A stretch of 49,451 bases of DNA, from assembly GCF_001601825.1 (NCBI RefSeq), contig NZ_LUJK01000022.1, positions 1 through 49,451 of the forward strand. The letters are read 5' to 3'. This document shows positions 1 through 49,451 of this stretch, one piece after another. How positions within the stretch are numbered: the stretch's first letter is position 1; each line of letters begins with the position of its first letter. Both the position numbers and the translations under genes were made by a program. This DNA comes from Limnobacter sp. CACIAM 66H1. Its GTDB lineage: Bacteria; Pseudomonadota; Gammaproteobacteria; Burkholderiales; Burkholderiaceae_B. The notes beneath the pieces were generated by a model. That model was not told where the DNA came from, made no database searches, and saw nothing but the letters and a program-made list of their open reading frames with translations.

Positions 1-43
1 ACTGGTGGCCTTGATTGATGACAAATTTGGCGAAGGCGAGTAA
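1..43 (+). CDS. ptsH: HPr phosphocarrier protein, C-terminal end only (partial)
   Basis: The first bases, read in the frame starting at base 2, give LVALIDDKFGEGE and a TAA stop. This is the usual ending of the HPr phosphocarrier of the phosphotransferase system. The stop lies three bases before the ptsI start, the standard ptsH-ptsI arrangement. The active-site histidine lies outside the window. The call rests on about 13 residues plus the neighbour. Confidence 0.8.
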   Translation, partial: LVALIDDKFGEGE

Positions 44-46
44 ACC

Positions 47-1798
47 ATGACCCTGGCCTTGCATGGCATTGCAGTATCAAGAGGCATTGCAGTCAGCCGA
101 GCCCTGGTTTGGGACACGGCGATGCGGGACATTCCCCGCAATCGCATTGAAAAAAAATCCGTTCGTTTCGAGAAAAAGAGATTCGACAACGCGGTCAAAC
201 GCGTCGCTGATGAGTTGGTTGAAATTCGCAGTCAAATTGCAGCTGACTCCCCTGCAGAGTTCGATGCGTTCCTGAACTTGCACAGTCTGATTCTGGCCGA
301 CCCGATTCTGTCCGAAGAGCCCAAAAACCTGATTCAAAGCAAGTTGATCAATGCCGAGTGGGCGCTGATCGAGCAAATGGAAGTGCTCTTGGAGCAGTTT
401 TCCGCCATTGAGGATGATTACTTCCGCGAGCGCAACAGCGATGTGCGTCAAGTGGTTGAGCGCATTCTGAAATCACTGCGAGGTCATGCCACAGCTCTGC
501 CCTTGCCTCCCGAGGGTGAGAATGAAGACCCCTGGCTGATTGTTGCGCACGATATTTCGCCAGCCGATATGGTGCAACTCAAAGGCCGCCGCGTGGGCGC
601 TTTCGTGACCGAGATGGGTGGTGCAACCTCTCACACCGCGATTGTGGCGCGCAGCCTTGGCATACCTGCGGTCGTGGGTGTGCCGCGCGCGCTCGAGTAT
701 GTGCACAACGGCGATTTGGTGGTGGTCGACGGCAAGGTAGGTGCCGTGTTTCTGGACCCCGCTGCGATGGTGGTGGACGAGTACCAGCGCAAACAGGCCA
801 TTTTGGCTTTGTCGCGCCAGCGCCTGAAGCGGCTGATTACCACCGAAGCGCGAACCCAATGCGGCCGTCGAATTGAGTTGCTGGCCAACATTGAATTGCC
901 CGAGGACGTGAAAGGCGTGGTGGATGCGGGGGCCGATGGTGTAGGCCTGTTCCGGTCCGAATTCCTGTTCATGAACCGCAAGGAATGGCCTTCTGAGGAT
1001 GAGCAGTATGAGGCGTACCGAAAGGTAATCAAGGCCATGAAAGGCAAGCCGGTCACAGTTCGGACACTGGATTTGGGCGCTGACAAAACCCTGCAGTTTG
1101 ATGGGGCCAACAGCAGTGCGCCACCTGTGTCCAGCACTTCAGCGCTGGGGTTGCGTTCCATTCGCTTCAGTTTGGCTGAGCCCGCCATATTTCTCACCCA
1201 AATTCGCGCCTTGTTGCGGGCTGCCAAGCATGGTCCGGTCAAAATCCTTTTGCCGATGCTCACCAACATTCGGGAAACCAAACAAGCTTTGGCCTACATT
1301 GATATGGCGCGTGAACAATTGCTCGAGCGCCGTTTTCAGGCCAATCAGGCCGTGCCAATCGGCGGCATGATCGAAGTGCCCGCGGCTGCGCTCAGCCTGC
1401 CGCATTTCTTGAATTATCTGGATTACGTGTCGATCGGCACCAACGATTTGATTCAATACACGCTGGCAGTTGACCGGGTCGATCACCAGGTGGCGCACTT
1501 GTACGACCCCCTCCACCCCGCGGTGTTAAGGCTTGTCTTTGAGGTCATCTCCAGCGCTGAAAAAGCGGGCGTGCCTGTGAGCGTATGTGGTGAAATGGCG
1601 GGCGATATTCGTCTGACCCGCTTGTTGCTGGGCATGGGCCTTACCCAGTATTCCATGCACCCGTCGCAGTTGTTGGATGTGAAAGAGTTGCTGCTGAAAA
1701 CCGATTTTGAGGCCACGCAAAAATTGGTCAAAAAAGTGACTCGGTCATTTGACATCGATAAAATTGATGCCCTGATGCATCAATTGCACGAAGACTGA
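47..1798 (+). CDS. ptsI: Phosphoenolpyruvate-protein phosphotransferase (enzyme I)
   Basis: Cytoplasmic enzyme I takes phosphate from phosphoenolpyruvate and passes it to HPr. At 583 residues it has the usual length of the family. The N-terminal HPr-interaction domain begins with LHGIAVSRGIAVSRA. The phospho-histidine loop GGATSHTAIVARSLGIP places the active-site His at residue 196. The C-terminal PEP-binding barrel carries GADGVGLFRSEFLFM (about 296-310), GTNDLIQYTLAVDR (about 464-477) and VCGEMAGD with the catalytic Cys at 514. It follows ptsH by three bases and is surely co-transcribed with it. No sugar permease is nearby. In Burkholderiales such systems often serve regulation rather than sugar uptake, which is inference here. 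Confidence 0.96.
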   Translation: MTLALHGIAVSRGIAVSRALVWDTAMRDIPRNRIEKKSVRFEKKRFDNAVKRVADELVEIRSQIAADSPAEFDAFLNLHSLILADPILSEEPKNLIQSKLINAEWALIEQMEVLLEQFSAIEDDYFRERNSDVRQVVERILKSLRGHATALPLPPEGENEDPWLIVAHDISPADMVQLKGRRVGAFVTEMGGATSHTAIVARSLGIPAVVGVPRALEYVHNGDLVVVDGKVGAVFLDPAAMVVDEYQRKQAILALSRQRLKRLITTEARTQCGRRIELLANIELPEDVKGVVDAGADGVGLFRSEFLFMNRKEWPSEDEQYEAYRKVIKAMKGKPVTVRTLDLGADKTLQFDGANSSAPPVSSTSALGLRSIRFSLAEPAIFLTQIRALLRAAKHGPVKILLPMLTNIRETKQALAYIDMAREQLLERRFQANQAVPIGGMIEVPAAALSLPHFLNYLDYVSIGTNDLIQYTLAVDRVDHQVAHLYDPLHPAVLRLVFEVISSAEKAGVPVSVCGEMAGDIRLTRLLLGMGLTQYSMHPSQLLDVKELLLKTDFEATQKLVKKVTRSFDIDKIDALMHQLHED

Positions 1799-1887
1799 TC
1801 CAGCAACCGGCCCGCCCTTAAAGCCCGTTTGCGATTTATACTCAAGGGCTTGCGAAAACCAACCACCAACCAAAGAAACGCCGTATT

Positions 1888-3024
1888 GTGTCTGCCAACC
1901 AGTCCGTGGGCTTCGTAAAGCCCGAGCTTATTGAATTTACTGCACCGCTGTTGCTGGAGTGCGGAAAATCCCTGCCCAGTTATTCGCTGATGGTTGAAAC
2001 GTATGGCACACTGAATGCCGAGAAAAGCAATGCTGTGCTGGTGTGCCACGCATTGAATGCCTCTCACCATGTGGCAGGTCTGTACGAAGGGCAAGACAAG
2101 AGTGAGGGCTGGTGGGACAACATGGTGGGCCCGGGAAAGCCGCTGGATACCAACCGGTTCTTCGTGATTGGCGTGAACAACCTGGGTTCATGCTTTGGTT
2201 CTACCGGCCCCAGCAGCATCAACCCGGAAACCGGTAAACCCTATGGCGCCGACTTTCCGTTTGTCACTGTTCAAGACTGGGTGAATGCGCAGGTGCGGCT
2301 GGCAGATTACTTTGGCATCGAAAAGTTTGCTGCAGTCATGGGGGGCAGCCTGGGCGGCATGCAGGCCCTGCAATGGAGCCTCAGCTACCCCGACCGCGTG
2401 GGTCACTGCATGGTGATTGCCTCAACTCCAAAGCTGAGCGCACAGAACATTGCCTTTAACGAAGTGGCGCGCCAGGCCATCGTGACCGATCCCGATTTTC
2501 ATGGCGGCAATTATTATGAGCACGGCGTGGTACCCAAGCGCGGTTTGCGACTGGCTCGAATGATTGGCCACATCACCTACTTGAGCGGCGACGACATGGC
2601 CGAAAAGTTTGGCCGCACCCTGCGCAACGGCGATTACAATTACGGGCTTGAGGTGGACTTCCAGGTGGAAAGCTACCTGCGCTACCAAGGCGACAAGTTT
2701 GCAGATTACTTTGATGCCAACACCTACTTGCTGATTACCAAAGCGCTCGATTATTTTGACCCCGCGCGCCACACGGGTGGCGACTTGGCCAAAGCGCTTG
2801 AAGCGGCCAAAGCCAAATTTTTACTGGTTAGCTTTACCACCGACTGGCGTTTTGCCCCCGAGCGAACCCGCGAAATCGTGGAGGCCCTCATGGCCAACCA
2901 GCGCGATGTCACTTACGCGGAAATTGACGCCCCACACGGTCACGATGCATTCTTGTTGACTGACGAGCGCTACCACAATGTGGTGCGTGGCTACTTTGAG
3001 CGCATTGCCAAGGAGCTTGCATGA
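1888..3024 (+). CDS. metX: Homoserine O-acyltransferase (MetX family)
   Basis: Alpha/beta-hydrolase-fold enzyme that acylates homoserine at the start of methionine synthesis. The nucleophile motif MGGSLGGMQ gives Ser154. Asp319 lies in TTDWRF and His352 in GHDAFL, completing the Ser-Asp-His triad. The start is GTG with only a weak upstream purine stretch. At 378 residues it has normal MetX length. The stop overlaps metW by four bases, a conserved pair in proteobacteria. Proteobacterial MetX proteins may use succinyl-CoA rather than acetyl-CoA, and I cannot decide the acyl donor by eye. Confidence 0.95.
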
Positions 3025-3662
3025 AAACACTGCACGCTGTTCGCCAAGACATACAACCGTTGCCCATCGCAGTGCCCCGGGCCGATCTCGATTTGATCGA
3101 AAGCTGGGTACCCATGGGCGCACGTGTACTCGATTTGGGTTGTGGTGATGGCTCATTTCTGGCCCGTTTGATGAAAACCCGCAAGGCGACCGGCTATGGC
3201 GTCGAAATCGACGACACCAATGTGCAGCGCAGCGTCGCCAACGGCATCAATGTCATTCAGCAAGATCTGGAAAAGGGTCTGGCCATGTTCGAGGACCATG
3301 CCTTTGATGTGGTGATTTTGTCGCAAACCCTGCAAGCCATGCACAACACCGAGCGAATCCTCAAAGAGATCGCCCGGGTTGGGAAAGAAGGCATCGTCAG
3401 CTTCCCCAATTTTGGTCATTGGTACCATGTGTGGTCGATTGCCTTGGGTCGTATGCCGGTGTCCAAACAGATGCCTTATCAGTGGTACAACACCCCGAAT
3501 ATCCACCTGTGCACCCCCAAGGATTTTGAAGCGCTGGTTGCTCAAATCGGACATAAAGTACTGGGCAAACAACTTTTTTTGAACGGTGAGCCTGTTGAAT
3601 TGTTGGGCAATTTGCGCAGCACTTTGGCGGTTTATCGTTTCAAGCCCCAGTTTGCCAACTAG
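3021..3662 (+). CDS. metW: MetW, methyltransferase-fold partner of MetX
   Basis: A 213-residue SAM-dependent-methyltransferase-fold protein of the MetW family, which is encoded next to MetX and associated with methionine synthesis. The SAM-binding glycine motif [15 protein letters not shown] is near residues 35-49. The family-typical stretch [11 protein letters not shown] lies in the middle. It begins ATGA over the metX stop, so translation is probably coupled. The biochemical role of MetW is less settled than that of MetX. Confidence 0.93.
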
Positions 3663-3671
3663 GCCAACTTC

Positions 3672-4001
3672 ATGAAAAGCCCGCAACCCACCCCGCTTGA
3701 AAACGAGTATTGGCGGCAGGTTAAACGAATCACCCATCGATTACTGGTGGTGTGGATTGGGCTGATTCTTGGTGTGGTTCTGTTTATTCCCCAACTCGGT
3801 ATCACGGTGTATGGGGTTCCCTTGACTTACTGGGTCATCTCCAGTGTGCTGCTTTTGAGTTTTTTAGGATTGGTGGCCTGCTACGCGTGGCGCATGGATA
3901 GGTTAGAATTGAAATTCAAACGAGCGGTGGAAAACAACCGCAACTATCTTGGAGACACGAATGAAGAGCAGCACCGGCGAGGTGGGAAAGCCCCTCACTG
4001 A
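3672..4001 (+). CDS. Small two-helix membrane protein, DUF4212-like
   Basis: A 109-residue protein with two hydrophobic segments (about 23-45 and 52-76), starting ten bases after metW. The pattern YWRQ, then GVPLTYW between the helices, then YAWRMDRLELKF after the second helix resembles DUF4212. That family is normally the small subunit beside a sodium/solute symporter of the acetate-permease type. No symporter gene is adjacent. The 3' end runs 41 bases into the probable icmF start, so co-translation with icmF is likely. The family call is from memory of the pattern. Confidence 0.6.
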   Translation: MKSPQPTPLENEYWRQVKRITHRLLVVWIGLILGVVLFIPQLGITVYGVPLTYWVISSVLLLSFLGLVACYAWRMDRLELKFKRAVENNRNYLGDTNEEQHRRGGKAPH

Positions 4002-7000
4002 CACCAAAGGCACGCCACTGCGTTTTGTAACCGGTTCGTCCCTGTTTGACGGACACGATGCAGCAATCAATATGATTCGCCGTTTGTTGCAAAGCCAAGG
4101 TGCTGAAGTCATTCACTTGGGGCACAACCGTTCCGTTCAGGAATTGGTGGACGCCGCTATACAGGAAGATGCCGACGGCCTGGCCGTGAGCTCCTATCAA
4201 GGCGGGCACAATGAATTTTTCAAATACATGGTGGACGAGCTAAAAGCTCAAAACGCCGGCCATATTCAGGTGTTTGGCGGCGGCGGTGGTGTAATTTTGC
4301 CCGCCGAAATCGAAGCCCTTCAAGCCTATGGTGTGAATCGGATTTACAGCCCCCAAGATGGCCAGAAAATGGGCCTGGAGGGCATGATCGGCGACATGAT
4401 CGCCCGCGCGGCACAAGTGCGCGATGCCCGCAAAAAGATTGACACGGCTTGCACACCTCAAAGCATCAAGGCCTTGGCCAACGACTGGCCGCTGCTGACC
4501 CAACTGATTACCCGCCTTGAGCGTGACGAAGTGCCTGCTGCCGATTTGGAAGTGATTCGCGAGCAAGCCAAAGCCAGTAAAACCCCAGTGTTGGGCATTA
4601 CCGGTACGGGTGGCGCAGGCAAGTCGAGCCTGACTGATGAGCTGATTCGCCGCCTGCGCATGGACCATGGTGATGACCTGACCATTGGCGTGGTGTGTGT
4701 AGACCCTTCCCGCCGTAAAACCGGCGGTGCATTGCTGGGCGATCGCATCCGGATGAATGCCATTGGCCCTTGGGCTGGCAATGGCCCCAAAGTATTCATG
4801 CGCTCACTGGCCACCCGCGATTCCGCTCAGGAAGTACCCGCTACTCTGCCAGATATTATTGCCTTGTGTCGCGCTACGGGTTTTGATGTGGTGCTGATTG
4901 AAACTCCGGGCATTGGCCAGGGCGATGCGGCCATCGTGCCGCATGTGGATTTCAGCCTGTATGTGATGACACCGGAATACGGTGCAGCCAGCCAGCTTGA
5001 AAAAATCGACATGCTGGATTTTGCCGATTTTGTGGCGGTGAACAAATTTGACCGCAAGGGCGCACTCGATGCCCTGCGGGATGTGTGCAAACAGGTGCAG
5101 CGTAACCGCATGGCTTTTACCAGCATGCCCGACACCATGCCTGTGTACGGCACGCTGGCCAGCCGGTTTAACGACGATGGTGTCAGCGCCCTGTATAAAG
5201 CATTGCGCGCAGCCCTGCCCATTGCCAAGCCTTCCAAAGGCTTGTTCAATTCAATCGACACCAAACATTCCACCACCCTGAAAGCCGTAGTGCCTTCCGA
5301 GCGCGTGCGTTATCTGGCTGAAATCGCACAGGCTGTACGCAGTTACAAGGCGCAAGTACAAAAAGACGTGGCTGCAGTGTACGACCTGGAATGCATGCAA
5401 CGTGCCCAAGCCCTATTGCTTGAACACAAGCCTGACAAAACCAAGGCGGTGGAAGCGCTGGATGACATTGTCGAACTGACGAACACTCGAATCAGCATGG
5501 CTGCGCAAAAGGCCATGAAAGACTATTCAAAGCTGACTGAGGGTTACCAAGGCGACACGCTGACCTATGAAGTGCGCGGCAAGGCCCTGCAAGCACCGTT
5601 GACCGTGACTTCGCTCAGTGGCCTGAAAATCAATCGCGTCAGTCTGCCCAAGTTCACCAGTCGGGCCGACCTGCTGAAATTCGTGATGCTGGAAAACCTG
5701 CCGGGTTATTTCCCCTTCACCGCAGGCGTGTTCCCCGTGAAGCGGGAAGGCGAGGACCCTACCCGCATGTTTGCCGGTGAGGGCGACCCCGCACGCACCA
5801 ACCGCCGTTTCAAAATGCTCAGCGGTGCAAGCGATGCCAAGCGATTGTCGACTGCATTTGATTCAGTCACCTTGTATGGTTTCGACCCTGACCTGCGCCC
5901 CGACATTTACGGCAAGGTGGGCACCAGCGGTGTAAGTGTGGCCACGCTAGACGACATGAAAGTGTTGTACAGCGGCTTTGATTTGTGCGCCCCCAGCACC
6001 AGCGTGTCCATGACCATCAACGGCCCTGCACCCAGTATTTTGGCCATGTTCCTGAACACCGCCATTGATCAGCAGGTGGACCTGTTCACAGCCAAAAACA
6101 AGCGCGCACCGAATGCGGATGAATATGCAAACATCAAGGCCAGCACCTTGAAGGCAGTGCGCGGCACCGTGCAAGCGGACATTTTGAAAGAAGATCAAGG
6201 CCAGAACACTTGTATTTTCTCGACTGAATTCAGCCTGCGCGTGATGGGCGACATTCAGCAATACTTCATCGACCACGAAGTGCGTAACTTCTACAGCGTG
6301 TCGATCAGCGGTTATCACATTGCCGAGGCCGGGGCCAACCCGATTTCGCAACTTGCCTTTACGCTTTCGAACGGCTTCACATTCGTGGAAGCCTATTTGG
6401 CGCGTGGCATGAAGATCGACGACTTTGCGCCGAACTTGAGCTTCTTCTTCAGCAATGGCATGGACCCCGAATACACCGTGCTGGGTCGCGTGGCCCGTCG
6501 CATTTGGGCCATTGCCATGCGCGACCGTTACGGTGCAAGCGACCGCAGCCAGAAGTTGAAATATCACATCCAAACCAGTGGTCGAAGCCTGCACGCACAG
6601 GAAATCGCATTCAACGACATACGCACCACCTTGCAAGCCTTGATTGCCGTATATGACAACTGCAATAGCCTTCACACCAACGCCTATGACGAGGCCGTGA
6701 CCACGCCAACCGAGGAAAGCGTACGCCGGGCCATGGCCATTCAGTTGATCATCAACAAGGAATGGGGCTTGGCGAAAAATGAAAACTCAAGCCAAGGAGC
6801 TTTCATTATTGAAGAGCTCACTGAATTGGTGGAAGAAGCTGTGTTGGCTGAACTGGACCGCATCAGCGAACGCGGCGGTGTGTTGGGTGCCATGGAAACA
6901 GGCTACCAGCGCAGCAAAATCCAGGAAGAGTCGATGCATTATGAAATCCAGAAGCATGACGGCACCTTGCCAATTGTGGGTGTGAATACTTTCACCAACC

Positions 7001-7263
7001 CCAATGACAACGCCGATTCCTTGAACTCGCTCGAGCTTGCGCGTGCTACTGAAGAAGAAAAACAAAGCCAGTTGAAACGCTTGGCCGAATTCCAGCAAAA
7101 GCATGCCGCCGAAAGCGGGCCAATGCTGGAGCGTCTGAAGCAGACTGCCATGGACGGCGGCAACGTGTTTGAGGTGCTGGTGGATGCTGTTCGAGTGTGT
7201 TCACTTGGCCAGATTACTCAAGCGCTGTTCGAAGTGGGTGGAAAGTACCGCAGGTCGATGTAA
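3961..7263 (+). CDS. icmF: Fused isobutyryl-CoA mutase (IcmF)
   Basis: A single-chain adenosylcobalamin mutase that interconverts isobutyryl-CoA and n-butyryl-CoA, with its own G-protein chaperone domain. Domains run in the IcmF order. An N-terminal B12-binding domain has SLFDGHDAAIN (His32 as cobalt ligand). A MeaI-type GTPase follows with P-loop GTGGAGKSS (about 214-222). A large mutase barrel forms the C-terminal half. I chose ATG at 3961, with GGAG seven bases upstream, over an in-frame TTG at 3949, giving 1100 residues. Related IcmF enzymes can act on other branched acyl-CoAs, so the exact substrate is open. The stop is immediately followed by repeat copy A. Confidence 0.93.
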   Translation: MKSSTGEVGKPLTDTKGTPLRFVTGSSLFDGHDAAINMIRRLLQSQGAEVIHLGHNRSVQELVDAAIQEDADGLAVSSYQGGHNEFFKYMVDELKAQNAGHIQVFGGGGGVILPAEIEALQAYGVNRIYSPQDGQKMGLEGMIGDMIARAAQVRDARKKIDTACTPQSIKALANDWPLLTQLITRLERDEVPAADLEVIREQAKASKTPVLGITGTGGAGKSSLTDELIRRLRMDHGDDLTIGVVCVDPSRRKTGGALLGDRIRMNAIGPWAGNGPKVFMRSLATRDSAQEVPATLPDIIALCRATGFDVVLIETPGIGQGDAAIVPHVDFSLYVMTPEYGAASQLEKIDMLDFADFVAVNKFDRKGALDALRDVCKQVQRNRMAFTSMPDTMPVYGTLASRFNDDGVSALYKALRAALPIAKPSKGLFNSIDTKHSTTLKAVVPSERVRYLAEIAQAVRSYKAQVQKDVAAVYDLECMQRAQALLLEHKPDKTKAVEALDDIVELTNTRISMAAQKAMKDYSKLTEGYQGDTLTYEVRGKALQAPLTVTSLSGLKINRVSLPKFTSRADLLKFVMLENLPGYFPFTAGVFPVKREGEDPTRMFAGEGDPARTNRRFKMLSGASDAKRLSTAFDSVTLYGFDPDLRPDIYGKVGTSGVSVATLDDMKVLYSGFDLCAPSTSVSMTINGPAPSILAMFLNTAIDQQVDLFTAKNKRAPNADEYANIKASTLKAVRGTVQADILKEDQGQNTCIFSTEFSLRVMGDIQQYFIDHEVRNFYSVSISGYHIAEAGANPISQLAFTLSNGFTFVEAYLARGMKIDDFAPNLSFFFSNGMDPEYTVLGRVARRIWAIAMRDRYGASDRSQKLKYHIQTSGRSLHAQEIAFNDIRTTLQALIAVYDNCNSLHTNAYDEAVTTPTEESVRRAMAIQLIINKEWGLAKNENSSQGAFIIEELTELVEEAVLAELDRISERGGVLGAMETGYQRSKIQEESMHYEIQKHDGTLPIVGVNTFTNPNDNADSLNSLELARATEEEKQSQLKRLAEFQQKHAAESGPMLERLKQTAMDGGNVFEVLVDAVRVCSLGQITQALFEVGGKYRRSM

Positions 7264-7355
7264 AGTGCTGCGGTTTTGGCTCAACTCGGCGTGGGTACCT
7301 TGTGTCGCACAGGGCTGGTTGATTGGAAGCTGAACTTGAAGGATCGCCGTTGCCC

Positions 7356-7485
7356 GAAAACTTGGCATTTCGGCTTGTCGTCTTGAGCCTGCACTAAGCC
7401 AAGCCCTCCAAAAGTCACGGTCGGGTCTTGGCTTTCGCGCCAGGGCGCGATCGTTGGTCTCGGCGCGCCAAGCCGGCAAGTTTTC
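7356..7485. other. Hairpin module 1 of repeat copy A
   Basis: A long imperfect inverted repeat. GAAAACTTG (7356-7364) is complementary to CAAGTTTTC (7477-7485), followed inward by CGGCTT (7371-7376) with AAGCCG (7470-7475). Inside are two smaller hairpins. CCAAGCCC (7399-7406) pairs with GGGTCTTGG (7423-7431) with one bulged T. CGCGCC (7436-7441) pairs with GGCGCG (7444-7449). The architecture matches module 2. Whether it acts as RNA or as single-stranded DNA cannot be told. Confidence 0.75.
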
Positions 7486-7521
7486 TGACTGGTCATCGTG
7501 CGACCCATTGCAAGTTCAGCC

Positions 7522-7723
7522 GCCCAATCGGCGTCGGTGTTTCGATCGCCTCGCCTTCAAGAAAACCTGCCCTTGCGTGCCGAGCAGTGCCGGTGTTGCC
7601 CGGCATGGGCAACAGAGAACGGACCCGACCCGCTTTTTTGGAGGGCCGTTCTCAGGCATCGCGAGGCTCAGCAAGGGGAGTACAGGTTTTCTGGCGAGAG
7701 ATCGGAACCCAAGCCGATCGGGC
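7522..7723. other. Hairpin module 2 of repeat copy A
   Basis: Nested complementary pairs converge on a variable centre. GCCCAATCGGC (7522-7532) pairs with GCCGATCGGGC (7713-7723) with one mismatch. CGATC (7543-7547) pairs with GATCG (7700-7704). TCGCC (7551-7555) pairs with GGCGA (7693-7697). GAAAACCTG (7561-7569) pairs with CAGGTTTTC (7683-7691). CCCTTGC (7570-7576) pairs with GCAAGGG (7671-7677). Two hairpins sit inside: GTTGCCC/GGGCAAC (7595-7613) and GAGAACGG/CCGTTCTC (7615-7653). The closing stems are the same in copy B but the inner arms are not. Confidence 0.78.
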
Positions 7724-7851
7724 TAATCAAGATCGACGCGTTATCGGAACCCAAGCCGATCGGGCTAATCAAGATCGACGCGTTATCGGAACCCAAGCCG
7801 ATCGGGCTAATCAAGATCGACGCGTTATCGGAACCCAAGCCGAGTGGGCTA
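7701..7851. repeat. 42-bp tandem repeat array, 3.6 copies
   Basis: Units begin at 7701, 7743, 7785 and 7827 (the last is partial and diverged). Each unit starts ATCGGAACCCAAGCCGATCG and contains the palindrome CCGATCGG. The first unit is the 3' strand of the outer stem of module 2, so the array offers three extra near-copies of that pairing strand. The period is divisible by three and stop-free in some frames, which makes spurious open frames of 14-residue repeats. Copy B has no such array, only one further diverged half-unit. Confidence 0.92.
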
Positions 7852-7918
7852 AAAAAAACAGCGCTCGTACTTTGCGATAAAATAAAAACCTCGCCGTAAG
7901 TACTCACCAAGCAGCACC

Positions 7919-8578
7919 ATGAAACTCAACGCCGATCTTTCCCAACGCGCGGTCGTCAACAGCAACAATGTCGACTGGGTCGCCTCTCCAGCCCCCGGAG
8001 TATGGCGCAAACCATTGGAACGCGATGGCGATGAAGTGGCGCGTTTAACCTCGATTGTGCGTTACGACCCAGGCTGCGCATTTCCTGAACACGAGCATGG
8101 CGGCGGCGAAGAATTCTTCGTACTTGAAGGCACCTTCGAAGATGAATTTGGCGCGTACCCAGCGGGCACATTTGTGAAGAATCCCGTGGGCACCAAGCAT
8201 TCTCCCAAGTCCACAGAAGGCTGCACAATTCTCGTGAAGCTTCGCCACATGCGGCCAGAGGATCAAACACCGGTTGTCATCGATACCCACCAGGCCGAAT
8301 GGCGGCAGGGCTTGGTACCGGGCTTGAAGGTCATGCCGCTGGACAGCTTCGAGACCCGTCACACCGCGCTGGTGAAGTGGGCTCCCGAAACCTATTTCAA
8401 CATGCATCGCCACATGGGCGGCGAAGAAATTTTTGTGCTTGAAGGCGTGTTCTCAGATGAGCATGGCGACTACCCCGCAGGGACCTGGATACGCAGCCCA
8501 CATGCCAGCGTACATACACCTTTCAGCAAACCAGGTTGCACCATTCTTGTCCGTACGGGTCATTTGATCGACGCATAA
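7919..8578 (+). CDS. Double-cupin protein, ChrR-cupin-like
   Basis: A 219-residue cytoplasmic protein made of two similar cupin halves. The first has HEHGGGEEFFVLEGTFEDE and a PAGTFVKNP turn (about 59-90). The second has MHRHMGGEEIFVLEGVFSDE and PAGTWIRSP (about 161-195). The paired His and Glu residues in each half are the usual cupin metal ligands. The repeats resemble the cupin domain of the ChrR anti-sigma factor. No sigma factor gene is adjacent and no zinc-binding anti-sigma domain is present, so it is more likely a stand-alone enzyme or sensor. The substrate is unknown. Confidence 0.8.
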   Translation: MKLNADLSQRAVVNSNNVDWVASPAPGVWRKPLERDGDEVARLTSIVRYDPGCAFPEHEHGGGEEFFVLEGTFEDEFGAYPAGTFVKNPVGTKHSPKSTEGCTILVKLRHMRPEDQTPVVIDTHQAEWRQGLVPGLKVMPLDSFETRHTALVKWAPETYFNMHRHMGGEEIFVLEGVFSDEHGDYPAGTWIRSPHASVHTPFSKPGCTILVRTGHLIDA

Positions 8579-8687
8579 CAAACTGGCACTGATTGTGTCA
8601 GTTTGGTGACTTGTCTCTTAGTAGGTTTCACCTCATCTTAAGCACCAGCAGCTTGGTAACAGTACCAAACCCAATTGGACTGTCGCC

Positions 8688-11123
8688 ATGTTGTACACCA
8701 CCCGAATCCTTTTTCCTGTATTTGTTGTTTCAATGTTGGCAGCATGTGGCGGCAATGACAGCGCCACGCCTCCGACTCGGGTAGAGGGTCAGGAAAATCC
8801 CCCCACGCTAAGCGCCGGAAGCGATCAGCAAGCCGCAGAGCGAAGCACCATCGAGTTGCGAGCCACGGTGCAAAACACGGACCAGAATTCTGTGGTGGCC
8901 TATGCCTGGTTTCCGGCGAGTCAAGAAACCGTGTTCTTTGGCGAAGCAGGCAGGTCAGACGAATCGGTCCTGAACTTGCAGTTACCCCAAGTCAACAACG
9001 ACACCCCCGTCGAGTTCATCGTGCAAGCGCAGCTCTCCAACGGCAATGTGCTTGAGGACCGTGTTCAAATCACCATCCAGAACACATTCGACAACGCATT
9101 GCCAGTGGTCACCACCACCGCGTCGCCGATTGGACTTGATAACAGGTTGACCGCAAGTGCCTGCGAGTCCTCAGATTCTGACGGTACTATCCAGTCCTAC
9201 CAATGGCGCAATGAAACCCTGAATATTCAATACGAAGAAACAGGCTGCAACTTGAATGTGCAGCTTCCTACTTCACCTGAATCGCAAACCTACACCCTGC
9301 GCGCCATTGCATTTGACAACGAGGCGGGCCTGGGCTTCAAGTTGTTCAATGTCACCACGCCCAACCGCCCCGCGAACACGGCCCCGCTTATTCAAAACGC
9401 CAACGCATTGCCAGAACCCGTAAGGCCTGGTGAAACCTTGAACTTGCAAGTCAACGCCACGGATGCCGATGGCGACGCACTGTTCTACCGCTGGACACAA
9501 ACCGCGGGTAGCGCACTGCCAATCAGCAATGCTGACAAACCCATGGCCCAGGTGCAAATTCCTGCCGACCTAGCCAATCAAACCTTGACCTTTCGCATTG
9601 AAGTGTCGGACCGAGCCAATTTCCAAACCTCGGTGAACCAGCGCAGTGTGGATGCCAGCGTGCGCAGCAACACCAACACCAACACCAATGCAGGCCTTCT
9701 GGAATGCCTGCAAGACCCCACGCGTGTGGGTTGCCCCTTGGCAGGTTTGTTGTCGGCACCACCAATTGGTGCTCAACAACCCAACAGTGCGCAGTTTTCA
9801 GCTGGGCAGTGCACCCCCTTCTATGGCGGTCGTGTGAATGGGCAAGGCTATACACACTTGTTGGGTGCCATGCACGAGCACACCGCTTACTCGGACGGGC
9901 AAGCCAACACCGATCCGCTTCAGGTGTACCAGCAAACCCGTGAGCGGGGCATGGATTTTGTGATGTCGTCTGATCACTCCGACAACCTGGCCATTCCTCT
10001 GGCCTTGCCCGACACCGACAATTGCACAGACAACCCGCTGTCATGCCTGATCTCCGACCCGGACAACCTGCCCAACAGCCTGACCAAGTGGCGGAGTACG
10101 CTGAACCAGGCCAATCAGGTGACGGGTGAATCGCCTGGCCTGTTCACCGCCATGAGGGGTTTTGAGTGGACCTCCGACCGCTTCGGGCACGCCAATGTGT
10201 ACCTGAGCAAACACAACATCAACGCCAAACTGGGGCCAGGTTATCTGGTATCCATGGACTTGTTCTGGCAGTGGTTTGTGCTGTCGCCTCAACTGGGCGG
10301 CGGCGGTGATGGCCTCCTGGTGTTTAACCACCCTGGCCGCGAAGATGCCTTGCACAGTGCCTTGCTGCAAATCGGTGAGGGTGTTGGCCAGGCCACACGC
10401 ATGGCGGGCGCCTTAAATGCCCTGAATGTATTTCAACAGGGCGACCCTGCATACGCTTTCAATGACTTCAGGTATGTGGCACCGGCCGACTACCGCGTGG
10501 TGGGCATTGAGGTGTTTGGCAAGGGCGATGAATACGACACCGATGGCAAGTTTGGTTCCTGGTATGGCCACGCACTGGACAAGGGATGGTATCTGGGGCC
10601 AGCCGGTTCGGAAGACCACCATGAAACCAACTGGGGCGGTGGCAATTTGCCAAAAACAGTCGTGATTGCTCGTGCCAACAACCAGGCCGACATTCGGGAA
10701 GCATTTCTTGCGCGCCGTTTTTACACCGTGGCACAAAATGAAAATGCCTTGCGTATGAACTTTGAAGCTGTGCATGCCTCCACGCGAGGTCAGCAACGCC
10801 TGCCCATGGGCTCGCGCATAGGCACTCAAGCCGACACAGTTCAATTCGAAGTCAGTATTCGAAGTACACAAGCCATGGATCCCTTGCAGGACATGTCGTT
10901 TGAACTGTTTAGCTCGCAGTCAGGTCCGAGCACCAACGAGGCGCAGCGCTACTTGCCCTTGCAAAACCAGACCGGGAAAAACGGCCGCTTCACTGTAAGC
11001 CCCGCGGAGGGAAAGAATTGGTATTTCGTGCGCGTAAAACGGGGCGATCGAATTGTGGCGGTGAGTGCACCGATCTGGATATTCAAAGGCAGTGAGCCAC
11101 TGCCGGAATGCGCGGCGCTTTAA
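8688..11123 (+). CDS. Exported lipoprotein with C-terminal DUF3604/PHP-type domain
   Basis: An 811-residue protein beginning with a lipoprotein signal (lipobox LAAC, Cys20). Residues from about 40 to 320 form beta-rich repeats that look like PKD or cadherin-type modules, with DADGD and DSDG turns that could bind calcium. A linker rich in Asn and Thr (SNTNTNTN) follows. The C-terminal half has HEHTAYSDG (about 396-404), DHSDN (about 429-433) and a later FNHPGR. These are metal-binding motifs of PHP phosphoesterase-like DUF3604 proteins. The substrate is unknown. Its 3' end overlaps the convergent GNAT gene by four bases. Confidence 0.75.
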   Translation: MLYTTRILFPVFVVSMLAACGGNDSATPPTRVEGQENPPTLSAGSDQQAAERSTIELRATVQNTDQNSVVAYAWFPASQETVFFGEAGRSDESVLNLQLPQVNNDTPVEFIVQAQLSNGNVLEDRVQITIQNTFDNALPVVTTTASPIGLDNRLTASACESSDSDGTIQSYQWRNETLNIQYEETGCNLNVQLPTSPESQTYTLRAIAFDNEAGLGFKLFNVTTPNRPANTAPLIQNANALPEPVRPGETLNLQVNATDADGDALFYRWTQTAGSALPISNADKPMAQVQIPADLANQTLTFRIEVSDRANFQTSVNQRSVDASVRSNTNTNTNAGLLECLQDPTRVGCPLAGLLSAPPIGAQQPNSAQFSAGQCTPFYGGRVNGQGYTHLLGAMHEHTAYSDGQANTDPLQVYQQTRERGMDFVMSSDHSDNLAIPLALPDTDNCTDNPLSCLISDPDNLPNSLTKWRSTLNQANQVTGESPGLFTAMRGFEWTSDRFGHANVYLSKHNINAKLGPGYLVSMDLFWQWFVLSPQLGGGGDGLLVFNHPGREDALHSALLQIGEGVGQATRMAGALNALNVFQQGDPAYAFNDFRYVAPADYRVVGIEVFGKGDEYDTDGKFGSWYGHALDKGWYLGPAGSEDHHETNWGGGNLPKTVVIARANNQADIREAFLARRFYTVAQNENALRMNFEAVHASTRGQQRLPMGSRIGTQADTVQFEVSIRSTQAMDPLQDMSFELFSSQSGPSTNEAQRYLPLQNQTGKNGRFTVSPAEGKNWYFVRVKRGDRIVAVSAPIWIFKGSEPLPECAAL

Positions 11124-11779
11124 AACTCCTCAGCCCATTTCCTGAATTGATTCAGCGAGCCTTTGAACAAATGGTCGATGTCTGCCAAATGTTCATCGAC
11201 AAACTCACGCACCATTGAACCGGTGCTGGCTGGCTCCACCCGCAGGTGGGCCTCACACTGGCCGTCGGCATTGCTCACCCGCATGTTCAGTTTGTGGGCG
11301 ATACGCAGCATGGCTTCATTGTCCATCAGGGTGTAAATGAACAGCATTTCAATGCCTTCATTGCGCGCCCTGCGCAACGCCCTTTGAAACAGCAGCGTAC
11401 CCAGGCCATGCCCCCGCATATTGGCGTCCAGTGACAGTCCCAATTCCGCACCCTTGGGGGCTGTGCTGTCTTTAGGCTGGTTTAGTTCAGCCAAATGCAC
11501 CACACCCAGCAATACATCGTCACGCCCGAAAATACCGAACACCGAGTCGCGCTCAAAATCAATGCTGGCGGTGTATTTCGCAATAGCGGCATCCCCCAGC
11601 GCATAACTAAAGCGCAAACGGCGGTCAGCCTCATCCAGGGCCAGCAAGTGTGCAAGAATTAAAGGGCGGTGTGAGTCATCCAGTTCCACAATCGGAACTT
11701 TGGACAGACCCAAAATGGACGCGGCCCTGCGCCCCAAGACGCTGGGAATATCAAACCATTCAATGGGCTCTGACGACAT
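11120..11779 (-). CDS. GNAT-family N-acetyltransferase
   Basis: A 219-residue protein with the acetyl-CoA-binding motif RGHGLGTLLFQRALRRA in its centre, preceded by the strand ELGLSLDANM. I place the start at MSSEPIEWF (11779). The open frame extends further, but the extra residues would run into the divergent lipB promoter region. The substrate cannot be predicted. It converges on the lipoprotein gene with a four-base overlap. Confidence 0.78.
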   Translation of the reverse strand: MSSEPIEWFDIPSVLGRRAASILGLSKVPIVELDDSHRPLILAHLLALDEADRRLRFSYALGDAAIAKYTASIDFERDSVFGIFGRDDVLLGVVHLAELNQPKDSTAPKGAELGLSLDANMRGHGLGTLLFQRALRRARNEGIEMLFIYTLMDNEAMLRIAHKLNMRVSNADGQCEAHLRVEPASTGSMVREFVDEHLADIDHLFKGSLNQFRKWAEEF

Positions 11780-11826
11780 GATGAACTCGACTGCAAAAAA
11801 TTGTGAAAAATCGGAAATATGCTTAC

Positions 11827-12534
11827 ATGATCCACCAACAAGAAAGCAAGCCGCAACCCAACACCCCGCAAGTTGGAGTACCACTTCAAATTCGCGAATT
11901 GGGTTTGGTGGACTATTTGCCCACCTGGGAAGCCATGCGAAATTTCACAGATGCCCGCTCCGAACAGCTCAACGGGCCAGTGAGCGACGAGATCTGGATT
12001 TGTGAACACCCTCCCGTGTTCACTTTGGGCCTTGCTGGTGACTCGGCACATATGTTGCAGCGCAGCAACATACCGTTGGTGAAAACCGACCGTGGGGGTC
12101 AAATCACCTACCATGGCCCGGGCCAGATTGTGGTTTATCCACTTCTGGACCTTCGCCGCTTTGGTTTGAAGGTGCGAGAGTACGTTCAGTTGCTTGAGCA
12201 AAGCATTATCGACGCCTTGGTGCAGGTGGGTGTGGCAGATGCCCAACGCAAGCCCAACGCCCCCGGCGTGTACACCATGCGCCATGGCAGCCTTGCCAAA
12301 ATTGCCGCCTTGGGCATCAAGATCCGCAAGGGGTGCAGTTATCACGGCCTGTCACTGAATGTGGCCATGGATTTAAACCCATTCCTGCAAATAAACCCCT
12401 GCGGTTATGCTGGTTTGGAAACAGTGGACTTGGCCACGATTGGTGTTAAAATTTCACAAGCTGAGATGCAAATGCATCTGATGAAATACCTGATTCAACA
12501 CCTTGAAGCCGCGCGATCCGCGGTGGCAAAGTAA
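11827..12534 (+). CDS. lipB: Octanoyl-[acyl-carrier-protein]:protein octanoyltransferase
   Basis: Transfers octanoate from acyl carrier protein to lipoyl domains, the first step of endogenous lipoate synthesis. The signature [12 protein letters not shown] is at about 89-100. The catalytic lysine is Lys158 (SLAKIAALG) and the nucleophile is Cys192 (NPCGYAG). I chose ATG at 11827, giving 235 residues. An in-frame GTG at 11803 is possible but lies only 23 bases from the divergent GNAT start. lipA follows after a short gap, forming the classic pair. Confidence 0.95.
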
Positions 12535-12575
12535 ACGCATGGCCCTAATCACCCAAAGGCCAGGGAGCAAAAAAC

Positions 12576-13559
12576 GTGTCCGAGATCAATGAAAAGTCCG
12601 CTGTGGCCAAAGAACTGAGCGCAGTCAGCGATCCGACCGTCAAGCAAAAAGCGGCCGCGAAAACCGCCCGAATTCCCATCAAGATTGTGCCTGTTGAGCA
12701 GTTGAAAAAACCCAGCTGGATCCGCGTGAAGGCCGGCTCGCCGTCGACCCGTTTCTACGAAATCAAGGAAATTCTGCGCGAGCACAAGTTGCACACCGTG
12801 TGCGAAGAGGCTTCTTGCCCCAACATTGGTGAATGCTTTGGCAAAGGTACCGCCACCTTCATGATTATGGGCGACAAGTGCACCCGCCGTTGCCCCTTCT
12901 GCGATGTGGGCCACGGTCGCCCCGATCCGCTCGATGAAAACGAACCCCTGAATTTGGCAAAAACAATCGCAGCCTTGCGCTTGAACTACGTGGTAATTAC
13001 CAGCGTAGACCGTGATGACTTGCGTGATGGTGGCGCTGGTCACTTTGTGGCCTGTATTGAAAAAACCCGTGAATTGTCGCCCAACACCAAAATCGAAATT
13101 CTGGTGCCCGACTTCCGGGGGCGCTTGGACCGTGCGCTGGGAATTTTGAATGCCGCCCCGCCCGATGTCATGAACCACAATCTGGAAACCACCGAGCGCC
13201 TGTACAAGGAAGCCCGCCCGGGGTCAGACTACAAACACTCGCTGAAGCTGCTGCAAGAATTCAAAAAAGCGCATCCCAACACGCCCACCAAAAGCGGCAT
13301 CATGGTGGGGCTTGGCGAAACCGACGAGGAAATTTTGCAAGTGATGCGCGACATGCGCGAGCACCAAGTGGACATGATCACGATTGGGCAATACCTGGCA
13401 CCTTCGGGCCACCACTTGCCAGTGCGCCGCTATGTGCACCCCGATGTATTCAAAATGTTTGAAGAGAAAGCCTATGAAATGGGCTTTACGCACGCAGCTG
13501 TTGGGGCAATGGTTCGCAGTTCATACCATGCGGATGAGCAGGCACACGGTTTGGTGTAA
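12576..13559 (+). CDS. lipA: Lipoyl synthase
   Basis: Radical-SAM enzyme that inserts two sulfurs into the octanoyl chain. The auxiliary cluster motif C-x4-C-x5-C is Cys76, Cys81 and Cys87 ([12 protein letters not shown]). The radical-SAM motif C-x3-C-x2-C is Cys102, Cys106 and Cys109 (CTRRCPFC). The C-terminal RSSYHADE supplies the conserved serine ligand. The start is GTG with a strong AGGGAG seven bases upstream. At 327 residues it has normal length. It directly follows lipB. Confidence 0.97.
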
Positions 13560-14030
13560 CTAATTGCGAAACTGCCCGGCGCTAATAAACTCGCCAAAGC
13601 GTTCACACCACACCACAGCAGCGCTGTATTGTTGCAAATCAGTGTTGGGTGGAAGGTCGAGAATGAATCCGCCAAAGGTTTTTACCGACCCCACTTGCAG
13701 GGACTGGCTTTTAATCTCCAAAAAGCCCGCCTCGTCCTCTACAAATTTTGGCACCAGGTACAAGTAATAATCGGGCCCTGGTGAAAGCTCGCCCTCGAAC
13801 ACAGCTTGGCTGGCCGACAAGGTCAAACGGCCTTCTCCCCAATGCAAAAAGTCGCTGCCTTTCAGGTCGCGTTTGAATTCTGTCGAGAACAGCGCCCCGC
13901 TTTGCGATGCGGTAATCGCTTCAGCAGCAGGGCCTTCAGGTTCTACAAGAATGGGCAGCAAATAAATGCCCAAGGCAACACCAACAATTAGCGCGCCGGC
14001 ATGGGTAATCAACAGGAGAATTTTTTTCAT
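13560..14030 (-). CDS. DM13-domain membrane-anchored protein
   Basis: A 156-residue protein with one N-terminal hydrophobic helix (about 4-27), probably a membrane anchor, and a soluble domain facing out. The strand pattern GRLTLSASQAVFEGELSPGPDYYLYLVP and the ending VVWCERFGEFISAGQF fit the DM13 domain. That domain is proposed to act in electron transfer through a nearly invariant cysteine. It converges on lipA with no base between the two stops. The physiological role is unknown. Confidence 0.72.
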   Translation of the reverse strand: MKKILLLITHAGALIVGVALGIYLLPILVEPEGPAAEAITASQSGALFSTEFKRDLKGSDFLHWGEGRLTLSASQAVFEGELSPGPDYYLYLVPKFVEDEAGFLEIKSQSLQVGSVKTFGGFILDLPPNTDLQQYSAAVVWCERFGEFISAGQFRN

Positions 14031-14107
14031 GGTGTTTCAAGCCCTCAGGGAGTGAACTTGTCAATTCGCTCCCTGGGCTCAAAACGTTTCACATGCAGAT
14101 GAATAAT

Positions 14108-15115
14108 TTACAGTTCACGCTTGTCGGCGCACTCGCCCAGGCTTGCGTCTAGCCGGCAACGAATACGCTTCAAAATTTTCATCATCTCGGGATCGTAGAA
14201 ACCGTCTGCAGTCATTTGAATTCGGGATTCACGCATCAGCACATCGTACTTTTCGCGATCACCAGCGGGAATATCCAGCCACGCAGCAGCAGGCACGGCT
14301 TTCTCAGACGTATCGACCAAGGCAATGGCGCGGTCAAATTGTTGCTGAATCCAAACCCGCGACTTTTGCCCAAAGCCCTCGGGAAATTTGTCTTTGCGGA
14401 TCAAAATATTTGCGGTTAGCTGCACCAAGGGAAAGCGGTAAATACCCCCCTTGCTGCCAATGCCTTTGTACAACTCAAGCGGCTGGTAAGCAATGGCTGG
14501 TGCAGCAATAATATCTACCTGCCCGTTGTTGAATTTGGTGCCAAAGTTGATCACCTCGCTGGCCACGGGTTGCGCGCCCAACTGTTGCACCATTTTGGCT
14601 TGCGATTTGTCGTAGTCCAGCACCGCAATTTTTTTGCCCGCCGCTTTTTCAACTGAATTAATGGCCCTGTCGTTCACCATCACATACGCAGCGCCAATCG
14701 GCAAAATACCCGCCACCTCAAACAGGCCCGAGGTCATTTTGTCATTCAGCTTTGGGCTGCTCATCAGGTCAATTACCGTGCGCAAGTGCTTGTAGGTGGG
14801 CACAGCGCCAATAGAGTCGATGCTGCCCACAAACTTGTTGAACTGCCTGCCACGCAAAGTAGAAATGGCCGCCGCATCGCATTTGCCGGTTTTAAAATCT
14901 TCGGCGGCAAGGCGTTCGTCGACATATGCTTCCAGTTCAATGTTCGCACCCCAGCCCTTGGCTGCCACTGCATAATCGCGCGCTTGCGCAAAGGCGGGAC
15001 CACTGCGCCCTGCAATGTCGAAAATACACATCTTGATGTTGGAGGCTTGGGCTTGTGCCGGGAAAGCGAGGCTGGCGCCCAGCAATACGAGTGCTGCAGC
15101 TTTGGTGGTGTTCAT
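14108..15115 (-). CDS. Periplasmic solute-binding-like protein (DUF6091 type)
   Basis: A 335-residue protein with a clear signal peptide ending AQA (about residue 23). The mature part has the two-lobe binding-protein look, with TGKCDAAAISTLRGRQF and later GQVDIIAAPAIAYQPLELY, as in uncharacterised solute-binding proteins of this group. Two cysteines near the C-terminus (RCRLDASLGEC) could form a disulfide. No transporter genes adjoin it, so its partner and ligand are unknown. The family number is from memory. Confidence 0.6.
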   Translation of the reverse strand: MNTTKAAALVLLGASLAFPAQAQASNIKMCIFDIAGRSGPAFAQARDYAVAAKGWGANIELEAYVDERLAAEDFKTGKCDAAAISTLRGRQFNKFVGSIDSIGAVPTYKHLRTVIDLMSSPKLNDKMTSGLFEVAGILPIGAAYVMVNDRAINSVEKAAGKKIAVLDYDKSQAKMVQQLGAQPVASEVINFGTKFNNGQVDIIAAPAIAYQPLELYKGIGSKGGIYRFPLVQLTANILIRKDKFPEGFGQKSRVWIQQQFDRAIALVDTSEKAVPAAAWLDIPAGDREKYDVLMRESRIQMTADGFYDPEMMKILKRIRCRLDASLGECADKREL

Positions 15116-15185
15116 GTCGTCTCCGGTAATTTTGGGCTTTTTTTGTAATGTTTAGCCCTTGAGGAAATTTCATTCTACAGAAGAA

Positions 15186-16859
15186 TTAATCCACTTCATT
15201 CACTGAGAACCAGGCTGCTGCCAGTCTGTCATTGCAACTGGTGTTGGCGCAGGGGCTGATTCCCTCAAGGGCTTGAATCGGTGCGCCGCTGTGCGCTGGG
15301 CCTGCAGGAATCAAGCCGAATCCGTAGTGGTCCTGAAAGTTCAGGTGCCCGTAGTCTCTTGGCTGTTCTGTCACCACCACCAGGAACTGGTTTTCTCCGG
15401 CAGGGCCTGCGGCTTGAATGGGTTCATTGGCCGGAGGCAACGGCATAGGCTTGTTGGCTTCAATGGCCAAGGCTGGTACGCGAACATTTGGCAACAACTG
15501 AATCAGCGAGTTGTCACTGGCACGAACATACACCGCCACAAAACCCGAAACAGGGGACTCAATCTGAAAGCGCAATAGATCTTGACCAATTTTCAGTGTT
15601 GTTTGCTCCATTTGAATCGTGAGTGAAGTGTCAGCCTTGTCAATCACGGCTTGAAACGATGGGTCCAAATTGTTGGTCAGCGCCGGGCTGATTTGTATGG
15701 TGTCTGATGAAAGTACCGTTGCTGGAACAACAGCAGTCTTTTCGGTTTCAGCATTTTCCGCCAAGGGCGGAACATTCGAGTCAAAAATGAATGCCGCAAT
15801 CAGTGCAGTAACAGCAACCGCAGCTGCAACCACGCTGCCTCCACGCTTCATTGACTTCGTTGAATGAAGTCGTTTGGGTGGTGCTTCCGGTTGGGGGTGG
15901 GCTACCTGATCATACAGGCTCAGAATGTCTTGTGTTTCGGTTTGCAAAGCCTGCCGAAACAGAGACATGCTGGCGGTGCGGTCTTGTGGCTGCACTGCCA
16001 GTGCATGGTCAATGGCCTTTTTTACATGCGGGCTGTAGGGCAATTCCGGTCGTTCACGCAAGGGTAGGTAGCTGTCATTCACCAGTCGCCCGACTGAAGA
16101 AGGCGGTGTTTTTCCGGTCATCAAGAAGTGAGCAACTGCTGCCAGTGCGTACACATCTGTCCAGGCACCTTGGGTCATGGAAGGCACTTCGGCATACTGC
16201 TCAATCGGTGCGTAACTCGCTTTGAGAATCACGGTGAATGGTTGCGACACACTGCCAATGGCTCGGCGCGCTGCACCAAAGTCCAGCAAGATGGGCAGGT
16301 CAGTGTTGTCTTGAATAATGATGTTCTCTGGCGAAATATCCCGGTGATAGCATTGCTGCGAATGCATTACCTCCAGTGCCTCGGTCAATACAAGCAGCCA
16401 ATTCACCAGTTGTTCCTGCGCCAGCGGGGCAGCGTGGTTCTCGGCATACTGTTTCAGGTTCATGCCTTGGTACAGTGGCATCACCATGTAAGCCGTTCCG
16501 GCCATTTCCCAAAACCGGTACACCTTCACCAGCGCAGCATGGTCAAATTGTGCCAGCAGGCGAGCTTCATTGATAAAACTTCGCATGCCAGCATCAAAGG
16601 TGCTTTTATGGCGTGCCTCACGCACTTTCACAGCGCCACCCGGAATGCGTTGGGCCAATGAAGCCGGCAAATACTCTTTCAAGGCCACTTGTCGTTCAAG
16701 CATTGGATCAAGTGCTTTGTACACAATCCCGAATCCACCCACGCCAATCACATCCTGAATCTCAAATCCTTCAATCCGTGTGCCAACAGGCAGCGGTTGC
16801 TGGCCTGAATCATTGGGTATCACAGGCGCAGCCTGAATAACGGTGTTCTCGTTCATCAT
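15186..16859 (-). CDS. Serine/threonine protein kinase, type VI secretion-associated (PpkA-like)
   Basis: A eukaryotic-like kinase of 557 residues when started at MMNENT (16859). The glycine loop is GVGGFGIVYK, the ATP lysine is Lys61 (VALKEYLP), the catalytic HRD is at 172-174 (HRDISPENI) and DFG is at 193-195. One membrane helix spans about 340-360. The outer domain has the DUF4384-like strand LRFQIESPVSGFVAVYVRA. Its start overlaps the tagF stop as ATGA. In type VI systems such kinases act in post-translational activation opposed by TagF. It looks intact although the structural genes of the system are gone. Confidence 0.85.
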   Translation of the reverse strand: MMNENTVIQAAPVIPNDSGQQPLPVGTRIEGFEIQDVIGVGGFGIVYKALDPMLERQVALKEYLPASLAQRIPGGAVKVREARHKSTFDAGMRSFINEARLLAQFDHAALVKVYRFWEMAGTAYMVMPLYQGMNLKQYAENHAAPLAQEQLVNWLLVLTEALEVMHSQQCYHRDISPENIIIQDNTDLPILLDFGAARRAIGSVSQPFTVILKASYAPIEQYAEVPSMTQGAWTDVYALAAVAHFLMTGKTPPSSVGRLVNDSYLPLRERPELPYSPHVKKAIDHALAVQPQDRTASMSLFRQALQTETQDILSLYDQVAHPQPEAPPKRLHSTKSMKRGGSVVAAAVAVTALIAAFIFDSNVPPLAENAETEKTAVVPATVLSSDTIQISPALTNNLDPSFQAVIDKADTSLTIQMEQTTLKIGQDLLRFQIESPVSGFVAVYVRASDNSLIQLLPNVRVPALAIEANKPMPLPPANEPIQAAGPAGENQFLVVVTEQPRDYGHLNFQDHYGFGLIPAGPAHSGAPIQALEGISPCANTSCNDRLAAAWFSVNEVD

Positions 16860-17464
16860 GGTGCGGTGCCAAGTCCAAGCAAGGTATTGAAATCTTGGCT
16901 TGCAGGCAAGCCCGCGCATTGAAGTACTGCCTTGATTGCACCGCCGTAGTCAATTTCGAACCAATGGCTTTGTGCGTCTCCGACCTGCATGGAATCTTTG
17001 CTTGCCGACTCATCCATACATAGCGCAAGAGATGCTGACTTCAATTCAAACTTGTTCAGGCACCAGTCCTCGTTCAAGGCGTCCGCGCACAAAGTGTGGG
17101 CTTGTTGAAACCACAGTGCGAGTGATTCAAAAACAAGTTTATCCAGGCTGCATGAAGGCAGTTCTTGAAGCAAAACAAATGGAAATGCCCGCCCGGCTTT
17201 GTCGACCGAGGGCATCAAGACGCCGATCGCCGCATTGTTGTGAAACTCGGGTGTCACTCGTGGGCCCCACACAAATCCGTGTACAGGCATTTGGAAATAC
17301 GCGTTTGTCCACGCGTCTCCGTGTACCGCCTGGCCCTCTTGAATGGTGCTGCTCAGCCAAAGGTCAAGTGTTTCAAGTAGTCCGGCAGGCATGTTGTGGC
17401 TGCAAAAATCGCCCACACAGGGCAGTTTGCCAAACCAGCAAAGTTTTTCAGCATGGGTGTTCAT
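16856..17464 (-). CDS. tagF: Type VI secretion-associated protein TagF
   Basis: A 202-residue protein starting WFGKLPCVGDF, the hallmark of the TagF/SciT family (DUF2094). Family members repress the post-translational activation of type VI secretion. Both ends overlap neighbours by ATGA: upstream with the surviving tssM tail and downstream with the kinase. This is the normal tssM-tagF-kinase order. It appears full length, but with tssM and tssK destroyed here it has no local system to control. Confidence 0.85.
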   Translation of the reverse strand: MNTHAEKLCWFGKLPCVGDFCSHNMPAGLLETLDLWLSSTIQEGQAVHGDAWTNAYFQMPVHGFVWGPRVTPEFHNNAAIGVLMPSVDKAGRAFPFVLLQELPSCSLDKLVFESLALWFQQAHTLCADALNEDWCLNKFELKSASLALCMDESASKDSMQVGDAQSHWFEIDYGGAIKAVLQCAGLPASQDFNTLLGLGTAP

Positions 17465-17691
17465 AAATTGCCTGGGCAGCGGAATTGTTTTAGCTCGGTG
17501 AGCCGCAGCGGGTTGAAGGCAGAATTGGCCAGTACTTCAAACTCAAATTGTTTTCCATCCAGATTGAAAGTCGCCCTGAATTTCTCTGGTCGCTCTGTGT
17601 TCTGAATTTGAGCTGCATCGAAAAGACGGAACAGCGCCCAAGGTCCGTTGTATGTTTTGTAGTTTCCCTCTGAGGCCCGAACACGCAATGT
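17461..17691 (-). pseudogene. tssM: tssM remnant, C-terminal tail only
   Basis: In this frame the last residues are NGPWALFRLFDAAQIQ, then a beta-rich stretch ending FNPLRLTELKQFRCPGNL. That is the conserved C-terminus of TssM (IcmF-like inner-membrane component of type VI secretion). About 70 of more than 1100 residues remain, with no start of their own. The sequence joins directly to the 5' end of tssK in another frame. The ATGA overlap with tagF is preserved. Confidence 0.78.
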
Positions 17692-17932
17692 GGTTGTCAG
17701 GAATCGAGAAGTGTGTCCCGTCCGGAAAATACCCTGATGCCTTGAGAATACCCACCTTGCCGGCCAGCAACAGATCAGGGTCCAGCTGTAGCTGATGAAA
17801 GCCGTGGTAATGCCCATGAAAGTGCGCTGTTCGAATATGAATTTCATGGTCGAAATAGCGTTCTTGCTGCTGAAAATGTTGGGGTTGGAGAAAGAGACCT
17901 TCACTCCAGATTACACGGCTGTTTTTAGTCAT
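17692..17932 (-). pseudogene. tssK: tssK remnant, N-terminal 80 residues only
   Basis: The frame opens with MTKNSRVIWSEGLFLQPQHF, the well-known N-terminus of the TssK baseplate protein. It stays TssK-like to about FPDGTHFSIPDN. After that the frame runs through the joined tssM tail in the wrong register and stops at 17543. The rest of tssK, all of any tssL and most of tssM are missing. The ATG lies only a few bases from an unrelated vgrG fragment on the other strand, so upstream genes and any promoter are lost too. Confidence 0.82.
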
Positions 17933-18870
17933 TTACTCACTACAGCAAACTGCGTCACGAAGAATCTCAGGCGCGCCAGCAAACGTTCAATGCAAGCACG
18001 TCGGCAAGGGGAGTTGCAACAGGCCATTTGTTGAACACGGTTTGCAAGGACAACCCCGCGTTGTCCAAAACTTTGCTCGTGATTGGTACCCTGATCACCG
18101 TTCACGAGTCAGAGCCAGAAGCCAGTGGCGGTGCGCAATCTGATTTTGATTGTCAGTTTGAAGCCATTGAGTCCAGCCAGCCTTTCAGACCCGAACGGAA
18201 ATCCAGAAAACCCCAGATCAAAGGACCCCTGCCTGCCTTGGTTGTTGGCCCGGAGGGGCGAGAAATACACACCGATGAATTTGGTCGAATCAAGATTCAG
18301 TTTTACTGGGATCGCTACGGCAAACACAATCAGGACAGTTCTTGCTGGGTGCGTGTACCCTTGGGGGGAGTGAATGGGCAACCGGGTGGTTTGGCGACAT
18401 TTGGCGAATCGTCTGGTTCAGGTCAGTCGGCAGGTGCCGGTGCCATTCGGGTTGAAGTTGGTGACATCAATCGTCCGGGCTTGGGTGGTTTCCTCACAGT
18501 ACTACCTTTTGAGGGAAGTAATCTGTTGCCTGGGCAAGTGGTTTACCTGGCGGGCCCGGAGCGCAAGGGCACTCAAGCGTTTTTCTACGATGGGGCACGC
18601 AGTCTGGATCGCATTCCCGTGGTTTACAACGGCAGCTTGCTGCTTTCACCCCAAGAAGCTGCCGCCTTGACGACTGCCCAAGGCGCTGTGGTCTTGGCTC
18701 GCCAGGAGCAAACCCGTTCCGTGGTTCGCACTGAAAACGTGGCTGGCAAAATTATCAATGGTGTGGTGGCGGAAGTGGGCCCGGGCAGGCCTGCAACCGA
18801 GGGCGAGGGTGGTGCAACAAAGCCGGGCACTTGTGATGCAGAAGCCTCAGGCCTAAGCTGCGCACCCTGA
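17929..18870 (+). pseudogene. vgrG: vgrG fragment joined to an unrelated tail
   Basis: From about 17941 the frame reads LRHEESQARQQTFNASTS, then FRPERKSRKPQIKGPLPALV and HTDEFGRIKIQFYWDRYG. This is the middle of a VgrG type VI spike protein (end of the gp27-like part, start of the gp5-like OB fold). The first several hundred VgrG residues are absent and a TAG stop precedes the frame. After SCWVRVP (about 18360) VgrG similarity ends. The tail (VYLAGPERKGTQAFFYDG, VYNGSLLLSPQEAAAL) looks beta-rich and may be the end of a filamentous adhesin, a weak guess. A TTG at 18028 could start translation, but product function is doubtful. Confidence 0.72.
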
Positions 18871-18885
18871 TAATTTCGCATTAGG

Positions 18886-18914
18886 GACTTCCTGTGTAGC
18901 CACCACAGGGAGTC
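18886..18914. other. Stem-loop downstream of the vgrG remnant
   Basis: GACTTCCTGTG (18886-18896) pairs with CACAGGGAGTC (18904-18914): 11 pairs including one G-T, with a seven-base loop. No T-run follows, so it is not a standard intrinsic terminator. It sits between the remnant and the HbpS-like gene. Confidence 0.55.
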
Positions 18915-18963
18915 TGCCGCATACTTCGCTTTGACATTTTTAATTCAAAACCGGAGTTAGTTC

Positions 18964-19371
18964 ATGAAAACCAAAGCCGTCTTGTCTGTAGATGACGTAC
19001 AAGCCATTTTGACTGCCGCTCGTGCGGAAGCCGAAGCCAACAACTGGGGCGTAACCATTGCTGTGGCCGACGATGGTGGTCATTTGTTGGGCATGCTGCG
19101 TTTGGATGGCGCACCCCCCATGAGCGCACACATTGGCCCATCCAAGGCCAAGTCTGCTGCCATGGCCCGCAAAGACACCAAAATTCTGGAAGACGTGATC
19201 AACAACGGCCGCACTGCCTTTGTAACCGCCCCTTACGTAGACGGCTTGCTGGAAGGCGGCGTAACCATTGTGGTTGATGGCCAGGTGGTTGGCGCTGTCG
19301 GTGTTTCCGGCGTGAAATCGGATCAAGATGCACAAGTGGCGCGTGCCGGTATTGCAGCACTGAAGCTGTAA
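18964..19371 (+). CDS. GlcG/HbpS-type heme-binding protein (DUF336)
   Basis: A 135-residue small protein without a signal peptide. The pattern TIAVADDGGHLLGMLRLDGAPP, then the SAKSKA-like SKAKSAAMARKDT, then GGVTIVVDGQVVGAVGVSG is the DUF336 fold shared by HbpS and GlcG. HbpS-like members bind heme, but no function is assigned here. TTGACA at 18932-18937 could be the -35 of its promoter. A terminator follows at 19399. Confidence 0.82.
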   Translation: MKTKAVLSVDDVQAILTAARAEAEANNWGVTIAVADDGGHLLGMLRLDGAPPMSAHIGPSKAKSAAMARKDTKILEDVINNGRTAFVTAPYVDGLLEGGVTIVVDGQVVGAVGVSGVKSDQDAQVARAGIAALKL

Positions 19372-19398
19372 TAGTTGCCATTCCTGCAGTACAGAAAA

Positions 19399-19427
19399 CC
19401 CCGGGCATTGGCCTCGGGGCTTTTTTT
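19399..19427 (+). terminator. Intrinsic terminator after the HbpS-like gene
   Basis: CCCCGGG pairs with CCTCGGGG (one G-T pair) around the loop CATTGGC, followed by seven T. It ends the HbpS-like transcript and separates it from the next gene. Confidence 0.85.
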
Positions 19428-19479
19428 ATGCCGGTGCGCTCGTCTAAAATGGGCAGGTACTTACCGACACTGGAGCGCT

Positions 19480-19827
19480 ATGAGCTATCAACCTAATCCG
19501 GTTCCCAATCAGGAAGAGTCCAACCGCACCATCGTTTTGGTGGCCTATGTGTTGGGTGCTGTGGGTATATTCACGGCGTTTATTCCAATCCTGATTGCTC
19601 TCATTATTTGTTATGTGAAGCGTGGCGAATCAGCGGGCACTATTTATTACAGCCATTACGACTGGCTTATTTCAACCTTCTGGATTGGCATGTTCTGGTT
19701 TGTGGTGGCCATGATCACCATGGTGTTTGGCGTGGGCTTTATTGTTTACGGCATTTTAAGTCTGTGGTTGCTTTACCGCTTCGTGAAGGGTTTGCTCCGG
19801 TTTAGTGAAAGGAAGGCGGTTGTTTAA
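19480..19827 (+). CDS. DUF4870-family small membrane protein
   Basis: A 115-residue protein with three hydrophobic helices (about 18-45, 63-80 and 82-104). The IALIICYVKRGESAGTIYYSHYDWLISTFW segment is typical of this uncharacterised family. I chose ATG at 19480 preceded by GGAG rather than the longer open frame. It overlaps the lipoprotein gene downstream. The function is unknown. Confidence 0.7.
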   Translation: MSYQPNPVPNQEESNRTIVLVAYVLGAVGIFTAFIPILIALIICYVKRGESAGTIYYSHYDWLISTFWIGMFWFVVAMITMVFGVGFIVYGILSLWLLYRFVKGLLRFSERKAVV

Positions 19828-20338
19828 TCAAGCTGTAGCTGTGTTTGGCCGATTTGCTGGCGTGTGCCTGCTGCTGTTGTTGCAGGCCTGTGCGGGTTTG
19901 CAAGAAAGTGGTTCAGATACTTTGGTGCTTGAAGACGGCACCGTATTTACCGGTTTCGAAACCGAAAAACCTGAGGTTCAAAAAGCGTTGCTGGCCCAGT
20001 TTCGGGAGTGGCGCGGCACACCTTACAAATTGGGCGGCAATTCAAAGGCGGGCATTGATTGTTCGGCCTTTGTGCAACAAACTTTGGATACCCATTTCAA
20101 CATCGCTGCGCCGCGAAGTACCGATCAACAAGTCACTATGGGTGCAGAGGTGAAGCGCGACGCCATGCAGGTGGGCGACCTTGTATTTTTCCGAACAGGG
20201 TACACCACCAAGCACGTGGGCTTTTACTTGGGCGATGGAAAATTTTTGCATGCCTCCACCAAGGTGGGTGTCACTATCAGCCGGCTTGATGATTTGTACT
20301 GGCGAAAAACCTTCTGGAAGGTACGCCGGGTGATGTGA
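19805..20338 (+). CDS. NlpC/P60 cell-wall peptidase lipoprotein
   Basis: A lipoprotein of about 177 residues with signal LLLLLQAC and a C40 peptidase domain. The catalytic Cys is in GIDCSAFVQQ and the His in TKHVGFYLGDGKFLHAS. Such enzymes cut peptidoglycan stem peptides (Spr/MepS type) in the periplasm. The start is uncertain. GTG at 19805 has no visible ribosome site, whereas TTG at 19820 follows AGGAAGG. Both leave a good signal peptide. It overlaps the preceding gene by up to 23 bases. Confidence 0.87.
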   Translation: MKGRRLFNQAVAVFGRFAGVCLLLLLQACAGLQESGSDTLVLEDGTVFTGFETEKPEVQKALLAQFREWRGTPYKLGGNSKAGIDCSAFVQQTLDTHFNIAAPRSTDQQVTMGAEVKRDAMQVGDLVFFRTGYTTKHVGFYLGDGKFLHASTKVGVTISRLDDLYWRKTFWKVRRVM

Positions 20339-20351
20339 AACACCCCCCAAC

Positions 20352-20382
20352 AAAAAACCCGCCAAACTTCGGCGGGTTTTTT
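20352..20382. terminator. Bidirectional intrinsic terminator
   Basis: AAAAAACCCGCC and GGCGGGTTTTTT form a perfect 12-bp stem around a seven-base loop, between the convergent NlpC/P60 and htpX genes. It has a T-run in both directions. Confidence 0.92.
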
Positions 20383-20402
20383 GATGAGCGCACAGCTGGT
20401 TT

Positions 20403-21281
20403 TTATCGCTGCTGGGCCAATGCTTCAATGCGCTGCTCAATGGGTGGGTGGCTGCTGAACAAAGCCATTACACCACCTTTGCCTGAAATACCGGATGCAG
20501 CCATGTTCGAGGGCAGTTCACCGGCCTGCATGCCGCCCAAACGCTTCAGGGCGGAAATCATGGGTTGCTTGTTGCCCATCAACCATGCGGCACCCGAGTC
20601 GGCGCGGAATTCACGCTGACGCGAGAAGTACATCACGATGATGGACGCCAAAATACCCAGCGTAATTTCCATCACGATCACGGTGATGAAGTAACCCATG
20701 CCTTGGCCGCTTGATTCGGAATCGTCTTTTCGCAAAAACTGATCCACCATAAAGCCCACCACGCGGGCCAGGAAGAACACAAAGGTGTTGACCACGCCTT
20801 GAATCAGCGTGAGTGTCACCATGTCGCCATTGGCAATGTGGGCCACTTCGTGTGCCAACACGGCTTCGGCTTCCTCGCGGCTCATGCTTTGCAGCAAACC
20901 AGTGCTAACCGCGACCAGTGAGTTGCTTTTGCTGGGGCCAGTGGCAAATGCGTTGGGCGCGCCTTCGTAAATGGCCACTTCTGGCATGGGAATGCCGGCT
21001 TTGTCTGCAAAGCGTTGAACCGTGCTAACCAGCCATTGCTCGGTGGCGTTGCGTGGTGTTTCAATGACTTGTGCGCCGGTGCTCCACTTGGCTACTTTTT
21101 TGCTGATCAACAGGCTGATGAATGAACCACCAAAGCCCAGTACAGCACTGAATGCCAGCAGCATGGTCAGGTTAAGCTGACCCCCGGCCATGAACTGGTT
21201 CAAGCCCAGCACATGTACGGTAATGCCCAGTACCACCATAATGGCGACGTTGGTGGCTAAAAATAAAACAATGCGTTTCAT
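20403..21281 (-). CDS. htpX: Membrane zinc metalloprotease HtpX
   Basis: Inner-membrane M48 protease of 292 residues that degrades misfolded membrane proteins. The zinc motif HEVAH is at 144-148. There are two N-terminal helices (about 4-27 and 36-60) and two after the active site. The third ligand is probably Glu in [12 protein letters not shown]. Its ATG overlaps the stop of the HPF-like gene, giving a two-gene operon ending at the terminator at 20352. Confidence 0.95.
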
Positions 21282-21622
21282 GATGCGTGTTGTCCTTTCA
21301 ACAATTGCAAGGGGGTCACCTGGTGAAGGGTGTGTTTCAGTTGGCGGCGAACAGCACGTGCTGCTGATTCAACCGCCTGGTCAATTGCGCTAAGCCAATG
21401 CGGCCCGGCGCTGTCTACGATCACGGGCGCTTGCCCGTCGATACGAATTTCAATCACACAGTTGCGCTGGTCAGCCTGTTTTGCGGAGTGCCGGTCCAGT
21501 TTCACGGTGATGTTTTTAATCTGGGTCGAAAGTCGATTGATGGCCGAGCGCACGCGGCGAAGTACGTACCTGCGCAGGGTTTCATCGATCTCGGGATGCC
21601 GAGCCACAATTTCAGTTTTCAT
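21278..21622 (-). CDS. HPF/RaiA-like ribosome-associated protein
   Basis: A 114-residue protein resembling the beta-alpha-beta-beta-beta-alpha fold of ribosome hibernation factors. It has [24 protein letters not shown] and a C-terminal helix ending [12 protein letters not shown] strong AAAGGAGG lies just upstream (21627-21634). It overlaps htpX by four bases. It is a divergent member, so a role in ribosome protection during stress is inferred from family and from htpX. Confidence 0.65.
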
Positions 21623-21729
21623 GGTTGCGTCCTCCTTTCGGGGAAATAGACAGTTGAAGTGTACGCCGGTTCAATGTAAGAATAAATGGAACAATTGCTT
21701 AATAAATATTCGAATAAATCGAAGGGTTA

Positions 21730-22641
21730 ATGAAACTTACCGACCTGAACTTCCACCACCTGCGCTATTTCTGGATGGTGGCCAACACCGGCAGCCTGAC
21801 AGCGGCGGCCGAGCGGCTTGGGCTGCGCGCGCAAACGCTTTCAAGCCAAATTACCCAGTTGGAACAAACTTTGGGGCGGGCATTGTTTCAGCCGGTGGGG
21901 CGGGGTTTGGGGCTGACCGAGGCCGGGCGAATTGCTTTGCGCTATGCCGATCAAATTTTTCAGCTGGGCGAGCAAATGGCCGAAAGCCTGGGCGACGAGC
22001 AACTGGATTACACACTGCGTTTGTCGGTGGGCATTGCCGATGCCTTGCCCAAAACAGTGTCGTTTCACATGATTGAACCCATATTGGGCATGCAGCGCCC
22101 TGTGCGGCTGGTGTGCCACGAAGGCCGGTTCGAGGCCCTGTGTTCAGAGCTTGTGCAACACAGTGTGGACGTGGTGTTGGCCGAGCGCCCCGGTGGGCAG
22201 GGCACTGCACACTTGCAGGTGGCCAAGTTGCTGACTTACCCGGTGCGAATTTTTGCGAGCCCGGATTTGAAACAGAAGTACGCCGCGAACTTTCCACAAA
22301 GCTTGCAACACGCGCCTTTCCTGATGCCATCGCGCAACAACGTGTTGCGACTGAAACTGGAACACTGGCTGGAAAGTGTGGGGGTGGAGGTGACGGTGGT
22401 GGGTGAGTTCGACGACCTCGCCTTGCTGGAAACGTTTGGCCGGGCAGGCTTGGGATTGTTTGCCGTACCCGCCATGCTGATTGAAGACGTGGTGCGCGAC
22501 CACACCGTGGTGCACATGGGCGATGCACAGGGTGTGGTTGAAGATTTTTTTGCATTCACCCACCCGCGCAACTTGAACCACCCTGCCTTGAAGCTGTTGT
22601 TTGACATCAACCCCAATACAAACCCGAATCGCTCCGATTAA
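21730..22641 (+). CDS. LysR-family regulator, NhaR-like
   Basis: A 303-residue regulator. The N-terminal winged helix FHHLRYFWMVANTGSLTAAAERL and LTEAGRIALRYADQIF closely follow NhaR, the activator of sodium/proton antiporter genes. A co-inducer domain follows. The 10-bp palindrome TATTCGAATA (21707-21716) lies 14 bases before the start and may be its own operator. No antiporter gene is adjacent. The next gene is an AEC transporter on the same strand, a possible target. Confidence 0.85.
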   Translation: MKLTDLNFHHLRYFWMVANTGSLTAAAERLGLRAQTLSSQITQLEQTLGRALFQPVGRGLGLTEAGRIALRYADQIFQLGEQMAESLGDEQLDYTLRLSVGIADALPKTVSFHMIEPILGMQRPVRLVCHEGRFEALCSELVQHSVDVVLAERPGGQGTAHLQVAKLLTYPVRIFASPDLKQKYAANFPQSLQHAPFLMPSRNNVLRLKLEHWLESVGVEVTVVGEFDDLALLETFGRAGLGLFAVPAMLIEDVVRDHTVVHMGDAQGVVEDFFAFTHPRNLNHPALKLLFDINPNTNPNRSD

Positions 22642-22706
22642 ACGCTTGCAGTACACTGCGACCTTCCCTGTCACTTCCCAGTTATTTCCCTGTACGGCGG
22701 CCTTCT

Positions 22707-23579
22707 ATGTTCTTGCGCATTGTTGCGGTTATTGTTCCGGTGTTTGCGGTGGTGGCCCTTGGGTATTGGTATGGACGGGTGAAAAAACCCGACATGAAAT
22801 TCGCCAACCAGCTGAACATGGAAATTTTTGTACCGGCGCTGGTGTTCTCGGCTTTGGCCAGCAAGTCGTTTGAAATTGAATCGTATTGGTTGCTGGCAGT
22901 GGGTGGTGCCATTGTGGTGTTGGGTTCAGGTTTGTTGGCTTGGCCTGTGGGCCGTTTGTTGGGAATCGATAGCCGAATTTTTGTGCCTCCCATGATGTTC
23001 AACAACTCCGGCAACATGGGCTTGCCGTTGGCCATTCTGGCCTTTGGTGAGGAGGCCTTGCCCGCTGCCGTGATGCTGTTTTTGGTGGGCAATACGCTGC
23101 ATTACTCGCTGGGCACCTGGATGATGAGCCCCAATGCCCGCATTTTGATGTTGTGGAAAGAGCCCGTGATTGCAGCGTCCATTGCGGGTTTGCTGGTCAG
23201 TGTGCTGAAAATTGAAGTGTGGCCCCCTTTGTATTTTGCAATCGACATGGTGGGCGATGTGTCCATTCCACTGCTGCTGTTTTCATTGGGGGTTCGCCTA
23301 ACGCAAGCCGACTTTTCGGATGTAAAGCTGGGTGTCATTGGCGGTGTGCTGTGCCCACTCACCGGGCTGATTTTTGCAGCCCTGTGCGTGTGGTTGCTGC
23401 CTTTAAGCCCCGAGCACACGGCGATGCTGATTGTGTTCGGTGCCCTGCCACCGGCGGTGCTCAGTTTTGTGTTTGCTGAAAAGTACGGCCTTCAACCCCA
23501 GCGTGTAGCTTCACTGGTGATGATGGGGAACCTGATGAGCCTTATCTTCGTGCCGATGGCCCTGTATTGGGTACTGTGA
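22707..23579 (+). CDS. AEC (auxin efflux carrier) family transporter
   Basis: A 290-residue inner-membrane carrier with about ten hydrophobic helices. It shows the family features NNSGNMGLPLAILAFGEEA in the first half and GDVSIPLLLFSLGVRL in the second. Bacterial AEC proteins export or import small organic acids, and the substrate is not predictable here. It follows the NhaR-like gene by 65 bases. Its last 69 bases overlap the convergent large exported protein. Confidence 0.85.
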   Translation: MFLRIVAVIVPVFAVVALGYWYGRVKKPDMKFANQLNMEIFVPALVFSALASKSFEIESYWLLAVGGAIVVLGSGLLAWPVGRLLGIDSRIFVPPMMFNNSGNMGLPLAILAFGEEALPAAVMLFLVGNTLHYSLGTWMMSPNARILMLWKEPVIAASIAGLLVSVLKIEVWPPLYFAIDMVGDVSIPLLLFSLGVRLTQADFSDVKLGVIGGVLCPLTGLIFAALCVWLLPLSPEHTAMLIVFGALPPAVLSFVFAEKYGLQPQRVASLVMMGNLMSLIFVPMALYWVL

Positions 23580-25469
23580 GCCATTGCCCGGGCTGGGCAT
23601 GCTCACCCATACCCGTTCATTTCTCGGCAGGCGCAAGGTGGCATTGGCCAGCAGGTCCGGGTATTGGGCCAGGTCAATGACCAGTCTTTCCTTTCGCGGG
23701 TCGTTGTAAACATGGCCCAGCGTGGGCCCGGTGCGCATGCCCAAGGCGGTGAATTCCGGTGTTTTCATCCATAGGCCCAAGGGCAACAATTCCATGGTGT
23801 TGTAAATTTCGCCAATTTTTTCAGTGGGCAATGTGCCCACCTGCACTTGCAGGTAGGGCCCCATTGGCGAGCGCAGCACGGTTTTGATGGCTCGCAGCTC
23901 GGTGCTTAATTGCAGTGGGGGCAGTGCGCTGCCCAAGGCAATGCGAATGGTGTTGTCGTGCAGCTTGACTGCAGCCTCTTCAATTTTGATAAAGCTGCTG
24001 AGTTTCAACCCGGCGTAATCAATCAGCGGCAGCATGGACAGGCCAAACATGCGCACTTCGGCGGGTGTAAATTCCAAGTGCTGCCTGTCGCTTGAAATAA
24101 GCAACGGGCCGCTGAGTTTGGCAGGCAACCAGAACAGCGGTATGCCAAAAATCTCGGGTTTCACTTGCAGCGAAAGCTGCAAATGAGGCTCGCCAATGGT
24201 GGTGTTTACTTGTCGGATCGGGCTGCCCTCGAAGTTGAACAATGCCTTGTTCATCAGGGTATTCATGGCGGCTTCGCTCAGCGAAATCTCGCCCACATGC
24301 ACGGTTTGTTTGGCAGTTGGTAGTTGGCCAAGGTCGGTGGATTGAGTACTGGCCAACAGTTTTTCAACACGCAGTTCAATCCCCTCGCGCGACAACAGCG
24401 TGGCATGGTGCACCGCCAAGGTCACTGCCTCTTGAGCAGGATTCAAACCTTCAAGTTGGGAAATGGCAGCCTCGCCAGTGTTGAGCAAGGCCGTTTCAGC
24501 AGGGTTGAGTAGCCCTTCCTGGGCGCTGATCCACAGGGCACCGTCGGTGCGAAGCTGCACGGTGCTGGTGCTGATTACGCTGTTCAAATCATGTAGCGCG
24601 ATGGGCAGGCTGCCATTGCTGATGCCTGTGACCAAGGTGGGCTGGCCAGCCAGCACCATACCCGCGGCCCGCAATTCGCCGCCGTGGGTGTACACAAAAT
24701 TGGCGGGGCAATTGGCTTCACAAAAGAAACCGGGCGCCTGGCTGGCTTTGCCCAACAACACGGTGACTTCGCCTTGTCCCAGTTGCACGGCATTCAGTTC
24801 AAATGAAAGTTTGGGGGCGGGCAGCACTTGATCCAGGCGAAGCACCATGGCCTGGCCTTGCAAGGCTACGGCTTTGGACTTCATGTCGATCAGCGACTGC
24901 AACTGAATGTTGGTGGCCAGCAATGTTTTGTAAAGGGGTACGCCTGCCACCTTCAAGGTGCGCGGGGTCAGGGTAATTTCCCGTGGATTGGCCACGGAGG
25001 GGATGCCTTCCATGGTGAATGGAATCCACAAGCCCAGCCTTTTGATGTCCCCGGTAATCAGTATTCCATCGGTTTGCGTGGTCACTTGCTTGATTCGCAA
25101 GGGGGCGTCGCTGGCTTGCAGTTCTGCCTGCACGAGTGCCTGCAAAACGTTGTCGGCAATCCGAAGTTGCGCATGTTCCACATTCACGGCGTAGGCCGCC
25201 GGGTTCTCGAGGGAAACAGGCAGGTCGGGCTGCATGGCGGCAAGCGTGCCGTGCAGGCTTTGAATATTGAATTGAATGTTGTTGGCCAAGGCCAGCCGGC
25301 TGTTGCGCACTTGCACCAAGGCCTTTTCGCCGGTCGGCCAGGTGTTGGGGAGGGCAGAGCGCCAATCCTGAACCTTCTCCAGTGTATCGGCCCACGCACT
25401 GGGGGCTGCGTATACGGTGATTGCCGCAAATGCGAGGGTTGCCAACAGGCGTGCTTGACGCTTCATCAC
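23511..25469 (-). CDS. Large exported protein of unknown function
   Basis: I do not recognise this gene. It encodes 652 residues with a signal peptide cut near AWA-DT. The body is a long run of alternating hydrophobic strands with repeated themes such as LRIADNVLQALVQAEL and LSEAAMNTLMNKALFNFEG. The latter is reminiscent of lipid-binding DUF2993 or AsmA-like beta-sheet proteins, but weakly. A pair of cysteines (FFCEANCPANF) near residue 250 may form a disulfide. The C-terminal tail is histidine-rich. It overlaps the end of the AEC gene by 69 bases. Confidence 0.7.
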   Translation of the reverse strand: MMKRQARLLATLAFAAITVYAAPSAWADTLEKVQDWRSALPNTWPTGEKALVQVRNSRLALANNIQFNIQSLHGTLAAMQPDLPVSLENPAAYAVNVEHAQLRIADNVLQALVQAELQASDAPLRIKQVTTQTDGILITGDIKRLGLWIPFTMEGIPSVANPREITLTPRTLKVAGVPLYKTLLATNIQLQSLIDMKSKAVALQGQAMVLRLDQVLPAPKLSFELNAVQLGQGEVTVLLGKASQAPGFFCEANCPANFVYTHGGELRAAGMVLAGQPTLVTGISNGSLPIALHDLNSVISTSTVQLRTDGALWISAQEGLLNPAETALLNTGEAAISQLEGLNPAQEAVTLAVHHATLLSREGIELRVEKLLASTQSTDLGQLPTAKQTVHVGEISLSEAAMNTLMNKALFNFEGSPIRQVNTTIGEPHLQLSLQVKPEIFGIPLFWLPAKLSGPLLISSDRQHLEFTPAEVRMFGLSMLPLIDYAGLKLSSFIKIEEAAVKLHDNTIRIALGSALPPLQLSTELRAIKTVLRSPMGPYLQVQVGTLPTEKIGEIYNTMELLPLGLWMKTPEFTALGMRTGPTLGHVYNDPRKERLVIDLAQYPDLLANATLRLPRNERVWVSMPSPGNGSQYPIQGHRHEDKAHQVPHHHQ

Positions 25470-25545
25470 AGTCGGTAAGAGTGAATTTGGGGTGAAGTGT
25501 AGCCGGATGTGACTGTTTTTACTGGAATTGCAGTTCTAGGTGTTG

Positions 25546-26154
25546 TTATTTGGGTGTATAGCCCCACACCTCGTTCAGACGATTTTCCCGGCCGCAGGTG
25601 GTTTTGTAATACCGGTAGCGCAAGGGGTTTTTACGGTAAAAATCTTGGTGATATTCTTCGGCCACATAGAAGGTTTGTGCGGCCTCAACTGTGGTGTAGA
25701 TGTTTTTGAATTTGCCGGTGCCCAACAGTTGTTCCTTGCTTTGTTTGGCCTCGCGGTGTTGTTGTTCGTTTAGATAGAAGATGGCTGATCGGTATTGTTC
25801 ACCCACATCGCAGAATTGCCGGTTTTCAACGGTAGGGTCAATGTTGGTCCAAAAGGCTTTCAACAGGTTGCTGTAGCTGATTTGCCTGGGGTCGTAGTGC
25901 ACCCGCACCACTTCCACATGGCCGGTGTTGCCTTGGCTCACCTGCTCATAGGTGGGGGCTGAGGTTCGCCCGCCGGTGTAGCCTGATTCAACCGATTTCA
26001 CTCCCCCGATTTTCTCGAATGCCTCTTCCATGCACCAAAAGCAGCCGCCTCCGAAAATGGCCTGTTCCAGTTGTTGGGCCTGTGCAAGGGGCAGAAAGCC
26101 GGATAGCCCCAACAACAAAGTTGCAGTGTTACGCGACCAAACTACCCAAGCCAT
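25546..26154 (-). CDS. msrA: Peptide-methionine (S)-S-oxide reductase, exported
   Basis: Repairs S-sulfoxides of methionine. The active-site motif GGGCFWCMEE (catalytic Cys38) opens the domain, and GYTGG, GHVEVVRVHYDP and EYHQDFY follow. At 202 residues it has normal length plus an N-terminal hydrophobic segment ending AQA that reads as a signal peptide. The enzyme probably acts in the periplasm. A downstream cysteine (TTCGRENR) near the C-terminus may be the resolving residue. Confidence 0.92.
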   Translation of the reverse strand: MAWVVWSRNTATLLLGLSGFLPLAQAQQLEQAIFGGGCFWCMEEAFEKIGGVKSVESGYTGGRTSAPTYEQVSQGNTGHVEVVRVHYDPRQISYSNLLKAFWTNIDPTVENRQFCDVGEQYRSAIFYLNEQQHREAKQSKEQLLGTGKFKNIYTTVEAAQTFYVAEEYHQDFYRKNPLRYRYYKTTCGRENRLNEVWGYTPK

Positions 26155-26270
26155 GCAAGTACTCCTTGTGCAACATTCAAACGGATTGTGGAACCAACCA
26201 CGGTTTTGCTTTCAATCAGACCGGCTTTTTGAAATAATGTTCACCCCTTGCCAGAAATATCAGTGAAATC

Positions 26271-28254
26271 ATGAGTTTGTTGCCACACGAGTTGGAATTG
26301 CTAGCCCCCGCACGCGACGTTGAGATTGGTCGTCAGGCGATTCTGCACGGCGCAGACGCGGTTTACCTGGGTGGACCCGTGTTTGGTGCACGGGCCAATG
26401 CAGCCAATTCGGTGGCAGACATTGCAAAGCTGGTGGAGTTTGCCCACCGCTACCACGCACGTATTTTCACCACCATCAACACCATTCTTCACGATGCAGA
26501 GCTTGAAGAAGCCCGCAAACTGGTGTGGCAGTTGTACGACGCAGGTGTGGATGCATTGATTATTCAGGACATGGGTTTGCTCGAGATGGACTTGCCGCCC
26601 ATTCAACTGCACGCCAGCACACAGTGCGATATTCGCACCGTTGAAAAAGCAAAATTTTTTGGCGGACAGTGGGTTTTCCCAGTTGGTATTGGCGCGCGAG
26701 TTGACGGTTGACGAAATCCGGGCGGTGCATGCTTCGGTGGGTAATACGGCTACCATCGAGTATTTCATTCACGGTGCATTGTGTGTGGCATTTTCAGGGC
26801 AGTGTTATATCAGCCACGCTGAAACAGGCCGTAGTGCCAATCGGGGCGATTGTTCGCAGGCCTGTCGCCTGCCTTACACGCTGACCGATCAAAGCGGTGC
26901 TGTAGTGGCCTTTGACAAACATTTGCTCTCGATGAAAGACAACAACCAGAGCGGCAACCTGGAGCACCTGATTGATGCGGGTGTGCGTTCTTTCAAAATT
27001 GAAGGGCGCTACAAAGACATGGCCTATGTGAAAAACATCACGGCCCACTACCGTATTTTGCTGGATGAAATCATGGAGCAGCGCGGCGAGTTTACCCGCG
27101 CCTCCAGCGGCACTACGCGTCATTATTTCAGGCCCGACCCTGACCGCAACTTTCATCGGGGCTCTACCGATTACTTTGCCAGTGGCCGGAAAATTGACAT
27201 TGGCGCATTCGACTCGCCCAAATTTATCGGTCAGCCGATTGGCCATGTGGTGGCTGTGAATGACAAAAGCATCGATATACAAACCAGCGACGAACTGAAC
27301 AACGGCGATGGCTTGAACTTCATGCGAAAGCGTGAGGTGGTGGGTTTGCATGTGAACCGGGCCGAGAAGTTGAACAACAAAGGTGATGGCCAAGTGGTGT
27401 ACAGGGTGTTTCCCAAAGACCCGGTGAATAGTTATGGCGGACTGAAGGCCGGTTTGCCCATGCACCGCAACCGCGACCACGCTTGGGACATGGCGCTGAC
27501 CAAGGAGAGCGCCGAGCGGCGAATTGGTGTGTGGTTGACCCTGACAGAGTGGATGGAAGGCGATTTGTTGAAGGGCTTGCAGTTGAGCCTCACCGACGAA
27601 GATGGAATTACCACCACCGCGCGAGTTGACATGAATTTGGAGTTGGCCAAGCAGCCTGAGACTGCTGTGGACAGCATTAAAACCCACCTGGGCAAGTTAG
27701 GCAGCACCGATTACTCCGCTTTGGGCCTGAACGTGCATTTAAGCCAGCCCTGGTTTGTGCCCGCCAGTACCTTGAATGGCATGCGCCGCGAGGCGATTGA
27801 CGCCTTGAATGCCGCGCGAATTGCGGCTTGGCAACGCCCGCCGCGCAAGGAGCCGGTGCAGCCTTACGTGGAATACCCGGAAAAGTCACTGAGCTTCCTG
27901 GCCAATGTTTACAACGACAAAGCCCGCGAATTTTACAAAAAACATGGTGTGCAGATGATTGCTGCTGCTTATGAGGCGCATGAGGAGGCTGGTGAAGTTC
28001 CTGTCATGATCACCAAGCATTGTCTGCGATTTTCGTTTAATTTGTGCCCAAAACAGGCCAAAGGTGTAAAAGGTGTTCAGGGCCAGGTGAAAGCGGAGCC
28101 CATGGTGTTGGTCAATGGCGATCAAAAGTACACCCTGAAATTCGATTGCAAACCCTGTGAAATGCACATCATGGGTAAAATGCGCAAGGATATTTTCAAT
28201 AGCCCACCCCCGTCGGTGGTGCCAATTACGTTCATGAAACGCAAGCCTGTTTGA
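26271..28254 (+). pseudogene. rlhA: 23S rRNA 5-hydroxycytidine C2501 synthase RlhA (U32 family), broken by one base
   Basis: Two overlapping frames (26271-26711 and about 26656-28254) together give a 660-residue RlhA-like U32 protein, the length of E. coli RlhA (YdcP). Frame one runs LELLAPARD to HASTQCDIRTVEKAKF. Frame two resumes FLADSGFSQLVLAREL and carries the cysteine cluster CVAFSGQCYISHAETGRS and CSQACR. The switch occurs at a run of six T (26655-26660), where five would restore the frame. All downstream sequence is well conserved, so the break is recent or a sequencing error. Intact RlhA hydroxylates C2501 of 23S rRNA. The shorter tRNA-acting TrhP is excluded by length and C-terminal domain. 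Confidence 0.88.
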
Positions 28255-28272
28255 ATTAAAACAACGTTTCCG

Positions 28273-28310
28273 ACCCGTGATATTCGATTTCACGGGTACG
28301 TCAAATTTTT
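28273..28310 (+). terminator. Probable terminator after rlhA
   Basis: ACCCGTGA (28273-28280) pairs perfectly with TCACGGGT (28290-28297) around a nine-base loop. ACGTCAAATTTTT follows. The T-run starts a few bases late, so efficiency is uncertain. It overlaps the start of the Pho box. Confidence 0.55.
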
Positions 28311-28326
28311 GTCATTTATTTGTCAT
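28309..28326 (+). promoter_or_regulatory. Pho box upstream of pstC
   Basis: Two exact TTGTCAT half-sites at 28309-28315 and 28320-28326, spaced 11 bases, match the direct-repeat PhoB operator. The site lies about 60 bases before pstC and predicts induction under phosphate starvation. Confidence 0.85.
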
Positions 28327-28387
28327 AATGCGCGGGTAACCTTGTCAGTCTGCGCGAAACCTTCTGCTGGATTAAACACTTACCAAC

Positions 28388-29338
28388 ATGTCTGATACCT
28401 CGACGATCAAGGCCCCGACCAAGCGGGGCGACGCCATATTCGCCGTGTTAACCAGTGGGGCGTCCATTTTCACGCTGCTGATGCTGGGTGGCATCATTGC
28501 ATCGCTGGTTGTGGCCTCATGGCCCACCATCACTGCTTTTGGTTTCGATTTCCTGTTCACCGCCAACTGGGATCCCCCCATTGACGAGTACGGCGCTTTG
28601 GTGCCGATTTACGGCACCTTGGTGACTTCGTTCATCGCCCTGATCATCGCTGTGCCTATCAGTTTTGGTATTGCACTGTTTCTGACTGAACTGTCTCCAC
28701 CCTGGTTGCGCCGCCCATTGGGTACGGCGATTGAATTGTTGGCCGCTGTTCCTTCTATCGTGTATGGCATGTGGGGTCTGCTGGTATTTGCTCCAATTTT
28801 TGCGAAGTACGTGCAGGTGCCTTTGAACGCCACCATTGGCCAGGTGCCGGTGATTGGCGCATTGTTCTCTGGCCCGCCCATTGGTATCGGCTTGCTGACC
28901 GCTGGTGTCGTGCTTGCCATCATGATCATTCCTTACATTGCGGCCGTGATGCGCGATGTGTTTGAAGTGACCCCGGTGATGTTGAAAGAGGCCGGCTACG
29001 GCATGGGTTGTACCACCTGGGAAGTGGTGTGGAAAATTGTATTGCCCCACACGAAAGTGGGTGTGATTGGCGGCATCATGCTGGGCCTTGGACGCGCTCT
29101 GGGTGAAACCATGGCCGTCACGTTTGTGATTGGTAACACCAACTACCTGAACGATATTTCGCTGTTCTCGCCGGGCAACAGCATTACGTCAGCGCTGGCG
29201 AACGAGTTTGCCGAAGCGGACGCAGGCTTGCACACATCGGCCTTGATGGAGTTGGGCTTGGTGTTGTTCTTGATCACGTTTATTGTGTTGGTCGCTTCGA
29301 AGTTGCTGTTGGCCAAGCTGTCGAGCAACGGGAGATAA
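28388..29338 (+). CDS. pstC: Phosphate ABC transporter permease PstC
   Basis: A 316-residue inner-membrane permease of the high-affinity phosphate importer. About six helices are visible. [21 protein letters not shown] is the PstC signature and [19 protein letters not shown] is the loop that contacts the ATPase. It is the first gene of pstC-pstA-pstB, behind a Pho box. pstA starts three bases after its stop. Confidence 0.96.
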
Positions 29339-29341
29339 AAC

Positions 29342-30259
29342 ATGAGCAGCATTTACACCGATCCGACATCAGTGCCCAAGGACAACGTAGTGACCACAGT
29401 GGCCACTGACGAGAAGATGCGCCTCAAGATGCAGTCCAAGCGCAAGCTGGTGAATACCGTTGCCTTGACTTTGTCGCTGGCTGCGATGGCCTTTGGACTG
29501 TTTTGGTTGATCTGGATTTTGTACACCACGGTGACCTTGGGTGTGAGCGGATTGTCGGCCCAATTGTTTACTGAAATGACTCCTCCGCCCAATGCAGAAG
29601 GCGGTGGCTTGGCCAACGCCATTACCGGAACTTTGCTGATGGTGGGTTTTGCCACACTGTTTGCTACCCCGTTGGGTATTCTGGCGGGTGTTCATTTGGC
29701 TGAATCCAGAAAAGACAACAAACTGGCGATCTCCGTGCGCTTTTTTAATGACATTTTGTTGTCTGCGCCGTCCATTGTGATTGGTTTGTTTGTGTATGCC
29801 GTAATGGTGCGACCCATGGGGAATTTTTCAGCTTGGGCGGGTGTGGTTGCCTTGGGTTTGATTCAAATTCCGATTGTGATTCGCACCACCGAGAACATGT
29901 TGCGCCTGGTGCCGGATGCTCTGCGTGAAGCCGCCTTCGCCTTGGGCACGCCCAAATGGAAGATGGTCATGGCCATTACCGTGAAGGCCAGCTATGCAGG
30001 CATTTTGACGGGCGTTTTGTTGGGTGTGGCGCGTATTGCCGGTGAAACTGCACCGTTGTTGTTTACAGCACTGTCTAACCAGTTCTGGAACACCGACATG
30101 ATGAAGCCCATGGCGAACCTGCCCGTGATTATTTTCAACTTCGCGCTCAGTCCATTCACAAACTGGCAGGAACTGGCATGGGCTGGCGTTTTCCTGATTA
30201 CCGCGGGTGTGTTGGTGTTGAACATCATTGCGCGCTCGCTACTAAAGAACTCGAAATAA
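29342..30259 (+). CDS. pstA: Phosphate ABC transporter permease PstA
   Basis: The second permease, 305 residues, with a cytoplasmic N-terminus of about 35 residues and six helices. [15 protein letters not shown] and the ATPase-contact loop [23 protein letters not shown] identify it, and [17 protein letters not shown] is also characteristic. GGGAGA precedes the ATG. It lies between pstC and pstB in the same operon. Confidence 0.96.
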
Positions 30260-30281
30260 CTGACCTTTGAAGGCCAAGAAT

Positions 30282-31058
30282 ATGTCCACGATTGACGTTG
30301 AAGAAAAGATCAAACTTGAGGTGAAGAACCTGAATTTTTATTACGGTTCGTTTCATGCGTTGAAGTCGGTTAATTTGAGTATTCCTGAAAAGAAGGTGAC
30401 CGCGTTTATCGGACCTTCCGGTTGTGGCAAGTCCACTTTGCTGCGTGTGTTCAACAAGATGTATGCCTTGTACCCGGAGCAGCGTGCTGAAGGGCAGATC
30501 TTGATGGACGGCGAAGATTTGCTAACCAGCAAGAAAGACATCGCCTTGATCCGCTCGAAGATTGGCATGGTTTTCCAAAAGCCCACGCCGTTCCCGATGT
30601 CGATTTACGAAAACATCGCATTTGGTGTGCGCCTGTTTGAGAAATTGTCCAAGGGTGAGATGGAAGAGCGCGTGGAATGGGCGCTGACCAAGGCTGCCCT
30701 GTGGAAGGAAGTCAAAGACAAATTGCACCAAAGCGGCAACGGTTTGTCGGGTGGCCAGCAGCAGCGTTTGTGCATCGCCCGTGGCATTGCGATCAAGCCT
30801 GAAATTTTGCTGTTGGATGAACCCTGTTCAGCACTGGACCCCATTTCAACTGCCAGCATTGAAGAGTTGATCACCGAGCTGAAGGAAGACTACACCGTGG
30901 TGATTGTGACTCACAACATGCAACAGGCTGCCCGCGTTTCTGATTACACGGCCTACATGTACCTGGGTGAGTTGATTGAGTTTGGCGTGACTGATCAAAT
31001 TTTCCTGAAACCCAAGAAGCAAGAAACCGAAAATTACATTACAGGTCGCTTCGGTTGA
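30282..31058 (+). CDS. pstB: Phosphate ABC transporter ATP-binding protein PstB
   Basis: The ATPase of the importer. Walker A is GPSGCGKST, the signature is [16 protein letters not shown], Walker B is [12 protein letters not shown] and the switch His is in IVTHNMQQA. Starting at ATG 30282 it has 258 residues. An upstream in-frame TTG at 30267 is less likely. It is the last gene of the pstCAB unit and is followed by a terminator. No phoU follows, unlike many pst operons. Confidence 0.97.
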
Positions 31059-31117
31059 TGAACTTCCCAGCCTTTGGTTGATGTTCGGCTGTCAGTAAGT
31101 ATTTGAATTGATTTATG

Positions 31118-31153
31118 AAAAACCACACATGGGTTAGCCAAGTGTGGTTTTTT
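31118..31153 (+). terminator. Terminator between pstB and pstS
   Basis: AAAAACCACAC (31118-31128) pairs with GTGTGGTTTTT (31142-31152), with an inner TGG/CCA extension and a closing T-run. It divides pstCAB from pstS, so pstS needs its own promoter or readthrough. Confidence 0.88.
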
Positions 31154-31177
31154 GACATTTATGTTTATGCCTTATAT

Positions 31178-31195
31178 TTGTCATGATTCTGAAAT
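31178..31195 (+). promoter_or_regulatory. Second, degenerate Pho box upstream of pstS
   Basis: TTGTCAT (31178-31184) and CTGAAAT (31189-31195) are spaced 11 bases and match the PhoB direct repeat, the second half imperfectly. It lies 45 bases before pstS and downstream of the terminator, as expected for a separate phosphate-regulated promoter. Confidence 0.65.
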
Positions 31196-31239
31196 ATTTG
31201 TAGGGCACTATGACCGTACTTTAATAAGTGAGGTGAAAA

Positions 31240-32280
31240 ATGTTCAACATCAAAACAATCGCTACAGCGATTTCCGCAGGTGCCTTGGCCCTGAGCATGA
31301 CTTCCGTGAACGCCGCTGAAATTACTGGTGCTGGCGCTTCATTCCCCGCTCCGATTTACTCCAAGTGGGCCGATGCCTACAACAAGGAAACCGGCAACAA
31401 AGTGAATTACCAGTCCATCGGTTCCGGTGGTGGTATCAAGCAGATTTCCGCAAAAACTGTAGATTTCGGTGCCTCCGACATGCCGTTGAAGCCTGAAGAC
31501 CTGAAAGAAAAGGGTTTGATGCAGTTCCCAACCGTGATCGGTGGTGTTGTACCCGTAGTGAACCTGCAGGGCGTGGCCCCAGGCCAGATGAAATTGTCCG
31601 CTGAAGTGCTGGCCAACATTTACCTGAACAAGATTACCAAGTGGAACGACAAGGCAATTGTTGACCTGAACCCAGGTGTGAAGCTGCCAGACATGGACAT
31701 CAGCGTGATTCGTCGTGCCGATGGTTCAGGTACAACCTTCATTTTCACCAACTACCTGAGCAAGGTTAGCGCTGACTGGAAGAGCACTGTTGGCGAAGGT
31801 ACAGCGGTAAAGTGGCCTGTTGGCTTGGGTGGTAAGGGTAACGAAGGTGTATCCGCTTTCGTACAGCGCGTACCAGGCTCTATCGGTTATGTTGAGTATG
31901 CGTACGCCAAGCAGAACAAATTGACACACACTCAGTTGAACAATGCTGAAGGCGTGTTTGTACAGCCTTCTGAAGAGTCATTCAAAGCTGCTGCGGCAGG
32001 TGCTTCATGGTCTAACAGCTTCTACGAAATTCTGACTCAGCAGCCTGGCAAAGCCGCATGGCCCATCACTGGCGCAACTTTCATCCTGTTCCACACTGAA
32101 CAGGCTGACGCTGCCAAGGCTTCTGAAGTGTTGAAGTTCTTCAAATGGGCCTACGCCAAAGGCGACAAGCTGAGCTCTGACCTGGACTATGTTCCACTGC
32201 CAGACGAAACAGTGAAGAAGATTGAAGCCGCCTGGAAGACAGTCAAAGCAACTGACGGCAAGACAATCGTGATGAAGTAA
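31240..32280 (+). CDS. pstS: Periplasmic phosphate-binding protein PstS
   Basis: A 346-residue binding protein with a signal peptide ending [24 protein letters not shown] and [13 protein letters not shown] open the mature protein. DFGASDMPL and [17 protein letters not shown] contribute the phosphate ligands. It delivers phosphate to PstCAB. It lies after pstB with its own Pho box and terminator, which allows the excess of binding protein over transporter that these systems need. Placing pstS last is unusual compared with pstSCAB. Confidence 0.97.
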
Positions 32281-32301
32281 ATATCAAGTTGGCTTGATTG
32301 G

Positions 32302-32327
32302 AAAAGGGGTCCTTCGGGACCCTTTTT
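32302..32327 (+). terminator. Intrinsic terminator after pstS
   Basis: AAAAGGGGTCC and GGACCCTTTTT close on a TTCG tetraloop, and the stem runs straight into T-rich sequence. Very strong by eye. Confidence 0.93.
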
Positions 32328-32433
32328 CTTTTTGAATGTCAGAAAAGTTGGGATTGAGCGGGGGTAGTTTGAAGGTTACGATACATTGCAATAAAAAATG
32401 TTGTTGTAATGTTTTGCCACCGAGGCCGCTGTA

Positions 32434-33294
32434 ATGACTTTGCCAGACTATCAACAATGGACCACGCTGCTGTATGTGGTCGCCATTCCTTACTTTTTTG
32501 CGGCCATGGCCATTGAAGGCTGGACCATGCGCAAAAAGCCTCAGGGCTTTTATGCTGGCTATGAGCTGAAAGACTCCTTGTGTTCGATTGCCATGGGCGC
32601 TTTGAAGCTGGTGACCATGGGGCTGAGTGTGTTTTGGGCCTACCCCATCATGCTTTGGCTGTTTGAATACCGGGTGATGGATTGGAACATCTCCACCTGG
32701 TGGTTCATCCCCGTGTTGTTGCTGGCTGATGACTTTTGTTATTACTGGTACCATCGCGTGGCCCACCGTTGCGCAGCATTTTGGGCAGAGCATTCCAATC
32801 ACCACACCAGCGAGCGCTACAACCTGAGTACCGCATTACGCCAGTCAGTGTTGGGCCCCTTTTATACTTTTGTATTCTGGTTGCCTTTGCCCCTGCTGGG
32901 CATGGACCCTTTGGTGGTGACTTTTGCACACACGGTAAATTTGCTCTACCAGTACTGGATACACACTGAAACCTTCGAGGTGCATGGCTGGTTTGAAAAA
33001 GTGTTCAACTGCCCGCAGCATCACCGCTTGCACCATGCCAAGAATGAGGAGTACCACGACTGCAATTACGGCGGAATTTTGATTGTGTGGGATCGCTGGT
33101 TTGGTACTTACCGTGAATTCGTGCCGGGAGTGAAGCCAGTTTACGGCACACTGACCCCGGTGTTAACCACCAACCCGCTGAAGCAGGCGGTGGCCGGTTG
33201 GGGGCATTTGATTGGGAAAATGAAGGCAGCACCCGATTTCAAGAACCGGGTGCTTTGCTTGATCAAGCCGCCGGGTTGGGTGCCTGAGAAGTAA
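32434..33294 (+). CDS. Fatty acid hydroxylase / sterol desaturase family protein
   Basis: A 286-residue membrane di-iron enzyme with four hydrophobic segments. The histidine motifs are HRVAH, HSNHH and HHRLHH, with a later HTETFEVHGW, as in the fatty acid hydroxylase superfamily. The substrate is unknown, and membrane lipids or hopanoid-type compounds are possible. Upstream, at 32383-32412, ACATT and AATGT elements resemble sites before two other genes here. Its end overlaps the convergent aquaporin gene by 32 bases. Confidence 0.87.
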   Translation: MTLPDYQQWTTLLYVVAIPYFFAAMAIEGWTMRKKPQGFYAGYELKDSLCSIAMGALKLVTMGLSVFWAYPIMLWLFEYRVMDWNISTWWFIPVLLLADDFCYYWYHRVAHRCAAFWAEHSNHHTSERYNLSTALRQSVLGPFYTFVFWLPLPLLGMDPLVVTFAHTVNLLYQYWIHTETFEVHGWFEKVFNCPQHHRLHHAKNEEYHDCNYGGILIVWDRWFGTYREFVPGVKPVYGTLTPVLTTNPLKQAVAGWGHLIGKMKAAPDFKNRVLCLIKPPGWVPEK

Positions 33295-33949
33295 CAGTCG
33301 AATTGTTTGAGCCGAAGGCCTTGTACAAAACCAAGGCCAACAGGCCGCCAATTACCTCAAACACCATGTAAGCGGGTACGTCGCCCGGTGCAATGCCGGC
33401 AAAGCTGTTGGAGAACTGCCTGCCAAAAGCGGCGGCGGGGTTGGCAAAAGAGGTACTGGAGGTGAACCAATAGGCCGCGCCGATGTAACAGGCCACCATG
33501 CCAGAAACCCGTTCTGCCTTGGCCATGAGAATGACCAGCAACAGCCCCGCAGTGGCCACAATTTCACCGGTCCAGATTCCCCAACCTGTACGAGCTTTTT
33601 CAGAGAACTGAAGGAGCTGCATATCGAACATTTGGTGAACCAGAATGGCACCGAAAAAGGCGCCAGCCAGTTGCACGATGATGTAGGGCAACAGTTCAGA
33701 ACCCGGTTGGCGTTTCAGCAACACCATGGTGAGTGTGACGACGGGGTTGAAGTGCGCACCGCTGATGGGGCCAAATACTTCAATCAAAATGTAAAGGCCG
33801 AACACGGTGGCCAAGGTGTTGGCGATCAATGCCACGCCGTTGTTGCCCTCGGACAGGTTTTCGGCCATGACGCCCGAGCCAATCACGATGGCTAGCAGCA
33901 GTAGGGTACCCAAGAATTCAGCACCCAAGCGTTTGGATAAGGAGTACAT
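33263..33949 (-). CDS. Aquaporin-family channel of an arsenic operon (AqpS-like)
   Basis: A 228-residue channel with six helices and two half-helix motifs. The first is NPV (68-70) instead of NPA. The second is NPA (170-172) followed by Ala where water channels have the pore arginine. That implies an unusual selectivity filter. It is the last gene behind arsR and arsC, and no ArsB or Acr3 pump is present. By analogy with rhizobial AqpS, arsenite made by ArsC could leave through this channel. Transport of arsenite is inference from context. Confidence 0.82.
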   Translation of the reverse strand: MYSLSKRLGAEFLGTLLLLAIVIGSGVMAENLSEGNNGVALIANTLATVFGLYILIEVFGPISGAHFNPVVTLTMVLLKRQPGSELLPYIIVQLAGAFFGAILVHQMFDMQLLQFSEKARTGWGIWTGEIVATAGLLLVILMAKAERVSGMVACYIGAAYWFTSSTSFANPAAAFGRQFSNSFAGIAPGDVPAYMVFEVIGGLLALVLYKAFGSNNSTVTSQAPNPAA

Positions 33950-33955
33950 ATTGAT

Positions 33956-34444
33956 TTAGCTCCGTGCGATGGCGGCCAGTGCGGTGTTCAGTTCTGCGGT
34001 GCTCATGGTGCTCAAAGGCAGCTGGATGAGTTGCATCATCTTGAAGCTGATGGCCTGCCTTGTCAGCTCGAACGCGCGAGGCTTGTTTTCCTCAAGCTCA
34101 TTGGATGGGTCGGGGTAGCCCCAGTGGGTTTTCACTGGACTACCGGGCCAATAGGGGCATTGCTCGGCGGCCGCGCTGTCGCACACGGTGATCACAATGT
34201 CGATTTTTGGTGCACCGGGCTCGGTAAACACATCCCAGCTTTTGCTGGTGTATTGGCTGGTGTCGATGCCGACATTGGCCAAGGCTTGCAGGGCGTATGG
34301 GTTCACGCGACCACTGGGCGCGCTGCCAGCGCTGAAGGCCTTGATGTCTTTGCCGTACTGCCGGGCGAGGTGATTCAGCATGCCCTCGGACAGCACACTG
34401 CGTGCAGAATTGTGGGTACAAAGAATGAGTACGTTGGTGCTCAT
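33956..34444 (-). CDS. arsC: Arsenate reductase, low-molecular-weight phosphatase type
   Basis: A 162-residue cytoplasmic reductase converting arsenate to arsenite. The P-loop CTHNSARS has the nucleophile Cys9. WGYPDPS carries the acid aspartate and TVCDSAAAEQCP supplies two further cysteines. Its ATG overlaps the stop of the broken arsC copy upstream as ATGA. The aquaporin gene follows six bases after its stop. It is the only intact arsenate reductase seen. Confidence 0.92.
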   Translation of the reverse strand: MSTNVLILCTHNSARSVLSEGMLNHLARQYGKDIKAFSAGSAPSGRVNPYALQALANVGIDTSQYTSKSWDVFTEPGAPKIDIVITVCDSAAAEQCPYWPGSPVKTHWGYPDPSNELEENKPRAFELTRQAISFKMMQLIQLPLSTMSTAELNTALAAIARS

Positions 34445-34778
34445 GAAGATACTTTTCCTATTTGTTCGACTTCGTGTTGAATAGCCAGTTTTTCAAGTTT
34501 TGCAATGGGCAGGGCCAGCATCAGTTCAATACGCTTGCGAAGCAGCAGGCCCACATTGCGGAATTCATGCAAGATGTGTTCATGGCTGCCTTCGGCTTTG
34601 GCTGGGTCGGGCGCACCCCAATGCGCCAAGATTGGCTGACCCGGCCAGCCGGAAAACTTCCAGCAGAATAGGCCTTGAACTGACCACGGCCCAGCTGGTT
34701 CAGAATGGCTTCTGCAAAAATGGAGCGGGCTGAATTGCCCGTACAAATGAACAGCACGTTGAATGTTTTGTCACTCAT
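34441..34778 (-). pseudogene. arsC: Second arsC copy with internal deletion
   Basis: The gene starts normally with [19 protein letters not shown] and runs to [12 protein letters not shown]. Arsenate reductase sequence then resumes in another frame at [20 protein letters not shown] and continues to a normal end. Compared with the intact neighbour about 50 residues are missing, including the second cysteine region. At the joint (about 34636-34650) the bases TGGCCGGGTCAGCC serve both sides, pointing to deletion between short identical sequences. Both end overlaps with arsR and arsC are kept. Confidence 0.88.
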
Positions 34779-35106
34779 GGTGAGCCTCGTTGTGGTGTGG
34801 TGCAGTAACAGGTGTGCAGCTTTGACCTTGGCAACAGTTCTCGGTGAGGTAGGCGATGACGCCATTCATATGGGCAAACTGAGCGCTGTAGATCAGATTG
34901 CGTCCGTCACGAATGGGTTGAACCAAACCGGCGTTGCTCAGTTCTTTCAGGTGAAATGACAGGGTGGCTGCCGGTATGTCCAGCCGCTCGCAAAGTTGCC
35001 CCGGTGTAAGGCCCGAAGGGCCGGTGACCACCAAGGCTCGGAATACCCGCAAACGCGAGCTGTGTGAGAGGGCGGCCAATGCTTTGATGATGTCGTTTTC
35101 TTCCAT
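34771..35106 (-). CDS. arsR: ArsR-family arsenic-responsive repressor
   Basis: A 111-residue winged-helix repressor starting at MEENDII (35106). The recognition region reads [23 protein letters not shown]-terminal cysteine cluster, ENCCQGQSC (Cys91, 92 and 97), is a plausible trivalent arsenic site. It differs from the classical ELCVCDL site in the DNA-binding helix. The first gene of the operon, it overlaps the broken arsC by eight bases. An inverted repeat lies immediately upstream. Confidence 0.92.
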
Positions 35107-35108
35107 AG

Positions 35109-35132
35109 TTCGATAATAATGGAAATATCGAA
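35109..35132. promoter_or_regulatory. Candidate ArsR operator
   Basis: Perfect inverted repeat TTCGATA, ten bases, TATCGAA, ending two bases before the arsR start codon. Its size, symmetry and position suit autorepression by an ArsR dimer. The assignment is inference. Confidence 0.72.
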
Positions 35133-35211
35133 TTGTTTTATGAAAGTTGTGTGACAAATGCACAAAAGAAAAGGTGATTTAAAGCGCCTGGTCCATGCCA
35201 GCTGGGTTGGT

Positions 35212-36435
35212 TCAGGCCGCTTTCCGGACAGTTGAGCCTTTGAGGGTCGTGTTTCGCGGTCGACGGGTTTTGGGAAGAGGCGCTTCCACTTGTGAGTGAC
35301 CACGTAGCCAATCTGCTGCTTTGGCCCACACATGTTCGCGAGCCTGACTGCCTAAAATAACGCCCATATGCCCGCCGGGTGCAAGCAAGAATGATTTGTC
35401 TTTTGATGAGACGAGCTTCAGGCTTTTCTTGGCCATGCTGCCTGGCACCAAATGGTCGGTTTCGCCTGCAAACACCAGCATATTGGCGGTGATGTTCCCC
35501 AGGTCCGAGAATTTGTCACCAATCTTGACCTTGCCCTGCGCCAGTTTGTTGTCCACCGCAAAACGGACCATGAAGTCGCGCAACACGCCGCCTGGGTACA
35601 ACATCATGTTGTTCAGGTAGTCGGCTGTGGTGGTGTGTTGTTCAACGAAATCGCGGTCGTTCAGGCGGGTCAGCAGGTCCCAGTAGGTGGTGATGCTGGC
35701 CACTGGTGCAGTGAGTTTGAACCCCAGGCTGACCATCCAGCCGGGTGGGCTGAACAGGGCAGGGTTAATGCGATCCAGCCTGAATTCGCTGTACTTGCGA
35801 ATAAAACGGGCAGTGACATTCAGGGTGTTGGAGGCCACAGCCATGATGTTTTTGCCGTCGCGCAGGTCGATCGGGCTGGCCACAGTGACCAGGTTGCGGA
35901 TGTGTTTGTCGTGCCCATAACCGGCATACAGCAAACAGAGCAAACCGCCCATGCACCACCCGAACAGGGAAATGTCTCTGGAGCCACTGTGTTCGCGCAC
36001 GGCCTGAAGTGCTTGGCCCATCATGTCGTGGCTGTAGTCAAACAAACCCAGATGACCGTCTTTGCGCTCTGGTTTGCCCCAGTCCACCAAATAAACACGG
36101 AAGCCGGCTTCAACCATGGCTTTCACCAGGCTGCGGTCGGGCATCAGGTCGAATGTTTCGGTGGTAACTCCCAAAGGGGGCACCAGCACCAAGGGCACCG
36201 CATGTTGACGATTCGTTGAAGTCTCGATTTCGCCTTCAGCCAGGCTTGCGCCTGGTGTGGCTGCAGCCGGTGCGTAATAGCGCACGCGCATGGGCAGGTG
36301 TTCAGCAATGACCTCATATTCAGTTTTGCCCGACTGAATCAGGATTTCCTTGCGAAAAAACCAATCCGCCGCATTGGTCGCGGTATTGACGGCCAACTCA
36401 TTGATTTTCAGGGCGGTTTTGAATAGTTTTTTCAC
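35212..36435 (-). CDS. PHA synthase-like alpha/beta hydrolase (PhaC family)
   Basis: A 407-residue protein with the PHA-synthase variant of the lipase box, GWCMGG, giving nucleophile Cys161. AGETDHLVP supplies Asp and APGGHMGVILG the His. PLVLVPPLGVTTETFDLMPD is typical of class III PhaC and related proteins. It may polymerise hydroxyacyl-CoA, but no phaE, phaA, phaB or phasin gene is beside it. A related acyltransferase or hydrolase role is possible. The C-terminal 35 residues are basic and low in complexity. Repeat copy B lies upstream. Confidence 0.75.
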   Translation of the reverse strand: MKKLFKTALKINELAVNTATNAADWFFRKEILIQSGKTEYEVIAEHLPMRVRYYAPAAATPGASLAEGEIETSTNRQHAVPLVLVPPLGVTTETFDLMPDRSLVKAMVEAGFRVYLVDWGKPERKDGHLGLFDYSHDMMGQALQAVREHSGSRDISLFGWCMGGLLCLLYAGYGHDKHIRNLVTVASPIDLRDGKNIMAVASNTLNVTARFIRKYSEFRLDRINPALFSPPGWMVSLGFKLTAPVASITTYWDLLTRLNDRDFVEQHTTTADYLNNMMLYPGGVLRDFMVRFAVDNKLAQGKVKIGDKFSDLGNITANMLVFAGETDHLVPGSMAKKSLKLVSSKDKSFLLAPGGHMGVILGSQAREHVWAKAADWLRGHSQVEAPLPKTRRPRNTTLKGSTVRKAA

Positions 36436-36634
36436 GGTTGCTGCGGTGCAATGTTGAGATGTTCGAAGTTTATACGCACAGTGGGGCGTTTCGGATGAGG
36501 GTTTACTCTAAATACAGATTTCTGACCCCAACTTGAAGGTATGCCGCTGCTGTCTGTAGCCTACTCGGCATGTGTTACTTGTGCCGCACTGAACTGGTGA
36601 TTTAAGAGCTGAACCTGAAGGGTCACCGCTGCCC

Positions 36635-36764
36635 GAAAACTTGGCATTTCGGCTTGTCGTCTTGAGCCTGCACTAAGCCAAGCCCTCCAAAAGTCACGGT
36701 CGGGTCTTGGCTTTCGCGCCAGGGCGCGATCGTTGGTCTCGGCGCGCCAAGCCGGCAAGTTTTC
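36635..36764. other. Hairpin module 1 of repeat copy B
   Basis: Identical to module 1 of copy A (7356-7485). GAAAACTTG pairs with CAAGTTTTC, and CGGCTT with AAGCCG. Two inner hairpins follow: CCAAGCCC with GGGTCTTGG, and CGCGCC with GGCGCG. The flanks to the left are only about two-thirds identical, so the identity is local to this module. Confidence 0.75.
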
Positions 36765-36857
36765 TGACTGGTCATCGTGCGACCCATTGCAAGTTCAGCT
36801 CCCCGTACTCCCGTGCAGCGCTTCGCCATCACCGGGCAACTCGCAGCTGTGTTCAAC

Positions 36858-37051
36858 GCCCAATCGGCGGCGGTGTTTCGATCGCTTCGCCTTCAAGAAA
36901 ACCTGCCCGTTTGAATTCACCCGCCACGCTCGGCCATGGGCCGGCACCGAGACTCGGCCCGCCCTTTTGCCGAGCGAGGTGAGTCAGGGTGAATATCAAA
37001 AAGGGAAATACAGGTTTTCTGGCGAGAGATCGGAACCCAAGCCGATCGGGC
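36858..37051. other. Hairpin module 2 of repeat copy B
   Basis: The closing stems are the same as in copy A: 36858-36868 with 37041-37051, 36879-36883 with 37028-37032, 36887-36891 with 37021-37025, and 36897-36905 with 37011-37019. The next stem differs in sequence but is strong. TTTGAATTCACCC (36910-36922) pairs with GGGTGAATATCAAA (36987-37000) with one bulge. The inner hairpins also differ: CGGCC/GGCCG (36931-36943) and CTCGGC/GCCGAG (36953-36974). Pairing is kept while sequence changes. Confidence 0.78.
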
Positions 37052-37120
37052 GATTAAGAAAGAAGCTGCGGGACAGCTGAGCCCAAGCCGATTGGGCCAA
37101 GCAAACCAGTAAGAGAGCAA

Positions 37121-37912
37121 TCAGCCTTCCATGCTCGCCCAAAGCCCGCTCCAGATCCGCATGCCGGCTTGGTCCACTTCGTCCACTGCGCCTAAAAACC
37201 GCTCACGGGCCTGAACATTGACCCATTCTGCGGGCAAGAACGGGTCGTACACCACATGCTTGATTGCGGTGCCGCCCAACAAGAATGATTCACGGGCGGC
37301 GACTTCAGGTTCCAGCGTACCGGAGCGGTCAAGCCAGGTGCGCATTTTCTTTTCCAATTGTGCGTAGTTGGATTCCAGTTCACGTGGGTTCCACAAAGTA
37401 GCAATTCGGCGCTGAAGCTCGGAGTCAAAATCACGAGCCTCGAACACCGGCGCGTCTTTCTCCAAACCCAGTTTGTACAATCGATCACGCACACTTTGCA
37501 GTGTGTCTTCAATGTTGTTGGGGCGAATGAACAGGTGTTCATTCAATGGTTGAAAGCCCAGCATCAGCAAGGCACGGGCGCGTGCTCGCTGCTGTTTGGC
37601 CTCACTGCGCGAGAGCTTGTCGGCTTGTACCACAATGTAGCTGCCATCCCAAGGGCGAACCCGTGTGCTTCGGGTGCGCCAGGCGGCTACATCGTCTGCC
37701 AGCGTGTGTGCGTCGTCGGTGAGTTGGTACAGGGCGCGGCCTGCTGATTCGATCAGGCCTTCAGCCGAGAGCCGCACTAGCGCCACACGTGTGTTGTTCA
37801 CGCTGATGTCAAAAATGCCGCAGGCGGCGATGGCCTGTTTGGCTGAAAGGGGTCGACCTTTGGAGGCAAGCAACAGGTCGAGAATGAGGCTTTTGGCGGT
37901 GGGTTTGCGCAC
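37121..37912 (-). CDS. PaaX-like transcriptional regulator
   Basis: A 263-residue regulator with an N-terminal winged helix (SLILDLLLASKGRPLSAKQAI). The central PaaX-type stretch includes RVRPWDGSYIVVQADKLSR. PaaX represses phenylacetate degradation genes in other bacteria, but no paa genes are in this window. The target is therefore unknown, and the divergent AcuI-like gene is one candidate. Its stop abuts repeat copy B. Confidence 0.8.
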   Translation of the reverse strand: MRKPTAKSLILDLLLASKGRPLSAKQAIAACGIFDISVNNTRVALVRLSAEGLIESAGRALYQLTDDAHTLADDVAAWRTRSTRVRPWDGSYIVVQADKLSRSEAKQQRARARALLMLGFQPLNEHLFIRPNNIEDTLQSVRDRLYKLGLEKDAPVFEARDFDSELQRRIATLWNPRELESNYAQLEKKMRTWLDRSGTLEPEVAARESFLLGGTAIKHVVYDPFLPAEWVNVQARERFLGAVDEVDQAGMRIWSGLWASMEG

Positions 37913-38023
37913 GGCGTACTTGTTCTTCTAAGGCAAACCTGAAGTGTATGCAAGGCAGGCCCGGCACGCAAATTTGGTGGCTTGTTTGTGCGATGATTGC
38001 CTCACCCAGAATAAGGAGACGAA

Positions 38024-39034
38024 ATGATCAGGGCATGGATTTCCCGGACGGCTGAGCAAGCGCAGGCCGAGATGGAAACTCTCGATGAGTCTGAGTTTGC
38101 CGGGCAGGATGTTGTGCTGAAGCTGCATTACAGTTGCCTGAACTACAAAGATGCGTTGGCGCTTACCCACACCGCGCCGATTGCGCGCAAGTACCCCATG
38201 GTGCATGGCATTGATGCGGTGGGCGAGGTGATTGAATCGAATTCAGACCAGTGGCCGGTGGGCACAGTGTGCCAGGTGAATGATTGGGGCTTGGGTGAAA
38301 CGCATTGGGGCGGGCTGGCCGAGCGTGCCAGTGTGCCGGCACAGTGGATTTCACCGATTCCGCAAGGGCGAAGCGCCAGGTGGGCGGCTGCACTGGGTAC
38401 GGCTGGCTACACTGCCGCCTTGTGTGTCATGGCTTTGCAAGATCACCCGGTGAAACCGGAAGACGGCCCCGTGCTGGTGACCGGGGTCAGCGGCGGCGTG
38501 GGCACGGTGGCATGTTTGCTATTGCAGCATTTGGGTTACGAGGTGGTGGGTTTGACAGGTTCAATCGATGCCATGGGTGAGCCTGTGTCCGAATCTGCGG
38601 CCAAACACTTTGAACGATTGCGGTTGGGTTCAACCCACCTGATTCATCGTGAGTCCATGTCGCGTCCTGGCAAGCCTTTGCAAAAAGAACAATTCGCGGC
38701 GGTGGTTGACAGTGTGGGCAGCCACACCTTGGTGAATGCCTGTGCTCAAACCCGATACGGTGGTGTGGTTGCCGCATGTGGCTTGGCGCAGGGCATGGAT
38801 TTTCAGGGCAGCGTGGCACCTTTCATTTTGAGGGGTATTACCTTGCGTGGCATTAACTGTGTGTACCGTACCCATGCTGAGCGGGACCGCGCCTGGCGCA
38901 TGTTGGCGCAGGCCTTGAATGAATATGATCTGGATTTCATGATCAAGGAAGTGCGTCTTGCCCAGGCCCTTGACAGTGCGCGCCTTGTGTTGGCCAATCA
39001 ATTGCAGGGGCGTGTGGTGGTGAACTGTGCCTGA
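38024..39034 (+). CDS. acuI: Acrylyl-CoA reductase-like medium-chain oxidoreductase (AcuI/YhdH family)
   Basis: A 336-residue zinc-independent NADPH-dependent reductase. The start YSCLNYKDALALTHTAPIARKYPMVHGIDAVGEV and VNDWGLGETHWGGLAE are typical of YhdH/AcuI. The nucleotide-binding motif is VTGVSGGVGTVACLLL. AcuI reduces acryloyl-CoA to propionyl-CoA. AAGGAG precedes the ATG. The EamA gene starts eight bases inside its end, so the two are co-transcribed. Confidence 0.85.
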   Translation: MIRAWISRTAEQAQAEMETLDESEFAGQDVVLKLHYSCLNYKDALALTHTAPIARKYPMVHGIDAVGEVIESNSDQWPVGTVCQVNDWGLGETHWGGLAERASVPAQWISPIPQGRSARWAAALGTAGYTAALCVMALQDHPVKPEDGPVLVTGVSGGVGTVACLLLQHLGYEVVGLTGSIDAMGEPVSESAAKHFERLRLGSTHLIHRESMSRPGKPLQKEQFAAVVDSVGSHTLVNACAQTRYGGVVAACGLAQGMDFQGSVAPFILRGITLRGINCVYRTHAERDRAWRMLAQALNEYDLDFMIKEVRLAQALDSARLVLANQLQGRVVVNCA

Positions 39035-39931
39035 AAACCGGGCTTGGGCTTTGCCGTACCTGGCCCTGGTATTGAATGCATTGGTGTGGGGTGTGTCTTG
39101 GTGGCCGCTGCGCGAATTGCAGGGTGAGGGTTTACACCCGTTGTGGTCCTCTGCATTCACTTACCTGCTGGGTGCGGTGGCCATGTTGTGTTTCATGCCC
39201 CGGGTGTGGAGCGAGTTTGTACGTCACAAAGCGTTGTGGCTGCTGGCCCTGGCGGCTGGCACCACCATGGTGGGCTTTAATTGGGGCGTGTCGATTGGTG
39301 AAGTGATCCGGGTGGTGTTGTTGTTCTACCTGATGCCAATTTGGGCGGTGTTGATTGCGCGTGTTGCCCTGAATGAGCCGATAACCCTGAGGCCTTGCTG
39401 CGTGTGGGTTTGGCTTTCGCTGGTGCAGTGCTGGTGTTAAGCCCCAATGGTAGCTTGGGTTTCCCGGTGCCTTCAAACTTGGCGGAATGGCTGGGTTTAA
39501 TGGGTGGCGCAGCATTTGCCCTGAACAACATCATGTTGCGGCATCAGGCTGCGCGCACCGCGCAGGCGCGTTTGTTCGCCATGTTTGTAGGTGGCATTGT
39601 TGCGCCAAGCGCGGTGGCCGCTTTTTTGACCCTGTTGCTGGGCGACGGGAACGGTTTTGTTCAGTGGCCTGTGTTGCCAGGGCTGTACGGTGGTGTGGTG
39701 TTGTTGGGGTTCGCAGCCACTTTGCTGGTGGCTAACTATGGTTTGCAGTATGGTGCATCGCGATTGCCGGCCAATGTGACCTCGGTGGTGATGTTGTCAG
39801 AGGTGGTGTTTGCTACGTTGTCCGCTATATTGCTGACCAACGAAGTGCTGACGCTGCAGGTTGGAATTGGCGGGTCCATGATTTTGCTGGCGGCCGCTTT
39901 AAGCGCGCTTGAAAACCAGGACACGCATTGA
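39027..39931 (+). pseudogene. EamA/DMT-family transporter broken by one base
   Basis: Frame one (39027-39440) gives four helices of an EamA half up to ARVALNEPITL. Frame two (39395-39931) resumes LLRVGLAFAGAVLVLSPNG and gives the second half. Joined, they make a normal transporter of about 300 residues. The frames meet at about 39387-39392 (CCCTGAGGCC), where one extra base such as a G would restore reading. The rest is well conserved. It is a recent mutation or a sequencing error. The start overlaps acuI by eight bases. Confidence 0.85.
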
Positions 39932-39945
39932 TTGGGAGGAGAAAC

Positions 39946-40707
39946 ATGAATCATTTGTTCAAGGTGGCCTTGGCCACGGCGGCGTCTACATTGCGTGGCT
40001 GGCAGGGCATGGTGGTGACTGAGCCTGCAGCGGTTCAGCCTGAAAAACCGTTGAAACTATACGAGTTCGAAAGCTGCCCCTACTGCCGCTTGGTGCGTGA
40101 AACCCTCACGGAGCTGGCGCTGGACGCTGACATTTACCCCTGCCCCAAGGGTGGAACGCGGTTTCGTGCGGACGTGCTGGAGTTGGGTGGCAAGGCCCAG
40201 TTTCCTTTTTTGGTGGACGACAACACTGGCGTGAAGTTGTATGAGTCAGCCGACATAATCGAGTACCTGTACACCACCTATGCCAAGCGGGCAGTGCCGT
40301 TGCGCGTGAAGGCTGCGTTGCCGCAGGCGGTGTCCAGCCTGGCCAATTCGGCTTTGGGTTTGGGTGCGGGTACCAAGGTTCGTGCATCGAAAAAGCCTGA
40401 GCAAATGTTGACGTTGTACAGTTTTGAAGCATCGCCATTTTGCAGGCCAGTGCGCGAAGTGTTGTGCGAGCTGGAGATTCCTTACCACTTGGTGAATCTG
40501 GGCAAGGAGCAGTTTGCGGACATGGGGGTGAATGGCGTGCATGCTGCCGTTGGCGAATACAACCCGGTGAAGGGTGGTAAACGCGAGCAGTTCATGGCCA
40601 AAACCAACAAGATGATGGTGCCGTACCTGGAAGATCCGAACACGGGCAAAGCCATGTTCGAATCCAAAGCGATTGTGGAGTACCTGCTGGAAACCTATGG
40701 CGGGTGA
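39946..40707 (+). CDS. Tandem glutaredoxin/GST N-terminal-domain protein
   Basis: A 253-residue protein made of two thioredoxin-fold GST N-terminal domains. The first has ESCPYCRLV (Cys44 and Cys47) and the second EASPFCRPV, where the first cysteine is Ser163 and Cys166 remains. Each ends with the glutathione-binding ES(A/K)xI(I/V)EYL. No helical GST C-terminal domain is present. GGGAGGAG precedes the ATG at 39946, so the longer open frame is rejected. A glutathione-linked reductase or peptidase-like role is possible. The exact function is unknown. Confidence 0.82.
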   Translation: MNHLFKVALATAASTLRGWQGMVVTEPAAVQPEKPLKLYEFESCPYCRLVRETLTELALDADIYPCPKGGTRFRADVLELGGKAQFPFLVDDNTGVKLYESADIIEYLYTTYAKRAVPLRVKAALPQAVSSLANSALGLGAGTKVRASKKPEQMLTLYSFEASPFCRPVREVLCELEIPYHLVNLGKEQFADMGVNGVHAAVGEYNPVKGGKREQFMAKTNKMMVPYLEDPNTGKAMFESKAIVEYLLETYGG

Positions 40708-40710
40708 GGT

Positions 40711-41779
40711 TTATTTCGGGATGAAGAACATCACGGTCTCTGTCCAGCCTTCGGTGTAGTGGCGCAAATACACGTTGTAGTCGTTGCGTACACCGAGAAT
40801 GATTTCAGGCACTTGCCAGAAATGGGCGGGGTCGTGGTACACCGCCACGGCTAGTTTGGGGTGGTCTTCCTGAATATGCCACTTCATGCCTTCTAGTGCT
40901 TTGGGTTCTGCACCTTCCAGGTCAAGCTTGATGAAGCTCACCGATTCTGTGACCCGATTGTCGAGTGCATCCACTTCGATTTTTACACGGCCTGTTTCCG
41001 AAATTTTGCTGGCCGAGCCTGCATCTGCATCAAATGACAGAGTTTGCTTTGCATCAAACAAACCCACTGGATGGTAGTGAATGTCGCGGTGCTGGGCCAG
41101 TTTGCTTTTGGCCTTTCCAAGAGTGGTTTCAGTGGGCTCGAAAAAGTGCACACCACCATACTGCGGGCATCGCTTGATGAATTCTTCAGTGGTGTAGCCG
41201 TCAAAGCCGCCACCATCCACAAAAACCTCGCCTGGTGAAAATTTTACAAAGGGTTCGAAATATTGCTGGTCGGCTGTGTAGTCGAAAAACCGCATGGCAC
41301 GCAGGTTGGCGTTCAGGCGAAACTCCATAACCCGGTTAAAGACTTCCCGCGATTCCTGATCGGTGAACAGGTCGCGCACCCATTCAAATTTTTCGGGGTG
41401 GGCTGCGTATTCTTTTTGGGTGTCTGCCAGGGCTTGCACTTGCGGCAGCAGAAAATGACTGGCGTCAGCCACTGCAAAGTAATCCATCGACACCACACCA
41501 TTGAGGCGCAGCAGTTTGTTCATGGCGGTTTTTGGGGCGCGCCTGTGTCACGGTTGAAATCACCATGCTGCCAGCGGGCACCTGGCTTAATTTCAAGACA
41601 GGTTTGCCGCGATACTCGGTGGCGGTGGTGTATTCGTCAATAAAGCCGTCGAGGTTTGTACGGCTGGCCACTGCATCAGCAAACTCGTTAATGCCCAGCA
41701 CATAGCGTTTCTGGGTGGTGTTGCCAAAAAATTCCGCATGAAAGGCGGCGGCGTGGGCTTTTTGACTGAGTTGTTTCAT
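40711..41779 (-). pseudogene. FkbM-family methyltransferase broken by one base
   Basis: Read from 41779, frame one gives MKQLSQKAHAAAFHAEFF and a stretch ending STVTQARPK. The FkbM domain continues in another frame from NKLLRLNGVVSMDYFAV. It has the SAM motif EVFVDGGGFDGYTTEEFI and VSFIKLDLEGAEPKALEGM. The frames meet at a run of five T on the plus strand (41529-41533), where four would restore about 355 residues. The second frame alone (40711-41523) has an ATG and could make a shortened protein. The substrate is unknown. Confidence 0.82.
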
Positions 41780-41983
41780 GGCGAGGCACGTAAAAGGTGA
41801 CGATGAAACCAGTCTAAAGACATCGTTGACGGCGGTAGCTTCGGAAAAGCGAGGGAAAACAGGTGCTTATGGGTTGTTTAGCTCAAGCTGGGTCGTCATG
41901 CCGGGTGGGGGCTAGACTGGTATTTCCACATTCGATTACCCTGATGGCCTCATTGACAATTTTTTGGCTCGCAGGATCTGCTT

Positions 41984-42424
41984 ATGCATTTAAATGACGT
42001 GGAATATGCCGGATTTTGGATTCGGCTAGGAGCAACCGTGGTGGATATGATCCTAATCACTGTTATCACGGCTCCGGTGCTGTATCTGATGTACGGCTCA
42101 GTCTATGGCGATGCGAATAATCCGGAAATTTACAGGGGAATGGGAGAGGTAGTCGTATCTTGGATCGCCCCTGCGATCGCCACCATACTTTTTTGGATAT
42201 ACCGCCAGGCCACACCTGGCAAAATGTTGTTTGCACTCAAAGTAATCGATGCTGAAACTGGCGCTACCTTGAAGCTGGGGCAGGCGATTGGTCGATATTT
42301 TGCTTACTATATTTCTTTCCTTCCACTTGGTTTGGGTGTCATTTGGATCGTGTTTGATTCGAAAAAGCGGTCTTGGCACGACAAGCTTGCCAATACTGTG
42401 GTGATCAGAGACGATCGTTTGTAA
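41984..42424 (+). CDS. RDD-family membrane protein
   Basis: A 146-residue protein with the RDD signature: AGFWIRLGATVVDMILI at the first helix and KKRSWHDKLANTVVI at the end, with three hydrophobic helices. The function of RDD proteins is mostly unknown. Its sequence seems somewhat richer in A and T than its neighbours, a possible sign of separate origin. Bases 41780-41983 upstream hold a TTGACA at 41953 but no clear -10 site. Confidence 0.85.
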   Translation: MHLNDVEYAGFWIRLGATVVDMILITVITAPVLYLMYGSVYGDANNPEIYRGMGEVVVSWIAPAIATILFWIYRQATPGKMLFALKVIDAETGATLKLGQAIGRYFAYYISFLPLGLGVIWIVFDSKKRSWHDKLANTVVIRDDRL

Positions 42425-42445
42425 CCTGTTACCTTGCTAATCCAA

Positions 42446-43138
42446 TTACCTTCTGTCCCAAGTGCCCATCAACCAGTCCATGATGGGGTAGGTGATATTG
42501 AAATTCTTGTGCGCCATGATCCGCTGGTCGTGGTGCGTGGTGTGCAGGCGCGCAAAGCGTGTGAATCCGGGAATGCGATGCACCCAGTGATCTTCTTTCA
42601 AGTGGTACGACAGGTGCAGCAGTTCATAGTTGAGGTAATAGGCCATGCCGGTGGCTACCAGCAACAGGGCCACATTGGGGCTGAACAGCCAGGCCAGTAA
42701 AAAGCCCATGGGCACGAAAAACGCCACCACAAAAAACCCGACAATTGCGATTGGAAACAGCACGGCTTTGAAATCCTGGTTGCTGTCAATTTCCATGTGG
42801 GTGTCGGTGAAAAACTTGTGGTGTTGCAGCGAGTGCCGTTTGTACACAAAGCCAAGGCCCTTGACCGGGCGGTGCATGGCGTATTTGTGGCCCGCCCATT
42901 CCGCAAAATTGGCATACAAAAAGGTGGCGGGTATGGTCAACCATTCCAGTGCGCTGGGGGACTCTAGCCAGTAAATACACAGCGCGATCACGCCCAAGCC
43001 CAAGGTCATTGTCATGGCCAAATGCAGGTAGCCTTGGTAACCCGCTGAAATGCATTCTGCCCTGTAGTTGGCCCGAACTGAGCGGACTGCCTCGTCCTGG
43101 GACTCCTTGGGCACAAGCTGTTTGACTTTGGCATGCAT
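42446..43138 (-). CDS. Fatty acid hydroxylase superfamily protein
   Basis: A 230-residue membrane di-iron enzyme starting at MHAKVKQ (43138). The histidine motifs are HKYAMH, HSLQHHKFFTDTH, HLSYHLKEDHWVH and HTTHHDQRIMAHKNFN. These suit a hydroxylase or desaturase acting on lipid or carotenoid-type substrates. The open frame could extend upstream, but that would cross a likely regulatory repeat at 43155-43180. It is divergent from the class II aldolase. Confidence 0.8.
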   Translation of the reverse strand: MHAKVKQLVPKESQDEAVRSVRANYRAECISAGYQGYLHLAMTMTLGLGVIALCIYWLESPSALEWLTIPATFLYANFAEWAGHKYAMHRPVKGLGFVYKRHSLQHHKFFTDTHMEIDSNQDFKAVLFPIAIVGFFVVAFFVPMGFLLAWLFSPNVALLLVATGMAYYLNYELLHLSYHLKEDHWVHRIPGFTRFARLHTTHHDQRIMAHKNFNITYPIMDWLMGTWDRR

Positions 43139-43288
43139 GGTATTACTGTCTCCCACATTATGAATTTTATTTTGTAATGTTAGATTGCCCCTGATTGCCT
43201 TGAATTTCAAGTGCTTTTGCAAGCGCATGCGCGTGCGCTGGTACACTTTGGGAAAAGACAATTCCAAAAGCAGCAAAGGAGACTCACC

Positions 43289-44056
43289 ATGAACGCACCG
43301 CTTTCAAGTACCCCACCCGCCCATATTGGCCAACAGGAATGGCAGGCCCGCGTTGATTTGGCTGCAGCTTACCGTTTGGTGGCAATGCACAAATGGGACG
43401 ATTTGGTGTTCACGCATATTTCGGCACGGGTGCCCGGCGAAGACGGCCACTTCTTGATCAACCCCTATGGTTTCATGTTCGAAGAAATCACCGCCAGCAG
43501 CCTGGTGAAGGTGAACATGAATTGCGAGAAAGTGGACAACAGCCCCTACGACGTGAACCCGGCCGGTTTTACTATTCACAGCGCTGTGCATGCCATTCGG
43601 CATGATGCGCACTGCGTGATGCACACCCACACCGTGGCGGGCGTTGCGGTGTCTATTCAGGAACAGGGTTTGTTGCCAATTTCACAGCAGTCCCTGTTTC
43701 CCTTGGCTGGGCTGGCGTATCACGACTACGAAGGTTTGGCCTTGCGCGAAGATGAGAAGGCCCGCTTGCAGGCCGATCTCGGCGAAGCCAACAACCTGAT
43801 TTTGCGCAACCATGGTTTGCTGACCTGTGGTGCCACGGTGGCCGATGCGTTTTTGAACATGTTCATTTTGCAGCGCGCCTGTGAGGTTCAAATTGCGGCG
43901 CAATCGGGTGGCGCGCAATTGATTCCGATTGCCCAACCGATTGTGGACGGTATCAAGGCAGCGGCTGCGCAGGTAACCCGCGGTTTGGGTGGCAATATTG
44001 CCTGGCCCGCGCTATTGCGCAAACTGGATCGCGAGCAGCCGGATTACAAAAACTGA
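43289..44056 (+). CDS. Class II aldolase/adducin family protein
   Basis: A 255-residue zinc enzyme of the fuculose-phosphate-aldolase fold. HTHT (His112 and His114) and a later LRNHGLLTCG histidine are the metal ligands. KWDDLVFTHISARVPG and FLINPYGFMFEEITASSLVKV are typical of the bacterial adducin-like branch. Preceded by AAAGGAG, with the start at 43289. The substrate is unknown. Confidence 0.87.
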   Translation: MNAPLSSTPPAHIGQQEWQARVDLAAAYRLVAMHKWDDLVFTHISARVPGEDGHFLINPYGFMFEEITASSLVKVNMNCEKVDNSPYDVNPAGFTIHSAVHAIRHDAHCVMHTHTVAGVAVSIQEQGLLPISQQSLFPLAGLAYHDYEGLALREDEKARLQADLGEANNLILRNHGLLTCGATVADAFLNMFILQRACEVQIAAQSGGAQLIPIAQPIVDGIKAAAAQVTRGLGGNIAWPALLRKLDREQPDYKN

Positions 44057-44059
44057 CGA

Positions 44060-44389
44060 TTAGGGATTGTTTCCACCAGTCACGGTGGAAACATACTTCG
44101 CCAGAATTTTCATTTGATCCACGGTCAAATGATCAACAAAAGGGGGCATGCCCCCTTTGCCGTTTTTAAGTGCATTCAACACGCGTTCTTCGCTGGGTTT
44201 GAGCACATCGAGCACCGGACCAATTTTGCCCTTGGTGCCAGCATCGGCCAGGGTGTGGCAAATGGCGCAGGCCGGGTCCGCATCGGTTTGAAACAGTTTG
44301 CGACCCTGTTCAAGAATGGCGGCGTCGTCCATGGCGAAAGCATTGAATGTGCTCAGGCTTAACACCAACATGCAGCTGAATTTCACCAT
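44060..44389 (-). CDS. Small periplasmic cytochrome c
   Basis: A 109-residue protein with a signal peptide ending AFA and one heme motif CAICH (41-45). Met81 in GGMPPF is the probable sixth ligand. The spacing CAICHTLADAGTKGKIGPVLD resembles the SorB subunit of sulfite dehydrogenase, but no SorA gene adjoins it. It converges on the aldolase gene and lies just downstream of the OYE-type gene on the same strand. Confidence 0.85.
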   Translation of the reverse strand: MVKFSCMLVLSLSTFNAFAMDDAAILEQGRKLFQTDADPACAICHTLADAGTKGKIGPVLDVLKPSEERVLNALKNGKGGMPPFVDHLTVDQMKILAKYVSTVTGGNNP

Positions 44390-44410
44390 GGCTGAACTCC
44401 CTGTGTTTGA

Positions 44411-45652
44411 TCACGCCCTTAATTTGCGGGCCTTGAACAAGCCCCAACTGCTATCCAGAATATAGAAAAACAGGGCTTTCAGGGCGCTCTCGTTCGGGAC
44501 AGGGTTTTTGCCTTTGCCCATGCGGTGAATTTGGCGGGTGTACCACTGAATTTCCAGCAAGCCAGTGCGGTCCACGGCTTTGACACCGGTAATCAAAGGC
44601 TTCACAGGGTGCAAGGCTTCTTTGTTGTCCAACAGGCGCTTGGGCAAATCGGGTTCAATGGCAATCGAGCGAGCAAGGCCAATCAAATCCACAGCACCGC
44701 TGTTCAGCGCTTCTTTCATGCCGCCCACGGTGCGAAAACCCCCAGTCAGCATCAGTGGCACTTTGCACACGGCACGTACTTTCTCCGTGAAGTCGATGAA
44801 GTAGGCCTCGCGCTTCACGGTGCTTTCCTTCTTGGGTTTTGCACTTGCGCCCGTCATGGCGGGGGCTTCGTAGGTGCCGCCCGACACTTCAATCATGTCG
44901 ATCCCTCGCGCAGTCAATTCCTGGATCACCGCCAGTGATTCTTCCTCTGAAAAGCCACCCTTTTGAAAGTCGGCTGAATTCAGCTTGATGCCCACCGGGA
45001 ATTTGGGCCCCACTTGTTTGCGCACTTCGTCGTACACCGCCAGAACAAAGCGACGGCGGTTTTCGGCGTTGCCACCCCACTGGTCAGTGCGCTGATTGCT
45101 CAGTGGGCTCAAAAACTGGCTGATCAAGTAGCCATGCGCGCCGTGAATTTGCACTCCATCAAACCCCGCGTCTTTGCACACTTTTGCAGTGCGGCCCCAG
45201 CGGGCAATCAGATCAAGGATTTCAGTCTCGGTCAGTTCGCGTGGCGTGGCAAACATCATTTGCAGACTTTTGTGGAAAGGCACCGCCGAAGGCGATACGG
45301 TTTCCTTGTTCATGCCCTTGGGGCACTGTTTGCCAGGGTGGTTGATTTGCACCCAGATTTTGCTGCCATTTGCTTGGCCTGCCTTGGCCCACTGCTGCAA
45401 CAAGGGCATGTCGCGGTCGTCTTCAATCACCACGTTGCCCGGCTCTGCACGTGCCCGGCGGTCAATCATCACATTCCCGGTTATATTCAAACCAATGCCA
45501 CCGGCTGTCCAGCGCTGGTAGACCCGCACAATTTGTGGTGTAACCCGGTTGTCGCGGGTGCCCAAGGCTTCGCTCATGGCGGCTTTCACCAAGCGGTTGG
45601 GAACAGTGGCGCCACAGGGCAAGGTCAATGGGTCGCGAAGTTCAATGCGCAT
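44411..45652 (-). CDS. NADH:flavin oxidoreductase, old yellow enzyme family
   Basis: A 413-residue FMN enzyme starting at MRIELRDPL (45652). NRLVKAAMSEALGTRDNRVTP opens the barrel, HGAHGYLISQFLSPLSNQRTD is the family signature, and GFRTVGGMKEALNSGAVDLIGLARS binds the FMN phosphate. Such enzymes reduce activated alkenes, and the substrate is unknown. The open frame continues upstream, but those residues lie in the divergent promoter region shared with the EamA gene at 45714. Confidence 0.88.
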   Translation of the reverse strand: MRIELRDPLTLPCGATVPNRLVKAAMSEALGTRDNRVTPQIVRVYQRWTAGGIGLNITGNVMIDRRARAEPGNVVIEDDRDMPLLQQWAKAGQANGSKIWVQINHPGKQCPKGMNKETVSPSAVPFHKSLQMMFATPRELTETEILDLIARWGRTAKVCKDAGFDGVQIHGAHGYLISQFLSPLSNQRTDQWGGNAENRRRFVLAVYDEVRKQVGPKFPVGIKLNSADFQKGGFSEEESLAVIQELTARGIDMIEVSGGTYEAPAMTGASAKPKKESTVKREAYFIDFTEKVRAVCKVPLMLTGGFRTVGGMKEALNSGAVDLIGLARSIAIEPDLPKRLLDNKEALHPVKPLITGVKAVDRTGLLEIQWYTRQIHRMGKGKNPVPNESALKALFFYILDSSWGLFKARKLRA

Positions 45653-45713
45653 CGTGGGGGTCTCCGGTGGTTCTAAATTGAAAATTATTGTTGTCACATG
45701 GTAGCTTGGGTGC

Positions 45714-46625
45714 ATGAAAAAAATTGAAGTCAACACACTAATTTTTACGGCTTTCGCCATGTGTGCGTTTGCGGCCAATTCCTTTTTTTGCCGTGCGGCC
45801 TTGGGCGCCGGGCAAATAGACCCTGCCAGCTTTACAGCCATTCGCCTGATTAGCGGGGCCGTCACGCTGTGGCTGTGTTTACGCATTCAAAACAAGGGCG
45901 GACAGCAGGGCAGCTGGGCGGGCGCTTGGGCACTGTTTGGTTATGCCGTGCTGTTTTCCATGGCCTATTTGTACATGAGCACAGGCACCGGTGCGCTGAT
46001 TTTGTTTGCCAGTGTTCAACTCAGCATGATTGCCTATGCCGCCACACAAGGTGATCGATTGAGAGGTTTGCGTGCTTTGGGTGCAGTGGTAGCGGCTGCG
46101 GGCCTGGTGTTGTTGTTGTGGCCGCACTTGCAAACACCAGCCTCAGTGCTGGCTGCGGTCAGTATGGCTTTGGCGGGTGCCTGTTGGGGTGTGTATTCCG
46201 TGGTGGGCAAGGGTTCCAAATCGCCTTTGGCTGACACCGCAGGTAATTTTTCCAGGGCAGCCATCCTGATGGTGTTGGTGTGGATGGCCGTGTACTTTTC
46301 CGCCAAGGCAGGTGTGCACATTCCGGGTGTGACGATGGAGCGCGGCTTGGCCCTGTACACCGTGTATCTGCCAACACCCACCGTGGCAGGCGTGTTGTTC
46401 GCCTTGGCTTCGGGCTGCCTGGCCAGTGGCATTGGTTATGCCGTGTGGTACAAGGTATTGCCGGCGTTACCCACCACCTCGGCGGCCAGTGTGCAACTGA
46501 GCGTGCCGGTGATTGCGGCGCTGGCGGGCGTGGTTTTCCTGAACGAGGCTGTGACTGTTACCTTATTGGTGGCCATGGTCATGACCCTGGGCGGTGTGTA
46601 TCTGGTTTTGCGCGCCAAGCGTTAA
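45714..46625 (+). CDS. EamA/DMT-family transporter
   Basis: A 303-residue inner-membrane protein with ten predicted helices in two EamA halves. FAANSFFCRAALGAGQIDPASFTAIRLISGA starts the first and AGACWGVYSVVGKGSK the second. The substrate is unknown. It is intact, unlike the EamA gene at 39027. It is divergent from the OYE-type gene and 36 bases before the AI-2E-family gene. Confidence 0.88.
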   Translation: MKKIEVNTLIFTAFAMCAFAANSFFCRAALGAGQIDPASFTAIRLISGAVTLWLCLRIQNKGGQQGSWAGAWALFGYAVLFSMAYLYMSTGTGALILFASVQLSMIAYAATQGDRLRGLRALGAVVAAAGLVLLLWPHLQTPASVLAAVSMALAGACWGVYSVVGKGSKSPLADTAGNFSRAAILMVLVWMAVYFSAKAGVHIPGVTMERGLALYTVYLPTPTVAGVLFALASGCLASGIGYAVWYKVLPALPTTSAASVQLSVPVIAALAGVVFLNEAVTVTLLVAMVMTLGGVYLVLRAKR

Positions 46626-46661
46626 AGTCTTCTAAATTCAAATTGGCTGGACATTGAATCG

Positions 46662-47819
46662 ATGAATGAAGTTTCGAAACCCGAAGACGAGAATAACAAG
46701 CCTGCCGGGCCGAGCCCGCAGAACGCGTCAAGCCTGTCCAATCTGGCCAAGCAGTTTTACCTGCAACATTGGGGCTTGCTGCTCAGTGCTGCCTTGGTGT
46801 TGGCGGTGGTGATCAATTTGTGGCCTGTATTGGCGCCCTTCGTGGCTGCATTTGTTCTGGCTTATTTGTTGGCAGCACCCAGCCGTTGGGTGCATGGCAA
46901 GTTGCGCGGGCGCATTCCCCTGCCGGTGTGTGCTGTACTCACTTTTTTTGCGCTGTTGCTGATTTTCTCCAGTGTGGGCCTGCTGTTTATTCCGGTGGTG
47001 TTGACCCAGCTTGAACTGATTCAAAACAATTTGCCGCAACTGATTGTGAATGTGAAGCGCACGGTGCTGCCATGGCTCAATGAGGTGTTTGGCCTCGCTG
47101 TGGTGGTGGACAGCACTGAGATGCGAGACCGGATCGCGGCCTATATCAGCGAAAACCGAGGCACGCTGGCTGAGATCAGTACAAAAATTTTGCGCTCGGG
47201 TTCGCAGTCGGTGTTGGGCATTACCGGCTTTGTCTCGCTGACTGTCATTGCCACATTGTTCATTCTTCCCGGCTGGACTCAAATTACCAAGCAGTTTCAG
47301 CAGGTCTTTCCGCCGCATCTGTGGAGGCGTGCACAACCCTTGTTCAGCGAAATCGACTCCGTCATGACCGAATACATCAAAGGCATGATGATCGTCATGC
47401 TGTTTCTCAGCACTTTTTATTCAATCGGCTTGAGTGTGGTGGGGCTTCAAAGTGGCTGGGCGTTGGGCATGTTGGCGGGCGTGCTGTGTGTGGTGCCTTA
47501 CCTTGGTTTTGCTGTAGCTTTGCTGGTGGGCTTGTTGACAGCTGCGCTTGAGTTGCAGGGTTTCTTGCCGATTTTCCTGGTGCTGCTTGTTTTTGTGGTG
47601 GGGCAGTTTCTGGAAGGTTTTGTGCTGACCCCCTTGGTGGTGGGCGACAAGATTGGCTTGTCGGCACTCGCGGTAATTTTTGCCCTCGCGTTTTTCGGTG
47701 CCATATTTGGCCTGGTGGGAGTATTCCTTGCGTTGCCGCTGGCAGCAATTTTCAAAGTGGCCTACATGCATGCGTTTGCTCACTACGAGAAAAGCGACTA
47801 TTACACGCGGGGCACTTGA
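46662..47819 (+). CDS. AI-2E family (PerM/TqsA type) membrane protein
   Basis: A 385-residue inner-membrane protein. It has an N-terminal helix cluster (LWPVLAPFVAAFVLAYLLAAP), a soluble middle region and a second cluster with VPYLGFAVALLVG and GDKIGLSALAVIFALAFFGAIFGLVGVFLALPLAAIFKV. These are typical of the family. Members transport varied solutes, so a signalling role should not be assumed. The first 25 residues are polar and lack order. Confidence 0.9.
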   Translation: MNEVSKPEDENNKPAGPSPQNASSLSNLAKQFYLQHWGLLLSAALVLAVVINLWPVLAPFVAAFVLAYLLAAPSRWVHGKLRGRIPLPVCAVLTFFALLLIFSSVGLLFIPVVLTQLELIQNNLPQLIVNVKRTVLPWLNEVFGLAVVVDSTEMRDRIAAYISENRGTLAEISTKILRSGSQSVLGITGFVSLTVIATLFILPGWTQITKQFQQVFPPHLWRRAQPLFSEIDSVMTEYIKGMMIVMLFLSTFYSIGLSVVGLQSGWALGMLAGVLCVVPYLGFAVALLVGLLTAALELQGFLPIFLVLLVFVVGQFLEGFVLTPLVVGDKIGLSALAVIFALAFFGAIFGLVGVFLALPLAAIFKVAYMHAFAHYEKSDYYTRGT

Positions 47820-47821
47820 AT

Positions 47822-47857
47822 AAAAAAAACCGGTGGGCTGCTCACTTCTCCCACCGG
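47822..47857 (-). terminator. Intrinsic terminator for the PF10118 gene
   Basis: On the minus strand CCGGTGGG (47857-47850) pairs with CCCACCGG (47837-47830), followed by a run of T read from AAAAAAAA at 47822-47829. It lies between convergent genes and mainly serves the minus-strand gene. Confidence 0.85.
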
Positions 47858-47889
47858 CTGATCAGCCCAAAGTTTCTGTCACGAAATTT

Positions 47890-48810
47890 TTAAGCTGCGT
47901 TTGCTTTCAACTGGCTGTTCATGCGTGCGCGGATGGCATTTGCAATCTCAGTGTTGGGCTTGCGGCCAGAACCTTCAACAGACGCCACAAAATTGTCGAT
48001 CTCTGTCAGGAAGCGGCTGTTGTCGTGCATCCAGGGGTGGAAGTCGGCTTTGAAATAGTCCAAAAACTCGCCATTGGCAACCGGGTTGCGCAACACGCCT
48101 ACCTTCTTACCCCACAGCATTTTGGTCACGGTCCAGAAGCCCTTCAGGTGCCCACCTTGAATGGTTTTGTCGGCAAACACCAGGCGCATGTGGAAGTAAG
48201 CCACCAGTGGCCAGAAAATGGCCGTGGCCAGCACCATGGCCAAGCGCCGTGTGAAGCGATTGTGCATGTTGTCGGGCAAGACATGGTTCCACACGTCATA
48301 GGCCACAGCTTTGTGTTCGGTTTCTTCGTAGGCGTGCCAAGTCCACATCTGCTTGTAGGCGGGGTCGGATTTCTCGCCAAGCACTTCTGGGTTGCGCAGC
48401 AGTTGGTCAGCCATCAGCGCAGTGTAGTGTTCCAGCGCAATGGTGCCTGCCAGTGTGAGGCGTTTGCCCAGTGTCTTTTTGATGAAAGCCAAAAAGCCCC
48501 ACAGGAAGTTGTCCAGCTGGGATGCAGGCAGGCCAGCCCGGTCCAGCATCTCGTTGTATTCAACGTGCTCGCGGCTGTGCATGGCTTCCTGACCGATAAA
48601 GGCCACCGCTGCTTTTTTCAATTCAGGGTCGGTGATGTCGTCGCGGTAGTTGCGCACGGCGTCCATGAACATGCGCTCGCCAGCCGGAAAGAACAACGAC
48701 AGGGCGTTCATGAAATGGGTCACATGGGGACCTTGCTCATGCCAATTGGATACCTTTTCTTCAGGCAAATTCAATTTGACATCGCGGCGTACAGGCATGA
48801 TGTTTTTCAT
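47890..48810 (-). CDS. PF10118-type predicted metal-dependent hydrolase
   Basis: A 306-residue protein with the ferritin-like histidine and glutamate pattern of this family: FIGQEAMHSREHVEYN, IALEHYTALMAD and WHAYEETEHKAVAYDVW. One or two hydrophobic helices near 190-220 suggest membrane association. AGGAG precedes the ATG. The reaction is unknown. A near-palindrome about 50 bases upstream is a candidate operator. A terminator follows the stop. Confidence 0.85.
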   Translation of the reverse strand: MKNIMPVRRDVKLNLPEEKVSNWHEQGPHVTHFMNALSLFFPAGERMFMDAVRNYRDDITDPELKKAAVAFIGQEAMHSREHVEYNEMLDRAGLPASQLDNFLWGFLAFIKKTLGKRLTLAGTIALEHYTALMADQLLRNPEVLGEKSDPAYKQMWTWHAYEETEHKAVAYDVWNHVLPDNMHNRFTRRLAMVLATAIFWPLVAYFHMRLVFADKTIQGGHLKGFWTVTKMLWGKKVGVLRNPVANGEFLDYFKADFHPWMHDNSRFLTEIDNFVASVEGSGRKPNTEIANAIRARMNSQLKANAA

Positions 48811-48858
48811 GGTTTGACTCCTACACTTGTTTTATTGTTGTTATCACAACTAACCGTG

Positions 48859-48872
48859 ACATTGCACAATGT
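48859..48872. promoter_or_regulatory. Candidate operator upstream of the PF10118 gene
   Basis: ACATTG and CAATGT form a perfect inverted repeat around CA. It is typical in size for a TetR-type regulator. Similar ACATT and AATGT elements precede the hydroxylase-family genes at 32434 and 43138. The regulator is not identified. Confidence 0.5.
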
Positions 48873-48955
48873 AACAATAAAATTTCATGTCCACAATAGC
48901 AAAACCTGAGTACCCCTTCTAGAAAATAATGCGGGTTTACCCGGAGTTTGCTGTG

Positions 48956-49360
48956 CTATTCCTGCACGCCAAGTGTGCTTTTGAAGCGGTCTGGAATGGG
49001 CGTAGAGCGACCCGTTTCCGGACTGACCCACACCATTTTTGCGCTGCCGGTTGCCACCAGAACTTCGGGAGTATCGGTGCGGCGCATCTCGTATTTTTGC
49101 ACCAGGCTGCTGCGGCCCACTTCACCTGCAAACACCTTGATTTCAACAACACCGGGCGCTTTCAATTCTTTCAGAAAGCTGCATTCGGTGTGAACGATCA
49201 CCACGTACGCGGGGTTGTTGTCCATGTTTTCCGGAAACAGCGCTATCCATTCCACACGGGCCTGCTCAAAACAACGGAAGTACACGGTGTTGTTGACATG
49301 CCCGATTTGGTCCATGTCTCCCCAGCGCAATGGCACAGTGGTGGTGTAGATTTCTTTCAT
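48956..49360 (-). CDS. Hot-dog-fold acyl-CoA thioesterase (4HBT family)
   Basis: A 134-residue enzyme with the 4-hydroxybenzoyl-CoA-thioesterase motif WGDMDQIGHVNNTVYFRCFEQARVEW, with Asp17 as probable catalytic residue. It has normal length. It likely hydrolyses medium or long acyl-CoAs, and the substrate is not determined. It follows the thermonuclease-family gene on the same strand after three bases. Confidence 0.88.
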   Translation of the reverse strand: MKEIYTTTVPLRWGDMDQIGHVNNTVYFRCFEQARVEWIALFPENMDNNPAYVVIVHTECSFLKELKAPGVVEIKVFAGEVGRSSLVQKYEMRRTDTPEVLVATGSAKMVWVSPETGRSTPIPDRFKSTLGVQE

Positions 49361-49363
49361 GTT

Positions 49364-49451
49364 TTATCGCTGGTTGCGTTGTTCGGTGCGCCATTGCCAA
49401 GGGGCTTGTGGCGCTGTTTGTTGCCACAAGCCTCTGCGTGCCTTGCGGGCC
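49364..49451 (-). CDS. Thermonuclease (SNase) family protein, C-terminal end only (partial)
   Basis: Read on the minus strand the last bases give ARKARRGLWQQTAPQAPWQWR and then TEQRNQR with a TAA stop. The pattern A-x2-ARRGLW, then P-x2-PW-x-WR is the usual C-terminus of staphylococcal-nuclease-like proteins. Only about 29 residues are in the window, so catalytic residues cannot be checked. It directly precedes the thioesterase gene. Confidence 0.65.
   Translation of the reverse strand, partial: ARKARRGLWQQTAPQAPWQWRTEQRNQR

Follow-up and report, generated by a model that had tools for sequence, protein, structure and literature searches.

Two copies of a gene-free element

In the present work, we characterized two long, gene-free repeats of Limnobacter sp. 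CACIAM 66H1. Both lie within the window, by which we mean the whole stretch of 49,451 nucleotides that was analysed. Copy A (7264-7860) and copy B (about 36515-37120) have identical orientation, as an earlier note on this DNA had claimed, and the exact block of 170 bases that they share (7351-7520 = 36630-36799) was verified. The features of both loci are listed below; genes were assigned by Pfam, and model matches refer to a covariance model (CM) built solely from left hairpins of type 3.

3949-7263, plus strand: methylmalonyl-CoA mutase-type protein with MeaB domain, upstream of copy A
7264-7328, plus strand: upstream spare arms of copy A, immediately following the mutase stop codon; partial 5′-arm repeats at other copies
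7329-7520, plus strand: left hairpin of copy A, type 1, core stem GAAAACTTG...CAAGTTTTC; weak CM match at 7350-7495 on the plus strand
7522-7723, minus strand: right hairpin of copy A, type 2A, an inverted relative of the left hairpins; CM match at 7551-7697 on the minus strand, 41.7 bits
7701-7853, plus strand: tandem 42-nt units of copy A, spare 3′ arms
7919-8578, plus strand: ChrR-like cupin, downstream of copy A
35212-36435, minus strand: alpha/beta hydrolase, left of copy B
36515-36607, plus strand: upstream part of copy B, spare arms; left edge taken from the empty site in genome G001
36608-36799, plus strand: left hairpin of copy B, type 1, identical to copy A over 36630-36799; weak CM match at 36630-36774 on the plus strand
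36800-36857, plus strand: inter-hairpin spacer of copy B, missing in copy A
36858-37051, minus strand: right hairpin of copy B, type 2B, an inverted relative of the type-3 left hairpins; CM match at 36887-37025 on the minus strand, 112.2 bits
37052-37120, plus strand: tail of copy B, which includes a single degenerate spare 3′ arm (37068-37097) and extends to the stop codon of the gene downstream
37121-37912, minus strand: PaaX-like regulator, right of copy B, with its 3′ end abutting the element

Each copy holds two nested hairpin modules, and both fold far more stably than expected by chance, with −306.4 kcal/mol for 7264-7918 (z −11.3) and −271.8 kcal/mol for 36500-37120 (z −6.0); none of 20 shuffled sequences was as stable in either case. 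The three ORFs across the copies reach the cut-off of no Pfam family and match no PHROG, the sole Pfam trace being a sub-threshold 13-residue stretch of DUF1641, in agreement with the earlier view that the repeats contain no plausible protein. At the 3′ end of copy A, the motif of the tandem 42-nt units starts at 7701, 7743, 7785 and 7827. The apical loops of copy A's left (7403-7427) and right (7622-7646) hairpins are complementary over 25 nt (80%) and could therefore pair with each other. Two lone GAAAACCTG core motifs occur away from both elements, at 5692-5702 (plus strand) and 33852-33862 (minus strand).

In an element, a left hairpin of type 1 or type 3 is paired with a right hairpin, either 2A or 2B; to these are added a spacer and series of spare outer arms, with repeated 5′ arms on the left side and 3′ arms on the right. 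Whole elements measure ~500-600 nt, and each hairpin of ~190 nt combines an outer stem with a core stem that hardly varies (GAAAAC/GTTTTC) and an apex that does. A constant AGAAAAC/GTTTTCT stem is present in left and right hairpins, which form inverted ends. Since the left type-3 CM picks up both right hairpins in the window, on the minus strand (112.2 bits for 2B and 41.7 bits for 2A), left and right hairpins are homologous and mutually inverted. The same model matches the type-1 hairpins of the window weakly on the plus strand, and these low scores (20.3 bits, E 0.012) hint that type 1 may belong with the other hairpin types.

Alignments took in all 11 type-1 representatives, 22 of the 28 of type 3 and 30 of the 56 right hairpins, whose loops were poorly aligned. 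Among the 22 type-3 sequences, 24 of 50 pairs are altered on both sides somewhere, giving 82 double-change cells vs. a shuffled mean of 24 (0/500 shuffles as high), and sliding the pairing partners abolishes the signal. Compensatory change is lower in type 1 (9/43 pairs) and in right hairpins (12/31 pairs). Very stable folds and strong compensatory change would suit a structured regulatory RNA, present in many copies and made from one strand, and a structured non-coding RNA was one of three guesses in the earlier note. However, template switching in palindromes is also able to generate covariation, and the hairpins, being arranged in inverted pairs, are present on both strands. G-U vs. A-C mismatch cells numbered 6/26 in type 1, 42/43 in type 3 and 39/32 in right hairpins; in type 1, any preference is for the minus strand (6 vs. 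26 cells, 5 vs. 15 columns, p 0.04). Because this preference is inconsistent across hairpin types, a one-strand RNA was rejected, and the mismatches argue that the hairpins act or arose as DNA, or on both strands. In addition, no promoter-like site was found in copies A and B, and a check against Rfam gave no match for the whole window (gathering score), for copy A (E up to 5) or for 14 related loci (gathering score). Although pairing is strongly conserved, we consider a regulatory RNA very improbable.

Two smaller points concern other readings of the copies. A simple scan found 1 and 2 intrinsic terminators in the two copies vs. 1.2 and 1.0 expected, and terminators inside the element were accordingly rejected as not above chance in that scan. 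The attC and CRISPR readings appeared not to fit and were set aside from inspection of the sequence alone.

Distribution, gene neighbourhood and orientation

The comparison covered the genome of the strain itself (G000; 3.2 Mb, 108 contigs) and 15 other genomes of the genus Limnobacter (G001-G015). Matches in the result tables were merged manually into element places, left-to-right hairpin cross-matches on the opposite strand were discarded from the counts, and absences and censuses are lower bounds. G000 contains at least 38 matching pieces (best 40 of 43 candidates scored) and at least 22 elements; those 22 were analysed, and the CM reveals further places. The earlier note had held that a lack of further copies in any relative would speak against the element. 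On the contrary, DNA matches were present in at least 12 of the 15 other genomes when up to the best 10 candidates per genome were scored; at that depth L. litoralis and L. humi gave weak matches only, and G002, G010 and G015 gave none. Likewise, up to the best 10 candidates in each of 20 genomes of other genera in the family and 24 of other families in the order included no match. The CM survey (best 40 candidates per genome, stricter filters) recovered the left type-3 hairpin in 3/3 Limnobacter genomes and in 0/78 genomes representing 42 further genera in the family. An exact right-hairpin-loop pattern found 47 stretches in the genome collection, 37 in Limnobacter and 10 in two MAGs, and no matching record was found in the plasmid and phage collections. 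Among the genomes searched, the element family is restricted to Limnobacter.

Right-hairpin-like apices were seen within other arms in L. humi (G014, L087-L090) and L. litoralis (G004, L096); L096 has several tandem arms and, with the L. humi copies, forms a more distant branch of the same family.

For the genomes used below, the candidates scored were 39 of 39 in one search and the best 40 of 48 in another for G007, and the best 40 of 71 for G009, 40 of 49 for G012 and 40 of 61 for G011; places in G007, G012 and G011 are those among the matches listed. Elements sit at gene 3′ ends, often between convergent genes. Flanking genes, called by a codon-score script rather than a gene finder, are convergent at 12/22 places in G000, 12/23 in G007 and 26/40 in G009, vs. 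47/299 (G007) and 38/303 (G009) neighbouring gene pairs in sampled DNA. No divergent gap holds an element in G000 or G007, and one doubtful case occurs in G009.

Orientation was judged relative to replication. Both G007 and G009 have dnaA near 1.2 kb, and a dif-like site at 1.60 Mb and 1.72 Mb, respectively. Since the motif read backwards also matches (0-3 times per genome), the call of this site rests on its agreement with the sign change in GC skew, at 1.62-1.73 Mb in G007 and 1.64-1.76 Mb in G009 (20 samples per genome). Of the 25 listed G007 places, 24 point with the fork (p 1.5e-6, and p 8e-6 against the 55% share of leading-strand genes), as do 15 of the 18 listed places on the ori contig of G011 (p 0.008); this contig, C1, was the only one judged in G011, and the terminus was assumed to lie outside it (no dif-like match on C1). 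In G009, the count is 29/41 (p 0.012), which is not above the 59% share of leading-strand genes (p 0.15). Convergent gaps, where gene strand gives no direction, have 12/12 elements with the fork in G007 and 20/26 in G009. On a simple reading of contig C3 in G012, 7/12 places agree with the fork and 5/12 disagree, and G012 was excluded from the statistics because C3 and the dif-like site on C1 are irreconcilable. These tests are not independent, since many sites are common to several genomes. An orientation bias along replication is thus seen in two genomes, G007 and G011. The earlier note had also guessed at a single-stranded-DNA hairpin element, and since orientation follows the fork in G007, the elements may be of this kind.

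One explanation of the bias is a polar chromosome element, maintained by the host along the direction of replication to aid forks, transcription ends or chromosome organisation. The orientation counts in G007, G011 and the convergent gaps of G007 are consistent with it, as is a gap around the dif-like site, from 1.10 to 1.79 Mb, in which none of the 25 listed places in G007 falls. Moreover, all 13 elements that keep their direction at sites common to G009 and G007 obey the fork rule in G009, several of them on the other replichore there. However, exactly the 4 common G009 elements that are turned round break the rule, the overall G009 count does not exceed gene bias, and among the best-scored candidates, G002, G010 and G015 gave no match and L. 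litoralis and L. humi weak ones only. No protein is known to bind these hairpins, which also counts against it, and we regard a host-maintained polar element as quite unlikely. It is a comparably long shot that the host uses a genus-wide set of giant polar hairpin pairs as boundaries, oriented by replication and placed at the 3′ ends of genes, with fixed sites, cassettes exchanged by recombination, the left type facing the leading-strand gene and the right type facing the head-on gene. If true, this would amount to chromosome-scale handling of transcription-replication encounters, made from repeats.

The opposite view is that the repeats are neutral debris, that is, functionless palindromes that are tolerated downstream of genes and kept alike by recombination, with the G007 bias an accident of a few ancient insertions. 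The weak polarity in G009 is in line with this view, but 24/25 places in G007 and 12/12 in its convergent gaps speak against it, and compensatory change preserves pairing over divergent species. We think neutral debris unlikely, though the best placed of the competing explanations.

Old sites, exchanged hairpins and repeated spread

For 21 of the 22 G000 elements, G007 has an element at the same site, and this is also true of 17 of 40 fetched G009 elements (one by its downstream flank alone); at 4 of these 17, the G009 element is reversed relative to the genes. At 13 of the 21 sites common to G000 and G007, the two genomes have different sets of hairpins, and at 9 the hairpin type has changed. 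Even where the type is the same, values for same-site and randomly paired sites are close, being 0.039 vs. 0.042 for type 1 (p 0.12, 7 pairs) and 0.048 vs. 0.052 for type 2A (p 0.11, 12 pairs). Thus, same-site hairpins are no more alike than random pairs, while the flanks in G000 and G007 are 90.6% identical.

The copy B site illustrates this exchange. Among 12 genomes examined, 9 have an element there, in six different hairpin sets, and three have none. The sets are 1+2B in G000, 1 in G007, 3+2B in G009 and G011, 3+2A in G003, 3 alone in G005, G006 and G012, and another type in G008. The earlier note had proposed looking for empty sites in relatives, and the copy B site is empty in G001, where 60 nt separate the flanking matches and end at the stop codon of the PaaX-like gene. 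An element occupies the copy A site in 5 of the 8 genomes fetched; the other three are not clean empty sites, since the neighbouring gene is also different. These observations show that the sites are old and that hairpins are homogenised across sites rather than staying with their site. The comparison records outcomes rather than conversion events, and transfer between species could also mix hairpins.

The family has also entered new places. In G009, a sister subfamily with a different left hairpin, a 2B-like right hairpin and its own tandem arms has filled some 15 more places, of which 12 were read. Four of its sites were tested; at three of them, the 618-708 nt of G009 correspond to 0, 26 and 61 nt in G012, and G007 has 54 and 55 nt at two of the three; some of the short gaps contain a small hairpin. 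These short gaps in G012 and G007, where G009 carries elements, indicate that the family underwent more than one round of spread. Neither the copy B empty site nor five empty gaps of the sister subfamily revealed a recognisable target duplication, but the spacers there have diverged.

Several details of the sister subfamily were noted in passing. The G009 members (L206, L207, L210, L212 and L214-L221) have a AGAAAGCCTG/CAGGCTTTC right-hairpin core and tandem 25-nt arms, and the subfamily is partly common to G008 (L253, L254) and missing at the tested sites in G007 and G012. The inter-hairpin spacers of L206-L221 contain runs of a 7-nt unit, e.g., GCAAGTC or GCAGGTC, in numbers that vary between copies.

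We searched the genus for two families of mobility enzymes. The Y1 transposase (PF01797) was found in 1/16 Limnobacter genomes, G008 only, with controls positive in 5/14 genomes, and reverse transcriptase (PF00078) in 5/16, with none in the copy-rich G007 and G009. On these grounds, a RAYT/IS200-605 origin and a retroelement of group II intron or retron type were each rejected.

A miniature mobile element was the best of the three guesses in the earlier note, in that the repeats are multi-copy and genus-wide, leave an empty site, include newer insertions and match nothing in Rfam; it falls short in that neither enzyme searched fits as the mover and no target duplication was recognised. A rival reading is that a still active MITE-like element is moved in trans by another enzyme, and common sites are preferred targets that are refilled. 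The newer sister-subfamily insertions in G009 and the inverted ends with their constant AGAAAAC/GTTTTCT stem agree with such activity, and re-insertion could account for the 4 of 17 common G009 sites that are reversed. On the other hand, 21 of 22 G000 sites are common to G007, with flanks 90.6% identical, leaving hardly any new site, and no target duplication was recognised, although the enzyme search covered just two families. On balance, we judge an active MITE-like element unlikely.

Relation to known repeats and a possible history

It is very likely, in our view, that the element follows the REPIN/BIME plan in a much enlarged form. Like REPINs and BIMEs, as portrayed in PMC3116915, it is an inverted hairpin pair in extragenic space, and the CM match on the opposite strand shows two inverted repeats forming one unit. 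According to PMC3733652, REPs lie mostly in unidirectional and convergent gaps, beside the 3′ end of the upstream ORF; the Limnobacter elements have the same placement, and their arms are likewise mosaic and clustered.

At gene ends, small palindromic repeats are widespread, and a RAYT transposase usually goes with them; REP units are palindromes of 20-40 bp tagged GTAG or CGTC. In contrast, the Limnobacter hairpins have ~190 nt and the elements ~500-600 nt, the Y1 (TnpA-REP) transposase is missing from 15/16 genomes, and within 14 nt of the extracted ends of 78 left-hairpin stretches, GTAG occurred twice and CGTC never. Lacking two defining features, the transposase and the small tagged unit, the family was not classed as a RAYT-dependent REP.

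Other systems share some features. By its description in PMC3049150, BOX of Streptococcus pneumoniae also has two end modules with a varying number of tandem units, an RNA stem-loop and enrichment in convergent gaps, a preference that RUP and SPRITE share. However, that text gives modules of about 50 nt and places 60.8% of BOX on the leading strand, in line with coding bias (PMC3049150). In Limnobacter, the tandem units represent spare arms that lie outside the hairpins, and the orientation count in G007 is 24/25. MITEs are similarly gene-free and multi-copy, with empty sites and inverted-repeat ends, here represented by the constant core stem and inverted hairpins. The differences are that no target duplication was recognised among the diverged spacers, no related transposase was found with PF01797 and PF00078, and the Limnobacter element has two complete nested hairpins in place of simple terminal repeats. 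IS200/IS605 and other lagging-strand elements likewise have imperfect hairpins at their ends and are linked to the template of the lagging strand (PMC6006769), but 15/16 Limnobacter genomes lack a Y1 transposase, and the end hairpins of the Limnobacter element are mutually inverted.

A literature search of incomplete coverage found no description of the Limnobacter element among titles and opening lines of abstracts. In a genome note on L. thiooxidans (PMC10793337), the terms palindrom-, intergenic and hairpin are absent and "repeat" occurs once, in a reference title; Limnobacter is not named in PMC3733652 or PMC12306157. The earlier suggestion of an undescribed system holds to that extent.

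Taking these lines together, the elements are probably a Limnobacter-specific family of giant, non-autonomous, REPIN/BIME-like hairpin repeats at gene 3′ ends, homogenised by recombination, to which a function may be attached. Its history can be pictured in three steps. First, the family could have spread into gene 3′ ends in a fork-dependent manner, perhaps via a single-stranded or hairpin stage, by means of an enzyme that is now gone or has escaped recognition. Second, recombination between copies via their common arms might overwrite hairpins at fixed sites and so keep the family alike. Third, the element, which takes the position expected of an ordinary terminator hairpin, may end or insulate transcription from one or both sides. 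As a whole, we offer these steps tentatively, as somewhat short of an even proposition.

The family is many times larger than ordinary palindromic repeats at gene ends, and a RAYT-type enzyme is missing in 15/16 genomes. It also provides a natural experiment, in which the same sites across species have swapped hairpins and occur in empty, filled and flipped versions, with a 24/25 orientation bias in G007. Two questions thereby become testable, namely how such repeats spread and stay homogeneous without RAYT, and whether transcript ends and the passage of forks are influenced by hairpins that lie between convergent genes.

Finally, two chimeric elements were observed, of the form that hairpin recombination would leave. 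L093 in G001 has the 5′ half of a type-1 hairpin fused to the 3′ half of a 2B hairpin, and in L092 of G006, a type-3 hairpin is followed by a leftover type-1 3′ arm.
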